A stretch of 42,977 nt of DNA from Lachnospiraceae bacterium (GTDB lineage: Bacteria > Bacillota > Clostridia > Lachnospirales > Lachnospiraceae). The notes under the pieces are model-generated. The model was given only the letters and a program-made list of their open reading frames with translations, searched no databases and was not told where the DNA came from. Positions 1 through 42,977 of this stretch are shown here, piece after piece. Location of the stretch: contig JAJPXU010000119.1 in the NCBI GenBank assembly GCA_021205305.1, positions 1-42,977 of the forward strand, in the 5' to 3' direction. A program made the translations under genes and the position numbers. The first letter of the stretch is position 1; each line of letters begins with the position of its first letter.

Positions 1-57
1 TAGTGGATACGCTCCCGCTGAAAAAGTCGAGTTAAATATCGAACGTTATACTAGTAA
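1..57. other. Window edge downstream of hisB, nothing recognised
   Basis: These 57 bases lie downstream of the hisB stop on the minus strand. I see no terminator hairpin and no start codon with a ribosome binding site, so I cannot say whether the histidine operon continues beyond the window. Confidence 0.4.
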
Positions 58-645
58 CTATAAGCTTCCCTTCGTCGAGAGCACATCCGTAATGCGCGGA
101 TCAAAACCGGTCGACTCATCAAGTGCTTTCGCGAATGCCTTGAACATCGCCTCTGCCATATGATGACTGTTGCCGGAGCGAAACATACAAAAATGCAGAT
201 TCATCGCCGCGGAATAGGATACGGCGTAGAAAAACTCGCGTACCATCTCTGTATCCATCTCTCCGATGCGCTCCGTCGGAAATACTGCGTCGGAGCAAAA
301 GTAAGGGCGTCCGCACAAATCCAGCGCACACAGCACCAGTACTTCATCCATCGGCAGGGTCTTTTCTCCATAGCGGCGGATGCCTTTTTTATCACCGACC
401 GCCTGTCGAATCGCTTCCCCCAGCACAATTCCCGTATCCTCAATCGTATGATGACAGTCGACCAGCAAATCTCCATCCACCTCCACGGCAAGATCAAACA
501 GGCCATGTCTGGCAAATCCTTCCAGCATATGGTCGAAAAAACCGATTCCCGTATGAATCTGTGCGTTTCCCGTGCCATCCAGATTCAGTTCAACGCGAAT
601 CCGTGTTTCTTTTGTATTGCGTACTACTTCCGCCCTTCTGCCCAT
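58..645 (-). CDS. hisB: Imidazoleglycerol-phosphate dehydratase HisB
   Basis: Dehydrates imidazole-glycerol phosphate to imidazole-acetol phosphate in histidine synthesis, as a Mn-dependent cytoplasmic oligomer. At 195 aa it is the usual length of the monofunctional enzyme, with no phosphatase domain. The family metal-binding motifs are visible: FFDHML near residue 37, DCHHTIEDTG near residue 63 and GNSHHMAEA near residue 158. The ATG at 645 follows GAGAGGA at good spacing. It is the last gene of hisZ-hisG-hisD-hisB inside this window, about 125 bases after hisD. Confidence 0.97.
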   Translation of the reverse strand: MGRRAEVVRNTKETRIRVELNLDGTGNAQIHTGIGFFDHMLEGFARHGLFDLAVEVDGDLLVDCHHTIEDTGIVLGEAIRQAVGDKKGIRRYGEKTLPMDEVLVLCALDLCGRPYFCSDAVFPTERIGEMDTEMVREFFYAVSYSAAMNLHFCMFRSGNSHHMAEAMFKAFAKALDESTGFDPRITDVLSTKGSL

Positions 646-769
646 GATTGTTTATCCTCTCTATCCTTTTTGCATCCACATTATTTCTGTATTCCCGCAA
701 AGCAACAAGCCAGACAGTCGTGCTTTATCCGTTTCAATCGAGCACACTTACCGTATCTGCAGCACATTT

Positions 770-2059
770 TCACTCAAAACGTACCCGAATTGAGTTCGCA
801 TGCGCCGTCAGAGCTTCCGCATTCGCAAAGGAAATGATATCGTCTTTCACGGGTTCCAGCGCTTCTCTCGAATAATAGATGATGCTGGATTTCTTTACAA
901 AATCATCCACCGAGAGCGGGGAGAAAAACTTCGCCGTCCCATTGGTCGGCAGGATGTGGTTCGGCCCTGCGTAGTAGTCACCAAGCGGCTCGCTGCTGTG
1001 TTCCCCGATAAATATAGCCCCGGCATTTTTGATCTTCATCATCACTTCAAACGCATTCTTCGTCACGATTTCCAGATGCTCGGACGCGATCGCGTTCGCG
1101 GTGTCAATCGCTTCACTCATGGAATCCGCCAACAGGATGTACCCGTAATTGTCCAGCGACTGCCGGATAATGTCTGCACGGGAAAGCACTTTCAGGTATT
1201 CCTCTATCTCGTCGGATACTTTCTGCGCCAGAGTCTCGCTCGTCGTCACCAGAATCGCGGAGGCCAGGCGGTCATGCTCTGCCTGTGAAAGCAGATCCGC
1301 CGCTACATAATGCGCGTTTGCGGTCTCATCCGCAAGCACAAGAATCTCGCTCGGACCGGCAATGGAATCAATGCCCACGCTGCCATACACTGCTTTCTTC
1401 GCAAGGGCAACATAGATATTGCCCGGTCCGACAATCTTGTCAACTTTCGGAATACTCTCTGTACCGTAAGCAAGCGCAGCAATCGCCTGTGCGCCGCCCA
1501 CCTTATAGACTTCATCCGCACCTGCCTCACAGGCCGCTACCAGAGAGGACGCCGGTACTCTTCCATCCTTTCCGGGCGGTGTTACCATGACAATCCGGCC
1601 CACTCCCGCGACCTTTGCCGGCACGATATTCATCAGTACAGACGAAGAAAGAACCGCCGTACCGCCCGGCACATAGACGCCCACGGTACCAATCGGCGTG
1701 ATCTTCTGCCCCAGCATCGTACCGTTATCTGTGCTGTCAAACCAGCTGTAACGGCGCTGTTTTTCATGATAACTGCGGATATTCGCAAGCGATCTGCGAA
1801 GGACCCCCAGGAACTTTGCATCCACCGTGGCATATGCCTCGTCGATCTCTTCTTTTGTCACACGCACATTAGCGGCCGTGATCTCTACCCCGTCAAACTG
1901 TTTTGTATAACCGAAAACTGCCGCATCGCGGTTTTCCTTTACATTCCTTATAATCTCCGCCACACGCTCCTCATAGCCCTGGTAGCTGTCCGGGCTGCGC
2001 TTCAGAAGCTGTGTCAGAATATCTTTTCTGGTCTCTTCCGTTAATTGAACGATACGCAT
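770..2059 (-). CDS. hisD: Histidinol dehydrogenase HisD
   Basis: Catalyses the last two steps of histidine synthesis, the NAD-dependent oxidation of L-histidinol to L-histidine through the aldehyde. It is a Zn enzyme of 429 aa, the normal length. Visible motifs are SQAEHD (zinc Gln and His), ASEHLEI (catalytic Glu-His pair) and the GPNHILPT segment. The ATG at 2059 is preceded by AGGAAAGGA at slightly long spacing. It lies between hisG (93-base gap upstream) and hisB. No frame damage is seen. Confidence 0.97.
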
Positions 2060-2153
2060 ATATTTATCAGATCCTTTCCTGAGATACTGTTTGAGATTGA
2101 GCTGTTTTCACAGTATCTTTATGATGACATACTTTGTTATCATGTTCCGCAAA

Positions 2154-2804
2154 TCACGCATCCACACACGCACTCAATTTTTCCAAAAGTTCCGTAATCC
2201 GTGCATTTTCCATCCGCATGCTGACTGGATTCACGGTCACACGCGCGGACAGCGGACATACCTCCTCAAGCACGACCAGGCCATTTTCCCGCAGCGTCGA
2301 ACCGGTCTCTACGATATCAACAATTACTTCGGAAAGGCCGACAATCGGCGCCAGCTCAATGGAACCGTTCAGCTTGATGATCTCTACCGTCTGATTTTTC
2401 TGATTATAGAAATAATCCTTCGCGATATTCGGATATTTGGTCGCCACACGGATGCGCTCCTGGCTGTTCAGAAGCTCCCGGGCCGATTCCGGACCGCAGA
2501 CACACATCCGGCATTTGCCAAATCCGAGATCCAGTACTTCATAGATTTTCCGGTTTTCTTCCAGTATCGTATCCTTTCCGACAATGCCGATATCCGCCGC
2601 GCCATATTCCACGTAGGTCGGCACATCCGGTCCCTTTGCCAGGAAAAAACGGAGTTTCAGCTCCTCATTTACAAAAATCAGTTTGCGCGTATCCGGGTCG
2701 TTAATCTCCTCACAGGTGATCCCCACCTTTTCAAAAAGCTCCAGCGTCTTTTTTGCCAGGCGTCCCTTACAGAGCGCAAACGTCAGGTACCTCTCTTCAC
2801 TCAT
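2154..2804 (-). CDS. hisG: ATP phosphoribosyltransferase catalytic subunit, short form HisG
   Basis: Catalyses the first committed step of histidine synthesis, condensing ATP with PRPP. The 216-aa protein is the short form. It lacks the C-terminal ACT-like regulatory domain of long HisG and therefore needs HisZ, which is encoded directly upstream. The N-terminal ALCKGRLAKKTLELF and the GAADIGIVGKDTI segment are typical. The ATG at 2804 has AGGAG 8 bases upstream. The gap to hisZ is about 84 bases. Confidence 0.96.
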   Translation of the reverse strand: MSEERYLTFALCKGRLAKKTLELFEKVGITCEEINDPDTRKLIFVNEELKLRFFLAKGPDVPTYVEYGAADIGIVGKDTILEENRKIYEVLDLGFGKCRMCVCGPESARELLNSQERIRVATKYPNIAKDYFYNQKNQTVEIIKLNGSIELAPIVGLSEVIVDIVETGSTLRENGLVVLEEVCPLSARVTVNPVSMRMENARITELLEKLSACVDA

Positions 2805-2888
2805 TCTATCTGCTCCTCATTTTCGTTCACTCCACGCTCAATCATGAAACCGTGTACGACTGCATGTTTTCCGCTCCGGCTCTTCCAG

Positions 2889-4070
2889 TCAGATGATCTC
2901 TACCGTCATCTCACAGCCGGCTTTTTTCGCATAGTCCCGGCATGCTTCCCAGGAGCGGTCCTCTGTCACCCGGCAAAGTTCTACCGCAATGCCTTCCGCC
3001 CGCAGTCCGGATGCGCGTGTGATCGCTTCCGCCTGCTTTTCCTGCTCATAAATCACCACACAATGTGTCCCCGGAACCTCCGGGTGGATGTTCTGCCGGG
3101 AAAGCGCCGAGAGCAGCTGGTCGACCACCGTGACAAAACCAACCGCCGGGGCGTCTTTGCCAAAATGAGACACCAGGCTATCGTAACGTCCGCCTTTTAA
3201 AATCGGAGCACCTGTGCCATAAGTATAACCGCGGAAAAGAATGCCTGTGTAATACATATACCGGCTACGAAGGCCAAGGTCAAAGGAAACGTATTTTTCC
3301 ACGCCGTACAGCTTCAGAATATCCCAGATCTTACGCAGGCGCTTTATTGCCAGAAGGGCTTCCGCATTGCCGGTCAGGGCTTCCGCCCGGTCTAATATTT
3401 TTACACCACCAAACAGTCCCGGCAGCGACGCAAAGCATTGCTTCAATGAGTCGCTGAGATTCTGTCCGGAGAGAAGCTTTTCCGCTCCAAACGTATTTTT
3501 ATTGGAAATCAGCTCCTTCAGTTCCGAGGTACTCTGTTCGTCGAGACCGGCCTCTTTCACCAGAGCGTCAAAGTAGCCACAGTGGCCGAGGCTGATCTGA
3601 AATTCTTCTAACCCCGAAGCGAGCAGCATCTTTACAGCCAGAGCGATCACTTCTGCGTCCGCGTCCGCACTGTCATCTCCGATCAGCTCTCCGCCGATCT
3701 GCGTCGTCTCCTTTAAACGTCCCTGATAACTGGAATTGTTGATAAACGCATTACCCAGATAAGTCAGGCGAAGCGGCATGTTATCGTCTAAATAATATTT
3801 GGAAGCCGCGCGAACTGTAGGCGGTGTAAAATCCGGCCGCAGTACCAGCGTATTCCCCTCGCGGTCGAAAAACTTATAGAGTTCCCGCGATGGAATCGTG
3901 CCGACCTCCCGGCTGAACACATCAAAAAACTCAAACGTCGGTGTCTCGATGTCCCGGTATCCGTAAGAGTGAATCACCGTGTGCAGCTTTTCCTGCAGTG
4001 CAAGCTTCTGCTCACATTCTCTGCCATATATGTCCCGGACTCCCTCCGGTGTATGTAATATTTTCTGCAT
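2889..4070 (-). CDS. hisZ: ATP phosphoribosyltransferase regulatory subunit HisZ
   Basis: HisZ resembles a histidyl-tRNA synthetase catalytic core but has no tRNA-charging role. With short HisG it forms the hetero-octameric, histidine-inhibited transferase. The protein begins MQKILHTPEGVRDIYG and carries the class-II-like segment LRPDFTPPTVRAA. I chose the ATG at 4070 because AGGAG lies 6 bases upstream; an in-frame ATG at 4109 has no comparable site. The length of 393 aa matches the family. It is the first gene of the operon, and the adjacent short hisG rules out HisS. Confidence 0.94.
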   Translation of the reverse strand: MQKILHTPEGVRDIYGRECEQKLALQEKLHTVIHSYGYRDIETPTFEFFDVFSREVGTIPSRELYKFFDREGNTLVLRPDFTPPTVRAASKYYLDDNMPLRLTYLGNAFINNSSYQGRLKETTQIGGELIGDDSADADAEVIALAVKMLLASGLEEFQISLGHCGYFDALVKEAGLDEQSTSELKELISNKNTFGAEKLLSGQNLSDSLKQCFASLPGLFGGVKILDRAEALTGNAEALLAIKRLRKIWDILKLYGVEKYVSFDLGLRSRYMYYTGILFRGYTYGTGAPILKGGRYDSLVSHFGKDAPAVGFVTVVDQLLSALSRQNIHPEVPGTHCVVIYEQEKQAEAITRASGLRAEGIAVELCRVTEDRSWEACRDYAKKAGCEMTVEII

Positions 4071-4142
4071 AGTTTTCTCCTGATCCATGTCATATATCGA
4101 AGCAAGCAAGGAAGAACTCCAATTTGCCCCGCAATCCTCTTT

Positions 4143-4171
4143 ATTGTACGCAAAAATAGCAGAGTTGTCCA
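4143..4171 (-). promoter_or_regulatory. Probable sigma-A promoter of the his operon
   Basis: On the minus strand TGGACA (4166-4171) and TACAAT (4143-4148) are separated by 17 bases. Transcription would start near 4135, about 65 bases before the hisZ ATG. That leader is too short for a T-box, so histidine-tRNA antitermination is not apparent here. Confidence 0.6.
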
Positions 4172-4246
4172 GTCTGACTTTATGATTTCTTTTTCAAAAC
4201 CGAATGATCATCAGAGATACACCCATTCATTCAAAACTTTTTTCAG

Positions 4247-4275
4247 TTGACATTCAGCTAAAGTCACAGTAAAAT
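4247..4275 (+). promoter_or_regulatory. Probable promoter of the 4351 lipoprotein gene
   Basis: TTGACA (4247-4252), 17 bases, then TAAAAT (4270-4275) on the plus strand. A second TTGACA at 4304-4309 lies inside the small palindrome TGTCAAATTGACA, which could be an operator or a second promoter box. The his promoter faces away from it in the same intergenic region. Confidence 0.5.
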
Positions 4276-4350
4276 AAAAAGAATCTTTTAGAAAAATGTC
4301 AAATTGACACACTTTAGCATACTGCAGTCTATACTCAATGGGAGAACATG

Positions 4351-5367
4351 ATGAATACAGCTTGTTCAAAACGGATAAAAACTTATCTGCGTTTTTTTCT
4401 TTTCCTATTTATTTTTTCCCTGCATTTTACAGGCTGTTTTGACTCGCCCGAAGGTTCTGCGCTGAAAGCACAGGCCGCTTCCTCGCGCGTTCCGGGACTG
4501 GATGCAAAAATCACGCAGAATAATATTTTAAAAATTCTGAATGCGTACGACTCCGATGGCGCGTATCTTATGAAAAACAGGATTGCAGCTGGTGATGATA
4601 TCCTGACATGGTTCGAGGGCTGCTCCAGTATTTTAAGCGGCATTGATACCGCAGTTCACGAAGAGACCCATATTTACTCCTATGCGTCGGAAAAAAACGG
4701 AAAAGCTGCCTATTATATCGGGAATCAAAAGATCATCTATGTTCCTCTCACGGAGATTTTCCCATCACAGGAGATGGCTGCTTCCATCCCTTCCAGCCTG
4801 CGGACGTTCCGTTACGTCGCCTATATCGCTGACCCAGGTGAAAATCTGGCTTCGAACGTGGACGGTATCTATGGCCTGCTGAATGAGTTTATGGCTTACC
4901 GCTCCGGTATGAACACGATTGTCTCTCTCTATGATTATCTGATTGACGAGGATGCCGACTGGGACACCTGGATGCTCTTTATCAATGAATGTGAAAATGA
5001 TATGCAGGCTTATGCGGAGTTTAAGTATTTTATTCTGCATTACCTCTACTACGCGAAACAGAATTATCTGGACATTTACAAAGCGATCCTTCAGAATACC
5101 CAGTTCTGCAAGGCATATAAAAAGCTGGAAAGCAGCTACGCGAAACTACTCCGCCAATATCAGAAAGATCTGACGAAGCTTCAAAAATATTATGCGAAGA
5201 AAGGGTATACGCTCACAATAAAAAACAGCACGATTTCACTGACCAGTCCGGAGAAAAAGACCATTACCCTCTCCCGCTGTTACAGCACCTATTTGAAGCT
5301 CGAAAAGCAGCTGAACAAAACACGCTATACAAATTTACACAATAAACTGCTTGCCGGAGTCAGCTAA
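4351..5367 (+). CDS. Putative secreted lipoprotein with HExxH metallopeptidase-like motif
   Basis: I do not recognise a named family. The N-terminus has lysines and arginines, a hydrophobic stretch and LHFTGC, a lipobox-like ending with Cys near residue 29, so the product is probably an exported lipoprotein. HEETH (AVHEETHIYSY) fits a zinc-binding HExxH motif, and the downstream NEFMAYRSG could supply a third Glu ligand as in gluzincins. The C-terminal third is rich in Lys and Tyr and looks helical. Two tandem ATGs (4348, 4351) follow GGGAGAAC; spacing favours the second. It is alone on its strand between the his operon and recU. The protease role is inference from the motif. Confidence 0.72.
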   Translation: MNTACSKRIKTYLRFFLFLFIFSLHFTGCFDSPEGSALKAQAASSRVPGLDAKITQNNILKILNAYDSDGAYLMKNRIAAGDDILTWFEGCSSILSGIDTAVHEETHIYSYASEKNGKAAYYIGNQKIIYVPLTEIFPSQEMAASIPSSLRTFRYVAYIADPGENLASNVDGIYGLLNEFMAYRSGMNTIVSLYDYLIDEDADWDTWMLFINECENDMQAYAEFKYFILHYLYYAKQNYLDIYKAILQNTQFCKAYKKLESSYAKLLRQYQKDLTKLQKYYAKKGYTLTIKNSTISLTSPEKKTITLSRCYSTYLKLEKQLNKTRYTNLHNKLLAGVS

Positions 5368-5422
5368 ACGACAGATTCCCGCTGCTCTCACGTAATGCTT
5401 TTTCCCTGCGCAGCAGGCGCTC

Positions 5423-5983
5423 TTATCTGGTGTCTTCCTTTTCCTGTATGGGCTCTCTTTCATCCAGATCACGCTGCAGCGCATCCAGATACGGCACCAG
5501 AAGTCCGCCGCGCGGATGAATGTAATAATTCTGATCAAGCTCTACGTAGCGAAAACTTTTCCGCCCGCCGTTCTGTGCGCGGTTCCAGAATTTCATCATG
5601 TCACGGTACGGCAGATAAAACAGCTCATTTCGCACACTGAAAAACAGAATCAAAAAGGAAATACCGCCCTGCTCCTCAAAGCGGGTCATAAACTCCACCT
5701 GATGAGGGTGGATGTTTTGCAGCGCAAAGGTATCGACCGTACACTCTTTCGCGTCAAAACAGACCGGAACCCCCTGTACAACCCCAATATAATCGACGGT
5801 ACTCTTCTGTTCGAAGTAGGCAAGCGTAATGTGGCGCTCATCTTTGTCGATTTTCAACGGAGTAATTGGCGTGGGAATTTTCTGAATCAGTGCAAGTTTT
5901 TTCTCCAGATATACTTCGTTGGTTCGATTGATCAGTTCCTCAAGAGTTGAACCGCGCAGGCCGCGCGTATTCCAGGTCGCCAT
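5423..5983 (-). CDS. recU: Holliday junction resolvase RecU
   Basis: RecU cleaves four-way DNA junctions in recombination repair and chromosome segregation of Gram-positive bacteria. The 186-aa protein shows the family hallmarks in order: RGSTLEELINRTNEVY at the N-terminus, KIPTPITP, the metal-binding STVDYIGV, FDAKEC and the conserved NIHPHQVEFM. The ATG at 5983 has GGGAGG 7 bases upstream. Its first 44 bases overlap the end of the pseudouridine synthase gene in another frame, suggesting coupled translation. The classical partner gene ponA is not next to it. Confidence 0.92.
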   Translation of the reverse strand: MATWNTRGLRGSTLEELINRTNEVYLEKKLALIQKIPTPITPLKIDKDERHITLAYFEQKSTVDYIGVVQGVPVCFDAKECTVDTFALQNIHPHQVEFMTRFEEQGGISFLILFFSVRNELFYLPYRDMMKFWNRAQNGGRKSFRYVELDQNYYIHPRGGLLVPYLDALQRDLDEREPIQEKEDTR

Positions 5984-7040
5984 AGATACCTCCCATTATT
6001 ATTTGAAAAACCTCCGGTACCGGTGCGCAGAACGATTGCCCGGACAAATAAGAAAGCGTCCCCTCCAATTGAGGAAATTCCAACCGATAGGCATGCAGCA
6101 GCTGACTGCGGATACCGTGTGAACGCGCGTAAGCCTTATTTATTGCCGGGTTCCCATACTTTGGGTCGCCGAGAATCGGATAACCAGCGCTCGCCAGGTG
6201 CGCGCGAATCTGGTGGCTCCGTCCGGTAATCAGGTGGACTTCCAGAAGCGTCAGACCATTTGCAGCAGAAAGCACATGATACTCCGTCTCAATGGGCTTC
6301 GCGTCTTTGGACGGATGACTGGTCACAGTTACGGTATTCGTCCGCTCATTCTTTTTCAGGTATCCGCGCAGATGACTGTCAGCGCTTACCTCACCGCAGA
6401 CAATACAGCGATAAAATTTGCGTACCGTACGTTCTTTCAGCAGCTGATTCATGCTTTGCAGCCCTGCCAGGCTTTTTCCCGCCACTACCAGACCACTTGT
6501 ATTGCGGTCGAGACGGTTACAGATCGCCGGACGGACAATCCGCATCTGTTCGCGTGTCATAGAGCCGGATGCGAGCAGATACGCGTTCAGATACTCTACC
6601 AGAGAAACATCTGCGGGCACCGCTTTCTGTGAGAGCATTCCAGCCGGCTTATTGAATAGAAGAATGTGTGCGTCCTCATACACAATGGCAGGCGGCTGTA
6701 CGCCAGATACGAGCGCTGGTACATTACGGACATCTCCGTCTCGCAATGCTGCTGTTCCGGCCACAGTTTCAGTCTGTCCCGGTGTACCGCTGTTTTCTTC
6801 TGGTGCCGGACGAAGCCGCACACCGCCGAATTTTTCGTAAGTCTCATCTGAAAGAAACAGCTTCACCACATCATCCGACTGGAGAATCTCTTTTCCCTCC
6901 GCTTTTTTTCCGTTCAGTGTGATATTTTTTTTTCGCAGCATTTTGTAGAGAAAGCCTTTTGGCGCCTCACGCATATAGCGCGCAAGCAGCTTATCCAGCC
7001 GCTGACCGGAGTCTCCCTCCCCTACCTGGATCTCTATCAT
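5940..7040 (-). CDS. RluA-family (RluC/RluD-like) pseudouridine synthase
   Basis: Isomerises specific uridines in rRNA (23S by family). Residues 1 to about 75 form an S4 RNA-binding domain (GQRLDKLLARY, LYKMLRKKNITLNGKK). The catalytic domain follows, with the diagnostic NRLDRNTSGLVVAGKS containing the catalytic Asp, and RSHQIRAHLASAGYPILGD. A linker of about 35 residues rich in Gly, Thr, Ala and Glu between the two domains is longer than usual. The length is 366 aa. The C-terminus overlaps the start of recU by 44 bases. The exact target site cannot be read from sequence. Confidence 0.92.
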   Translation of the reverse strand: MIEIQVGEGDSGQRLDKLLARYMREAPKGFLYKMLRKKNITLNGKKAEGKEILQSDDVVKLFLSDETYEKFGGVRLRPAPEENSGTPGQTETVAGTAALRDGDVRNVPALVSGVQPPAIVYEDAHILLFNKPAGMLSQKAVPADVSLVEYLNAYLLASGSMTREQMRIVRPAICNRLDRNTSGLVVAGKSLAGLQSMNQLLKERTVRKFYRCIVCGEVSADSHLRGYLKKNERTNTVTVTSHPSKDAKPIETEYHVLSAANGLTLLEVHLITGRSHQIRAHLASAGYPILGDPKYGNPAINKAYARSHGIRSQLLHAYRLEFPQLEGTLSYLSGQSFCAPVPEVFQIIMGGIYGDLEYARPARFNS

Positions 7041-7124
7041 ATTTTTACCTGTATTGATTTCCGGCCCTGTTCAAGCCAGAAGCATTCTTTTACAATGTTA
7101 CGCAAAAATTGTTTTTCATCTTTC

Positions 7125-7733
7125 CTACAGCGAAATCGCGAGCAGCGTCTGATAAACCACCTCATCGCGCGACAGTCCCGGATAGCGCTCATCCGGAGTG
7201 AAAGGAAGTCCTTCCCGATATTTTTCCGGATTCTTTGCCAGAACAGATACCCGCTGCAGAAATGGCTTCAGCTCTTTCATAACTTTTACCTGCGCCTCTG
7301 TGAATCCATTCGCAGAAAGGATCTGACGGATATGCTTTTCCAGATAGGCCGGATCCGTCTTTTCATCTGTAGTAAAGCAGACCACCTGATCGCCGCAGAC
7401 CACCGCAGCCTCCACCAGGCTTGTGTGCTCATAGGCGGTAATAACCAGCTCATATCCCACCGTCAGATTGCCGACGGCCTGTTTGATCGCGTCATAACGG
7501 TCGTCCGGCATTGGGTGCTGCATCAGCATCATAATCAGCCCAACCATCGACCTGCAGGCCGGCAGGCAGCCAAGAATCGCTATCACCGTGAAAAGATTCA
7601 GCCTCGATTTCACCGTAACATACCCAATGATATAAATTCCAATCGGCAGAATAAACATGAGCAGAGTCTGTAAAAATCGCTTTTTCTTTTCATAGCTGAT
7701 ATAACCACGGGTTCCCTTTTTCACTTTCTTCAT
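7125..7733 (-). CDS. Conserved-type membrane protein, function unknown
   Basis: About 202 aa. A basic N-terminus (MKKVKKGTRG...KKKR) is followed by two hydrophobic segments near residues 17-38 and 46-72, then a soluble C-terminal domain of about 130 residues. I do not recognise a family. An ATG at 7745 overlaps the ygiQ stop (ATGA), but AAGGAG directly abuts it; the ATG at 7733 sits 12 bases after the same site and gives a more natural start. It is probably co-transcribed with ygiQ and translationally coupled to it. A role in membrane or envelope handling is only a guess. Confidence 0.7.
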   Translation of the reverse strand: MKKVKKGTRGYISYEKKKRFLQTLLMFILPIGIYIIGYVTVKSRLNLFTVIAILGCLPACRSMVGLIMMLMQHPMPDDRYDAIKQAVGNLTVGYELVITAYEHTSLVEAAVVCGDQVVCFTTDEKTDPAYLEKHIRQILSANGFTEAQVKVMKELKPFLQRVSVLAKNPEKYREGLPFTPDERYPGLSRDEVVYQTLLAISL

Positions 7734-7741
7734 GAAAAATG

Positions 7742-9787
7742 TCATCTCCTTTTGTGTGTCTTCGCTTGTCTCTCAGTTCTGTCCTTTGCCTGGTTTTTAT
7801 CAGATTTCGCCTTGTTTCGCGGTTGTGTCCTCCTGTCTGCTCTGCCGCGTCGTTTGTCCTTCTCAACCGTTTTGGAGCCGTCATATTGCATTTTCCGTTC
7901 GTCTGTCCTGGCTCTCTCCCGCCGGGGACGGATCAGGCAGTCCGGCCCATAGCCGATCAGATCCGTACGTCCGGCAATCCGCAGCGCTTCGACTACCAGA
8001 TCATAATTCTCCGGATTTCGATACTGAATCAGTGCCCGCTGAAGCCGCTTCCGGTGCGGGTTTTTTTCCACATAGACAGGCTTCATGGTGCGCGGGTCAA
8101 GCCCTGTATAATACATACAGGTCGAAATCGTGGACGGCGTCGGATAAAAATCCTGCACCTGCTCCGGCATATATTTCAGGTCGCGCAGATAAACGGCCAG
8201 CTCTACGGCCTCTTTCATCGAGCAGCCCGGATGCGAGGACATCAGGTAAGGCACCAGATACTGATCCATGCCGCAGGCTTTGTTCATTTTCTGATAGGCG
8301 TCCGTAAATTTCAGATAAACGCTGTGTTTCGGCTTACCCATCATCTCCAGTACCTGGTCGGAAACGTGCTCCGGCGCAACTTTCAGCTGCCCGCTGATAT
8401 GGTATTTTACCAGGTCGCGGAAAAATGTCTGTGACCGGTCCGCCATCAGATAATCAAAACGAATACCGGAGCGAATAAAGACCTTCTTCACTTTCGGGAT
8501 TTCCCGCAGGCGCCGCAGCAGCTTTACATAATCACTGTGATCCGCATCCAGATTTTTACATGGTTCCGGAAACAGGCACTGTTTATTTTTGCAAACACCC
8601 TTCTCCAGCTGTTTTTTGCAGGCCGGATGGCGAAAATTCGCGGTCGGTCCGCCGACGTCATGGATATAGCCCTTAAAATCCAGATCTTCTGTCATCTGCT
8701 CCGCTTCCCGCACGATTGAGTCATGGCTGCGCACCTGCACAATCCGTCCCTGATGAAATGTCAGAGCACAAAAGCTGCAGCCGCCAAAACAGCCGCGGTT
8801 GCTGACCAGGCTGAATTTTACCTCAGCCAGCGCCGGTACTCCGCCCTGTGCGTCATAGGAGGGATGCCAGGTGCGGCAGTAAGGCAGGTCATAGACATCG
8901 TCCATTTCCTGCGTCGTAAGCGGTTTCGCGGGCGGATTCTGCACGACATACAGATTGCCCCCTGAATTCGACTGCGCAGGCGCTTGTCCGGTTTCCGCAG
9001 AGCCACGTTTCTCGCACGGAATCGCATTTTCTCCCACGCGATACGGCTCCACCAGTCTTTTGGCAGTAAAGGGATCCGTATTGCAATACTGCGTATAAAA
9101 GCTCTCCGCGTATCTGCGTTTTTCTTTTTTTAACTCCTCATAGGAAGGCAAAAGCTCATAATCATAGACGTCCTCCAGATGCCTGGTCTTATAGCAGGTA
9201 CCTTCTATAAAAGTAACATCCCAAATGGAAAGCCCGGAATCCAGTGCCTCCGCAATGGCCACAATGGAACGCTCGCCCATCCCGTAAGAGACCAGATCCG
9301 CGCCGGAATCGATCAGCACGGACGGTTTCAGCGAATCCGACCAATAGTCGTAATGCGCCAGACGACGCAGGCTGGCCTCGATTCCTCCCACAATAATCGG
9401 TGCATCCGCATAGGCCTGCCGGATGAGCCTGCAATAAACGGTCACCGCGTAATCCGGCCGTTTCCCCATCACACCGCCCGGTGTGTAGGCGTCCGTCTGA
9501 CGCCGCCGTTTTGATACCGTATAATGATTTACCATGGAATCCATATTCCCGGCGGATACCAGAAAACCAAGACGCGGGCGCCCCAGCGCCATTACGCTCT
9601 CCTTTTTCTTCCAGTCCGGTTGGGCAAGAATCCCTACCGTAAACCCATGCGCCTGCAAAAGGCGGCTGATGATCGCATGCCCAAACGAGGGGTGATCTAC
9701 ATAAGCATCCCCGCAGACATATACAAAATCCAGCTGGCTGATACCCTGTGCTTTCATTTCTTCCGGCGTGGTCGGCAGAAACTCCAT
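7742..9787 (-). CDS. YgiQ family radical SAM protein
   Basis: A large member (681 aa) of the YgiQ/UPF0313 radical SAM family; its physiological reaction is unknown. The N-terminal YgiQ domain (QLDFVYVCGDAYVDHPSFG) precedes the radical SAM core, whose CFGGCSFC supplies the three Cys ligands of the 4Fe-4S cluster near residues 333, 337 and 340. A Cys-rich stretch (CKKQLEKGVCKNKQC) follows. The last 60 residues are strikingly basic and low in complexity. The ATG at 9787 has GGAG 6 bases upstream, whereas the longer in-frame ATG at 9829 has none. The stop overlaps the downstream gene region. Confidence 0.9.
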   Translation of the reverse strand: MEFLPTTPEEMKAQGISQLDFVYVCGDAYVDHPSFGHAIISRLLQAHGFTVGILAQPDWKKKESVMALGRPRLGFLVSAGNMDSMVNHYTVSKRRRQTDAYTPGGVMGKRPDYAVTVYCRLIRQAYADAPIIVGGIEASLRRLAHYDYWSDSLKPSVLIDSGADLVSYGMGERSIVAIAEALDSGLSIWDVTFIEGTCYKTRHLEDVYDYELLPSYEELKKEKRRYAESFYTQYCNTDPFTAKRLVEPYRVGENAIPCEKRGSAETGQAPAQSNSGGNLYVVQNPPAKPLTTQEMDDVYDLPYCRTWHPSYDAQGGVPALAEVKFSLVSNRGCFGGCSFCALTFHQGRIVQVRSHDSIVREAEQMTEDLDFKGYIHDVGGPTANFRHPACKKQLEKGVCKNKQCLFPEPCKNLDADHSDYVKLLRRLREIPKVKKVFIRSGIRFDYLMADRSQTFFRDLVKYHISGQLKVAPEHVSDQVLEMMGKPKHSVYLKFTDAYQKMNKACGMDQYLVPYLMSSHPGCSMKEAVELAVYLRDLKYMPEQVQDFYPTPSTISTCMYYTGLDPRTMKPVYVEKNPHRKRLQRALIQYRNPENYDLVVEALRIAGRTDLIGYGPDCLIRPRRERARTDERKMQYDGSKTVEKDKRRGRADRRTQPRNKAKSDKNQAKDRTERQAKTHKRR

Positions 9788-9892
9788 TTTTACTCCATTC
9801 CGCCGTTTGTTACCCGAACGGCCTTTCATACATAAACACGCTTTTCCTGCAGCGCAGGATTCGTGTGACCTATAACGGCATCTGACCTTTTA

Positions 9893-10558
9893 CTATAGAA
9901 CTTCATAGCTGCCGTCAAGTATCTCATCGTAGCTGCGGATATAATAGTCCGCCAGCCGCCGCACTTCCTCTTTCCGCGCAGACGAAAAATCATCTTCCAT
10001 CGCACATACCTGCATACCGGCATTTTTCCCGGCGAGCACGCCCATCGGCACATCCTCGAACACCAGACAGCGTTCCGGACGGACGCCCAGCTTTTTGGCC
10101 GCGGCAAGATAAACATCCGGCGAAGGTTTTCCCTTCGCAACCTCACAGGAGGTTACGATCGCGTCAAAACAGTCATCTACCTGATTATTCGCCAGCGCAG
10201 CGCGAATCAATTCCTGGCTGTTGCTGCTCGCAATCGCGACCGGGTAAGAACGCTCCTTAAGGTAATGCAAAAATGCCCCGGCACCTGGCTTCAGCGGCAC
10301 CTTCGACCCATAAATTCCGAGTGCCATCCGGTTCCACTCTTCTTTGATTTCCTCAATCGTCAAAGGAAGAGAAAAACGTTCTTTAAAATAAACGGCAGTC
10401 TCTGTGAAACCCATCCCTTCAATCGCGACCGTCAATTCAGGCGTAGGCGCATATCCGTATCGGCCAAGAAATTCAATATCAATGTCTGTCCACACCCACA
10501 TAGAATCGACCAGCGTTCCATCCAGGTCAAAAATCACTGCTTCTGTTTGTTCTAACAT
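9893..10558 (-). CDS. HAD-superfamily hydrolase, beta-phosphoglucomutase-like
   Basis: A cytosolic phosphatase or phosphomutase of HAD subfamily IA. Motif I is FDLDGTLVDS with the nucleophile Asp, motif II is ASSN, the motif III Lys is in AKGKPSPDVY, and motif IV is VFEDVPMG. The cap region (residues 20-90) is helical, as in beta-phosphoglucomutase and PGP-type enzymes. The substrate cannot be assigned. In-frame ATGs exist at 10582, 10576 and 10558; I prefer 10558 because GAGAG lies 8 bases upstream and the protein then begins at the usual distance from motif I. It sits between rsmF and ygiQ with gaps of about 100 bases. Confidence 0.88.
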   Translation of the reverse strand: MLEQTEAVIFDLDGTLVDSMWVWTDIDIEFLGRYGYAPTPELTVAIEGMGFTETAVYFKERFSLPLTIEEIKEEWNRMALGIYGSKVPLKPGAGAFLHYLKERSYPVAIASSNSQELIRAALANNQVDDCFDAIVTSCEVAKGKPSPDVYLAAAKKLGVRPERCLVFEDVPMGVLAGKNAGMQVCAMEDDFSSARKEEVRRLADYYIRSYDEILDGSYEVL

Positions 10559-10660
10559 ATGTACTGCTCTCTTCATTTGCATCTTATCTGTCTATTGTAT
10601 TCCTTCTGTATTTTGGATTTTTCAGTCTTTTCCATTTCATTCGTTTTTTGTAAGTCCCGG

Positions 10661-12157
10661 TCACTGTAATCTCCAGCCGGGATAATATTTGTTTTTCAGG
10701 TTCCCGTTTGCGTATTTTCCCCAGCCGAGTCCATGTCCGTCCACACAGACCAGAACCCATCCTTCTTTCAGCCGGTCCGCTTCTTCCGCCTTAAGTGAGA
10801 GGGTCTCGCCCTTCAGATAACGCACAACGCGTTCATCTTCCTTCTCCAGATTCAAAATCGTATCGAAGCAGGAAGCTTCCGGCAGCATCGCCAGTTCCTG
10901 AGATGGTTCAAAACGGCCGCGCTTCAGGCTGCCGATCCGCACGCCTGTGCGCAGATAACGAAGACCTCCGGGAAGAGCAAACGGAGGCACCAACAGACAC
11001 TGTTCCCCGATTTGCTCATAGCGGAATGTTTCCAGGGCGTTCCCGGTCGCGTCGTCTTTTTTCTTTTCATCCGCCGCGCCATCTGTATTTTGACTTCTTC
11101 GGAACCTATTCAGAAACGCCCTGACTTCATCCGGAATCTGTCCGGTATTTTCCCTGCTGCCCTCATTTCTCCCAGAAGGCGCATTTCTGTTCTTTTTTCT
11201 TTTTCCTCCAGGAATGTTACGCTCACTTTCCCATGGCTCATTCTTATTCAGGCACTCTGCCGCATGCTTATGCAGCAGTGCCGCAAAATGGCCTTCGCCC
11301 TCCACACGATGCGGATAAAGGCGCACGCACGCTTCCAGGCCTCTGCCTGGCACAGCCCCGTCCGTCTTTTTCACCGGCACCAGCGTCAGCTCCGGAAATC
11401 GCTCCAGCGCGTCTGCGATAATGGCCTCATCCTCTTCCTCTGAAAAGGTGCAGGTGGAATAAAGAAGCAGTCCGCCGGGCTTTAGCATACGCACCGCCCA
11501 GGAGAGAATCTCTTTTTGCAAAGGAGCATATGCTTCCGGACCTTTTTCCATCCAGGAAGGAATCAGGCTGCTGTCCTTTCGGAACATCCCTTCCCCGGAG
11601 CAGGGTGCATCCACAAGAATTTTATCAAAAAAACAGCCGAACGCTTCGCAAAGCCGCTCGGGTGTCTCTGCCGTGACGCAAACATTTGCCGCGCCCCACA
11701 CAGCCAGATTTTTCACCAGCGCTTTCGCCCGGCTCGCACTCACATCGTTCGCAACCAGAAGGCCGCTTCCCTGCAGACGAGATACAAGCTCTGTGGCTTT
11801 CCCGCCCGGCGCCGCACACAAATCAAGCACCCGCTCTCCCGGCACAATCGGTAAAAGACTCGCCGGAAGCATGGCACTTGGCTCCTGAATATAATAAAGT
11901 CCCGCGTAATACCAGGGATGCCGTGAAACCGGTGCATCCGGCGCTTCCACATAAAAACCATTTGAGGTCCAGGGAACCGGGCGAAGGGCAAACGGCAGCT
12001 TTTCCATCGCTTCCCCTGCCGATATTTTTCCTGTATTTATGCGGATGCCCAAACAGGCTTCCCGCTCATAGGAGGCTAAAAAATCCTCCGTTTCTTCCCC
12101 TAGCTGCCTGCGCATCCGTGCGATAAACTCCAGAGGAAGACGTTCACTCACAGACAT
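10661..12157 (-). CDS. RsmF/YebU-like rRNA cytosine-C5 methyltransferase (NOL1/NOP2/Sun family)
   Basis: A SAM-dependent m5C methyltransferase, probably acting on rRNA. LDLCAAPGGKATEL is the SAM-binding motif, DAPCSGEGMFRKD carries one conserved Cys, and YSTCTFSEEED carries the TC catalytic Cys. The C-terminal part (from about residue 385) resembles the RsmF PUA-like domain (SLKRGRFEPSQELAM, GHGLGWGKYANGNLKNKYYPGW). Between them lies a charged, low-complexity linker of about 80 residues. The ATG at 12157 follows GGAAGGA. The length of 498 aa is somewhat above the family norm because of the linker. It is 30 bases downstream of relQ. Confidence 0.93.
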   Translation of the reverse strand: MSVSERLPLEFIARMRRQLGEETEDFLASYEREACLGIRINTGKISAGEAMEKLPFALRPVPWTSNGFYVEAPDAPVSRHPWYYAGLYYIQEPSAMLPASLLPIVPGERVLDLCAAPGGKATELVSRLQGSGLLVANDVSASRAKALVKNLAVWGAANVCVTAETPERLCEAFGCFFDKILVDAPCSGEGMFRKDSSLIPSWMEKGPEAYAPLQKEILSWAVRMLKPGGLLLYSTCTFSEEEDEAIIADALERFPELTLVPVKKTDGAVPGRGLEACVRLYPHRVEGEGHFAALLHKHAAECLNKNEPWESERNIPGGKRKKNRNAPSGRNEGSRENTGQIPDEVRAFLNRFRRSQNTDGAADEKKKDDATGNALETFRYEQIGEQCLLVPPFALPGGLRYLRTGVRIGSLKRGRFEPSQELAMLPEASCFDTILNLEKEDERVVRYLKGETLSLKAEEADRLKEGWVLVCVDGHGLGWGKYANGNLKNKYYPGWRLQ

Positions 12158-12187
12158 AATGATTTCCTTCCGTAAAATCCCATACAG

Positions 12188-13000
12188 CTATAGCTCCTCT
12201 TCGACCGACTGTACGCGGTATCCCTCGGCAATCATATCCAGTTCTCTGCCAAACCTTGCCAGCTGCTCAATATCGTCCAGTTCGTAGATGCGGTAAAACT
12301 CATCCTGTATTTTCTGAATCTCCCTCTGGTTCGCCACACGGTATAGATTCTGAATGTTATTCAGGATATCCGCCACCAGTCTGGAATGGATATGGGAGGA
12401 ATTCTGCGCATCCATAATCTCGCTGCGCACGGAAGACATCTCATTATCCAGAGAAATGATCGCGTTCGCCGCATTTGTCAGCTTTTCCCGAATATGATCC
12501 GGTATGTTCTCCCGGTACTTATACTGGAGAGAGTGCTCTATCGTAGACCAGAAATTCATTGCCAGGGTGCGAATCTGGATTTCTGCCAGAATCTTGCGGC
12601 TGCCGGAGATGGTCTGCACCTCATAGCGGATAATGATATGATAGCTGCGGTACCCGCTGTCCTTCATATGATTGACATAATCCCGCTCACTGACCACTTC
12701 CATATCGGTCCGCTGCCGGATAATTTCAACCACTTTCTGAATGTCCTCCACAAACTGGCAGATAATCCGGACTCCCGCGATGTCGGAAATCCGTTCTTCG
12801 CAGTCTTCTATTTTTATATTTTTCCTCTGTGCCTTTTCCAGAATACTGGAGATCGTCTTTACACGGCCGGTGACCTGCTCGATCGGGGAATAAAGCCCCT
12901 GGTTCCGGTATTCGCTTTTCAGATGTTCAAATTTTAAAATGAGTTCTTTCACCGCCAGTTCATAGGGGCTCAAGATCTCCCGCCACAGTAGTATTTCCAT
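12188..13000 (-). CDS. relQ: Small alarmone synthetase RelQ (GTP pyrophosphokinase)
   Basis: Transfers pyrophosphate from ATP to GDP or GTP to make (p)ppGpp. The 270-aa protein has the synthetase domain only, with no HD hydrolase, TGS or ACT domain, matching RelQ/YjbM. Diagnostic segments are RISDIAGVRIICQF, DYVNHMKDSGYRSYHIII and EIQIRTLAMNFWSTIEH (the conserved Gln and Glu of the active site). The C-terminal helix region (ELDDIEQLARFGREL) fits the tetramerisation tail. The ATG at 13000 follows AGGGAG at 6 bases. It appears to be the first gene of a long minus-strand group running to recU. Confidence 0.94.
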   Translation of the reverse strand: MEILLWREILSPYELAVKELILKFEHLKSEYRNQGLYSPIEQVTGRVKTISSILEKAQRKNIKIEDCEERISDIAGVRIICQFVEDIQKVVEIIRQRTDMEVVSERDYVNHMKDSGYRSYHIIIRYEVQTISGSRKILAEIQIRTLAMNFWSTIEHSLQYKYRENIPDHIREKLTNAANAIISLDNEMSSVRSEIMDAQNSSHIHSRLVADILNNIQNLYRVANQREIQKIQDEFYRIYELDDIEQLARFGRELDMIAEGYRVQSVEEEL

Positions 13001-13073
13001 ATTTCACTCCCTAAACGGCACCGACGCCGTCGATTCCAGTCCGTTGCCCGGACTATGCATCAAATATGAACCT

Positions 13074-13102
13074 ATCATAACATACAAAATCAAAAGATGC
13101 AA
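13074..13102 (-). promoter_or_regulatory. Probable promoter of the relQ-rsmF group
   Basis: On the minus strand TTGCAT (13097-13102) and TATGAT (13074-13079) are 17 bases apart, about 75 bases upstream of the relQ ATG. Confidence 0.5.
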
Positions 13103-13115
13103 TAAACGCATCCAT

Positions 13116-13937
13116 TTATAATTTCTCTGCGTACCGGAGCACCCAGTAGGGATTGACACTCAGTTCTTCCACCTGTGCTGTCCGGATATAAATCCCCAGA
13201 TGGAGATGCACGTCAAACATTCCCCGCGTCCCCTCCTTTCCGTACCCGGTATCTCCCATCAGTCCGAGCCGCTCTCCGGCGCAGATGATGTCCCCGACCT
13301 GAAATTCCCGCGCGTAGGAATCCAGATGCGCATAATAAAAGTAGCCGCCGAGCGTGCTGCGGATTCCGATGCGGTATCCCCCCTGCTCCAACCAGCCCAC
13401 TTTTTCCACCACGCCGTCTGTCATGCTGACGATCGGATAAATGCCGGAGAGGTTCTCATCGGGAATCAAATCCGTCCCTTCGTGGCCGCGCAGTCCGCCA
13501 TATGTGCGCTCGAACATCCAGGTATTTTCATAGGAAACATCTTCCACGGCGACCGGAAAACATTCGACATCGTCCCAAATGGCCGCGTATGCCTCCCACA
13601 CGGCCTGATAACCGGCCCGGTTGTTCTTAAGAAGTGCACTCCGCCAGCTGAAAACAGCTCTGTTCTCCCACTGCCGGGGCCAGCAAACCGTTTCTCTCCG
13701 GCAGAACGGATGCAGCGCTGTCAGAATCTCACTCGGAGTCAAACCGTCTTTCACGGCATCCGTCATCTTCAGAAGCACACCTTCTGAGAGATTCATCCGC
13801 CGAAAGGCATCGGATTCTACTGTCCGCTGATCAAGAGCGAGAGCTGCCTGTCTCTGATACAGATAAGAAGAAAACCATACGGAACTGCCCGCCAGAAAAA
13901 GCAGAAAAAAGAGCAGCTGGAATCCTTTCTCCCGCAT
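13116..13937 (-). CDS. Membrane-anchored M23 family peptidase (LytM-like)
   Basis: Probable peptidoglycan endopeptidase or a related regulator. A single N-terminal hydrophobic segment (residues 8-25) should anchor or export it. The M23 fold lies in the C-terminal half: GHEGTD gives His152 and Asp156, and the HLHLG motif gives His244 and His246, so the zinc ligands look intact and the enzyme is probably active. The intervening DGVVEKVGW and YYAHLDSY segments are typical. The length is 273 aa. The ATG at 13937 follows AAAGGAG at 6 bases. M23 proteins with this architecture are often linked to sporulation or division in Clostridia, but nothing here proves that role. Confidence 0.9.
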   Translation of the reverse strand: MREKGFQLLFFLLFLAGSSVWFSSYLYQRQAALALDQRTVESDAFRRMNLSEGVLLKMTDAVKDGLTPSEILTALHPFCRRETVCWPRQWENRAVFSWRSALLKNNRAGYQAVWEAYAAIWDDVECFPVAVEDVSYENTWMFERTYGGLRGHEGTDLIPDENLSGIYPIVSMTDGVVEKVGWLEQGGYRIGIRSTLGGYFYYAHLDSYAREFQVGDIICAGERLGLMGDTGYGKEGTRGMFDVHLHLGIYIRTAQVEELSVNPYWVLRYAEKL

Positions 13938-14102
13938 TTTCTTCTCCTTTCGGCGCCAAAGCGATTGAGCAAACAGTCAGTCATCTTCCGGCACGCAGGC
14001 CATCTGCACAGTATATTCCGCCAATCTGAATTTTATGCCTCAAATCATCCGGCCGCAAAAGAATGTGACCGTTATCGGTTGCTGTACACTTCATTACAAC
14101 AG

Positions 14103-14116
14103 TCCATTCATAATGG
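14103..14116 (+). repeat. 14-base repeat upstream of the ylbJ-like gene
   Basis: TCCATTCATAATGG is found here and again at 15118-15131, in the same orientation on either side of the ylbJ-like gene. Its core CCATT-CAT-AATGG is a palindrome, so it may be a protein-binding site rather than a target duplication. Confidence 0.45.
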
Positions 14117-14162
14117 AAACCATCTTCACATAAGATTTTGTATCGCATAAAAGGAGCTTAAA

Positions 14163-15098
14163 ATGCCAAAAAAATTCCTCTGTATGATCGTTCTCTTATT
14201 TGGATATCTGCTTTTTCACCCGCAGACAGCGCTTGCCTCCGCCAGAGAAGGGCTGCTGCTCTGGTATCATTGTGTACTCCCGGTCGTCTTTCCATTTCTG
14301 TTTTTAAGCAGCCTGGCTTTGCGTCTGATAAGCGCGGAGGATTTGCCAAAAGCATTTACCCGCCCATTTATCAAACTCTTTGGCTGTTCCGCTTATGGGG
14401 CATTTGTTATTCCAGCTGGTTTTCTCTGCGGGTTTCCGATGGGCGCCAAGCTCACCGGGGATCTGTACCGGGATGAAAAAATCACACAGGAAGAAGCGCG
14501 TCGGCTGTTCGGATTTGCGAACAATTTAAGTCCCGGTTTCATCATTTCTTATCTGGCCGCAGAACAAATGCGTCAGCCAGAACAGTCCGGATGGTTTGTC
14601 TTTCAAATTCTGGGGGCGGCTTTCCTTTACGGATGGGCACAGGCCTGGTCATGCCGCGGCAAACTGCACCTGCAAGAACCACAAACGCATTCTGAGCGAA
14701 AAATACTCTCTTTCGCACTCATCGATGACTGCATTTATGGCGCTATGGAAAGTGCACTCCGGCTTGGCGCCTATATTGTGCTCTTCGCGATCCTTTCCGG
14801 TGCGATCCTGCAAATTGCCCCGATCTCCAATCCGGCCATATTGCTGCTCGTCTCTGGTATTGAAGTGACAAATGGGATCCGGCTGCTCGCGGCATCCTCC
14901 CTCCCCGAAGGCGGAAAGTATATCGCGGTATCCGCGCTCGCAGCTTTCGGCGGTCTCTCTGCCCTTGCACAGAGTGCAGGCATCGCGCATATGGATAAAA
15001 AAATGCTGTTTTATTATATCAAAAGCAGGGTGATAATCACCCTGCTCACGATTTTAATATCTGCTGTCGTATTCTTTCTTTTACGAGTCATGCCATAA
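14163..15098 (+). CDS. ylbJ: YlbJ-like sporulation integral membrane protein
   Basis: A polytopic membrane protein of the nucleoside-recognition Gate superfamily. At least eight hydrophobic segments are visible. The conserved GFLCGFPMGAKLTGDLYRDE and FGFANNLSPGFIISYL match YlbJ, which in Bacillus is needed for normal spore formation. Context supports this: Bacillus has rsmD-coaD-ylbJ together, and coaD and rsmD follow here in convergent orientation. The length is 311 aa against about 400 in Bacillus. The ATG at 14163 follows AAGGAG at 6 bases. Transport activity is unproven for the family. Confidence 0.85.
   Translation: MPKKFLCMIVLLFGYLLFHPQTALASAREGLLLWYHCVLPVVFPFLFLSSLALRLISAEDLPKAFTRPFIKLFGCSAYGAFVIPAGFLCGFPMGAKLTGDLYRDEKITQEEARRLFGFANNLSPGFIISYLAAEQMRQPEQSGWFVFQILGAAFLYGWAQAWSCRGKLHLQEPQTHSERKILSFALIDDCIYGAMESALRLGAYIVLFAILSGAILQIAPISNPAILLLVSGIEVTNGIRLLAASSLPEGGKYIAVSALAAFGGLSALAQSAGIAHMDKKMLFYYIKSRVIITLLTILISAVVFFLLRVMP
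15024..15046. repeat. Perfect 11-base inverted repeat inside ylbJ
   Basis: AGCAGGGTGAT, one A, then ATCACCCTGCT, forming a 23-base perfect palindrome near the 3' end of the ylbJ-like coding region. No T-tract follows. Its significance is unknown. Confidence 0.6.
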
Positions 15099-15117
15099 GG
15101 ATGTCCGCTTTCTGTCA

Positions 15118-15131
15118 TCCATTCATAATGG
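15118..15131 (+). repeat. Second copy of the 14-base repeat flanking the ylbJ-like gene
   Basis: Exact copy of the 14103-14116 sequence, 20 bases after the ylbJ-like stop codon. Confidence 0.45.
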
Positions 15132-15158
15132 CTCGTTCACAAGCGCCATCACAGTCCG

Positions 15159-15764
15159 TCACTCATCGAGCGGCTGCTCCTGGAATTCCTCTTCTTCCGG
15201 CTGTGTATAACTGGAAGGCTCCACCGACGGAGAAAGCTCACTGCGGTTCTTGCTCACAATATCATAGCAAGACTGAAGAGAATTAATAAAATTGCTGTAT
15301 TTCGTACCGGCCGTATCAATCGTGTGGCTCATGATCTTTTCCAGATTCCCCAGCATATCATCCGTATAGCGAATCGCGCTCATGCGAATGTTATTCGAAT
15401 CTTCGGTCGCCCGATCCATGATCTCCTGTGCCTGCGTATTCGTCTCATCAATCAGCTGCTTGGACTGCTCGACCGCAATCCGCATCACTTCGCTCTCGCT
15501 GACAATCTGCTGTGCCTTGGCGTTCGCCTCTGCGATAATCGCGTCCGCTTTCTGCTGTGCGTCTTCGAGGATCGCATCCTTGTTGCTGATGATCTTCTGA
15601 TAGCGCTTGATCTCATCCGGTGTCTTCATACGCAGCTCACGAAGAAGCTCTTCGAGTTCTTCTTTGTTCACTACGATCTTGGTCGAGGATAACGGCTGAA
15701 ACTTACAGCTGTCAATGTACTCCTCAATTTCTTCAATGATCTGTTCAATTCTACTGCTTGCCAT
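15159..15764 (-). CDS. Coiled-coil (DivIVA-like) protein next to coaD
   Basis: A 201-aa cytoplasmic protein dominated by a long helical, Glu/Gln/Lys/Ala-rich region (about residues 45-140) with heptad-like spacing, preceded by a short conserved-looking N-terminus and followed by an acidic, Pro/Glu-rich tail. Its composition resembles DivIVA/GpsB-type or V-ATPase-subunit-like coiled coils commonly annotated only as ATPase in Clostridia; there is no P-loop. The ATG at 15764 has AAGGAG 9 bases upstream, whereas the longer frame to 15848 does not. It is about 90 bases downstream of coaD and probably co-transcribed with it. A scaffolding role is possible; the function is unknown. Confidence 0.8.
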   Translation of the reverse strand: MASSRIEQIIEEIEEYIDSCKFQPLSSTKIVVNKEELEELLRELRMKTPDEIKRYQKIISNKDAILEDAQQKADAIIAEANAKAQQIVSESEVMRIAVEQSKQLIDETNTQAQEIMDRATEDSNNIRMSAIRYTDDMLGNLEKIMSHTIDTAGTKYSNFINSLQSCYDIVSKNRSELSPSVEPSSYTQPEEEEFQEQPLDE

Positions 15765-15854
15765 GATTCCCTTCTCCTTATTTAAAATATTTATACTCCG
15801 TTCGTTTCCAATTGCTGCCAATCTTTTCCGTCTGCGCCATACCTGCATCGGCTG

Positions 15855-16355
15855 TCAAAAAGATTTCGATCCTTTTACAGTGCCGATTTTCGCGTAAACA
15901 TGCTCCGCGATCTGCGGCGGCACAAACCCTGAGATATCACCGCCATAGGATGCAACCTCTTTTACAATCGTGGAGCTGATATAGGCATATCGCAGCTCAG
16001 TCGTAAAAAACAGCGTGTCCACTCCCCGATCAAGACTCCTGTTTGTCTGCGCCATCTGTAGCTCGTATTCAAAATCGGTCACGGCCCTTAAACCGCGTAC
16101 CAGGAACGAAGCGCCGCACTTTTTGCAGAAATCAACAGAAAGGCCGGAAAATGCTTCTACCCGTACGTTTGGAATATGGGAGGTCACATCTTTTATCATA
16201 TTAACACGTTCTTCCACAGAAAACAACGGTGTTTTTTTATTATTATTTAATACACCCACTACCAATTCATCCGCTACCGCCGCAGCACGCTCCATGATAT
16301 CCAGATGTCCTTTGGTCACCGGGTCAAAACTGCCTGGGTAAACCGCTCGCTTCAT
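15855..16355 (-). CDS. coaD: Phosphopantetheine adenylyltransferase CoaD
   Basis: Transfers AMP from ATP to 4'-phosphopantetheine, the penultimate step of coenzyme A synthesis. The protein begins [20 protein letters not shown], with the TxGH nucleotide-binding motif, and carries [10 protein letters not shown], the second signature of the family. The length of 166 aa is typical. Its ATG overlaps the rsmD stop by four bases (ATGA), so the two are translationally coupled, an arrangement conserved in Firmicutes. Confidence 0.97.
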
Positions 16356-16930
16356 AACTCCTCCTCTTTAGAGAACATCGGGACGAGAAAGATATGTTTG
16401 TTTGTCTTATATTCTTTGACACGAAGAATCTCATATCCATAATCCGCCAGATGCATCTCATCCGTCCCCATCGCCATCTCCAGAATAAACAGGGTCTGTG
16501 TATCGACAAAAGAAGGCTTTTTCGCCGCGATCGCCTGTAAAACCAGGTCTTCCAGACCCTTCCCATACGGCGGATCCATAAAAATAATCTGGTATGGCGG
16601 CTGTCCGTTCAGCCGTTCAAGCGCCGTACGCACATCACATATGAGCACCTCAGCCTGAGCTTCCAGGCGCGTGAACTTCAAATTTTCCCGGATACAATTC
16701 GCAGCTGCCCGGCTCTGATCGACGAAACAGGCAAAAGACGCTCCCCGGCTCAGGGCTTCAATCCCGATCCCGCCGCTCCCGGCAAACAAATCAAGGAATC
16801 GAATCTCATACAGATCGTTCTGTAAAATATTAAACAAAGTCTCCTTTATCCGGTCTGTGGTTGGCCGTGTGGCATCGCCCTCTATTGTTTTCAGCGGAAT
16901 TCTTCGCGCTTTTCCAGCAATCACTCTCAT
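16352..16930 (-). CDS. rsmD: 16S rRNA guanine-N2 methyltransferase RsmD
   Basis: Methylates a guanine of 16S rRNA (G966 in E. coli numbering) with SAM. The N-terminal [13 protein letters not shown], the [16 protein letters not shown] segment, [18 protein letters not shown] (SAM binding) and FMDPPYGKG (catalytic DPPY) are diagnostic. The length is 192 aa. The start at 16930 has only a weak AGG site. It forms a coupled pair with coaD. Confidence 0.96.
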
Positions 16931-17077
16931 ATCTGCCTGTCTTCTCTTTTCCTGCTTACTCTCACCCGATTATAATTTTTTCAAACCGGACTGTCAATAC
17001 AAAACACATATTCGATTGAAAAACGAAGAAAAAGCCAGACATTTTGAACGAAGTGTTTAAAAAGCGAAAAATACCGC

Positions 17078-17107
17078 TTGACAGAAAAAAAGACTTTGAT
17101 GCATACT
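17078..17107 (+). promoter_or_regulatory. Probable promoter of the CaCA exchanger gene
   Basis: TTGACA (17078-17083), 18 bases, then CATACT (17102-17107), about 55 bases before the start codon. Confidence 0.45.
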
Positions 17108-17161
17108 TCTGTTACTGATTCAAAAATGTTTAAACAAAACGGCTGATTGGAGGTTGGATTT

Positions 17162-18175
17162 ATGTTAGTTCCAGTTCTGTTATTTCTGGTTGGACTCATT
17201 TTTCTGATTAAAGGAGGCGACTGGTTCGTGGATGGCGCGACCGGAATTGCCGAGCGGTTTCACCTGCCTGAGTTATTAATCGGCGCCACGGTAGTTTCTA
17301 TCGGTACGACGCTGCCCGAAGTCATGGTTTCCGCCACATCGGCGGTCAGTGGTCACAGCGAGATCGCGTATGGGAACGCCATCGGCTCGATCATCTGCAA
17401 TACTGCTCTGATTTCCGCAATTACAATTGCCGTCCGCCCGGGAAAAGTATCTCGAAAGAATCTGATCCTTCCGATCTGCTTTTTCTTCGCGGCAGCCCTT
17501 TTCTATGCGGGAATCGCCTATACGACTGGCTCTTTCACCCGCCAGACGGGTATTTTGCTGCTTTTGCTGTTTGCGGTCTATATGGTCATGACCGTGCGCC
17601 AGATGACCGCCAGCGAAGCGAAAAACAGAGTTTCCGGCCAGACTCTTTCCGAAGGAATTACAGATATGCCTTCCGCAGATGATTCCCATGACAAAAAAGA
17701 ATCCGGTATGGCAAAAGAAATGATTTTGCTGATTGCCGGAGCCGCCCTGATCGCCATCGGAGCTAACCTTCTGGTGGACAATGGAACCCTGATCGCCGAA
17801 GCCCTGGGGGTACCGGAATCGGTAATCGCGCTGACCTTTGTCGCACTGGGAACTTCCCTTCCGGAACTCGTGACTGCCATTACCTCACTGATCAAAGGAC
17901 ACAGCGCACTTTCCCTGGGAAATATCATCGGGGCAAACCTGTTCAACCTGGTTCTTGTCTGTGGCATTTCCATCACGCTGAAGCCATTTGATATCCCTGT
18001 CTCTTCCACACTTTTCGGGTACAATGCATCTCTGATACTGGATCTGCCTGTAATGTTTGCGGTGATGCTGCTTCTGACCATCCCGGCACTGGTGCGGCAG
18101 AAGTTATCCAGAGTACAGGGCGTCCTGCTGCTGGTTATTTACGCGTCTTATTGCGTGATTCAGTTTGCTATGTAA
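17162..18175 (+). CDS. Calcium/sodium antiporter-type CaCA family protein (YrbG-like)
   Basis: An inner-membrane cation/calcium exchanger of 337 aa with two homologous halves. The alpha-repeat signatures are VSIGTTLPEVMVSATSA in the first half and VALGTSLPELVTAITS in the second, each followed by a GN-IG-N segment. About ten hydrophobic helices are visible, with a hydrophilic loop rich in Ser and Asp at residues 155-182. The ATG at 17162 has GGAGG 8 bases upstream; an upstream TTG is in frame but poorly placed. Ion specificity (calcium, sodium, potassium or proton) cannot be set from sequence. It stands alone and ends at a strong hairpin. Confidence 0.92.
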   Translation: MLVPVLLFLVGLIFLIKGGDWFVDGATGIAERFHLPELLIGATVVSIGTTLPEVMVSATSAVSGHSEIAYGNAIGSIICNTALISAITIAVRPGKVSRKNLILPICFFFAAALFYAGIAYTTGSFTRQTGILLLLLFAVYMVMTVRQMTASEAKNRVSGQTLSEGITDMPSADDSHDKKESGMAKEMILLIAGAALIAIGANLLVDNGTLIAEALGVPESVIALTFVALGTSLPELVTAITSLIKGHSALSLGNIIGANLFNLVLVCGISITLKPFDIPVSSTLFGYNASLILDLPVMFAVMLLLTIPALVRQKLSRVQGVLLLVIYASYCVIQFAM

Positions 18176-18180
18176 TGGTT

Positions 18181-18214
18181 AAAAAACGCCGTGTGGATTC
18201 CACACGGCGCTTTC
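18181..18214. terminator. Bidirectional rho-independent terminator
   Basis: Stem CGCCGTGTGG (18187-18196), loop ATT, stem CCACACGGCG (18200-18209). CTTTCTGTT follows on the plus strand and six Ts on the minus strand. It ends the exchanger gene on the plus strand and would also end a minus-strand gene of which only a remnant is left at 18217. Confidence 0.85.
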
Positions 18215-18216
18215 TG

Positions 18217-18333
18217 TTACGCGTTTTCGCTTACATCGTAGTAGTTGTACCGTTCCCAGACATCTGGCGCTCCTGCGCTTCGATCATCTTCTTTAAAATG
18301 TATCCAGAACGACACGCGACGTTTTATCGCAAT
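18217..18333 (-). pseudogene. Possible C-terminal remnant of an unidentified protein
   Basis: An open frame of 38 codons without a start codon ends 8 bases before the minus-strand arm of the terminator. It reads VSFWIHFKEDDRSAG... and ends YNYYDVSENA, a natural-looking composition, with a stop immediately upstream. I do not recognise the family. The position against a T-rich terminator suggests the true 3' end of a lost gene. Confidence 0.3.
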
Positions 18334-18400
18334 TTAAGGAGCGTGGAAAACCACCAGGTAGAAATAAATTATACATATGCATTTGCTCTTTAATATATGA

Positions 18401-18526
18401 TTAAGGCAACAGAATTCTTTCTATATGCATTCCATCGGCAGCCGTTTCCATTCGCTCCCTATAGTTCCTGGCATACCTTGCTTCTTCGGTCTGCTTTTCC
18501 CCATAATTTCCGCGGGAATATAGCAT
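18401..18526 (-). CDS. Small ORF or remnant, unknown
   Basis: A 41-codon frame beginning MLYSRGNYGEKQ and rich in Glu, Arg and Tyr. The frame is open for about 17 more codons upstream without an ATG, and no good ribosome binding site is seen. It may be a C-terminal fragment like the neighbour at 18217. Between 18176 and 18777 these two fragments and the terminator are all I can support. Confidence 0.2.
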   Translation of the reverse strand: MLYSRGNYGEKQTEEARYARNYRERMETAADGMHIERILLP

Positions 18527-18777
18527 ATAGGTGTACACACAGCATCCTCTGCTCTGCTGACTATCCAAGCGGGCCGTTTAATATGGCCCTGCCTGGCCGC
18601 GGAAAGCGGCGGTCAGCACCTCTAGATAAGCAAACCTCCAATAATTGATTGAAACAGGCAGGCAAGAACCGCACAGAAGAACCAGTTCTGAGTCGCTTTT
18701 CCTGCACAGATCACGGAGCGCATAAGGCTCCTATTTTTCTATGCTTAATTCAATTATCCTATTTTCGCTTTTACAGA

Positions 18778-20370
18778 TTACATTTTTTCAATCACACAAC
18801 TATGCTTCTTTGCATTCATTCCTTTAACGTCTTTGTCGTAGTTGATTCCTACCAGAAGCAGATTTCCAAAATACTCCTTCAGAGCCCCGTCATAGCGGTT
18901 CTCATGTATCTGACGGATTGCGGTATCGGCATCCTTATCATATTTAAGCTCGATAATCATTGCAGGCTTATCCACACCTCTGCGCGGAAGAAAGGCCAGA
19001 TCCGCAAACCCCTTACCTGAAGGATATTCTCTCACTATACTATAATACCGTTTAGCTGTGTAATATGCGATGGTAATTGCACAGCTAAGAGAGGCCTCGT
19101 TATTATAATTTAATACTGATGACACTGAGCCGTGTATTTGCTCCAATGCATCTGCAACAGCATCTGAATTTCTTTCGAGCGTTGCTTCAAGCAATCTCTC
19201 TGAATCAGATAAAGCTTTTCCAACTATTCCCCATTCTTTTCCACTGACAGCATCCTCAAATGCTTCAGCAACCTCCAGGTTTGGAATATATGCCTCTCTT
19301 TCTATAGAATCATAAGCCAGATATCCAAGATGAATCAGGAGCGTCAGTACATCATTTCTATTATTAAATGAAGTAACATCATTCTGGAAAGTGCTTATTT
19401 TGACGCTTACCCGTTCTCCACCGAGCATTGCAGTGATGGCATCCTTCAAACCGTCAAAATCCATTCCGATATACTCTTTCAGGCTTTCAAAGCTTTCTGT
19501 CTGCGTCCAGTAGTTTTGTATTTCCGCTTCCTGAAGGGCATTCATAACAGAATTAGGGCTATAAACATGTTCAATACGGCTAAAAGAATATCCGTCATAC
19601 CAGGACTGCATTTCATCAAAGCTCATTTGGTATTCGTCACAAAGGTGCTTTACTTCGTCTTCTGTAAAACCGACATACTCTGCAAGTCTTTTCGGTGTTG
19701 TCATAGAATATTCTTTAAAATCTGTCAGTGCAGACTCCGTACCATACTTCTTAATCGGGAGAATACCCGTCATATATGCGGCAGCAATCGTTTCATCCGT
19801 CACCGTTCCTCCCTTAAATAGTCCACGCAAAAGCTGTACGTATTCTTTTTGAATCGCTTCATCATTTTTTGCTTCACGAAAAAGAGCATCCCATTCGTCT
19901 ATTATAACAATGAACTGATTGCCCATCTTATGGCTGATAGACAAAAGAGCGTCCGGAAGGAATGTTTCATTCTCATCTACGCAATTCAGAAAAGACTTCT
20001 TAAGTTCATCTATCACTGCTGTCTGAATATCAAGAACCACATTTTCCCCTTTATTCCTGGAGCGGGTGATAAACCAGGTAATATCAAGATAAATCACATC
20101 GTACTTGTTAAGATACTCTTCAAACGAATTCTTCTTCGCTATTTCCAACCCTTCAAAAAGGGAATGTGAATCACAGCTCTTATCATAATAGGCGCAGAGC
20201 ATCTTCGCAGCGAATGACTTTCCAAAACGGCGAGGACGACTGAAGCTTGTCAACTTCCGAGGAGTATTGATTGTCCGGTTTACGAAATCAATCAGACCCG
20301 TTTTATCCACGTAGGTTCCATTTAATATTGTCTGAAATCCCCTGTTTCCGGGATTCAAGTAGATTCCCAT
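18778..20370 (-). CDS. AAA-ATPase-like / PD-(D/E)XK nuclease family protein (DUF1703 type)
   Basis: A 530-aa protein of the AAA-ATPase_like plus PDDEXK_9 architecture, abundant and multicopy in Clostridia and Bacteroidetes, with no established role; defence or mobile-element functions have been proposed for the superfamily. The N-terminus (IYLNPGNRGF, YVDKTGLIDFVN) is characteristic. RPRRFGKSFAAKM is the P-loop-like motif and VIIDEWDALFREA the Walker B. In the C-terminal nuclease-like domain FADLAFLP and MIIELKYDKD supply the Asp and the ExK. I start at the ATG at 20370, which has GAGGAGG 9 bases upstream. Its codon use is more AT-rich than that of the neighbours, consistent with acquisition. 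Confidence 0.88.
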   Translation of the reverse strand: MGIYLNPGNRGFQTILNGTYVDKTGLIDFVNRTINTPRKLTSFSRPRRFGKSFAAKMLCAYYDKSCDSHSLFEGLEIAKKNSFEEYLNKYDVIYLDITWFITRSRNKGENVVLDIQTAVIDELKKSFLNCVDENETFLPDALLSISHKMGNQFIVIIDEWDALFREAKNDEAIQKEYVQLLRGLFKGGTVTDETIAAAYMTGILPIKKYGTESALTDFKEYSMTTPKRLAEYVGFTEDEVKHLCDEYQMSFDEMQSWYDGYSFSRIEHVYSPNSVMNALQEAEIQNYWTQTESFESLKEYIGMDFDGLKDAITAMLGGERVSVKISTFQNDVTSFNNRNDVLTLLIHLGYLAYDSIEREAYIPNLEVAEAFEDAVSGKEWGIVGKALSDSERLLEATLERNSDAVADALEQIHGSVSSVLNYNNEASLSCAITIAYYTAKRYYSIVREYPSGKGFADLAFLPRRGVDKPAMIIELKYDKDADTAIRQIHENRYDGALKEYFGNLLLVGINYDKDVKGMNAKKHSCVIEKM

Positions 20371-20387
20371 GTGCTGTAACCTCCTCT

Positions 20388-20570
20388 CTACGATATCCAA
20401 TAACACTCCAGAATCTGACGATTCTGTCGTTGACTAGCAAAGTTCACCGCCGCCAGCGCCGCGGACTTCTTGCAAGTCATATTATACATATGCAATCGTC
20501 CATGTGCAAGCTTATAATTCTCCGCACAGGAAACTACTATCCTGACCGCATCTTCTTTACTGTAATTCAT
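20388..20570 (-). pseudogene. Short N-terminal fragment, possibly PBECR4-like
   Basis: A 60-codon frame starting MNYSKEDAVRIVVSCAENYK. That opening resembles, from memory, the N-termini of PBECR4-type (barnase/EndoU-like nuclease fold) proteins of Firmicutes; the rest does not continue the family. It overlaps the leader of the AAA-ATPase-like gene. There is no convincing ribosome binding site. It is best read as a truncated remnant. Confidence 0.25.
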
Positions 20571-20663
20571 AGCTTGCTTCTCAATCAATCCCCTGTTTAT
20601 AATCAAAAGAGGAAGCCTGCAATCATCTCGATGCCTGGGATTGTAAACCCTAAAGACCCTTGT

Positions 20664-20688
20664 AAGCGGCCAACAACCGGCCGCTTTT
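20664..20688 (+). terminator. Weak terminator-like hairpin
   Basis: AAGCGGCC, loop AACAACC, GGCCGCTT, then TTGCCC. The stem is strong but the T-tract is poor, and no plus-strand gene precedes it. Confidence 0.35.
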
Positions 20689-20802
20689 GCCCGGATGACA
20701 AACCCACCGTGAAGTTGTTCCTTTCGCCGAACAGCCTATTTGACCTTCAGGCAGGGGCATCGGTAACGTTTAAAGATTTCTTCCTCTGATTCTTGGAAAC
20801 GT

Positions 20803-20852
20803 AGTTTGCGGAAAACTCGTTTAAATATATTATAAGGAAATTTCCGCAAACT
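20803..20852. repeat. 12-base perfect inverted repeat
   Basis: AGTTTGCGGAAA (20803-20814) and TTTCCGCAAACT (20841-20852) are separated by 26 AT-rich bases. The spacing is too large for a simple terminator. It could be a binding site or the ends of a small lost element. Confidence 0.55.
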
Positions 20853-21228
20853 GCTTAAACCCTTGGTTATTGGAAAGTGAAAAACCTTTGGCTGGCATGT
20901 CATCCGGGTAGAAGGTTTTCACGAATTGGAGGAAGTGACACACTGGTGGGTTGGAGAAGGACTTCCGACATCGACCTTTCCGTCATTCAGGTAGTAGAAG
21001 CCCCTCCGTTCCGAGCGCCAGGCACCTCTGAAGTTTGTGCACGTTGTGTAGGATGTGCTCACTAAAAGGCTATGTACGATGCACCAGCCTTTCTAGATAC
21101 TCTACTTCCGAGGTGCGCAGGATATTAAAACCTCTTTATCGCAGCTGGCAGCTTTCTACTGGGACTTTTCAGGGAGTTTCATCCAACAAGCCAGCACATT
21201 AACAGGGCATTATGTATTTTCTTAATTT

Positions 21229-21251
21229 CTGCACCAGGTTGGTGCAGTTTT
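21229..21251 (+). terminator. Hairpin with T-tract just beyond the serine hydrolase stop
   Basis: CTGCACCA, loop GGT, TGGTGCAG, then TTTTAT on the plus strand. It is oriented to stop plus-strand transcription reaching the 3' end of the serine hydrolase; the minus strand has AAATTAAG after the stem, so it is not a good terminator for that gene. Confidence 0.5.
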
Positions 21252-21252
21252 A

Positions 21253-22413
21253 TCATTCCAATGCTCCGTAAACGATATTCCGTACACGGGGATGGATGTA
21301 TTCTTCCATATTCGGAATCATGTTGTGCATATATACAATCGATACTTTCTCAGCCGGGTCAATGGATACATATGTACCCGCCATACCTGTCCAGCCAAAT
21401 TCGCCTACAGAAGCATTGTTGCCCCTTGCAGGATCCATGAGCGTTCTGACACCCAAGCCGTACCCGTATCCATCCAGATAAGGGCCGCTGTGGAAGTCTT
21501 TAAGCTGCTGCTCATTCAGGCGGTTCTGCCGCATCAGGTCAATGGTCTTCCGTCCGATAATATGTTCCCCTTTGTATTCACCGCCGCAGGCCATCATCTG
21601 CGAAAACTTCAGGTAATCCCCAACCGTAGAGAACAACCCTGCGCCGCCTCCTTCGTATACCGCATCCGGTTCGTGCAGGTCGTCCATTGGCCCGTCAATG
21701 GAAATCCTATTTCCCGTTTCATCCCTGTGGTATACAGTCACCATTCTTTCTCTAATATTTCCAAAATACCGGTAGCCAGTACTATCCATCTGCAGCGGCT
21801 CAAAAATCTTTTTTTTCAAAAATTCGCCAACTGTCATTCCAGACGTCACCTCGATCAGGCCAGCGACAAGTTCATGTCCAAAACCATACAACCATCTCGT
21901 ACCAGGGTCAAACTGGATCGGGACTTTTGACATCGCACGGATGTCATCCCGGAGCGTATATTTCCCCTTCATCGCCTTTAAATCCTCGCGTACTTTAGCT
22001 GCCATCTTGTGCGTATAATCTTCCCCACCGTATCCAATTCCCATTGCCATATTAAAGCAGTCCTGTACCTGGATTGGCCGTTTTACTGGACGAATAATAA
22101 CAGAGCCATCTTCCTGCGTATCAGCAACCATCGTATCCTTCCATTCCGGAAAGTATTCGCTGATTGGGTCTGTCAGCAGGAACTTTCCTCTTTCGAAAAG
22201 TATCATAGCTGCCGTGACTATAATTATTTTCGTCGTGGAAAACTGCCGGTATACAGAATCAGCCGTGATCGGCACCTGGTTATCCATGTCGGCATAGCCG
22301 TAATAGTTTTCATACAGAATCTTCCCATCCTGGGCAACCGCGCACCCGCATCCCGCAGGTCCATAGGTTACCAGTTCTTCCAAAAAATCATCCAACACCT
22401 GAAATTGAGCCAT
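21253..22413 (-). CDS. Serine hydrolase of the beta-lactamase class C / EstB-like family
   Basis: A 386-aa penicillin-binding-protein-fold hydrolase. The SxxK catalytic motif is Ser59-Thr-Thr-Lys62 (QFSTTKIII), the second-motif Tyr is probably in WLYGFGHELVAG, and the third region is FGWTGMAGTYVSIDP. No signal peptide is visible, so it is probably cytoplasmic and an esterase or peptidase-like enzyme rather than a true beta-lactamase. The ATG at 22413 has GGAGG 6 bases upstream. It is the first gene encountered in a patchy region with many gene remnants, and its substrate is unknown. Confidence 0.9.
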   Translation of the reverse strand: MAQFQVLDDFLEELVTYGPAGCGCAVAQDGKILYENYYGYADMDNQVPITADSVYRQFSTTKIIIVTAAMILFERGKFLLTDPISEYFPEWKDTMVADTQEDGSVIIRPVKRPIQVQDCFNMAMGIGYGGEDYTHKMAAKVREDLKAMKGKYTLRDDIRAMSKVPIQFDPGTRWLYGFGHELVAGLIEVTSGMTVGEFLKKKIFEPLQMDSTGYRYFGNIRERMVTVYHRDETGNRISIDGPMDDLHEPDAVYEGGGAGLFSTVGDYLKFSQMMACGGEYKGEHIIGRKTIDLMRQNRLNEQQLKDFHSGPYLDGYGYGLGVRTLMDPARGNNASVGEFGWTGMAGTYVSIDPAEKVSIVYMHNMIPNMEEYIHPRVRNIVYGALE

Positions 22414-22496
22414 ATCGTGCCTCCTATCTTGTTTGCATTTGTTCCAAAATCTGTACGTTTTAGCGCATTTTGCGTAGAAATAACCTGTTGCAATTA

Positions 22497-22991
22497 CTAC
22501 ATTTTCTGATGCGTAGAATTCTGCATTTCATTCTGATTTTTCTGATCTCCTAAAGCGTTAGCGTTTCCATCTGGGTTAATCGTTTGTGCCACCGTCTTCT
22601 GGTCTTTCTCCCCGCCAAAGAACTTATCCAGCACTTTCTGATATATATCACAATCTGGATCAGCAAGGGAAAAGAGCGTCATGGACGAACGCAGCTTCAG
22701 GTCATCCGGCCATCCCATTACTCCCTCCGCGTCCGAAGACTCCACATCCAGCAGCGCTTCCGATATTTCACGCAGGCGAGCACCAAGGACAGAGTGGCTG
22801 GCATACGTCCTGGCTTCATCCAGGCCAGAGATCGCATAATACTGTGCGGTCGGACTGTACCCTAATCCCTGTACCTGCGGGAAAATGTACCACATCCAAT
22901 GGCTCACCTTCCTGCCTTCTTTTATCTCCTGCAATGCCCTTGTATATGATTTTTCCTGTGCTTTCAGGAAGCGTCCCAAATCGTATGTCAT
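22497..22991 (-). CDS. DUF1810 family protein
   Basis: About 164 aa. The N-terminal YDLGRFLKAQEKSYTRAL and KVSHWMWYIFPQ followed by GLGYSPTAQYYAI are the hallmark segments of DUF1810 (calpastatin-like YfbU-size proteins of unknown function). The last 35 residues (Asn- and Gln-rich, from about QTINPDGNA) look like a divergent tail. I chose the ATG at 22991 because AAAGG lies 7 bases upstream; the frame continues to 23036 but would run into a remnant's stop codon. Function is unknown. Confidence 0.88.
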   Translation of the reverse strand: MTYDLGRFLKAQEKSYTRALQEIKEGRKVSHWMWYIFPQVQGLGYSPTAQYYAISGLDEARTYASHSVLGARLREISEALLDVESSDAEGVMGWPDDLKLRSSMTLFSLADPDCDIYQKVLDKFFGGEKDQKTVAQTINPDGNANALGDQKNQNEMQNSTHQKM

Positions 22992-23032
22992 ATATCTGCC
23001 TTTCACGAAACTTTTATAGCTACTACTTGCTG

Positions 23033-23194
23033 TCATTTGCTGATTTTTACCGATTTCTTGCTGCTCCAGGCACTGTAATAAGTTTTTCCGTTGACTGTCT
23101 TATAGGTCCGGATACGCACATAATATGTTTTTCCCTTCGTGAGGCCGCTCAGCGTCTTACTTACACTCGCTGCCCCGGATATACCTGCATTCTT
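23033..23194 (-). pseudogene. C-terminal remnant of a fibronectin type III surface protein
   Basis: A 53-codon frame without a start that reads KTLSGLTKGKTYYVRIRTYK and ends YSAWSSKKSVKISK followed by TGA. This is the typical last strand pair of the fibronectin-III repeats that end many secreted Clostridia proteins. The upstream part is gone: a stop lies at 23195 and an unrelated plus-strand membrane-protein fragment begins. It directly precedes the DUF1810 gene on the same strand. Confidence 0.7.
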
Positions 23195-23206
23195 TCATCT
23201 CCTGCG

Positions 23207-23611
23207 ATTTTAGCTATAGAAAGTTTTTTATACGTAGTATTTTTGTCACTGGATCTGATTGGCCAATATCAGGCAAGCATTGGATGGAAATATGTCGGTA
23301 TTCTGCTCTGCTGCTTCTTTTCATTGTCCTACCAGAACAAGGACAAGCTGGTTCCGGCTGCCCTGACGCTTACGGCATTGGCCGACCTGTTCCTGCTGGT
23401 GCTTGATCAGTATTACATATTTGGTTTGCTGCTGTTTTTCTTCGTGCAGATGATCTACGCAGTCCGGCTGCACCAGTTGAAAAGCCCTTATTTCACAGTA
23501 GCACGCATCCTGTCACCTGTGTTCGTATGCATAATCCTGTATGCGGCAGGTTTCATAAACCCCATTAACCTGCTTTATAACCTTCCAGCATATGCAGCTC
23601 CCCGAAGCTGA
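23207..23611 (+). pseudogene. Fragment of a YhhN-like (lysoplasmalogenase family) membrane protein
   Basis: About 134 codons encoding four to five hydrophobic helices, including LTALADLFLLVLDQYYIFG and LFFFVQMIYAVRLHQL, whose pattern resembles YhhN/TMEM86 proteins. The 5' end is missing (the frame runs back into unrelated sequence antisense to DUF1810), and the 3' end fuses into the antisense of the J-domain gene near 23575. It lies head to head with the fibronectin-III remnant. The family call is tentative; the truncation is clear. Confidence 0.5.
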
Positions 23612-24555
23612 TTCCGATAATCAGACAAAATTTTCTCTATCCTTCCATTCATATCTGGATTTCGATAACTGTCTGCCTCTTTACTCAGTCGTATCAGAAA
23701 CTCTATCTCTGCTTTTGCATGGCGCAGATAATTTCCCTTATTTTTCTGAACCATCTTTACAGTCAGCCTGACTTGAGCCATATGCGCACTCATAAATGGA
23801 TACAGGCAATAATACAGTTCATCCTCTGCGAAAGAAAGATGTCCAAGACTGCCTCCACTTTTATCAGCAATCATCAATCGTCCGGTTCGGAGTGCCACCG
23901 GATAAATGTTTTCATTGGCACGCAATGAAGCAATTCTTCTCATAATATCCAGATTCTGCTTTTCCCCGACATAGGCGCGAAAACGATATATTTTGCGGTT
24001 CTCTTTATCAACCTTATCCGGTTCGGCTATTTTAGGAAGACAGTCTGCCGGTTCCACAAACTGCATTGCCAGACAGTGAAACAAACGTTCCTGACTGGAG
24101 ATGCGAAGCGTATCTGTATTTCCAGTCACATTGCATTCCGCTTCGACTGCATCCAGTAAATCGCGCGCGGCATGATAAATGCTCCGCAAAAACAATGAGA
24201 ATTCTTCCTCGTCAGGGTCCCACATATATTTTCCGTGGGTTATTTTCTGGTACAAGCCTTCAGAATCAATATCCATATGATAAGGAGCATAAACATTTCT
24301 TGCGGTAAATACAAACTCATTTACCTTCTCTTTCCAAATGTCTTTTCTAACAGCTTTCGTCAGGAAAAATTCTTCATTTTTGAGCAGTGAGTACGCAGCA
24401 TTAATCTTCTGTGACAGTTCCTGGAGTTCTTTCGAATCCGTTCCCGCCACATCGGGATGATATCGCCCAATCAGTCTCCGAAACTTTATCTTAGCTGTTC
24501 TTCCGTCATCTTCTTCTGTAATCCCAAGGATTTGCTTTGCCTGTTCAATGTCCAT
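23575..24555 (-). CDS. J-domain (DnaJ N-terminal) protein
   Basis: A 326-aa protein with an N-terminal J-domain (residues 4-62) that contains the essential HPD (RLIGRYHPDVAGTD), so it should stimulate an Hsp70 partner such as DnaK. The remaining 260 residues have no Gly/Phe region or zinc fingers and match no client domain I know; they look helical, with YHAARDLLDAVEAE and LRHAKAEIEFLIRL. The start at 24555 has only a distant AAGG, so its initiation site is less certain. Its 3' end overlaps a plus-strand fragment. It is flanked on both sides by gene remnants but is itself intact. Confidence 0.85.
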   Translation of the reverse strand: MDIEQAKQILGITEEDDGRTAKIKFRRLIGRYHPDVAGTDSKELQELSQKINAAYSLLKNEEFFLTKAVRKDIWKEKVNEFVFTARNVYAPYHMDIDSEGLYQKITHGKYMWDPDEEEFSLFLRSIYHAARDLLDAVEAECNVTGNTDTLRISSQERLFHCLAMQFVEPADCLPKIAEPDKVDKENRKIYRFRAYVGEKQNLDIMRRIASLRANENIYPVALRTGRLMIADKSGGSLGHLSFAEDELYYCLYPFMSAHMAQVRLTVKMVQKNKGNYLRHAKAEIEFLIRLSKEADSYRNPDMNGRIEKILSDYRNQLRGAAYAGRL

Positions 24556-24595
24556 CTTCTTTCATTACCTTGCTTCGGCTATTTTTCCTCATACC

Positions 24596-24757
24596 CTATA
24601 ATTCTGCGAAAAATAACTCGTAATAATCATCCTCCGCTTCCAGCATCGGAGAGTTCTCGCCTCCGCCGTTTGTACTGCGTTTCATTGCCGCATAAGACTC
24701 TTCCCGCGCAGCGATCACATCCATCTCAGCAAGGAGAGCCTCGCCATGCAAAATCGC
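24596..24757 (-). pseudogene. C-terminal remnant, unidentified
   Basis: A 53-codon frame without a proper start. It contains ALLAEMDVIAAREESYAAMK and ends DDYYELFFAEL and TAG, a composition that looks like real protein. Its upstream edge is a pair of palindromes that also ends the peptide deformylase fragment, so it was probably cut by the same event. The family is not recognised. Confidence 0.4.
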
Positions 24758-24773
24758 CTATCGGCGATGGCTC
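24736..24773. repeat. Nested palindrome in the remnant cluster
   Basis: Outer arms GAGCC (24736-24740) and GGCTC (24769-24773); inner stem ATCGCC (24753-24758) and GGCGAT (24763-24768) with loop TATC. It lies directly beside the next palindrome. Confidence 0.5.
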
Positions 24774-24780
24774 GGCCTAC

Positions 24781-24809
24781 GTCCATGATTTGCTTCGCAA
24801 ATCACGGAC
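24781..24809. repeat. Palindromic element with GC-TTC-GC centre
   Basis: GTCC, ATGATTTGC, loop TTC, GCAAATCA, C, GGAC: a near-perfect 29-base hairpin. The stop codon of the truncated peptide deformylase frame lies inside it, so it marks the truncation point. Its GCGAAGC centre is shared with the elements at 25634 and 29774. Confidence 0.6.
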
Positions 24810-24957
24810 ATATCATATTAGCCGCCATCCCGACACATTCCCCTTCGTGTGCCTTTAAGGTGTCGAGCAACTCCATAGCCACCTGCTTATCTTCCGGAGT
24901 GGCCGGCTCCGCTTTCTGCGACAAAAAAATTACATCTTTCATAATCGGCTGTATCAT
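24802..24957 (-). pseudogene. def: Truncated peptide deformylase (N-terminal third)
   Basis: A 51-codon frame starting MIQPIMKDVIFLSQKAEP and reaching ECVGMAANMI, the deformylase motif I region, where it stops inside a palindrome. Motifs II and III (EGCLS, HExxH) are absent, so no active enzyme is possible. The ATG overlaps the stop of the DUF4186 frame (ATGA), showing that the two were once coupled neighbours. Confidence 0.75.
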
Positions 24958-25190
24958 GTCAGATTTTGACTCCCTTCATTCACTTTCATCTGTCTCTCAA
25001 TCCACACCATCAAAACATCTACAACATATTTCTGCTGTTCTTCCGACAACTCTTTCCCTTTCGGTATTCTATGCCATTTTTCCAGACAGCCTCTGCAACA
25101 GCAACCGGTCGCGTGCTGCGCTATGAAAACGGGATGTCCTTTCATTGGAGTCTGCTTTCCATCATTCTTTGGCTCTACAGGAGCCAGTCT
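24954..25190 (-). pseudogene. DUF4186 protein lacking its N-terminus
   Basis: A frame of 78 codons. It shows NDGKQTPMKGHPVFIAQHAT, CCCRGCLEKWHRIPKGKELS and QKYVVDVLMVWIERQMK, the conserved core and C-terminus of DUF4186. The first part of the protein is absent: the frame is closed by a stop at 25191 and abuts the end of a recD2 fragment that reads a different frame over the same bases. An internal ATG at 25145 has no ribosome binding site. Confidence 0.75.
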
Positions 25191-25622
25191 TTATCCAAGA
25201 GCTTCACAGCAGCATCAATCAGCTGCTCCCGGCCCGCATAACAATGTCCACTTTCCGAAAGCTTGTTAAGCGTATACATGATACCGCTTCGCAGGCGTAT
25301 AAAGCGGTCTTCCAGAGTATCCTTTCCGAACTGCTGAACAATCCGTTTCGCAAACTTCGGACCAACACCTTTAATCAGACCGCTGCCCAGATATTTTTCA
25401 ATCCCGTAAGTTGTAGCCGGCAATGTTTCTTCCCACTTTTCTGCAGAAAACTGCCGCCCATACTTGCCATCAATCTTCCACTGCCCCTGCATAGAAAGTA
25501 CCGAGCCGACATGAACATCCGGCATATTTCCAACCACCGTCACCAGGTCGCTGTAGCCTTTTGCGCGGCATTTGATCACAGAGAAACCATTTTCCGCATT
25601 CTGATATGTAATTCGTTCCACA

Positions 25623-25662
25623 GTGCCAGTCAAACGCGAAGCGTTTTCTACATGACTGGCAC
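25623..25662. repeat. Palindromic element with GCGAAGC core
   Basis: GTGCCAGTC, AAACGC, loop GAA, GCGTTT, a 7-base bulge (TCTACAT), GACTGGCAC. It is translated on the minus strand as ENASR within the recD2 fragment. The core ACGCGAAGCGTTTTC (25634-25648) differs by one base from 29774-29788. Confidence 0.65.
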
Positions 25663-25667
25663 GTCCT

Positions 25668-25691
25668 GCCCCCGAACGTACGTGAGGGGGC
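25668..25691. repeat. Hairpin adjoining the palindromic element
   Basis: GCCCCC and GGGGGC separated by 12 bases containing ACGTACGT. It lies 5 bases from the 25623 element and is probably part of the same insertion. Confidence 0.5.
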
Positions 25692-25754
25692 GTTTCCCGC
25701 ATACAGCGAAGATTGTCCATAACGCCGCTACCCACCCTGCCTTAATAATTTTGT

Positions 25755-26150
25755 TTAGAAACGAATGATTTCCGGCTCATGGCTAAAGGATGAAATCGTC
25801 GCTACAGCATCCTTAAAATAATATACAGCCGTATTTCCCTCCGAACCTGTCGTATACATTTTTCTCAGATTCGGATAGGCGTCCAGCATAGATTCCTGTG
25901 CTTCTACTCGTTCATCTAATACCAAGGTACCGCAAACGCGAATCCAGTCCCCCTTTGACATTGCGCAGATTTCCACTTTCGGATTCGCCGCTATCTGTTT
26001 TGCCACATCTTTCGTCTTTCCTGTCTGAATATAGAGTTTGCCATCATAAATGTGAATTGTGCCAAACGGTCTGACCCTCGCCTGATCCCCGTCAACAGTT
26101 GCCAGATAATACGTGCCTGCATCCTTTAGAAACTCATATACTTTCTGCAT
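25755..26150 (-). CDS. Pyridoxamine 5'-phosphate oxidase-like flavin-binding protein
   Basis: A 131-aa split-barrel protein of the PPOX-like family, with the usual opening (YEFLKDAGTYYLATVDGDQARVRPFG compressed) and KLYIQTGKTKDVAKQI followed by NPKVEICAM. Such proteins bind FMN or F420 and usually reduce or sense small molecules; the PLP-specific residues of PdxH are not evident, so PdxH activity is unlikely. The ATG at 26150 has GAGGA 7 bases upstream. It appears monocistronic. Confidence 0.9.
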   Translation of the reverse strand: MQKVYEFLKDAGTYYLATVDGDQARVRPFGTIHIYDGKLYIQTGKTKDVAKQIAANPKVEICAMSKGDWIRVCGTLVLDERVEAQESMLDAYPNLRKMYTTGSEGNTAVYYFKDAVATISSFSHEPEIIRF

Positions 26151-26228
26151 CCTTTTATCCTCACTTTCTTCTACATCACGGGAAAAACCTACGGTTCACT
26201 CTTTATTCTGAGTCTGTAAACCGAATCC

Positions 26229-26257
26229 ATCTTACCATAAAAAACAAGCCGCTTCAA
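26229..26257 (-). promoter_or_regulatory. Probable promoter of the PPOX-like gene
   Basis: Minus strand: TTGAAG (26252-26257), 17 bases, TAAGAT (26229-26234), about 75 bases before the ATG. Confidence 0.5.
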
Positions 26258-26331
26258 CAAAGAAGTCGCTATTTGAAATTTTATAAATCTGACATATTTT
26301 GGTCAAAAATCCGTGCTAAACAATATGTAGA

Positions 26332-26394
26332 TGTTGGATTCATTCCAACGTCATTTCATAACTCACGCCTGGCAGCCCCCACACGCTGTCAGGC
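26332..26394. repeat. Two hairpins in the 26.15-26.55 kb spacer
   Basis: GTTGGA-TTCAT-TCCAAC (26332-26348) and a longer stem GCCTGGCAGC (from about 26367) pairing with GCTGTCAGGC with one mismatch. There is no T-tract and no gene. The rest of this 400-base spacer holds the PPOX promoter and the hsp20 terminator. Confidence 0.4.
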
Positions 26395-26472
26395 ACTCCC
26401 TCGAATCATAATACACATTTAATATTACTTCTTTGATTGAATCCCTCGTTAAACGGAAAAAAAGCGCGAAAT

Positions 26473-26507
26473 AAAAAAAGCGGTGCACCCGCTCAGGGTC
26501 ACACCGC
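26473..26507 (-). terminator. Terminator of hsp20
   Basis: Minus strand: stem GCGGTG (26502-26507 complement) with CACCGC (26480-26485 complement) and an inner ACCC/GGGT pairing, followed by seven Ts. It lies about 45 bases after the hsp20 stop. Confidence 0.85.
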
Positions 26508-26551
26508 AGAGAAGAGGAAAATCATTTGCAGCCTATCCGCTGCATATTCCA

Positions 26552-27040
26552 TTACTCAATGGCAATATACTGATTTTCTTCAACTACCGGCTGCTGGACT
26601 TTCTTCGGCACTGTAAGGATCAAAGTGCCGTTCTCGAACTTTGCCTTGATGTCTTCCTGCTTCACATCTTCTCCCACGTAGAAGGATCTGCTGAAGGTGC
26701 CAGCATAGCGTTCACGGCGAACATACTTACCACTGCTGTCTTTCTGATCATTATTTGTGTTCGTGGATGCCTGGATTGTCAGATATCCATCCTTCAGCTC
26801 AGCCTTCACATCCTCCTTCTTGATTCCCGGAAGATTCATCGTCAGCTCATAATCGCTGTCGCTCTCTTTCACATCCGTTCTCATCAAATGTGGTAAGGAG
26901 GGACCCACTTGTGGGAGGATTCCTTGCCACTTAAGGTCTGTCTGCCCTCTGGATGCGCTTGTACGGTAAAACGGCTCATGAAAGAAATCATCGAAAAACT
27001 CATCCCACAAATTTTCTCTATAAATACTTGGTCTCAACAT
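26552..27040 (-). CDS. Hsp20/alpha-crystallin small heat shock protein
   Basis: An ATP-independent holdase chaperone of 162 aa. The alpha-crystallin domain spans about residues 53-150, with YELTMNLPGIKKEDVKAEL, YAGTFSRSFYVGEDV and FENGTLILTVPKK (the GxL-type edge strand), and a short C-terminal tail. The N-terminus LWDEFFDDFF is typical of clostridial Hsp18/Hsp20. Residues 36-51 (LKWQGILPQVGPSLPH) are encoded by a palindromic repeat that recurs inverted at 27328. The ATG at 27040 has AAGGAG 9 bases upstream. A CIRCE operator over the promoter points to HrcA control. Confidence 0.95.
   Translation of the reverse strand: MLRPSIYRENLWDEFFDDFFHEPFYRTSASRGQTDLKWQGILPQVGPSLPHLMRTDVKESDSDYELTMNLPGIKKEDVKAELKDGYLTIQASTNTNNDQKDSSGKYVRRERYAGTFSRSFYVGEDVKQEDIKAKFENGTLILTVPKKVQQPVVEENQYIAIE
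26889..26934 (-). repeat. Palindromic repeat, copy 1, in frame inside hsp20
   Basis: On the minus strand it begins TTAAGTGGCAAGGAATCCTC and folds as TGG-AAGGA-CCCAC paired with GTGGG-TCCTT-CCA. The first 31 bases are identical to copy 2 at 27328-27372, in opposite orientation; the remainder differs by two substitutions and one base of length. Confidence 0.85.
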
Positions 27041-27152
27041 ATGTCATCTCTCCTTTTATTATACACAACCATTTTGTTTTTATCTGTATTGGAACCGGAT
27101 TCGAAATGAAATCTGTTTTTATTTTCCATCTCTCTTCCTTTGTTCTATGGGA

Positions 27153-27181
27153 GTTATAACACTAATTGTTAGCGCTGTCAA
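27153..27181 (-). promoter_or_regulatory. Sigma-A promoter of hsp20
   Basis: Minus strand: TTGACA (27176-27181), 17 bases, TATAAC (27153-27158). A near-consensus promoter whose -35 box overlaps the CIRCE operator. Confidence 0.8.
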
Positions 27182-27195
27182 GAGGTGAGTGCTAA
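27169..27195. promoter_or_regulatory. CIRCE operator (HrcA binding site)
   Basis: TTAGCGCTG, 9 bases, GAGTGCTAA. The right arm is the exact CIRCE half; the left arm differs from TTAGCACTC at two positions. It overlaps the hsp20 -35 box, the position expected for HrcA repression relieved by heat. Confidence 0.85.
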
Positions 27196-27300
27196 TTTTT
27201 TTCTTCCACTTTTTGCTCGTTTCTCGGAAACGTTGAATCTACGCGGTTTTTCGGGTATCCGGGCATCTTTTTCGTCCTTCAAAAGCGGTGTTTTTCCGGG

Positions 27301-27326
27301 TTTTACGCCATTTTTACGCCATTTGC
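27301..27326. repeat. Short tandem repeat upstream of hsp20
   Basis: The 11-base unit TTTTACGCCAT is repeated about two and a half times, ending 2 bases before the palindromic repeat copy 2. The 27.04-27.48 kb spacer otherwise holds the hsp20 promoter and operator and the codons after the LysR stop. Confidence 0.5.
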
Positions 27327-27327
27327 G

Positions 27328-27372
27328 TTAAGTGGCAAGGAATCCTCCCACAAGTGGGGCCCCCTTACCACA
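27328..27372 (+). repeat. Palindromic repeat, copy 2, intergenic
   Basis: Inverted copy of the repeat inside hsp20. The 31 leading bases are identical and the hairpin potential is the same. It lies between hsp20 and the LysR gene. Confidence 0.85.
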
Positions 27373-27476
27373 TTATTTAAATAAAAATATGCAGTTTCTG
27401 CCCATCAGTTTCATTCTGCCATAATCTCGTCAATCCGGTCGAATTCCTTCCTGATTTGCATCATTCTTTTACACGC

Positions 27477-28373
27477 TCAATCAGAATAATGTTTGAGGGC
27501 ATGTATGTACACTTCTCCGATTGGACTGATTTTTATTCCTTTTTGCTTCACATAACCGATGCAGATTTTTTCTGACTCGACAAGCGGAATTGCTTTATAA
27601 TCCTTTCCGTTCAGTTCTTCGCAGATAATACCGGAACAGAGTGTATATGCGTTCAGACCCACCATAAGATTCAGCAATGTAGCCCGATCACTTGCGTGAA
27701 TCAGCCGTTCATATTCATATGTACTGTTCATCTCTTCCGCAAAGTAATAGGAATTGTTTTTTCCCTGGTCAAATGCCAGGCATGGGAAAGGCGCAAGCTC
27801 CTGCATGGAAATGCAGTCTTTTTCCGCCAGGGGATGCCGATGCCAGAGGTAGACATATGTGTCACATTGAAATAATTCCACGAATTCAAGGCCATTTTCA
27901 GAAATTATCTTTGTCAGCGCCTTTTCATTAAATTCGCTGCGGTACAGAATTCCTATTTCGCTTTTCAGGTTCTTCACATTTTCAATTACCTCTGCTGTCG
28001 TTGTTTCATACACAGCAAACTCATAGCAGTCAATTCCAGCCGTTTTTATGGTATCAATAAAGGCTTTTACCGCAAATGTATAATGCTGCATGGATACGCT
28101 GAATTTCTCTTTTGCGCGCTTCTCCACATAACGCTCATAAAGAAGACCAAACTGCTCGGATACCCCTCTCGCATAGTTTAAAAACTCTTCGCCTTCCCCA
28201 GTCAGCAGGATTCCCCGGTTCGTGCGTACAAAAATATTGAAGCCAATTTCATTTTCCAATTCCTTTATTGCCCCGGAAAGACTGGACTGGGAAATAAATA
28301 ACTCTTTTGCAGCGCCATTTATAGAACCGTGATCGGCAATCGCAAGGGCATATCGTAACTGTTGCAGAGTCAT
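27477..28373 (-). CDS. LysR family transcriptional regulator at the end of the sulfur locus
   Basis: A helix-turn-helix DNA-binding domain in residues 1-62 (MTLQQLRYALAIADHGSING, SQSSLSGAIKELENEIG, FVRTNRGILLT) is followed by a periplasmic-binding-like effector domain of about 230 residues. Its place as the last gene of the sulfate locus suggests a CysB/CysL-like regulator of sulfur genes, with an effector such as O-acetylserine or a related metabolite; this is inference. The ATG at 28373 lies 11 bases after AAGGAGG; an ATG at 28382 is only 2 bases from it. The frame stays open for 21 codons after the UGA stop. Confidence 0.9.
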   Translation of the reverse strand: MTLQQLRYALAIADHGSINGAAKELFISQSSLSGAIKELENEIGFNIFVRTNRGILLTGEGEEFLNYARGVSEQFGLLYERYVEKRAKEKFSVSMQHYTFAVKAFIDTIKTAGIDCYEFAVYETTTAEVIENVKNLKSEIGILYRSEFNEKALTKIISENGLEFVELFQCDTYVYLWHRHPLAEKDCISMQELAPFPCLAFDQGKNNSYYFAEEMNSTYEYERLIHASDRATLLNLMVGLNAYTLCSGIICEELNGKDYKAIPLVESEKICIGYVKQKGIKISPIGEVYIHALKHYSD

Positions 28374-28418
28374 TGCTGTCATCCCCTCCTTACTACAGTC
28401 TCTTACATAAATATAGTA

Positions 28419-28434
28419 AACGACGTATGTCGTT
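28419..28434. promoter_or_regulatory. Palindrome between the JAMM gene and the LysR gene
   Basis: AACGAC, GTAT, GTCGTT, with the last base shared with the JAMM stop codon. It is followed on the minus strand by TATATT, so an internal promoter with an operator for the LysR gene is possible. Confidence 0.35.
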
Positions 28435-28847
28435 CATTCCAACACCAGATTTTCCTTTTCCACTTCACCTTTTTCTACGTGGAAAGAATTCAGAACCGGA
28501 GCTGTCTGATTTTCCAATGACAGGATCAGATAGCTCGCGCTGCTGTCAAAAGCCAGCCGTATGTCCTCCTGGGAAGGGCGTGACGGAGACTCCGGATGGG
28601 AATGCCAGTTTCCAAGCGGTTCCCATCCATTTTTACGCATATCCCTGACTGCCGAAAGCTGTTCTTTTGGATTCAGTGAAAAATGCTCCCTGGAATGATC
28701 AATATTGGTAAGAAGATACACATTTTCAATATATTTTTCTCCCCCTTCGATTCTCCCGCCAATCAGGCCACAGGCCTCCTCCGGAATCTGTGCGAAAGCA
28801 TGGGAAATCATCTTATCGTAATCTTCTCTTTTCAGATGAATCGTCAT
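28434..28847 (-). CDS. JAMM (M67) metallopeptidase, Mec/HcyD-like
   Basis: A zinc isopeptidase-fold protein of 137 aa. The JAMM signature is complete: NWHSHPESPSRPSQEDIRLA gives HxH, the Ser and the Asp, and CGLIGG near residue 26 follows the catalytic Glu region (EEACGLI). In thiocarboxylate pathways (Mec of mycobacteria, QbsD, HcyD) this enzyme trims residues after the carrier's Gly-Gly or releases the product amino acid from it. The neighbouring carrier ends GGGC, so removal of the terminal Cys is the likely task. The gap to the E1 gene is 95 bases, same strand. Confidence 0.9.
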   Translation of the reverse strand: MTIHLKREDYDKMISHAFAQIPEEACGLIGGRIEGGEKYIENVYLLTNIDHSREHFSLNPKEQLSAVRDMRKNGWEPLGNWHSHPESPSRPSQEDIRLAFDSSASYLILSLENQTAPVLNSFHVEKGEVEKENLVLE

Positions 28848-28942
28848 GACTCGTTATCCCCATTTCTTTTCTTTTAGTAGAATATTTCAAAACGATTGTA
28901 TGCAGGCCGCAAACCGTCTTTCTGAATGCTGCACGGCTATCG

Positions 28943-29824
28943 TCAGATACCTCCGCATTCTGTCTGTTCATAATCAATCAGTTCTGTGATCGTCGGATGT
29001 GTCCCGCAAACCGCACAGGAGCCGTCCGCTTTTGGAAGACGGATTTTCCGGAAGTCCATTTTGATTGCATCAAAAGTCAGCAGGTAACCAGTCAACAGTT
29101 CTCCAACTCCCGTGATATATTTGATCGCTTCCATCGCCTGAAGACTGCCAATGACGCCGCCCATGGCTCCGATCACACCCGCCTGTTTGCAGGTCGGAAC
29201 CGCATCTTTGGGCGGCGGATTTTTAAATACGCAGCGATAGCAGGGGCCCGCCCCCGGCACGTAAGTCATCAGCTGTCCTTTAAATCGGATAATTCCCGCG
29301 TGAGAAAATGGTTTTCCGGCCATCACACAGGCATCATTGATCAGAAATTTTGCCGGGAAATTATCGGTCCCGTCAATAATAAAATCATAGTCTCTGATCA
29401 GATCCATGATGTTTTCCGCGCTCACAAATGTGCGGTATGTATTTACCTGCACATCTGGATTCATCCGGTTCATCGTCTCTTTCGCAGACAGAACCTTCGC
29501 TTTCCCCAGGTCCTCTGTCGAATGAATGATCTGTCTCTGAAGGTTCGAAAGATCCACCTCATCTGCATCTGCGATACCGATTGTCCCGACTCCCGCAGCG
29601 GCCAGATACATGGCCGCAGGAGCCCCTAAGCCCCCGGCGCCAATGATCAGCACTTTCGCATTTAACAGTTTTTTCTGACCCTTTACACCGATTTCTTTTA
29701 AAATGATATGTCTGGAATAACGCTCAAGCTGCTCATTTGACGCCATCCAGCGCGAGACCGGAGCATCAGCCGGACGCGAAGCATTTTCGGCACTGTCAGT
29801 ATTCGTATCCTTTTGTACCCCCAT
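28943..29824 (-). CDS. ThiF/MoeB/HesA-type E1-like adenylyltransferase
   Basis: Adenylates the C-terminal Gly of a ThiS/MoaD-like carrier for sulfur loading. ERYSRHIILKEIGVKGQ, the nucleotide-binding VLIIGAGGLGAPAA, DADEVDLSNLQRQ and GTDNFPAKFLIND are typical. Two Cys pairs (CYRC and CAVC) should bind structural zinc, and CKQAGVIG lies at the usual catalytic-Cys region. There is no rhodanese domain. The first 26 residues are an extra N-terminus containing ENASR encoded by a palindromic-type sequence. The start overlaps the carrier's stop (TGATG), and its ribosome binding site GGAGG lies within the carrier's Gly codons. Confidence 0.92.
   Translation of the reverse strand: MGVQKDTNTDSAENASRPADAPVSRWMASNEQLERYSRHIILKEIGVKGQKKLLNAKVLIIGAGGLGAPAAMYLAAAGVGTIGIADADEVDLSNLQRQIIHSTEDLGKAKVLSAKETMNRMNPDVQVNTYRTFVSAENIMDLIRDYDFIIDGTDNFPAKFLINDACVMAGKPFSHAGIIRFKGQLMTYVPGAGPCYRCVFKNPPPKDAVPTCKQAGVIGAMGGVIGSLQAMEAIKYITGVGELLTGYLLTFDAIKMDFRKIRLPKADGSCAVCGTHPTITELIDYEQTECGGI
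29774..29788. repeat. GCGAAGC-core sequence inside the E1 gene
   Basis: ACGCGAAGCATTTTC, one mismatch to 25634-25648. It is translated on the minus strand as ENASR in both places and in the same frame. The flanking arms here (GCCGG and CGGC) pair only partly, so the palindrome is decayed. Confidence 0.45.
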
Positions 29825-30030
29825 CAGCAGCCACCTCCCATAAAATACAGGAATTCTACCACGTCGCCCTCCTTCAGCGCCGCAGTTTCAAAAGTGGCAC
29901 GTTCCGCAAATTCCTCATTTACGGAAACGCTGACATAGTCCGGCATTTCCACATCCTCTGATTTGATCAATTCAGCAATCGTAATTCCATCCTTTACTTC
30001 TTTTGCTGTACCTGCAACAACAATTTTCAT
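29824..30030 (-). CDS. ThiS/MoaD-like sulfur carrier protein ending Gly-Gly-Gly-Cys
   Basis: A 68-aa ubiquitin-fold carrier beginning MKIVVAGTAKEVKDGITIAE and ending EGDVVEFLYFMGGGC. ThiS-type carriers normally end in Gly-Gly; here a third Gly and a Cys follow, so the thiocarboxylate can form only after trimming, or at a Gly exposed by the nearby JAMM protease. ThiG, ThiH and other thiamine genes are absent, while MetY and sulfide-producing genes are present, so a role in homocysteine or cysteine synthesis is more likely than thiamine. The ATG at 30030 has GGAGGAG upstream; the longer frame to 30099 lacks one. Confidence 0.9.
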   Translation of the reverse strand: MKIVVAGTAKEVKDGITIAELIKSEDVEMPDYVSVSVNEEFAERATFETAALKEGDVVEFLYFMGGGC

Positions 30031-30159
30031 GATCTCTCCTCCATTATTCTGATTTGCAACTGTGCTCTGCGCCCTAAAAGATGCATCCCGGTCAGGCACT
30101 CGTTTAAACCGATGAAATTCCTTATACCTTCGGCTGCCTGGCTCGTTGCTTCGCGGAAG

Positions 30160-30495
30160 TCATATCTGCAGACACTCTCTCACCGCCATCTCCAGCACAG
30201 GCTTTGGCTGCACGCCGCCAAGCCGGCCAACTTCCTTTCCGTCCTTCAGGAAAAGAAACGTCGGCGCGGAAAGGACGTGATACTCGGCAGCAAGCTCCGA
30301 ATTCCACGCGACATTTACTTTTCCGACAAACACCCGGTCGCCAAATTCTGCGTTAAGCTCTTCCTCCAGTTCGGCCAGTACCGGCGCCATGCGCTTGCAG
30401 GGAACGCAGCTGTCTGAATAAAAATCGATCAGGGACAGTTTCCCATTCTCCAGTACCTTTTCCCGAAAGCTTGTACTATCAATCTTTTCCGCCAT
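30160..30495 (-). CDS. Thioredoxin family protein
   Basis: A 111-aa thioredoxin with active site CVPC (IDFYSDSCVPCKRM) rather than CGPC, and the cis-Pro segment SAPTFLFLKDG. Located between tusA and the carrier gene, it may supply electrons for sulfite or persulfide reduction or for the carrier step; this is inference from position. The 129-base spacer to the carrier gene holds no ORF I can support. Confidence 0.93.
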   Translation of the reverse strand: MAEKIDSTSFREKVLENGKLSLIDFYSDSCVPCKRMAPVLAELEEELNAEFGDRVFVGKVNVAWNSELAAEYHVLSAPTFLFLKDGKEVGRLGGVQPKPVLEMAVRECLQI

Positions 30496-30573
30496 TCTCC
30501 TTCACCCTTTCCCGTTCTTTTTCTTTCTGCCAGCTGCCGTGAAAGCCGCGCCAGTTGTTTCAAAGCGCTGTCT

Positions 30574-30816
30574 CTATCCGCACTTTCTCACGATCAGCTC
30601 GAACGTGCCGTCCTTATTGTCGGTCAGCTTCAGGACCTGATGTCCCTCTTCTTTTATGCTTCTCGGAACATTCTGAACCGGCTCTCCCCCATTCAAATGA
30701 ATAGAAAGAATCTGCCCATCCTCCAGTTCCTCCAACGCTACTTTTGCTTTCACAAACGTCACCGGGCAGACGACATCCGTGATATCTACTGACCCATCTA
30801 CCTGAAATTCCGCCAT
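30574..30816 (-). CDS. TusA-family sulfurtransferase
   Basis: An 80-aa persulfide carrier. Cys17 lies in DITDVVCPVTFVKAKVALEE, the TusA position, but the second Pro of the usual CPxP is Thr (CPVT). Such variants are seen beside sulfate-assimilation genes in Firmicutes. The domain is otherwise complete (LNGGEPVQNVPRSIKEEGH). Its ATG at 30816 follows a GGAGGA site. A role in relaying sulfane sulfur from sulfite reduction towards the carrier protein is plausible but inferred. Confidence 0.9.
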   Translation of the reverse strand: MAEFQVDGSVDITDVVCPVTFVKAKVALEELEDGQILSIHLNGGEPVQNVPRSIKEEGHQVLKLTDNKDGTFELIVRKCG

Positions 30817-30981
30817 TCCATTTTCCTCCTTCTATTTGGACTCCTGTTTCTGTGACTTTTTGTATGTTCACAGTTCCCCTGTTTTTTGACTGATAAGCCA
30901 ATCTGAAAACTAAGTTTTGCCCTTTCACGCTGCCCATATACCCGTTCCAGCTGACAAAAAGTTCCAGCAACTGTGCATGAT

Positions 30982-31857
30982 TCAGGCCGGATTCGCTGCT
31001 CCATCGTATGCCGCTTTCAGCACCTCGCAAAATTTCTCTTTTCCGACACGATCAATCGTGAACTTAAACCGCTCTCCGGCATTCGCGTTGTCCCCAAAAA
31101 ACTGAATCGCCGCGTCAGTGACGGCAAAAAGCTGCTCTTCGGTTGTAATAAGAGGCAGGGGCGATTCCCCTTTGCAAATACTGTTGCCGAACGTGCCGCC
31201 AAACGATAAAATGTATGCCGTTTCCGCGTCCCAGGCATCGGTCGGACAGGATTTTGCACATCTTCCGCAGTAATTGCATTTTTCGTAATCCACCGTAACC
31301 TTTCCGTCCTCCATGGTAATCGCGTGGGAGCGGCAGGCCTGCTCACAGACTCCGCATCCGATACAGTCTTCCTGACGCCATTTTACATTCAGCGCCCCTT
31401 TGATCCCCACATCATTTTCCTCTGCTTTCAGGCAGTTGTTCTGGCAGCCTGTGACTCCGAATTTAAATTTATGGGGAAGCTCTCTGCCGAAGTAGCGCTG
31501 ATCCAGCTTTTTCGCAATATCCTGACAGTCAATATTTCCGCTCGGACAGACCGTATTTCCCTGGCAGGCCGTCACAGTACGGACGCGCGGCCCGCAGACG
31601 CCGGGCCTACAGCCGCCATCTGCAAGCTCTGCTTTCACCGAATCAATGTCCTTTAATTTGATAAAGGGAATTTCCACTCCCTGGCGTGAGGTCAGATGTA
31701 CATAACCCTCTCCATATTTTTCCGCCACCTCGGCGATCTTCGCGAGATTCTCCGCCGTAAGCGTACCGCCCACCACCTGCAGACGCAGAGAAAAATGGTC
31801 TTTTTGCTTCTGGCGCATAAAGCCGCCTTTTTTCAGAGTAGCGTAATCAACTGCCAT
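30982..31857 (-). CDS. AsrC-like siroheme sulfite reductase with ferredoxin domain
   Basis: Six-electron reduction of sulfite to sulfide. The 291-aa protein has an N-terminal nitrite/sulfite reductase half (VHLTSRQGVEIPFIKL), the siroheme/4Fe-4S ligands ACQGNTVCPSG (C-x5-C) and GCQNNC (C-x3-C), then two ferredoxin clusters CIGCGVCEQAC and CNYCGRCAKSC. This layout matches anaerobic sulfite reductase subunit C, but AsrA and AsrB are absent from the window, so the electron donor is unknown. The ATG at 31857 follows AAAGGAG at 7 bases; a longer frame to 32007 has no site. It starts 19 bases after cysN. Confidence 0.87.
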   Translation of the reverse strand: MAVDYATLKKGGFMRQKQKDHFSLRLQVVGGTLTAENLAKIAEVAEKYGEGYVHLTSRQGVEIPFIKLKDIDSVKAELADGGCRPGVCGPRVRTVTACQGNTVCPSGNIDCQDIAKKLDQRYFGRELPHKFKFGVTGCQNNCLKAEENDVGIKGALNVKWRQEDCIGCGVCEQACRSHAITMEDGKVTVDYEKCNYCGRCAKSCPTDAWDAETAYILSFGGTFGNSICKGESPLPLITTEEQLFAVTDAAIQFFGDNANAGERFKFTIDRVGKEKFCEVLKAAYDGAANPA

Positions 31858-31876
31858 GCCTCTTCTCCTTTCTCTG

Positions 31877-33571
31877 TTACAGATACCCGCCATCCTGTGT
31901 ACCCTCTGATACCAGCGATGTTTCCCGAAGGATCGCCATTGCGATCTCACTTGCAGAGCGAATATCCACATCCTTCCATCCGGTATAGACAGATGGATTC
32001 TCCGCAATATGTACTCCCGGGTTTTCCACCAAAAGTACGATCAAACCAGCTTCCGTTAAAAGCTCCAGAATCCGATCCAGGTCATCATCTGGACAAGGCT
32101 GATAAAGGAAGGTTCTTCTTCCTTCCGTGTATAGCCTGTATTCCACCTCCTGCACAAGCTGCAGCGTGATTCCATCTTCCTCCGGTGAAAACTGAACGAT
32201 AGCCGCCGTGTGCCCGTTCAATAATGCCCGTTTCATGGTCGTAACCGACTTGTTTTCATGCAGATCCTGTGTCGTGGAAGTGATGACTCCGCAGGCGGAA
32301 GTCATATTTGTAATGCGGTCGATCAGAATCAGTTCCCCCAGACTCTTATGTCTGGAAAACAGATCCAGCACGACACTGTCGGCAAATGCGATTTCCACAG
32401 AACCGATCTCGTTTTTCCACAAATGTTCTGTCCGACGCTTCTCCCCCGTATTGACATCCGTGCTGTAGCGAATCTGGCGCACCTGTCCCGGAACCAGCCG
32501 GGTTCCGATTTTTATGAAATAGGCTTTTCCGTTTATCAAAGGCTCATCATCCATCCACAAGATATCCGCAGTGACACCGGAGGCGATGGATAAACGCGCT
32601 CCCGCAGTCAATACGCAACCGCGTGAGACATCCACTTCCCGGTCAAGCTGGATTGTCACAGGCTGTCCGCGAAAAGCTTCTGATTTCTCGCTATCGCCCG
32701 CCAGAATGCGTTTCACATGTGCTTTTTCCCGGCTCGGGAGCGCTGTGATTTCATCCCCAATCCGAATGATGCCCTCCTCAACCTGTCCCTGAAAGCCGCG
32801 GAATTCATGAGTGGGTCTGCAGACCCGCTGTACCGGCATATAGAAAGGATTCTCTGCCGCCGAATCCTGCCCTCCGTTTTCACCTGCCAGGTGCGCTCTT
32901 CGCTGTCCGTCAGGAGTGCCATCCGCATCCTCCGCGACGTCTACCTGCTCTAGATATGTCAAAAGAGCCGGGCCGTCATACCAGCCGGTATTAGCAGACT
33001 TTACGGTCACATTATCTCCTTCCGTTGCAGAAACCGGAATGATCCGGATATTGAAAAGTCCAAGCTCCGTTTTTAAGTTTTCAATCTGCGTTTCAATCTC
33101 CCGAAAACGTTCTTCGCTGTAATCCACAAGGTCCATCTTGTTTACCGCAAAAACAAAATAACGGATTCCCATCATGGCACAAATGCGGGCATGGCGTCTG
33201 GTCTGCACGAGAACGCCTTGCGTGGCATCCACCAGGATCACCGCAAGATCTGCAAAGGAAGCCCCTACCGCCATATTGCGTGTGTACTCCTCATGCCCTG
33301 GCGTATCCGCCACAATAAAGCTGCGTTGTTCGGTTGTAAAATAGCGGTAGGCCACATCAATCGTGATTCCCTGCTCCCGCTCCGCCATCAGTCCATCCAG
33401 CAAAAGAGAATAGTCAATTGCCCCGCCTCTGGAGCCGACCTTAGAATCCAGCTCCAGCGCGCGCTCCTGATCCGCATAAATCAGCTTGGAGTCGTATAAA
33501 ATATGTCCGATCAGGGTAGATTTTCCGTCATCCACACTTCCGCAGGTAATAAATTTCAGCAGTCCCTTCAT
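31877..33571 (-). CDS. cysN: Sulfate adenylyltransferase GTPase subunit CysN with degenerate APS-kinase-like C-terminus
   Basis: Activates ATP sulfurylase by GTP hydrolysis, with CysD. The EF-Tu-like G domain has GSVDDGKST, DTPGHEEYTRNM and NKMDLVDY. Barrel domains extend to about residue 430. The last 110-130 residues resemble APS kinase CysC (LLNGHTAAIVQF, RLYTEGRRTFLYQ and LLTEAGLIVLLVENPG), but where CysC has its GxxGxGKS P-loop this protein has PEEDGIT, and the middle of the kinase is missing. It should not phosphorylate APS. At 564 aa it is longer than plain CysN and shorter than CysNC. The ATG at 33571 lies just after the cysD stop; the frame to 33622 lacks a site. Confidence 0.92.
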   Translation of the reverse strand: MKGLLKFITCGSVDDGKSTLIGHILYDSKLIYADQERALELDSKVGSRGGAIDYSLLLDGLMAEREQGITIDVAYRYFTTEQRSFIVADTPGHEEYTRNMAVGASFADLAVILVDATQGVLVQTRRHARICAMMGIRYFVFAVNKMDLVDYSEERFREIETQIENLKTELGLFNIRIIPVSATEGDNVTVKSANTGWYDGPALLTYLEQVDVAEDADGTPDGQRRAHLAGENGGQDSAAENPFYMPVQRVCRPTHEFRGFQGQVEEGIIRIGDEITALPSREKAHVKRILAGDSEKSEAFRGQPVTIQLDREVDVSRGCVLTAGARLSIASGVTADILWMDDEPLINGKAYFIKIGTRLVPGQVRQIRYSTDVNTGEKRRTEHLWKNEIGSVEIAFADSVVLDLFSRHKSLGELILIDRITNMTSACGVITSTTQDLHENKSVTTMKRALLNGHTAAIVQFSPEEDGITLQLVQEVEYRLYTEGRRTFLYQPCPDDDLDRILELLTEAGLIVLLVENPGVHIAENPSVYTGWKDVDIRSASEIAMAILRETSLVSEGTQDGGYL

Positions 33572-33572
33572 A

Positions 33573-34472
33573 TTAAAAATACCCCTCCCTTTTTCTGCGC
33601 TCCATGCTGCCGCTTTCCTCATGGTCGATGACGCGGCTGGTCCGCTCCGATTCCACCGCGCTCAAAGTTTCTTCAATAATCGCATCCAGTGTATCCGCGT
33701 CGGATTCGCCCCCGCCCGTCAGCGGATAGCAGCCAAGAGTGCGGAAGCGGATCTTTTTTTTCACAATCTCTTCTCCCGGACGCAGTTTCAGCCGGTCGTC
33801 ATCTACCATAATGATATTGCCATCCCGATAAACCACGGGACGCTCAGCCGCAAAATAAAGAGGAACGATCTCTATGTTTTCCTGACGGATATATTGCCAG
33901 ATATCCTTTTCTGTCCAGTTGGATAAGGGGAATACCCTCATGCTCTCCCCCTTGTGTATCTTCGTATTATATAGCTTCCACATTTCCGGGCGCTGATTTT
34001 TCGGATCCCATGCCTGCTCGGCATTGCGGAAGGAGAAAATCCGTTCCTTTGCCCGGGATTTTTCCTCGTCCCTGCGCCCGCCGCCAAATGCCGCGGTGAA
34101 GCCATACTTTTGAAGCGCCTGTTTTAATGCCTGCGTCTTCATGATATCCGTATAAGCCGAACCATGGTCGAATGGATTGATTCCCTGGCGGACGCCCTCT
34201 TCGTTTGTGTACACCAGCATTTCAATTCCTTTTTTCTTCGCGATCCGATCGCGGAACTCGATCATCTCCCGGAATTTCCATGTCGTATCAATATGAAGAA
34301 ACGGAAATGGAGGTTTTTCCGGATAAAATGCTTTCATAGCCAAGTGAAGCATCACGGAACTGTCCTTTCCGATCGAATAAAGCATTACCGGTTTTTCGCA
34401 TTCCGCGGCTACTTCCCGCATGATGTAAATCGCCTCTGCCTCCAGTTCATCCAAATGCGATAAATTGTACAT
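33573..34472 (-). CDS. cysD: Sulfate adenylyltransferase subunit 2 CysD
   Basis: The catalytic subunit of ATP sulfurylase, making APS from sulfate and ATP. It is a PAPS-reductase-fold ATP pyrophosphatase with the PP-loop in [34 protein letters not shown], and the C-terminal RKREGYF typical of CysD. The length is 300 aa. The ATG at 34472 has GGGAG 9 bases upstream; upstream in-frame ATGs at 34493 and 34532 are weaker. The stop is directly followed by the cysN ATG, so the subunits are coupled. A 149-base gap separates it from aprB. Confidence 0.96.
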
Positions 34473-34621
34473 AATATCTGTCTCCCTGATCATTCTCTTT
34501 CTGCTCGTTTCATACCAGATTCTCTCAGGCATTCGTTGGAATCCTGCTATACGTTTTCACGCAGTCTTCACAGCAAGTGCAAAAATCCGTTCTGTATAAC
34601 CGTGAAATCTTTATCTGCGAT

Positions 34622-34936
34622 TCAGTATCGGTTCGCCTCTCTGGAATCCACAAGGATTTCCTGACAATTCTGGTGCGCATCCGTAACCTGCCAACACAGC
34701 ACGCTTTTTTCTTTTTTTACCGAAAGCACAGCGCCGCGTCCGCCGATATCCGCACCGAGATAATATTGAATCGCCCCAAAAGGGCATTCCTTTAAACAGG
34801 AAGCGCAGCCCCAGCAGTCGCGTTCCTGTCGGATAAAAGTTCTGCCATCCACACCCACTGCGAGCAGATTTCCCGGACAGGCTTCCACACATCTGCCGCA
34901 GCCCGCACATTTTCCCGCATCAATCCGGATACTCAT
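34622..34936 (-). CDS. aprB: Adenylylsulfate reductase beta subunit AprB (short)
   Basis: Electron-transfer subunit with two 4Fe-4S clusters, CAGCGRCVEACP and CWGCASCLKECPFGAI, that feeds electrons to AprA. The total length of 104 aa is clearly shorter than AprB of sulfate-reducing bacteria (about 150 aa); the C-terminal tail that wraps around AprA in those enzymes is missing. This fits a biosynthetic role without the QmoABC membrane complex, which is not seen here. The ATG overlaps the aprA stop (ATGA). Confidence 0.9.
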   Translation of the reverse strand: MSIRIDAGKCAGCGRCVEACPGNLLAVGVDGRTFIRQERDCWGCASCLKECPFGAIQYYLGADIGGRGAVLSVKKEKSVLCWQVTDAHQNCQEILVDSREANRY

Positions 34937-36705
34937 GTTTTTTCTCCCCCATCCCCTGTTTTGATATCCCGGTAAAGGATCTCAATCTGCCCGTTCCGAT
35001 ATCTTGAATTAACATATTTTTCAAACCGCGGATCTGTCCTGGGATAGTCTGTATTCTCCGCAAATCCATGCCAGCGTGTCTCTTTTCTTGCCGCCATATG
35101 AGCGAGAAGCGTCCGACACACCACCAGACGTTCCCGAAGCTCATAGATACGCAGCAGATCATACATGGTTTCCGCCCGAAGAGAGGGAATCTCCTCCTGC
35201 AGCAGCCGGATTCTGCGGTCGGCCTCCTTTAATCCAGTTTCACTGTATCGGTAATCTGTGCGGATGCCGCCTGCATACTGATCCATAATTGCCTGCATGG
35301 CTTCCTCCGCCTGATCGATATCAATTACAGTACGAGATTTTGAAAGATATGCTTCATATTCCTGCTTTTTCTTCGGACTATCCTCCTCGAATCTATCCGA
35401 ATCATCCTTTCTGCCCGCACCAGCATATGCGTACCCACTCTTCTGCTCGTGAGAACCCTTCTGCGTCTTCGTATGCTCCCCCACCGCGCAATTCCCGAAA
35501 ACGCTATCTGACAGGTAGCGCATCATCGCCTCCGCCGCAATCTCCGCTTCAGCCAGCGCGCCGGTGACATATTTCTGCGGGCAGCCTCCCGCCACGTCCC
35601 CCGCAGCAAAAAGCCCCTGAAGCGTCGTCCGGCGATTTTCATCAACCCAGTATCCGCTTGCAGTATGACCTCCCACAATGTATGGCTCCGTCCCTTCGAT
35701 CTCCACATTCTTCCCTGACGGTCCGCATTCGTCCTCCAGCCACTTTAAAGTCTGCGATGGAGCCATATTCAGATACGCTTTGTATAAATCCGTCTCCTGT
35801 TCTTTGGAAATTCCTGCCGTTTTCAGGAAGCAGGGGCCGCGCCCCTCGCGGTTTTCCGTAACCGTCCCATACAGCCGCCCGGATGTCGTACGGTCATAGC
35901 GATTTTCGTACTTCTCCCCTTTGGCATTCACCTGAACGGCGGAAATTCCCTGGGCGATCGTCCCGACCGGGGCAATCGTGTCCTTGCATCGCAGAGCGAT
36001 AAAGCGCATCTCAAAGGTCGTCATCTCCGCCCCGGCCAGGATACCCATTGCATAGCCGGCCCCGGTATTAAAAGGAGGATACCAGAGTTTGTGTCTCGAG
36101 AATCCGGGATTATTGGGGCGATAGAGACCTGATGCCCCGCCGGTCGCAATCAGTACCGCTTTCGCGTGAATCTCGTAAAACACGGGAGCATTCACATCAA
36201 ATCCATATGCTCCTCGCACTGTGCCATCTTCCAGAAAATAATCTGTAATATTGACATGATTCAAAACCGCCACGTTCGGCTGAGAAGATGCTGCGTTCGC
36301 CAACAGCGGTTTGATGTTTTCTCCGTTAATCTTAATATTGCGCCATCCACGTGAGGCATAGCTGCCGTCCTCATTTTTCAAAATGACCAGCCCAAGCCGC
36401 TCCAGTTCTTCCGTCACCTCATTGAGGCGCCCGGACATGGACAAAAGCAGATCCTCCCGCGCAATCCCCTGGGCGTCCCTTTTGGCGTAATCTACGTAAT
36501 CCTGCGGCGTGTGCCCGTCCGTAATATAGGCATTCAGCGCATTTACCCCTGCCGCAAGACAGCCGCTGCGCCGGATATTCGCTTTTTCCACGATCAAAAC
36601 ATGATAATCGGATCTCTGTCCAAGGATGTAAGCGGCATAGCACCCCGCCGTTCCACCGCCGATGATGAGGATGTCTGTAGAAAGCACTTTTGTTTCAAGG
36701 GTCAT
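34933..36705 (-). CDS. aprA: Adenylylsulfate reductase alpha subunit AprA
   Basis: A flavoenzyme that reduces APS to sulfite and AMP. The FAD-binding N-terminus is DILIIGGGTAGCYAAYIL; NIRRSGCLAAGVNALNAYI, GGASGLYRPNNPGFSRHKLW and GLFAAGDVAGGCPQKYVTG are characteristic of AprA rather than fumarate reductase. The length of 590 aa is slightly below that of dissimilatory enzymes. A Lys/Glu-rich insertion occurs near residues 405-450. It sits between the sulfate importer and ATP sulfurylase genes and replaces CysH/CysC. The ATG at 36705 overlaps the cysA stop by four bases. Confidence 0.9.
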   Translation of the reverse strand: MTLETKVLSTDILIIGGGTAGCYAAYILGQRSDYHVLIVEKANIRRSGCLAAGVNALNAYITDGHTPQDYVDYAKRDAQGIAREDLLLSMSGRLNEVTEELERLGLVILKNEDGSYASRGWRNIKINGENIKPLLANAASSQPNVAVLNHVNITDYFLEDGTVRGAYGFDVNAPVFYEIHAKAVLIATGGASGLYRPNNPGFSRHKLWYPPFNTGAGYAMGILAGAEMTTFEMRFIALRCKDTIAPVGTIAQGISAVQVNAKGEKYENRYDRTTSGRLYGTVTENREGRGPCFLKTAGISKEQETDLYKAYLNMAPSQTLKWLEDECGPSGKNVEIEGTEPYIVGGHTASGYWVDENRRTTLQGLFAAGDVAGGCPQKYVTGALAEAEIAAEAMMRYLSDSVFGNCAVGEHTKTQKGSHEQKSGYAYAGAGRKDDSDRFEEDSPKKKQEYEAYLSKSRTVIDIDQAEEAMQAIMDQYAGGIRTDYRYSETGLKEADRRIRLLQEEIPSLRAETMYDLLRIYELRERLVVCRTLLAHMAARKETRWHGFAENTDYPRTDPRFEKYVNSRYRNGQIEILYRDIKTGDGGEKT

Positions 36706-37805
36706 ATGATCACCGTCTCTTCTGTGTTGATCAGCGAATTTCCAACGATCTGTACCTTCTGATCTTCGCTAAACACATAGGCGCGGTAGATAAATACCCG
36801 GACTTTTTCCCCTTCCTGCACCGGCGCCTCTTCAATTTTCCGCATCCCCTGCACAAGAATCCCGTGAATCCTCACCCACAGGTCAATCTCGCGTCCGCGG
36901 AAGAGCACGCGCTCGACGATCCCTTCCTCTGTGGAAATTTCATAACGGAGTGTCTCCCCTTCTTTGGAAATACTCACATTCTCCGGCCGGATGACAGCGT
37001 GGTATTCCGAACCAAGCTGCCCGAACCCACTGAAACTTCCGATATTGTCAATCCGAGTCGGATGTCCCATGAATTCCGCGACGAAAGCGGTATCCGGATT
37101 GCGGTAAATCTCCATCGGTGAACCGATCTGTTCAATCCGACCCGCATTGGTGATGATAATCTCATCCGCCACCTCGATCGCCTCGTCCTGATCATGAGTA
37201 ACAAAGATGCTGGTCACCCCGACCTTATTAATCATTTCCCGCAGCCAGGCGCGAAGCTCTTGTCTCACTTTCGCGTCAATCGCGGCAAACGGCTCATCTA
37301 AAAGCAGCAGCTCCGGATTCGGCGCAAGTGCCCTTGCAAAGGCAACTCTCTGTCTCTGACCGCCGGAGAGCTGGTTCGGATAGCGTTTTTCCAGTCCCTC
37401 CAGCCCGATCAGGGAGATCAGCTCATTTACCCGCTCCCGGATGTCTTTTGTTTTCCATTTATTCACCTTCAGGCCAAAGGCGATATTGTCATACACCGTC
37501 TTATAGCGGAACAACGCATAATTCTGGAATACGAAACCCACGCCGCGTTTGCTGGCAGGAACATCGCTGACATCCTTTCCATCAATCCGGATCTCACCCG
37601 AATCCGCCGTCTCCAGACCGGCGATGATGCGTAATATCGTGGTTTTCCCACTTCCGCTCGGCCCAAGCAGGGCAACCAGCCTCCCTTTTTCCACACCAAA
37701 ACTCACATCCTGTGATGCCTGGCAATCCTGAAAGGCCTTGTTAATTCCTCTGAGTTCCAGATAGTTCTCGTTTGCTGCTTCTGTTTTGTTGTTTCGCTGT
37801 TCCAT
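36702..37805 (-). CDS. cysA: Sulfate/thiosulfate ABC transporter ATPase CysA
   Basis: Energises sulfate uptake through CysT-CysW. Walker A is GPSGSGKTT, the signature LSGGQRQRVAFARAL, Walker B LLLLDEPFAAID, and the H-loop is VTHDQDEA. A C-terminal regulatory (TOBE-like) region starts near residue 240. The length of 367 aa is normal. It starts 18 bases after cysW and ends overlapping aprA. Confidence 0.95.
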   Translation of the reverse strand: MEQRNNKTEAANENYLELRGINKAFQDCQASQDVSFGVEKGRLVALLGPSGSGKTTILRIIAGLETADSGEIRIDGKDVSDVPASKRGVGFVFQNYALFRYKTVYDNIAFGLKVNKWKTKDIRERVNELISLIGLEGLEKRYPNQLSGGQRQRVAFARALAPNPELLLLDEPFAAIDAKVRQELRAWLREMINKVGVTSIFVTHDQDEAIEVADEIIITNAGRIEQIGSPMEIYRNPDTAFVAEFMGHPTRIDNIGSFSGFGQLGSEYHAVIRPENVSISKEGETLRYEISTEEGIVERVLFRGREIDLWVRIHGILVQGMRKIEEAPVQEGEKVRVFIYRAYVFSEDQKVQIVGNSLINTEETVII

Positions 37806-37823
37806 TTCGTTCTCCCTGAGATT

Positions 37824-38651
37824 CTATATCGTCTGATTCTCCTGCTTTCCCCTTCGTTCCAGCACGCTGCGGAGGATCAGGATCAGCACCGCCATCAGCA
37901 CCAGAATTGCCGACACCGCAAACGCTCCTGTGAAATCATATCCCTGGTACAAAAGTTCGATATAAAGCGGCATGGTATTGGTTTTCCCTCGCAAATGTCC
38001 GGACAATACCGATACCGCGCCGAACTCTCCCATCGCTCTGGCGCTGCAGAGGACAATTCCATACAGAAGCGACCATTTGATATGCGGAAACGTGATTTCA
38101 CGAAAAATCCGAAATCCCCCGGCGCCCATCAGCGCTGCCGCTTCCTCTTCATCCGTCCCCTTCGCAGTCAGCACCGGAATAATCTCCCTCGATACAAATG
38201 GGAACGTGACAAAAATCGTTGCCAGCACAATTCCAGGGACTGCAAAAATAATCTGGATACCGGCTTCTTTTAGATACGGATATAATGCACTCTGCCGCCC
38301 AAAGGTCAGCACATAGATCAATCCGGCGATGATTGGCGACACCGTAAGCGGCAGATCAATCAGCGTTGAAATAATTTTCTTTCCTCTGAACTGGAAACGG
38401 GTGATCAGCCAGGCTGCGAAAATACCAAAAATGGTATTAAAAATCACGGTAAGTACAGTCACTTCAATTGTCAGCAAAATTGCCTTTACCGCATACTCAT
38501 CCGACACAGCCTCCCAGAATGCCCCGACTCCTTCCCGGAAAGCGGTCACAAGGACATAGATCAACGGCAACACCAACATGACGATCAGAAAGACCGCGCA
38601 GATTCCGATGAGCAGCCATTTTACAGGTCCCGAGTTTTTCTTTGTGTTCAT
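37824..38651 (-). CDS. cysW: Sulfate ABC transporter permease CysW
   Basis: A membrane subunit with six predicted helices. The EAA-type loop is EEEAAALMGAGGFRIFREITFPH, read in two parts (EEEAAALMGAGG, REITFPHIKW), where CysA docks. The length of 275 aa is typical. It starts 12 bases after cysT. Confidence 0.94.
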   Translation of the reverse strand: MNTKKNSGPVKWLLIGICAVFLIVMLVLPLIYVLVTAFREGVGAFWEAVSDEYAVKAILLTIEVTVLTVIFNTIFGIFAAWLITRFQFRGKKIISTLIDLPLTVSPIIAGLIYVLTFGRQSALYPYLKEAGIQIIFAVPGIVLATIFVTFPFVSREIIPVLTAKGTDEEEAAALMGAGGFRIFREITFPHIKWSLLYGIVLCSARAMGEFGAVSVLSGHLRGKTNTMPLYIELLYQGYDFTGAFAVSAILVLMAVLILILRSVLERRGKQENQTI

Positions 38652-38663
38652 AAAAATCGCCTC

Positions 38664-39551
38664 CTATGCGATTCCGCTCACGATACGTGATGCACGGCTC
38701 TGTACCACTGCATTAATAAAAAGGATTGCAAAAGCCGCCAGCAGCATCACCAAAGCGATCGATGTCGCACTGGCATAGTCGTATTCCTGCAGCTCCGACA
38801 TAATCATCAGAGGGGCAATTTCGGTCTTATACGGCGTATTTCCCGCTATAAACACGACACTGCCGTACTCTCCGAGTCCCCTCGCGAATGAGGTAGTAAA
38901 GCCTGCGATCAATGCCGGAAAAATCTCCGGCAGGATCACATGTCTTAATGTCTGTCCACTGCTTGCGCCTAAAATATTGGCCGCCTCTTCAAACTGCGGA
39001 TCAAGGCTTTCCAGTACCGGCTGTACTGACCGGACGACAAAGGGAATTCCGATAAACACCAAGGCTACCGTAATACCGGTCGTTGTATACGCGATCTTTA
39101 TGCCAAACCGGTTAAAGAAACTCCCTACCCAGCCATTTGTGGTAGTAAGATGGGTAAGAGAAATACCCGCGACCGCCGTCGGAAGTGCAAATGGAAGTTC
39201 AATAATCCCATTCATGATTTCTTTTCCCGGAAACTCATAGCGTACCAGTACCCAGGCCAGGATCGTACCCATCACCGCATCAATCACCGCTGCGACAAAA
39301 GCAGTCCGGAAGCTGACTGCGTAGCTGGATAATACCCTGGGTCTGGTCACGGTACTGATGAAATCCGCAAACGAGAGCTGTGCGGAATAAATAACCAGCG
39401 TACAAAGCGGAATGACCACGATCAGCCCCAGCATAGCCGTCACGATTCCAAGAGAAAGGCCAAACCCCGGAATCACCCGTTTCTTTTTTCTCTTCTTTTC
39501 TTTCAAATGAGTTCCACCTTTCCTTGTTGGCAGCCCGTTCTTCACAAACAT
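38664..39551 (-). CDS. cysT: Sulfate ABC transporter permease CysT (CysU)
   Basis: The second membrane subunit of the sulfate importer, with six helices and the EAA loop (EEAANILGASSGQTLRHVI). The N-terminus is very basic (KEKKRKKKR). The ATG at 39551, two bases after the sbp stop, has only AAGAG; a TTG at 39506 has AAGGTGG 7 bases upstream and may be the real start. It forms the importer with CysW, CysA and the binding protein. Confidence 0.93.
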   Translation of the reverse strand: MFVKNGLPTRKGGTHLKEKKRKKKRVIPGFGLSLGIVTAMLGLIVVIPLCTLVIYSAQLSFADFISTVTRPRVLSSYAVSFRTAFVAAVIDAVMGTILAWVLVRYEFPGKEIMNGIIELPFALPTAVAGISLTHLTTTNGWVGSFFNRFGIKIAYTTTGITVALVFIGIPFVVRSVQPVLESLDPQFEEAANILGASSGQTLRHVILPEIFPALIAGFTTSFARGLGEYGSVVFIAGNTPYKTEIAPLMIMSELQEYDYASATSIALVMLLAAFAILFINAVVQSRASRIVSGIA

Positions 39552-39553
39552 TC

Positions 39554-40618
39554 TTACTCTTCATAGATACTGTCGAAAATAGCTCCGTCCACAAAGTGTG
39601 TCTCTGTCGCCTCTGTCCATCCGCCAAAATGGCTGATGTCCGTCAGTTCAACATTCGTATTAATCCACTTGCCATCCTCCGGAATCTCGGTGATCGTATT
39701 GCTCTCATCCTCCGTCGCGTACTCCGCAAGAATCTCTTCATTTGATGGGCGATAATAATTTTCTGCCTCCAGACGCTGAGCCTCATCCGAATACAGATAG
39801 CTCAGATACTCAGTCGCGACCTCCCTTGTGCCTCTCTCATCCACGACCTCATCTACGATCGCTACAGTTGGCTGGCAGAGGATGGATACCGACGGAACCA
39901 CAATCTCATACTCACCCGGATACTCTTCCAGTGCCAGAAATGCTTCATTTTCCCAGGCAATCAGCACATCTCCCTGTCCGTTCTCTGTGAATGTCGTCGT
40001 CGCGCCGCGCGCACCGGAATCAAGTACCAGAACATTCTCATACAGTGTCTTAATGCTCTCCTGAATCTCCTCCTCACTCTGCCCCTGCAGCTCGAAATAG
40101 TACCAGGCCGCCAGATAATTCCAGCGCGCGCCACCGGAAGTCTTCGGATTCGGCGTAATCACACCCACACCCTCATTCAGCAGGTCATCCCAGTCCTGAA
40201 TATCCTTCGGATTACCGGAGCGTACCAGAAAGACAATCGTCGAAGTATAAGGTGAGCTGTCCAAATCAAATTCTGAGGTGTACCCCTCTTCAATCAGCCC
40301 CGCATCTACAAGTGTATCCACATCACCCTCCAGCGCCAATGTCACTACATCCGCCTCAAGGCCGTTCGCCACCTCAAGCGCCTGCTTACCGGAGCCGCCG
40401 TGAGACTGTACGATCTCGACCTCCTCGCCGGTCAGTTCCAGCCAGTGTGCCTGAAACAGCTCATTGTAAGCTGCGTAAAGCTCTCTGGTCGGGTCATACG
40501 AAACGTTTGTGATCTCCACACTTGCGGCAGACACCGGTACGCTGCCAACACCCAGCGCGAGTGCGCATAAGCTTGCTGCCGAGCCGCTTAAAAATTCTCT
40601 TCTGGTTATTCTTGTCAT
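39554..40618 (-). CDS. Sulfate-binding lipoprotein/periplasmic-type protein (Sbp/CysP)
   Basis: The extracytoplasmic sulfate receptor of the ABC importer. The N-terminus TRITRREFLSGSAASL has a twin-arginine-like RRxFL motif before a hydrophobic stretch ending VSAAS, so export may use the Tat route. The mature part contains NVSYDPTRELYAAYNELF and QSHGGSGKQALEVANGLEA, signatures of sulfate/thiosulfate-binding proteins. The length is 354 aa. GGAGG lies 9 bases before the ATG at 40618. It is the first structural gene after a leader with two small ORFs. Confidence 0.94.
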   Translation of the reverse strand: MTRITRREFLSGSAASLCALALGVGSVPVSAASVEITNVSYDPTRELYAAYNELFQAHWLELTGEEVEIVQSHGGSGKQALEVANGLEADVVTLALEGDVDTLVDAGLIEEGYTSEFDLDSSPYTSTIVFLVRSGNPKDIQDWDDLLNEGVGVITPNPKTSGGARWNYLAAWYYFELQGQSEEEIQESIKTLYENVLVLDSGARGATTTFTENGQGDVLIAWENEAFLALEEYPGEYEIVVPSVSILCQPTVAIVDEVVDERGTREVATEYLSYLYSDEAQRLEAENYYRPSNEEILAEYATEDESNTITEIPEDGKWINTNVELTDISHFGGWTEATETHFVDGAIFDSIYEE

Positions 40619-40642
40619 TTCTATTTTCCTCCTATGCTTCTG

Positions 40643-40687
40643 TCAAAAAAACACTTGATACAGGTCATAATTACTTCCTATTTTCAT
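40643..40687 (-). CDS. Second 14-codon upstream ORF in the sulfate leader
   Basis: ATG AAA ... TGA encoding MKIGSNYDLYQVFF, 25 bases before the sulfate-binding gene. Its AGAAGG site lies in the loop of a CAATAG/CTATTG hairpin (40688-40708) whose last base touches the ATG, so folding would hide initiation. It ends in a run of seven Ts. Expression is unproven. Confidence 0.45.
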   Translation of the reverse strand: MKIGSNYDLYQVFF

Positions 40688-40708
40688 CAATAGCCTTCTC
40701 TCCTATTG
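40688..40708 (-). promoter_or_regulatory. Leader hairpin that could sequester the second upstream ORF
   Basis: Minus strand: CAATAG, loop GAGAGAAGG, CTATTG. It begins 12 bases after the first upstream ORF's stop. A ribosome halted on its last Cys codon would reach the base of this stem. Confidence 0.45.
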
Positions 40709-40719
40709 CCAAGCTGACG

Positions 40720-40764
40720 TCAACAATTGCAGATTCCCCCCGCAGATAAAAATATCCGTTTCAT
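40720..40764 (-). CDS. Cys-ending leader peptide ORF of the sulfate operon
   Basis: A 14-codon ORF, MKRIFLSAGGICNC, with GGAGG 5 bases before its ATG, the best initiation site in the leader. Two of its last three codons are Cys (TGC, TGT). It lies about 100 bases upstream of the sulfate-binding gene and just downstream of the promoter. By analogy with actinobacterial Cys-codon leaders of sulfur genes, ribosome stalling when charged tRNA-Cys is scarce could control the operon. This is inference from sequence. Confidence 0.6.
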   Translation of the reverse strand: MKRIFLSAGGICNC

Positions 40765-40779
40765 GTGTTCCTCCATTTT

Positions 40780-40796
40780 CCTACTAAATTAATAGG
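40780..40796. promoter_or_regulatory. Operator-like palindrome at the sulfate operon start site
   Basis: CCTACTAAATTAATAGG, a near-perfect palindrome positioned between the -10 box and the leader ORF, where a repressor would block transcription. It resembles sites of Rrf2-type (CymR/IscR-like) regulators in general form; the assignment is tentative. Confidence 0.45.
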
Positions 40797-40797
40797 T

Positions 40798-40827
40798 TTT
40801 ATATGCTATGAGGTAATCATACAACAA
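40798..40827 (-). promoter_or_regulatory. Candidate promoter of the sulfate operon
   Basis: Minus strand: TTGTTG (40822-40827), 18 bases, TATAAA (40798-40803). The -35 box is a poor match and overlaps the T-tract of the metY terminator. Confidence 0.4.
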
Positions 40828-40856
40828 AAAAAGGAATCCGTCAATTTCCGGATTCC
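40825..40856 (-). terminator. Terminator of metY
   Basis: Minus strand: stem GGAATCCG, 8-base loop, CGGATTCC, followed by a run of seven or eight Ts. It separates metY from the sulfate operon. A second hairpin without a function I can name (GTTATCTGT-TTT-ACAGATAAC, 40865-40885) lies between it and the metY stop. Confidence 0.85.
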
Positions 40857-40912
40857 GATAACTGGTTATCTGTTTTACAGATAACTACTTTTTATTATTT
40901 GCTCCTTCCTGT

Positions 40913-42163
40913 TCATTTTACCACCATTGTTATCGCGGTCGTAAAATCCTCAATCAAATCCTTCGCATCCTCAATCCCTACGCTGACACGGATCAGGTCG
41001 TCATAGACTCCCGCTGCCGCTCTTTGCTCTTCCGATGCGTGTACATAAATCGTTGACGCCGGATGGATGACCAGGGTACGGACATCGCCAATATTGGTGG
41101 CCTTTTTCGCATATTTCAGGCTGTCCATCATCTGGTACGCCTTCTCCTTCGAGCCGACGCGTATGGTCAGGATCGCACCGCCCCCCTTTCCGCCAAACTG
41201 GCTTTCCGCCAGCGCGTGATAGGGGTTTTCCTTCAACGTTGGATAATTCACTGACAGGCCGCCGCCCTTTTCGCAGGCCATTTGCGCTATGGCCTCGGCA
41301 AGCGCCTGCGCATTCTCACAGATTCGCTGCATCCGAAGACCCAGCGTTTCCAGACCGACCACATTCAAAAAAGCGTTCATTGGAGCAAGACAGGCTCCCA
41401 TATTTCTCCAGATTCCGTTGCGCAGCTTTGCGATATAGGCAAATGGTCCATAGGAACAATAGCTCCGCATGCCGGGATAACGCTCAACGTCCCATTTAAA
41501 GTGCCCGCTATCCACAATAATTCCACTGATGGAATTTCCGCCGCCATTTATATATTTTGAGGAAGAATGTACAACAATATCTGCACCGTATTCAAGCGGG
41601 CGGATCAGGTAGGGAGTTGCGGTAGTCGCATCCACAATCAGCGGGATTCCCCTCGCATGTGCAAGCTCCGCCACACGGCGGACATCCATCACATCCAACG
41701 CCGGATTTCCGATCAGTTCGCCAAAGATGACCTTTGTCCTCTCATTAATAAGCGGTTCTATTTCCTGAACCGTCACATGCTCAACATACCGTGTTGTAAT
41801 CCCAAAGCTTTCCAAATCTCCAAACAGATCGATAGTCCCGCCAAACAGTCCGCTTCCCGCAATCACCTCATCCCCCGCCTGGAGGATGTTCAAAAGCGAC
41901 AGCGTAACAGCAGCCATCCCGGAAGAACAGGCTACAGCGCCCACTCCACCTTCCAGTTCGCAGATTCGTCTTTCAAACGCATCCACCGTAGGATTTCCGA
42001 TCCTGGTATACGCGAAGCCCGGTGCCCGGTTCTGGAATACCTTTTCCAATGCCTCCGAGCTTTCATAGCTAAAGGCGCTTACCTGTGAAATCGGGGGCAG
42101 GGTAGAGCCATTCTGATATTCTTTTGCCTCTTTTCCATGCAGCAATTTCGTTGAAAATTCCAT
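40913..42163 (-). CDS. metY: O-acetylhomoserine sulfhydrylase MetY
   Basis: A PLP enzyme of the Cys/Met metabolism family that joins sulfide or a protein thiocarboxylate to O-acetylhomoserine to give homocysteine. The 416-aa length and features (PPISQVSAFSYESSE, FAYTRIGNPTVDAFERR, SSGMAAVTLSLLN, and the PLP Lys in VVHSSSKYINGGG) match MetY. The ATG at 42163 has GGAGG 7 bases upstream. It is transcribed from its own promoter with a regulatory array, immediately upstream of the sulfate operon, and could be the acceptor step of the carrier-based pathway. Cystathionine-type activity cannot be excluded. Confidence 0.92.
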   Translation of the reverse strand: MEFSTKLLHGKEAKEYQNGSTLPPISQVSAFSYESSEALEKVFQNRAPGFAYTRIGNPTVDAFERRICELEGGVGAVACSSGMAAVTLSLLNILQAGDEVIAGSGLFGGTIDLFGDLESFGITTRYVEHVTVQEIEPLINERTKVIFGELIGNPALDVMDVRRVAELAHARGIPLIVDATTATPYLIRPLEYGADIVVHSSSKYINGGGNSISGIIVDSGHFKWDVERYPGMRSYCSYGPFAYIAKLRNGIWRNMGACLAPMNAFLNVVGLETLGLRMQRICENAQALAEAIAQMACEKGGGLSVNYPTLKENPYHALAESQFGGKGGGAILTIRVGSKEKAYQMMDSLKYAKKATNIGDVRTLVIHPASTIYVHASEEQRAAAGVYDDLIRVSVGIEDAKDLIEDFTTAITMVVK

Positions 42164-42240
42164 CTTTTTTCCTCCATATGCACCTGGCTTGCTTCCCGCA
42201 AATCTGTGCGAAACAATATATTTGCCTTTCTGAGACTTAG

Positions 42241-42268
42241 CTTATAACAGATCGCAGCCGTTCGTCAA
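42241..42268 (-). promoter_or_regulatory. Promoter of metY
   Basis: Minus strand: TTGACG (42263-42268), 16 bases, TATAAG (42241-42246). A LysR-type half-site array begins about 10 bases upstream of the -35 box. Confidence 0.6.
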
Positions 42269-42278
42269 AGTCCTTTTT

Positions 42279-42309
42279 CCGATAGCCAGCTATCGGAAAT
42301 TCAGATAGC
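42279..42309. promoter_or_regulatory. Three-half-site regulator array upstream of metY
   Basis: CCGATAGC-CA-GCTATCGG (42279-42296) followed, after the 9-base spacer of GCTATC-N9-GATAGC, by a third GATAGC at 42304-42309. The placement just upstream of the -35 box is that of LysR-type activators. The LysR protein at 27477 is a candidate but not shown. Confidence 0.55.
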
Positions 42310-42349
42310 AAAAATGACCCTCAATTACCAAATATTGAGAGTCATTTTT
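42310..42349. terminator. Bidirectional terminator between the amylosucrase gene and metY
   Basis: AAAAATGAC-C-CTCAAT (42310-42325), an 8-base loop, ATTGAG-A-GTCATTTTT (42334-42349). The stem has one mismatch and ends in A and T tracts, so it works in both directions; it directly touches the third half-site of the metY array. Confidence 0.85.
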
Positions 42350-42365
42350 CTGATATCAATGATGA

Positions 42366-42977
42366 TCAGCAGGCACACCGCCGCAGATAACGAAATCCAT
42401 ACGCAGGCAGCTTTACATTGACCATCTGCATACGTACGCTGCTTAACAGATCCTCGTACATCCCATCTGTCTCGGAAATCCAGGCGGTTTTATCGTTTTC
42501 ACAGAAATTAAAGAGTCCGATCACCTTTTCTCCCTCAAAACAGCGACCGATCCCTAATACAGAATCGTCTCCGGTCTCTACAGTCCAGACATCCGCGTTT
42601 GTGACAAAGACCTTCGACGTCCGGCGTATCTCCTCCAGCCGGGCAAGCGGGTAAAAGATCCGGCTCTCGGTCGAATCCGCATCCTTGAGCCGCTCCAATG
42701 CTTCCCAGTCCATCCTGCCGCGGTGAATATAGCGGGAGTCGTCTGCCTTCCACGGATCCTCTCTGTAGGAGTAATCGTTCTTCTGCGCGACTTCATCCCC
42801 GCTGTACAAAATCGGGATCCCGGAAAGAAAAAACATATACGTGTGCAGCATAACATCCAGGGAAATCGCCTGCGCAAGCTCCGTCTCCTCCTTCGGGCAG
42901 CCCTGGCGCAATCCGCGCTCCGCCGCCTCAATCCCGCACATAGAGGCAGTCGTACCGCAGAAACGGGCGTCCCCCGT
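42366..42977 (-). CDS. Amylosucrase-like GH13 protein, C-terminal part (cut by the window edge)
   Basis: The open frame runs through the end of the window. It reads TGDARFCGTTASMCGIEAA, then LDVMLHTYMFFLSGIPILYS, GDEVAQKNDYSYREDPWKA and DDSRYIHRGRMDWEAL, the C-terminal barrel end of amylosucrase-type enzymes, followed by a beta-sandwich domain ending YGFRYLRRC. It presumably makes or cleaves alpha-glucans from sucrose or related sugars. The 5' part, with the catalytic Asp and Glu, lies outside. It is transcribed towards the metY region and ends at the bidirectional terminator. Confidence 0.85.
   Translation of the reverse strand, partial: TGDARFCGTTASMCGIEAAERGLRQGCPKEETELAQAISLDVMLHTYMFFLSGIPILYSGDEVAQKNDYSYREDPWKADDSRYIHRGRMDWEALERLKDADSTESRIFYPLARLEEIRRTSKVFVTNADVWTVETGDDSVLGIGRCFEGEKVIGLFNFCENDKTAWISETDGMYEDLLSSVRMQMVNVKLPAYGFRYLRRCAC

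Follow-up and report, generated by a model that had tools for sequence, protein, structure and literature searches.

SAGG leaders, an apparently unnamed family of tiny leader peptides with one invariant cysteine ahead of sulfur-related genes in Lachnospiraceae

The window analysed here spans positions 1 to 42,977 of contig JAJPXU010000119.1 from a Lachnospiraceae bacterium (assembly GCA_021205305.1). It carries, on the minus strand, a sulfate operon preceded by a short ORF of 14 codons and a TGA stop (40764..40720), whose translation is MKRIFLSAGGICNC*. The initial annotation had described an ORF with a ribosome binding site and a Cys-Asn-Cys-stop end before sulfate genes, and this description was confirmed. 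Read on the minus strand from 40774 to 40720, the letters are GGAGG-AACAC-ATG AAA CGG ATA TTT TTA TCT GCG GGG GGA ATC TGC AAT TGT TGA, and the leader stop codon lies 101 nt before the ATG (40618) of the sulfate-binding-protein gene. The features of the locus are as follows.

36702..37805, minus strand: operon gene for an ABC ATPase, identified by eye in the translation
37824..38651, minus strand: operon gene for an ABC permease, identified by eye in the translation
38664..39551, minus strand: operon gene for an ABC permease, identified by eye in the translation
39554..40618, minus strand: sulfate ABC transporter substrate-binding protein (TIGR00971, E 3.3e-109, over the cut-off)
40720..40764, minus strand: leader ORF MKRIFLSAGGICNC*, translated from the window DNA and kept in relatives
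40723..40725, minus strand: codon 14, TGT (Cys), the proposed stalling codon; TGT in 24/24 leaders and in 10/19 other motif matches
40732..40752, minus strand: codons 5-11, conserved peptide FLSAGGI; amino acids constant, third bases variable
40770..40774, minus strand: Shine-Dalgarno sequence (SD) GGAGG of the leader ORF, 5 nt upstream of the ATG
40780..40796, minus strand: dyad CCTATTAATTTAGTAGG, which could be an operator or a 5' hairpin; over 12 sequences, 90.5% of the cells are paired
40816..40844, minus strand: sigma-70-type promoter TTGACG-17-TATGAT, by consensus match only
40833..40856, minus strand: intrinsic-terminator-like hairpin behind the upstream metY-like gene (PF01053), overlapping the sulfate promoter
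40855..40872, no strand: dyad AGATAACCAGTTATCGG, putative LysR-type-like operator on the sulfate promoter side
42279-42296, no strand: perfect dyad CGATAGCCAGCTATCGG before the metY-like gene, resembling the dyad at 40855-40872

An in-frame ATG at 40776 would give an 18-codon ORF in the window, an option present at locus L010 too. At L011 its counterpart is out of frame and soon runs into a stop (ATGGAGGGAAGAATATGA), and the 14-codon start was therefore taken as the conserved one. By eye, the window has further mini-ORFs in the stretch that separates the leader from the sulfate gene, one of them with two Cys codons; no counterpart of this two-Cys mini-ORF was seen by eye in L011.

The likelihood of such an ORF arising by chance was assessed with 2000 dinucleotide-preserving shuffles of the 294-nt region, which were searched for ATG ORFs of 8-40 codons with a strong SD. 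ORFs of this kind appeared in 10.2% of the shuffles and those with Cys in the last two codons in 0.4%, while an SD-preceded ORF ending C-x-C or C-C was found in none (0/2000). The leader was also searched with the Rfam covariance models. No family exceeded its cut-off, and the T-box (RF00230) was absent from all five sub-threshold matches up to E 10, in agreement with the earlier remark that the leader has no T-box. The best of the five was the ylbH leader (E 0.86, 14.8 bits against a cut-off of 50). Elsewhere in the genome T-boxes gave 11 matches at E <= 0.001, 4 of them over the cut-off. A GA-cis RNA (RF02987, 48.4 bits) was observed at 25619-25701 of the window.

Upstream of the leader, the promoter -35 element is identical in eight aligned relatives, and the -10 element reads TATCAT in two of the eight. 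A dyad ahead of the SD is common to the sulfate leaders except L020, and is shared by the L088 and L152 leaders. When the dyad at 40780-40796 was compared with 500 shuffles, its paired percentage was reached in 150, its both-side changes in 17-18 and its covariation score in 33; the covariation at this dyad is not decisive as support for an RNA hairpin. The LysR-like dyad pattern occurs in two places, each matched on both strands, against a shuffle mean of 0.24 for a pattern that was written from these very sites. A LysR-type gene is present in the window (27477-28382), and the dyads upstream of the promoter suggest additional LysR-type control.

The conservation of the leader was examined in 47 genomes of the genus; in 14 of them the sulfate-binding protein is matched at E <= 1e-30. 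Ten of these 14 sulfate loci carry a short upstream ORF with the motif, which L018, L019, L021 and L022 lack. The peptides at the sulfate loci are MKLIFLSAGGICNC, MRLIFLSAGGICGC, MKAVFLSAGGICGCSN, MRLIFLSVGGICDCCR, MRVVFLSAGGICGCSSCQ... (two), MRKIFLSAGGIIGCSG..., MRLIFLSAGGICDCCR and MKRSYRVFLAVGGVAACCRSEE, plus the window's MKRIFLSAGGICNC. The initial annotation had named a lack of conservation of the ORF or its Cys codons in relatives as a ground for rejection, and this did not apply: the 10 loci have kept the ORF, the peptide and the terminal Cys codon, and show synonymous changes at other codons. Two further copies lie at operons that by eye are seemingly broken; in L052 the sulfate-binding gene is missing behind the leader, and in L061 this first gene is seemingly cut short. 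The L061 peptide has lost the first Cys and retains FLSAGGI and TGT-14. The SD of the sulfate-type leaders is GGAGG in 11/12 and GAGGAG in L020. Outside the genus, where 45 genomes had a sulfate-gene match, the leader was absent in all 28 loci inspected. A contig scan for [IV]FLSAGGI[CI] gave 30 matched stretches, of which 4 were confirmed, all in Lachnospiraceae or Clostridiales MAGs.

Leaders of the same kind, here called SAGG leaders, also occur ahead of other genes. A profile built from the leaders of sulfate loci alone (A1) detected six non-sulfate members at E 0.037 to 0.99 in the 47 genus genomes. A later profile (A6), with many non-sulfate members among its rows, gave 17 matches below E 0.001 in the same genomes, with L158, L161 and L114 at 0.02 to 0.07. 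A family-wide profile search of 397 genomes found L084, L088 and L177, and L152 was found by profile search in the 13 genomes of the genus of G188. On first detection, all but one of the 12 non-sulfate members had weak E-values (0.005 to 1). Acceptance demanded a short ORF with a start codon and an SD, with the exception of L114, whose nearest ATG is one base out of frame; since the gene behind was also considered, the association with sulfur genes is in part a consequence of how members were chosen. Part of the weak profile matches were inspected in batches, of which 2/15, 5/8, 0/22, 0/8, 1/4, 2/10 and 1/13 were accepted, some loci being seen twice; the order search behind the 0/22 batch had a match in 53/294 genomes. 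The rejected matches had no start with SD, lay inside or across a larger gene (by eye, for example, off-frame in uvrB) or lacked a sulfur context.

Altogether 24 leaders were collected. Half of them (12) are of the sulfate type, and the other 12, which precede different genes, span four genera of one family. Six of the non-sulfate members precede SsuA-type, YeiH-type or DUF2292/metK genes and six precede amino-acid-type binding proteins, as listed below.

L065, L084, L117: SsuA-type binding protein behind the leader (TIGR01728)
L113, L114, L115, L088 (locus L119): SBP_bac_3 protein behind the leader (Pfam)
L116, L152: SBP_bac_3 protein behind the leader (by similarity)
L158: YeiH-type gene behind the leader (PF03601 over the cut-off, TIGR00698 below)
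L161: DUF2292 gene and then metK behind the leader (metK from its matches and by eye)
L177: metK of a divergent clade behind the leader

The TIGR01728 match is over the cut-off for L117 and L118 (locus of L084) and below it for L120 (locus of L065). The L065 leader overlaps the end of a DUF2292 gene, and its operon continues with SsuA-type ABC, radical-SAM, NifH-like and nitrogenase-component-like genes, possibly for sulfur scavenging. The best NCBIfam matches of the L113 binding protein and permease are cystine-type models, both below the cut-off; for L114, L115 and L119 the best models are of the lysine/arginine/ornithine type, likewise below the cut-off, and the substrates are thus putative. 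A possible further SAGG leader with TGT (MKRGNYMSAGGVIRC..., L155:1400-1600), ahead of a gene that by eye is MBL-fold-like, was left out of the 24. Searched against Pfam and NCBIfam up to E 5, four peptides of 22-36 aa gave no match, and our search of open-licence papers, part of it with the motif wording, found no description of a SAGG peptide. The SAGG leaders appear to be an unnamed family of tiny leader peptides.

Across the 24 leaders the consensus is F-[LIVYC]-S-A-G-G-[ILM]-x-x-C with few exceptions, and it ends at one invariant Cys. F5 is found in 20, S7 and A8 in 22 each, and G9, G10 and C14 in all 24; position 6 holds L, I, V, Y, C or T and position 11 holds I, L, M or V, and positions 12 and 13 are variable. 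Third bases vary in the codons for Gly, Ser, Ala and Ile, which is a coding signal, whereas F5 is TTT in 19/20. The initial annotation had singled out the Cys-Asn-Cys end. Its last Cys is present in 24/24, but the first (position 12) is Cys in only 9/24 and another residue in 15/24, so the Cys-x-Cys pair is not the hallmark. At codon 15, 10 of the 24 leaders have a stop, 8 have Cys and 4 have Ser, with single cases of Arg and Lys; such variability would be expected if codon 14 is the site that matters.

Codon 14 is TGT in 24/24 leaders (21/21 distinct 24-mers). TGT makes up 63/152 of the Cys codons in the 28 window ORFs picked as genes, and among the other motif matches in the fetched DNA it is found in 10/19 under strict matching (L155 included) and in 10/22 under looser matching. 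By our own arithmetic, the probability that all 9 strict TGC matches fall outside the 21 distinct members is 3.4e-4. The member searches were peptide-based and thus blind to codon choice. The 24 leaders are non-independent: there are sulfate types that hardly differ from one another, and L088 pairs with L152 and L115 with L116. At a TGT share of 41%, finding TGT throughout has a probability of 2.6e-5 if 12 cases are independent and of 1.5e-4 if 10 are, the independent number being a matter of judgement. In addition, a context-blind scan for the motif in a short SD-preceded ORF, with TGC allowed, was run over 217 fetched sequences (777 kb, enriched for members). It recovered 20 member peptides and L155, every one with TGT, and missed L020, L114 and L161 through its pattern or frame rules.

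Collectively, the leader ORF is real, conserved and linked to sulfur genes. Selection seems to act jointly on the peptide and the codon, which points to a ribosome event at codon 14, and the sharp end of conservation at that codon is the trace that a ribosome paused there would leave. We propose that the SAGG leaders act in cis and put sulfur-related genes under translational sensing of cysteine, through nascent-peptide-assisted stalling at UGU-14 when Cys-tRNA is scarce; judged from the sequence comparisons, we regard this proposal as evenly balanced between right and wrong. UGU would be read through wobble by tRNA-Cys(GCA), and wobble would slow decoding. A ribosome that has made FLSAGGIxx would pause with UGU-14 in its A site. 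This would place the conserved residues about 2-8 positions back in the exit tunnel, the region in which arrest peptides work. The pause would be short as long as Cys-tRNA is plentiful, and with scarce Cys-tRNA the wobble-read UGU would lengthen it; the ribosome stalled near the 5' end would raise expression of the operon. B. subtilis ribosomes do become slower at Cys codons during serine starvation (PMC3862929).

For the output step, terminators, Rho sites and RNA folds were considered. No intrinsic terminator (at least 5 pairs, 2 of them G-C, a loop of 3-10, then 5 T in 8) was found in any of 22 spacers; runs of 5 or more T occur in 8 of the 22, some behind weak A-T stems by eye. Rho termination was rejected as a candidate, the spacers being C-poor (2-19% C), unlike Rho sites. 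In 21 leaders folded with a thermodynamic model only, a ribosome on codon 14 raised the accessibility of the first gene's SD by 0.17-0.21 in three (the window, L010 and L020), with a predicted change from 0.56 to 0.77 in the window. The change was at most 0.10 in the other 18, and a consistent SD switch was not found among the 21 folds. Given that neither a terminator nor a consistent SD switch was found, protection of the leader RNA or polymerase-ribosome coupling is our guess as the most likely output.

A different reading of the same conservation is that, inside the tunnel, the nascent SAGGIxxC peptide binds a small sulfur metabolite (cysteine, SAM or sulfide), by which the ribosome would be arrested or released independently of Cys-tRNA charging, in the manner of TnaC. 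The conserved peptide, the ORF stop at codon 15 in 10/24 leaders and the position of leaders before metK as well as uptake genes would all fit this reading, but the TGT-14 bias favours decoding of codon 14, and the variable codon 15 also speaks against it; we consider ligand sensing rather unlikely.

The initial annotation itself had favoured plain starvation attenuation, in which Cys codons would be counted; mycobacteria have attenuation of this kind. This interpretation is partly supported: the terminal Cys and the sulfur genes behind it agree with the model, and the link to sulfur genes is wider than had been claimed. However, position 12 is mostly not Cys, FLSAGGI is conserved beyond need, the constant TGT-14 is left unexplained, and neither a terminator nor a consistent SD switch was found, all of which makes counting of Cys codons an improbable account of the SAGG leaders. 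Leaders of that type do exist in the same family. A scan for Cys-rich short ORFs returned 16 rows; 4 of these were SAGG leaders, 3 belonged to two leader-like ORFs and 9 were others. One of the two ORFs, MCRCCSCQVHCCICI* (L044:2440-3010, minus strand), lies 21 nt before a DUF2292 gene that is followed by a sulfate-binding protein gene; the other, MRPYFNTEICCCMCMC... (L189:2660-3300, minus strand), is followed by a terminator-like hairpin (by eye), tRNA-Cys(GCA), a DUF2292 gene and a divergent metK. Alongside the SAGG leaders, then, other genomes of the family apparently have plain Cys-rich leaders of the actinobacterial type, and the earlier remark that no such case is known from Clostridia needs care.

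The divergent metK clade (L187-L191) is 76-81% identical to the L161 MetK and comes from five genomes, each with a second metK match. In L190 a tRNA-Cys likewise lies just before the divergent metK. No S-box was seen by eye upstream of the L187-L191 metK genes, and S-box-like sequences were seen by eye before three metK genes (L192-L194).

A micropeptide acting in trans, for example by binding the transporter, a metal or a persulfide through its Cys, would account for conserved amino acids at the head of transporter operons, and copper sensing by CruR offers a precedent for thiols in uORFs (PMC9426467). Against this, TGT-14 would be left unexplained, CXXC is absent, the peptides are very short and the four examined gave no Pfam or NCBIfam match up to E 5, and we give a function in trans little credence. 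Least of all do we expect a chance ORF with sulfur control at the promoter alone, through a LysR-type regulator and the dyads. The dyads before the sulfate operon and the metY-like gene and the LysR-type gene speak for it, but the peptide and codon are conserved across operons and genera and no shuffle (0/2000) reproduced the ORF's end; promoter and leader control can coexist.

With cysteine sensing at UGU-14 as the preferred reading, we put forward a more specific claim with somewhat less confidence: the SAGG leaders may be a new arrest-peptide family for sulfur supply, in which the nascent chain arms a stall at one invariant wobble-read UGU, a single Cys codon being enough to read Cys-tRNA charging, before several sulfur operons of one bacterium and with no terminator. 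If true, an arrest-type peptide combined with one codon would be a more economical starvation sensor, and synonymous codon choice could itself be regulatory. Lachnospiraceae would then gain a cysteine-sensing layer beside T-boxes and LysR-type regulators, and this layer would tie together sulfate, sulfonate-type, amino-acid-type and SAM genes.

T-box and S-box leaders, through which Firmicutes usually control amino acid and sulfur genes at the RNA level, have no match in the window leader. Starvation leaders normally consist of several codons of the starved amino acid and a terminator, and polycysteine ORFs were reportedly described in mycobacteria by Canestrari in 2020. The mycobacterial-type Cys leaders resemble the SAGG leaders in being short ORFs before sulfur genes with Cys near the stop and no conserved or obvious terminator (PMC1262725, PMC4633059). 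Like that class, the SAGG leaders are short ORFs that have a start signal and immediately precede sulfur genes. The mycobacterial-type leaders have runs of Cys codons, whereas the SAGG leaders have one invariant Cys, a conserved peptide, a fixed UGU and Lachnospiraceae hosts; with Cys at position 12 in 9/24 and at position 15 in 8/24, a run of Cys codons near the stop is missing, and for this reason they do not belong to the Cys-run attenuators. The uORFC-8-2 motif before cysS in Rhodobacterales is likewise a uORF, with Cys usually at positions 14 and 15; it has two tandem Cys codons, mostly UGC, within a stem, and an intrinsic terminator (PMC8632094), whereas the SAGG leaders have no such pair or terminator. 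There is also a likeness to arrest peptides such as TnaC, ErmCL and SecM, and to CruR, a nascent CXXC uORF protein that senses copper (PMC9426467). In these, conserved residues lie at the presumed stall point or immediately behind it, and the gene behind is regulated; in the SAGG leaders, too, amino acids just upstream of the putative stall point are conserved with free synonymous change. By eye, the sequences of these arrest peptides are unrelated to SAGG, and in the SAGG leaders, where arrest is predicted, the stall codon itself is seemingly selected. The SAGG leader is thus best filed as a regulatory leader peptide distinct from the Cys-run attenuator class.
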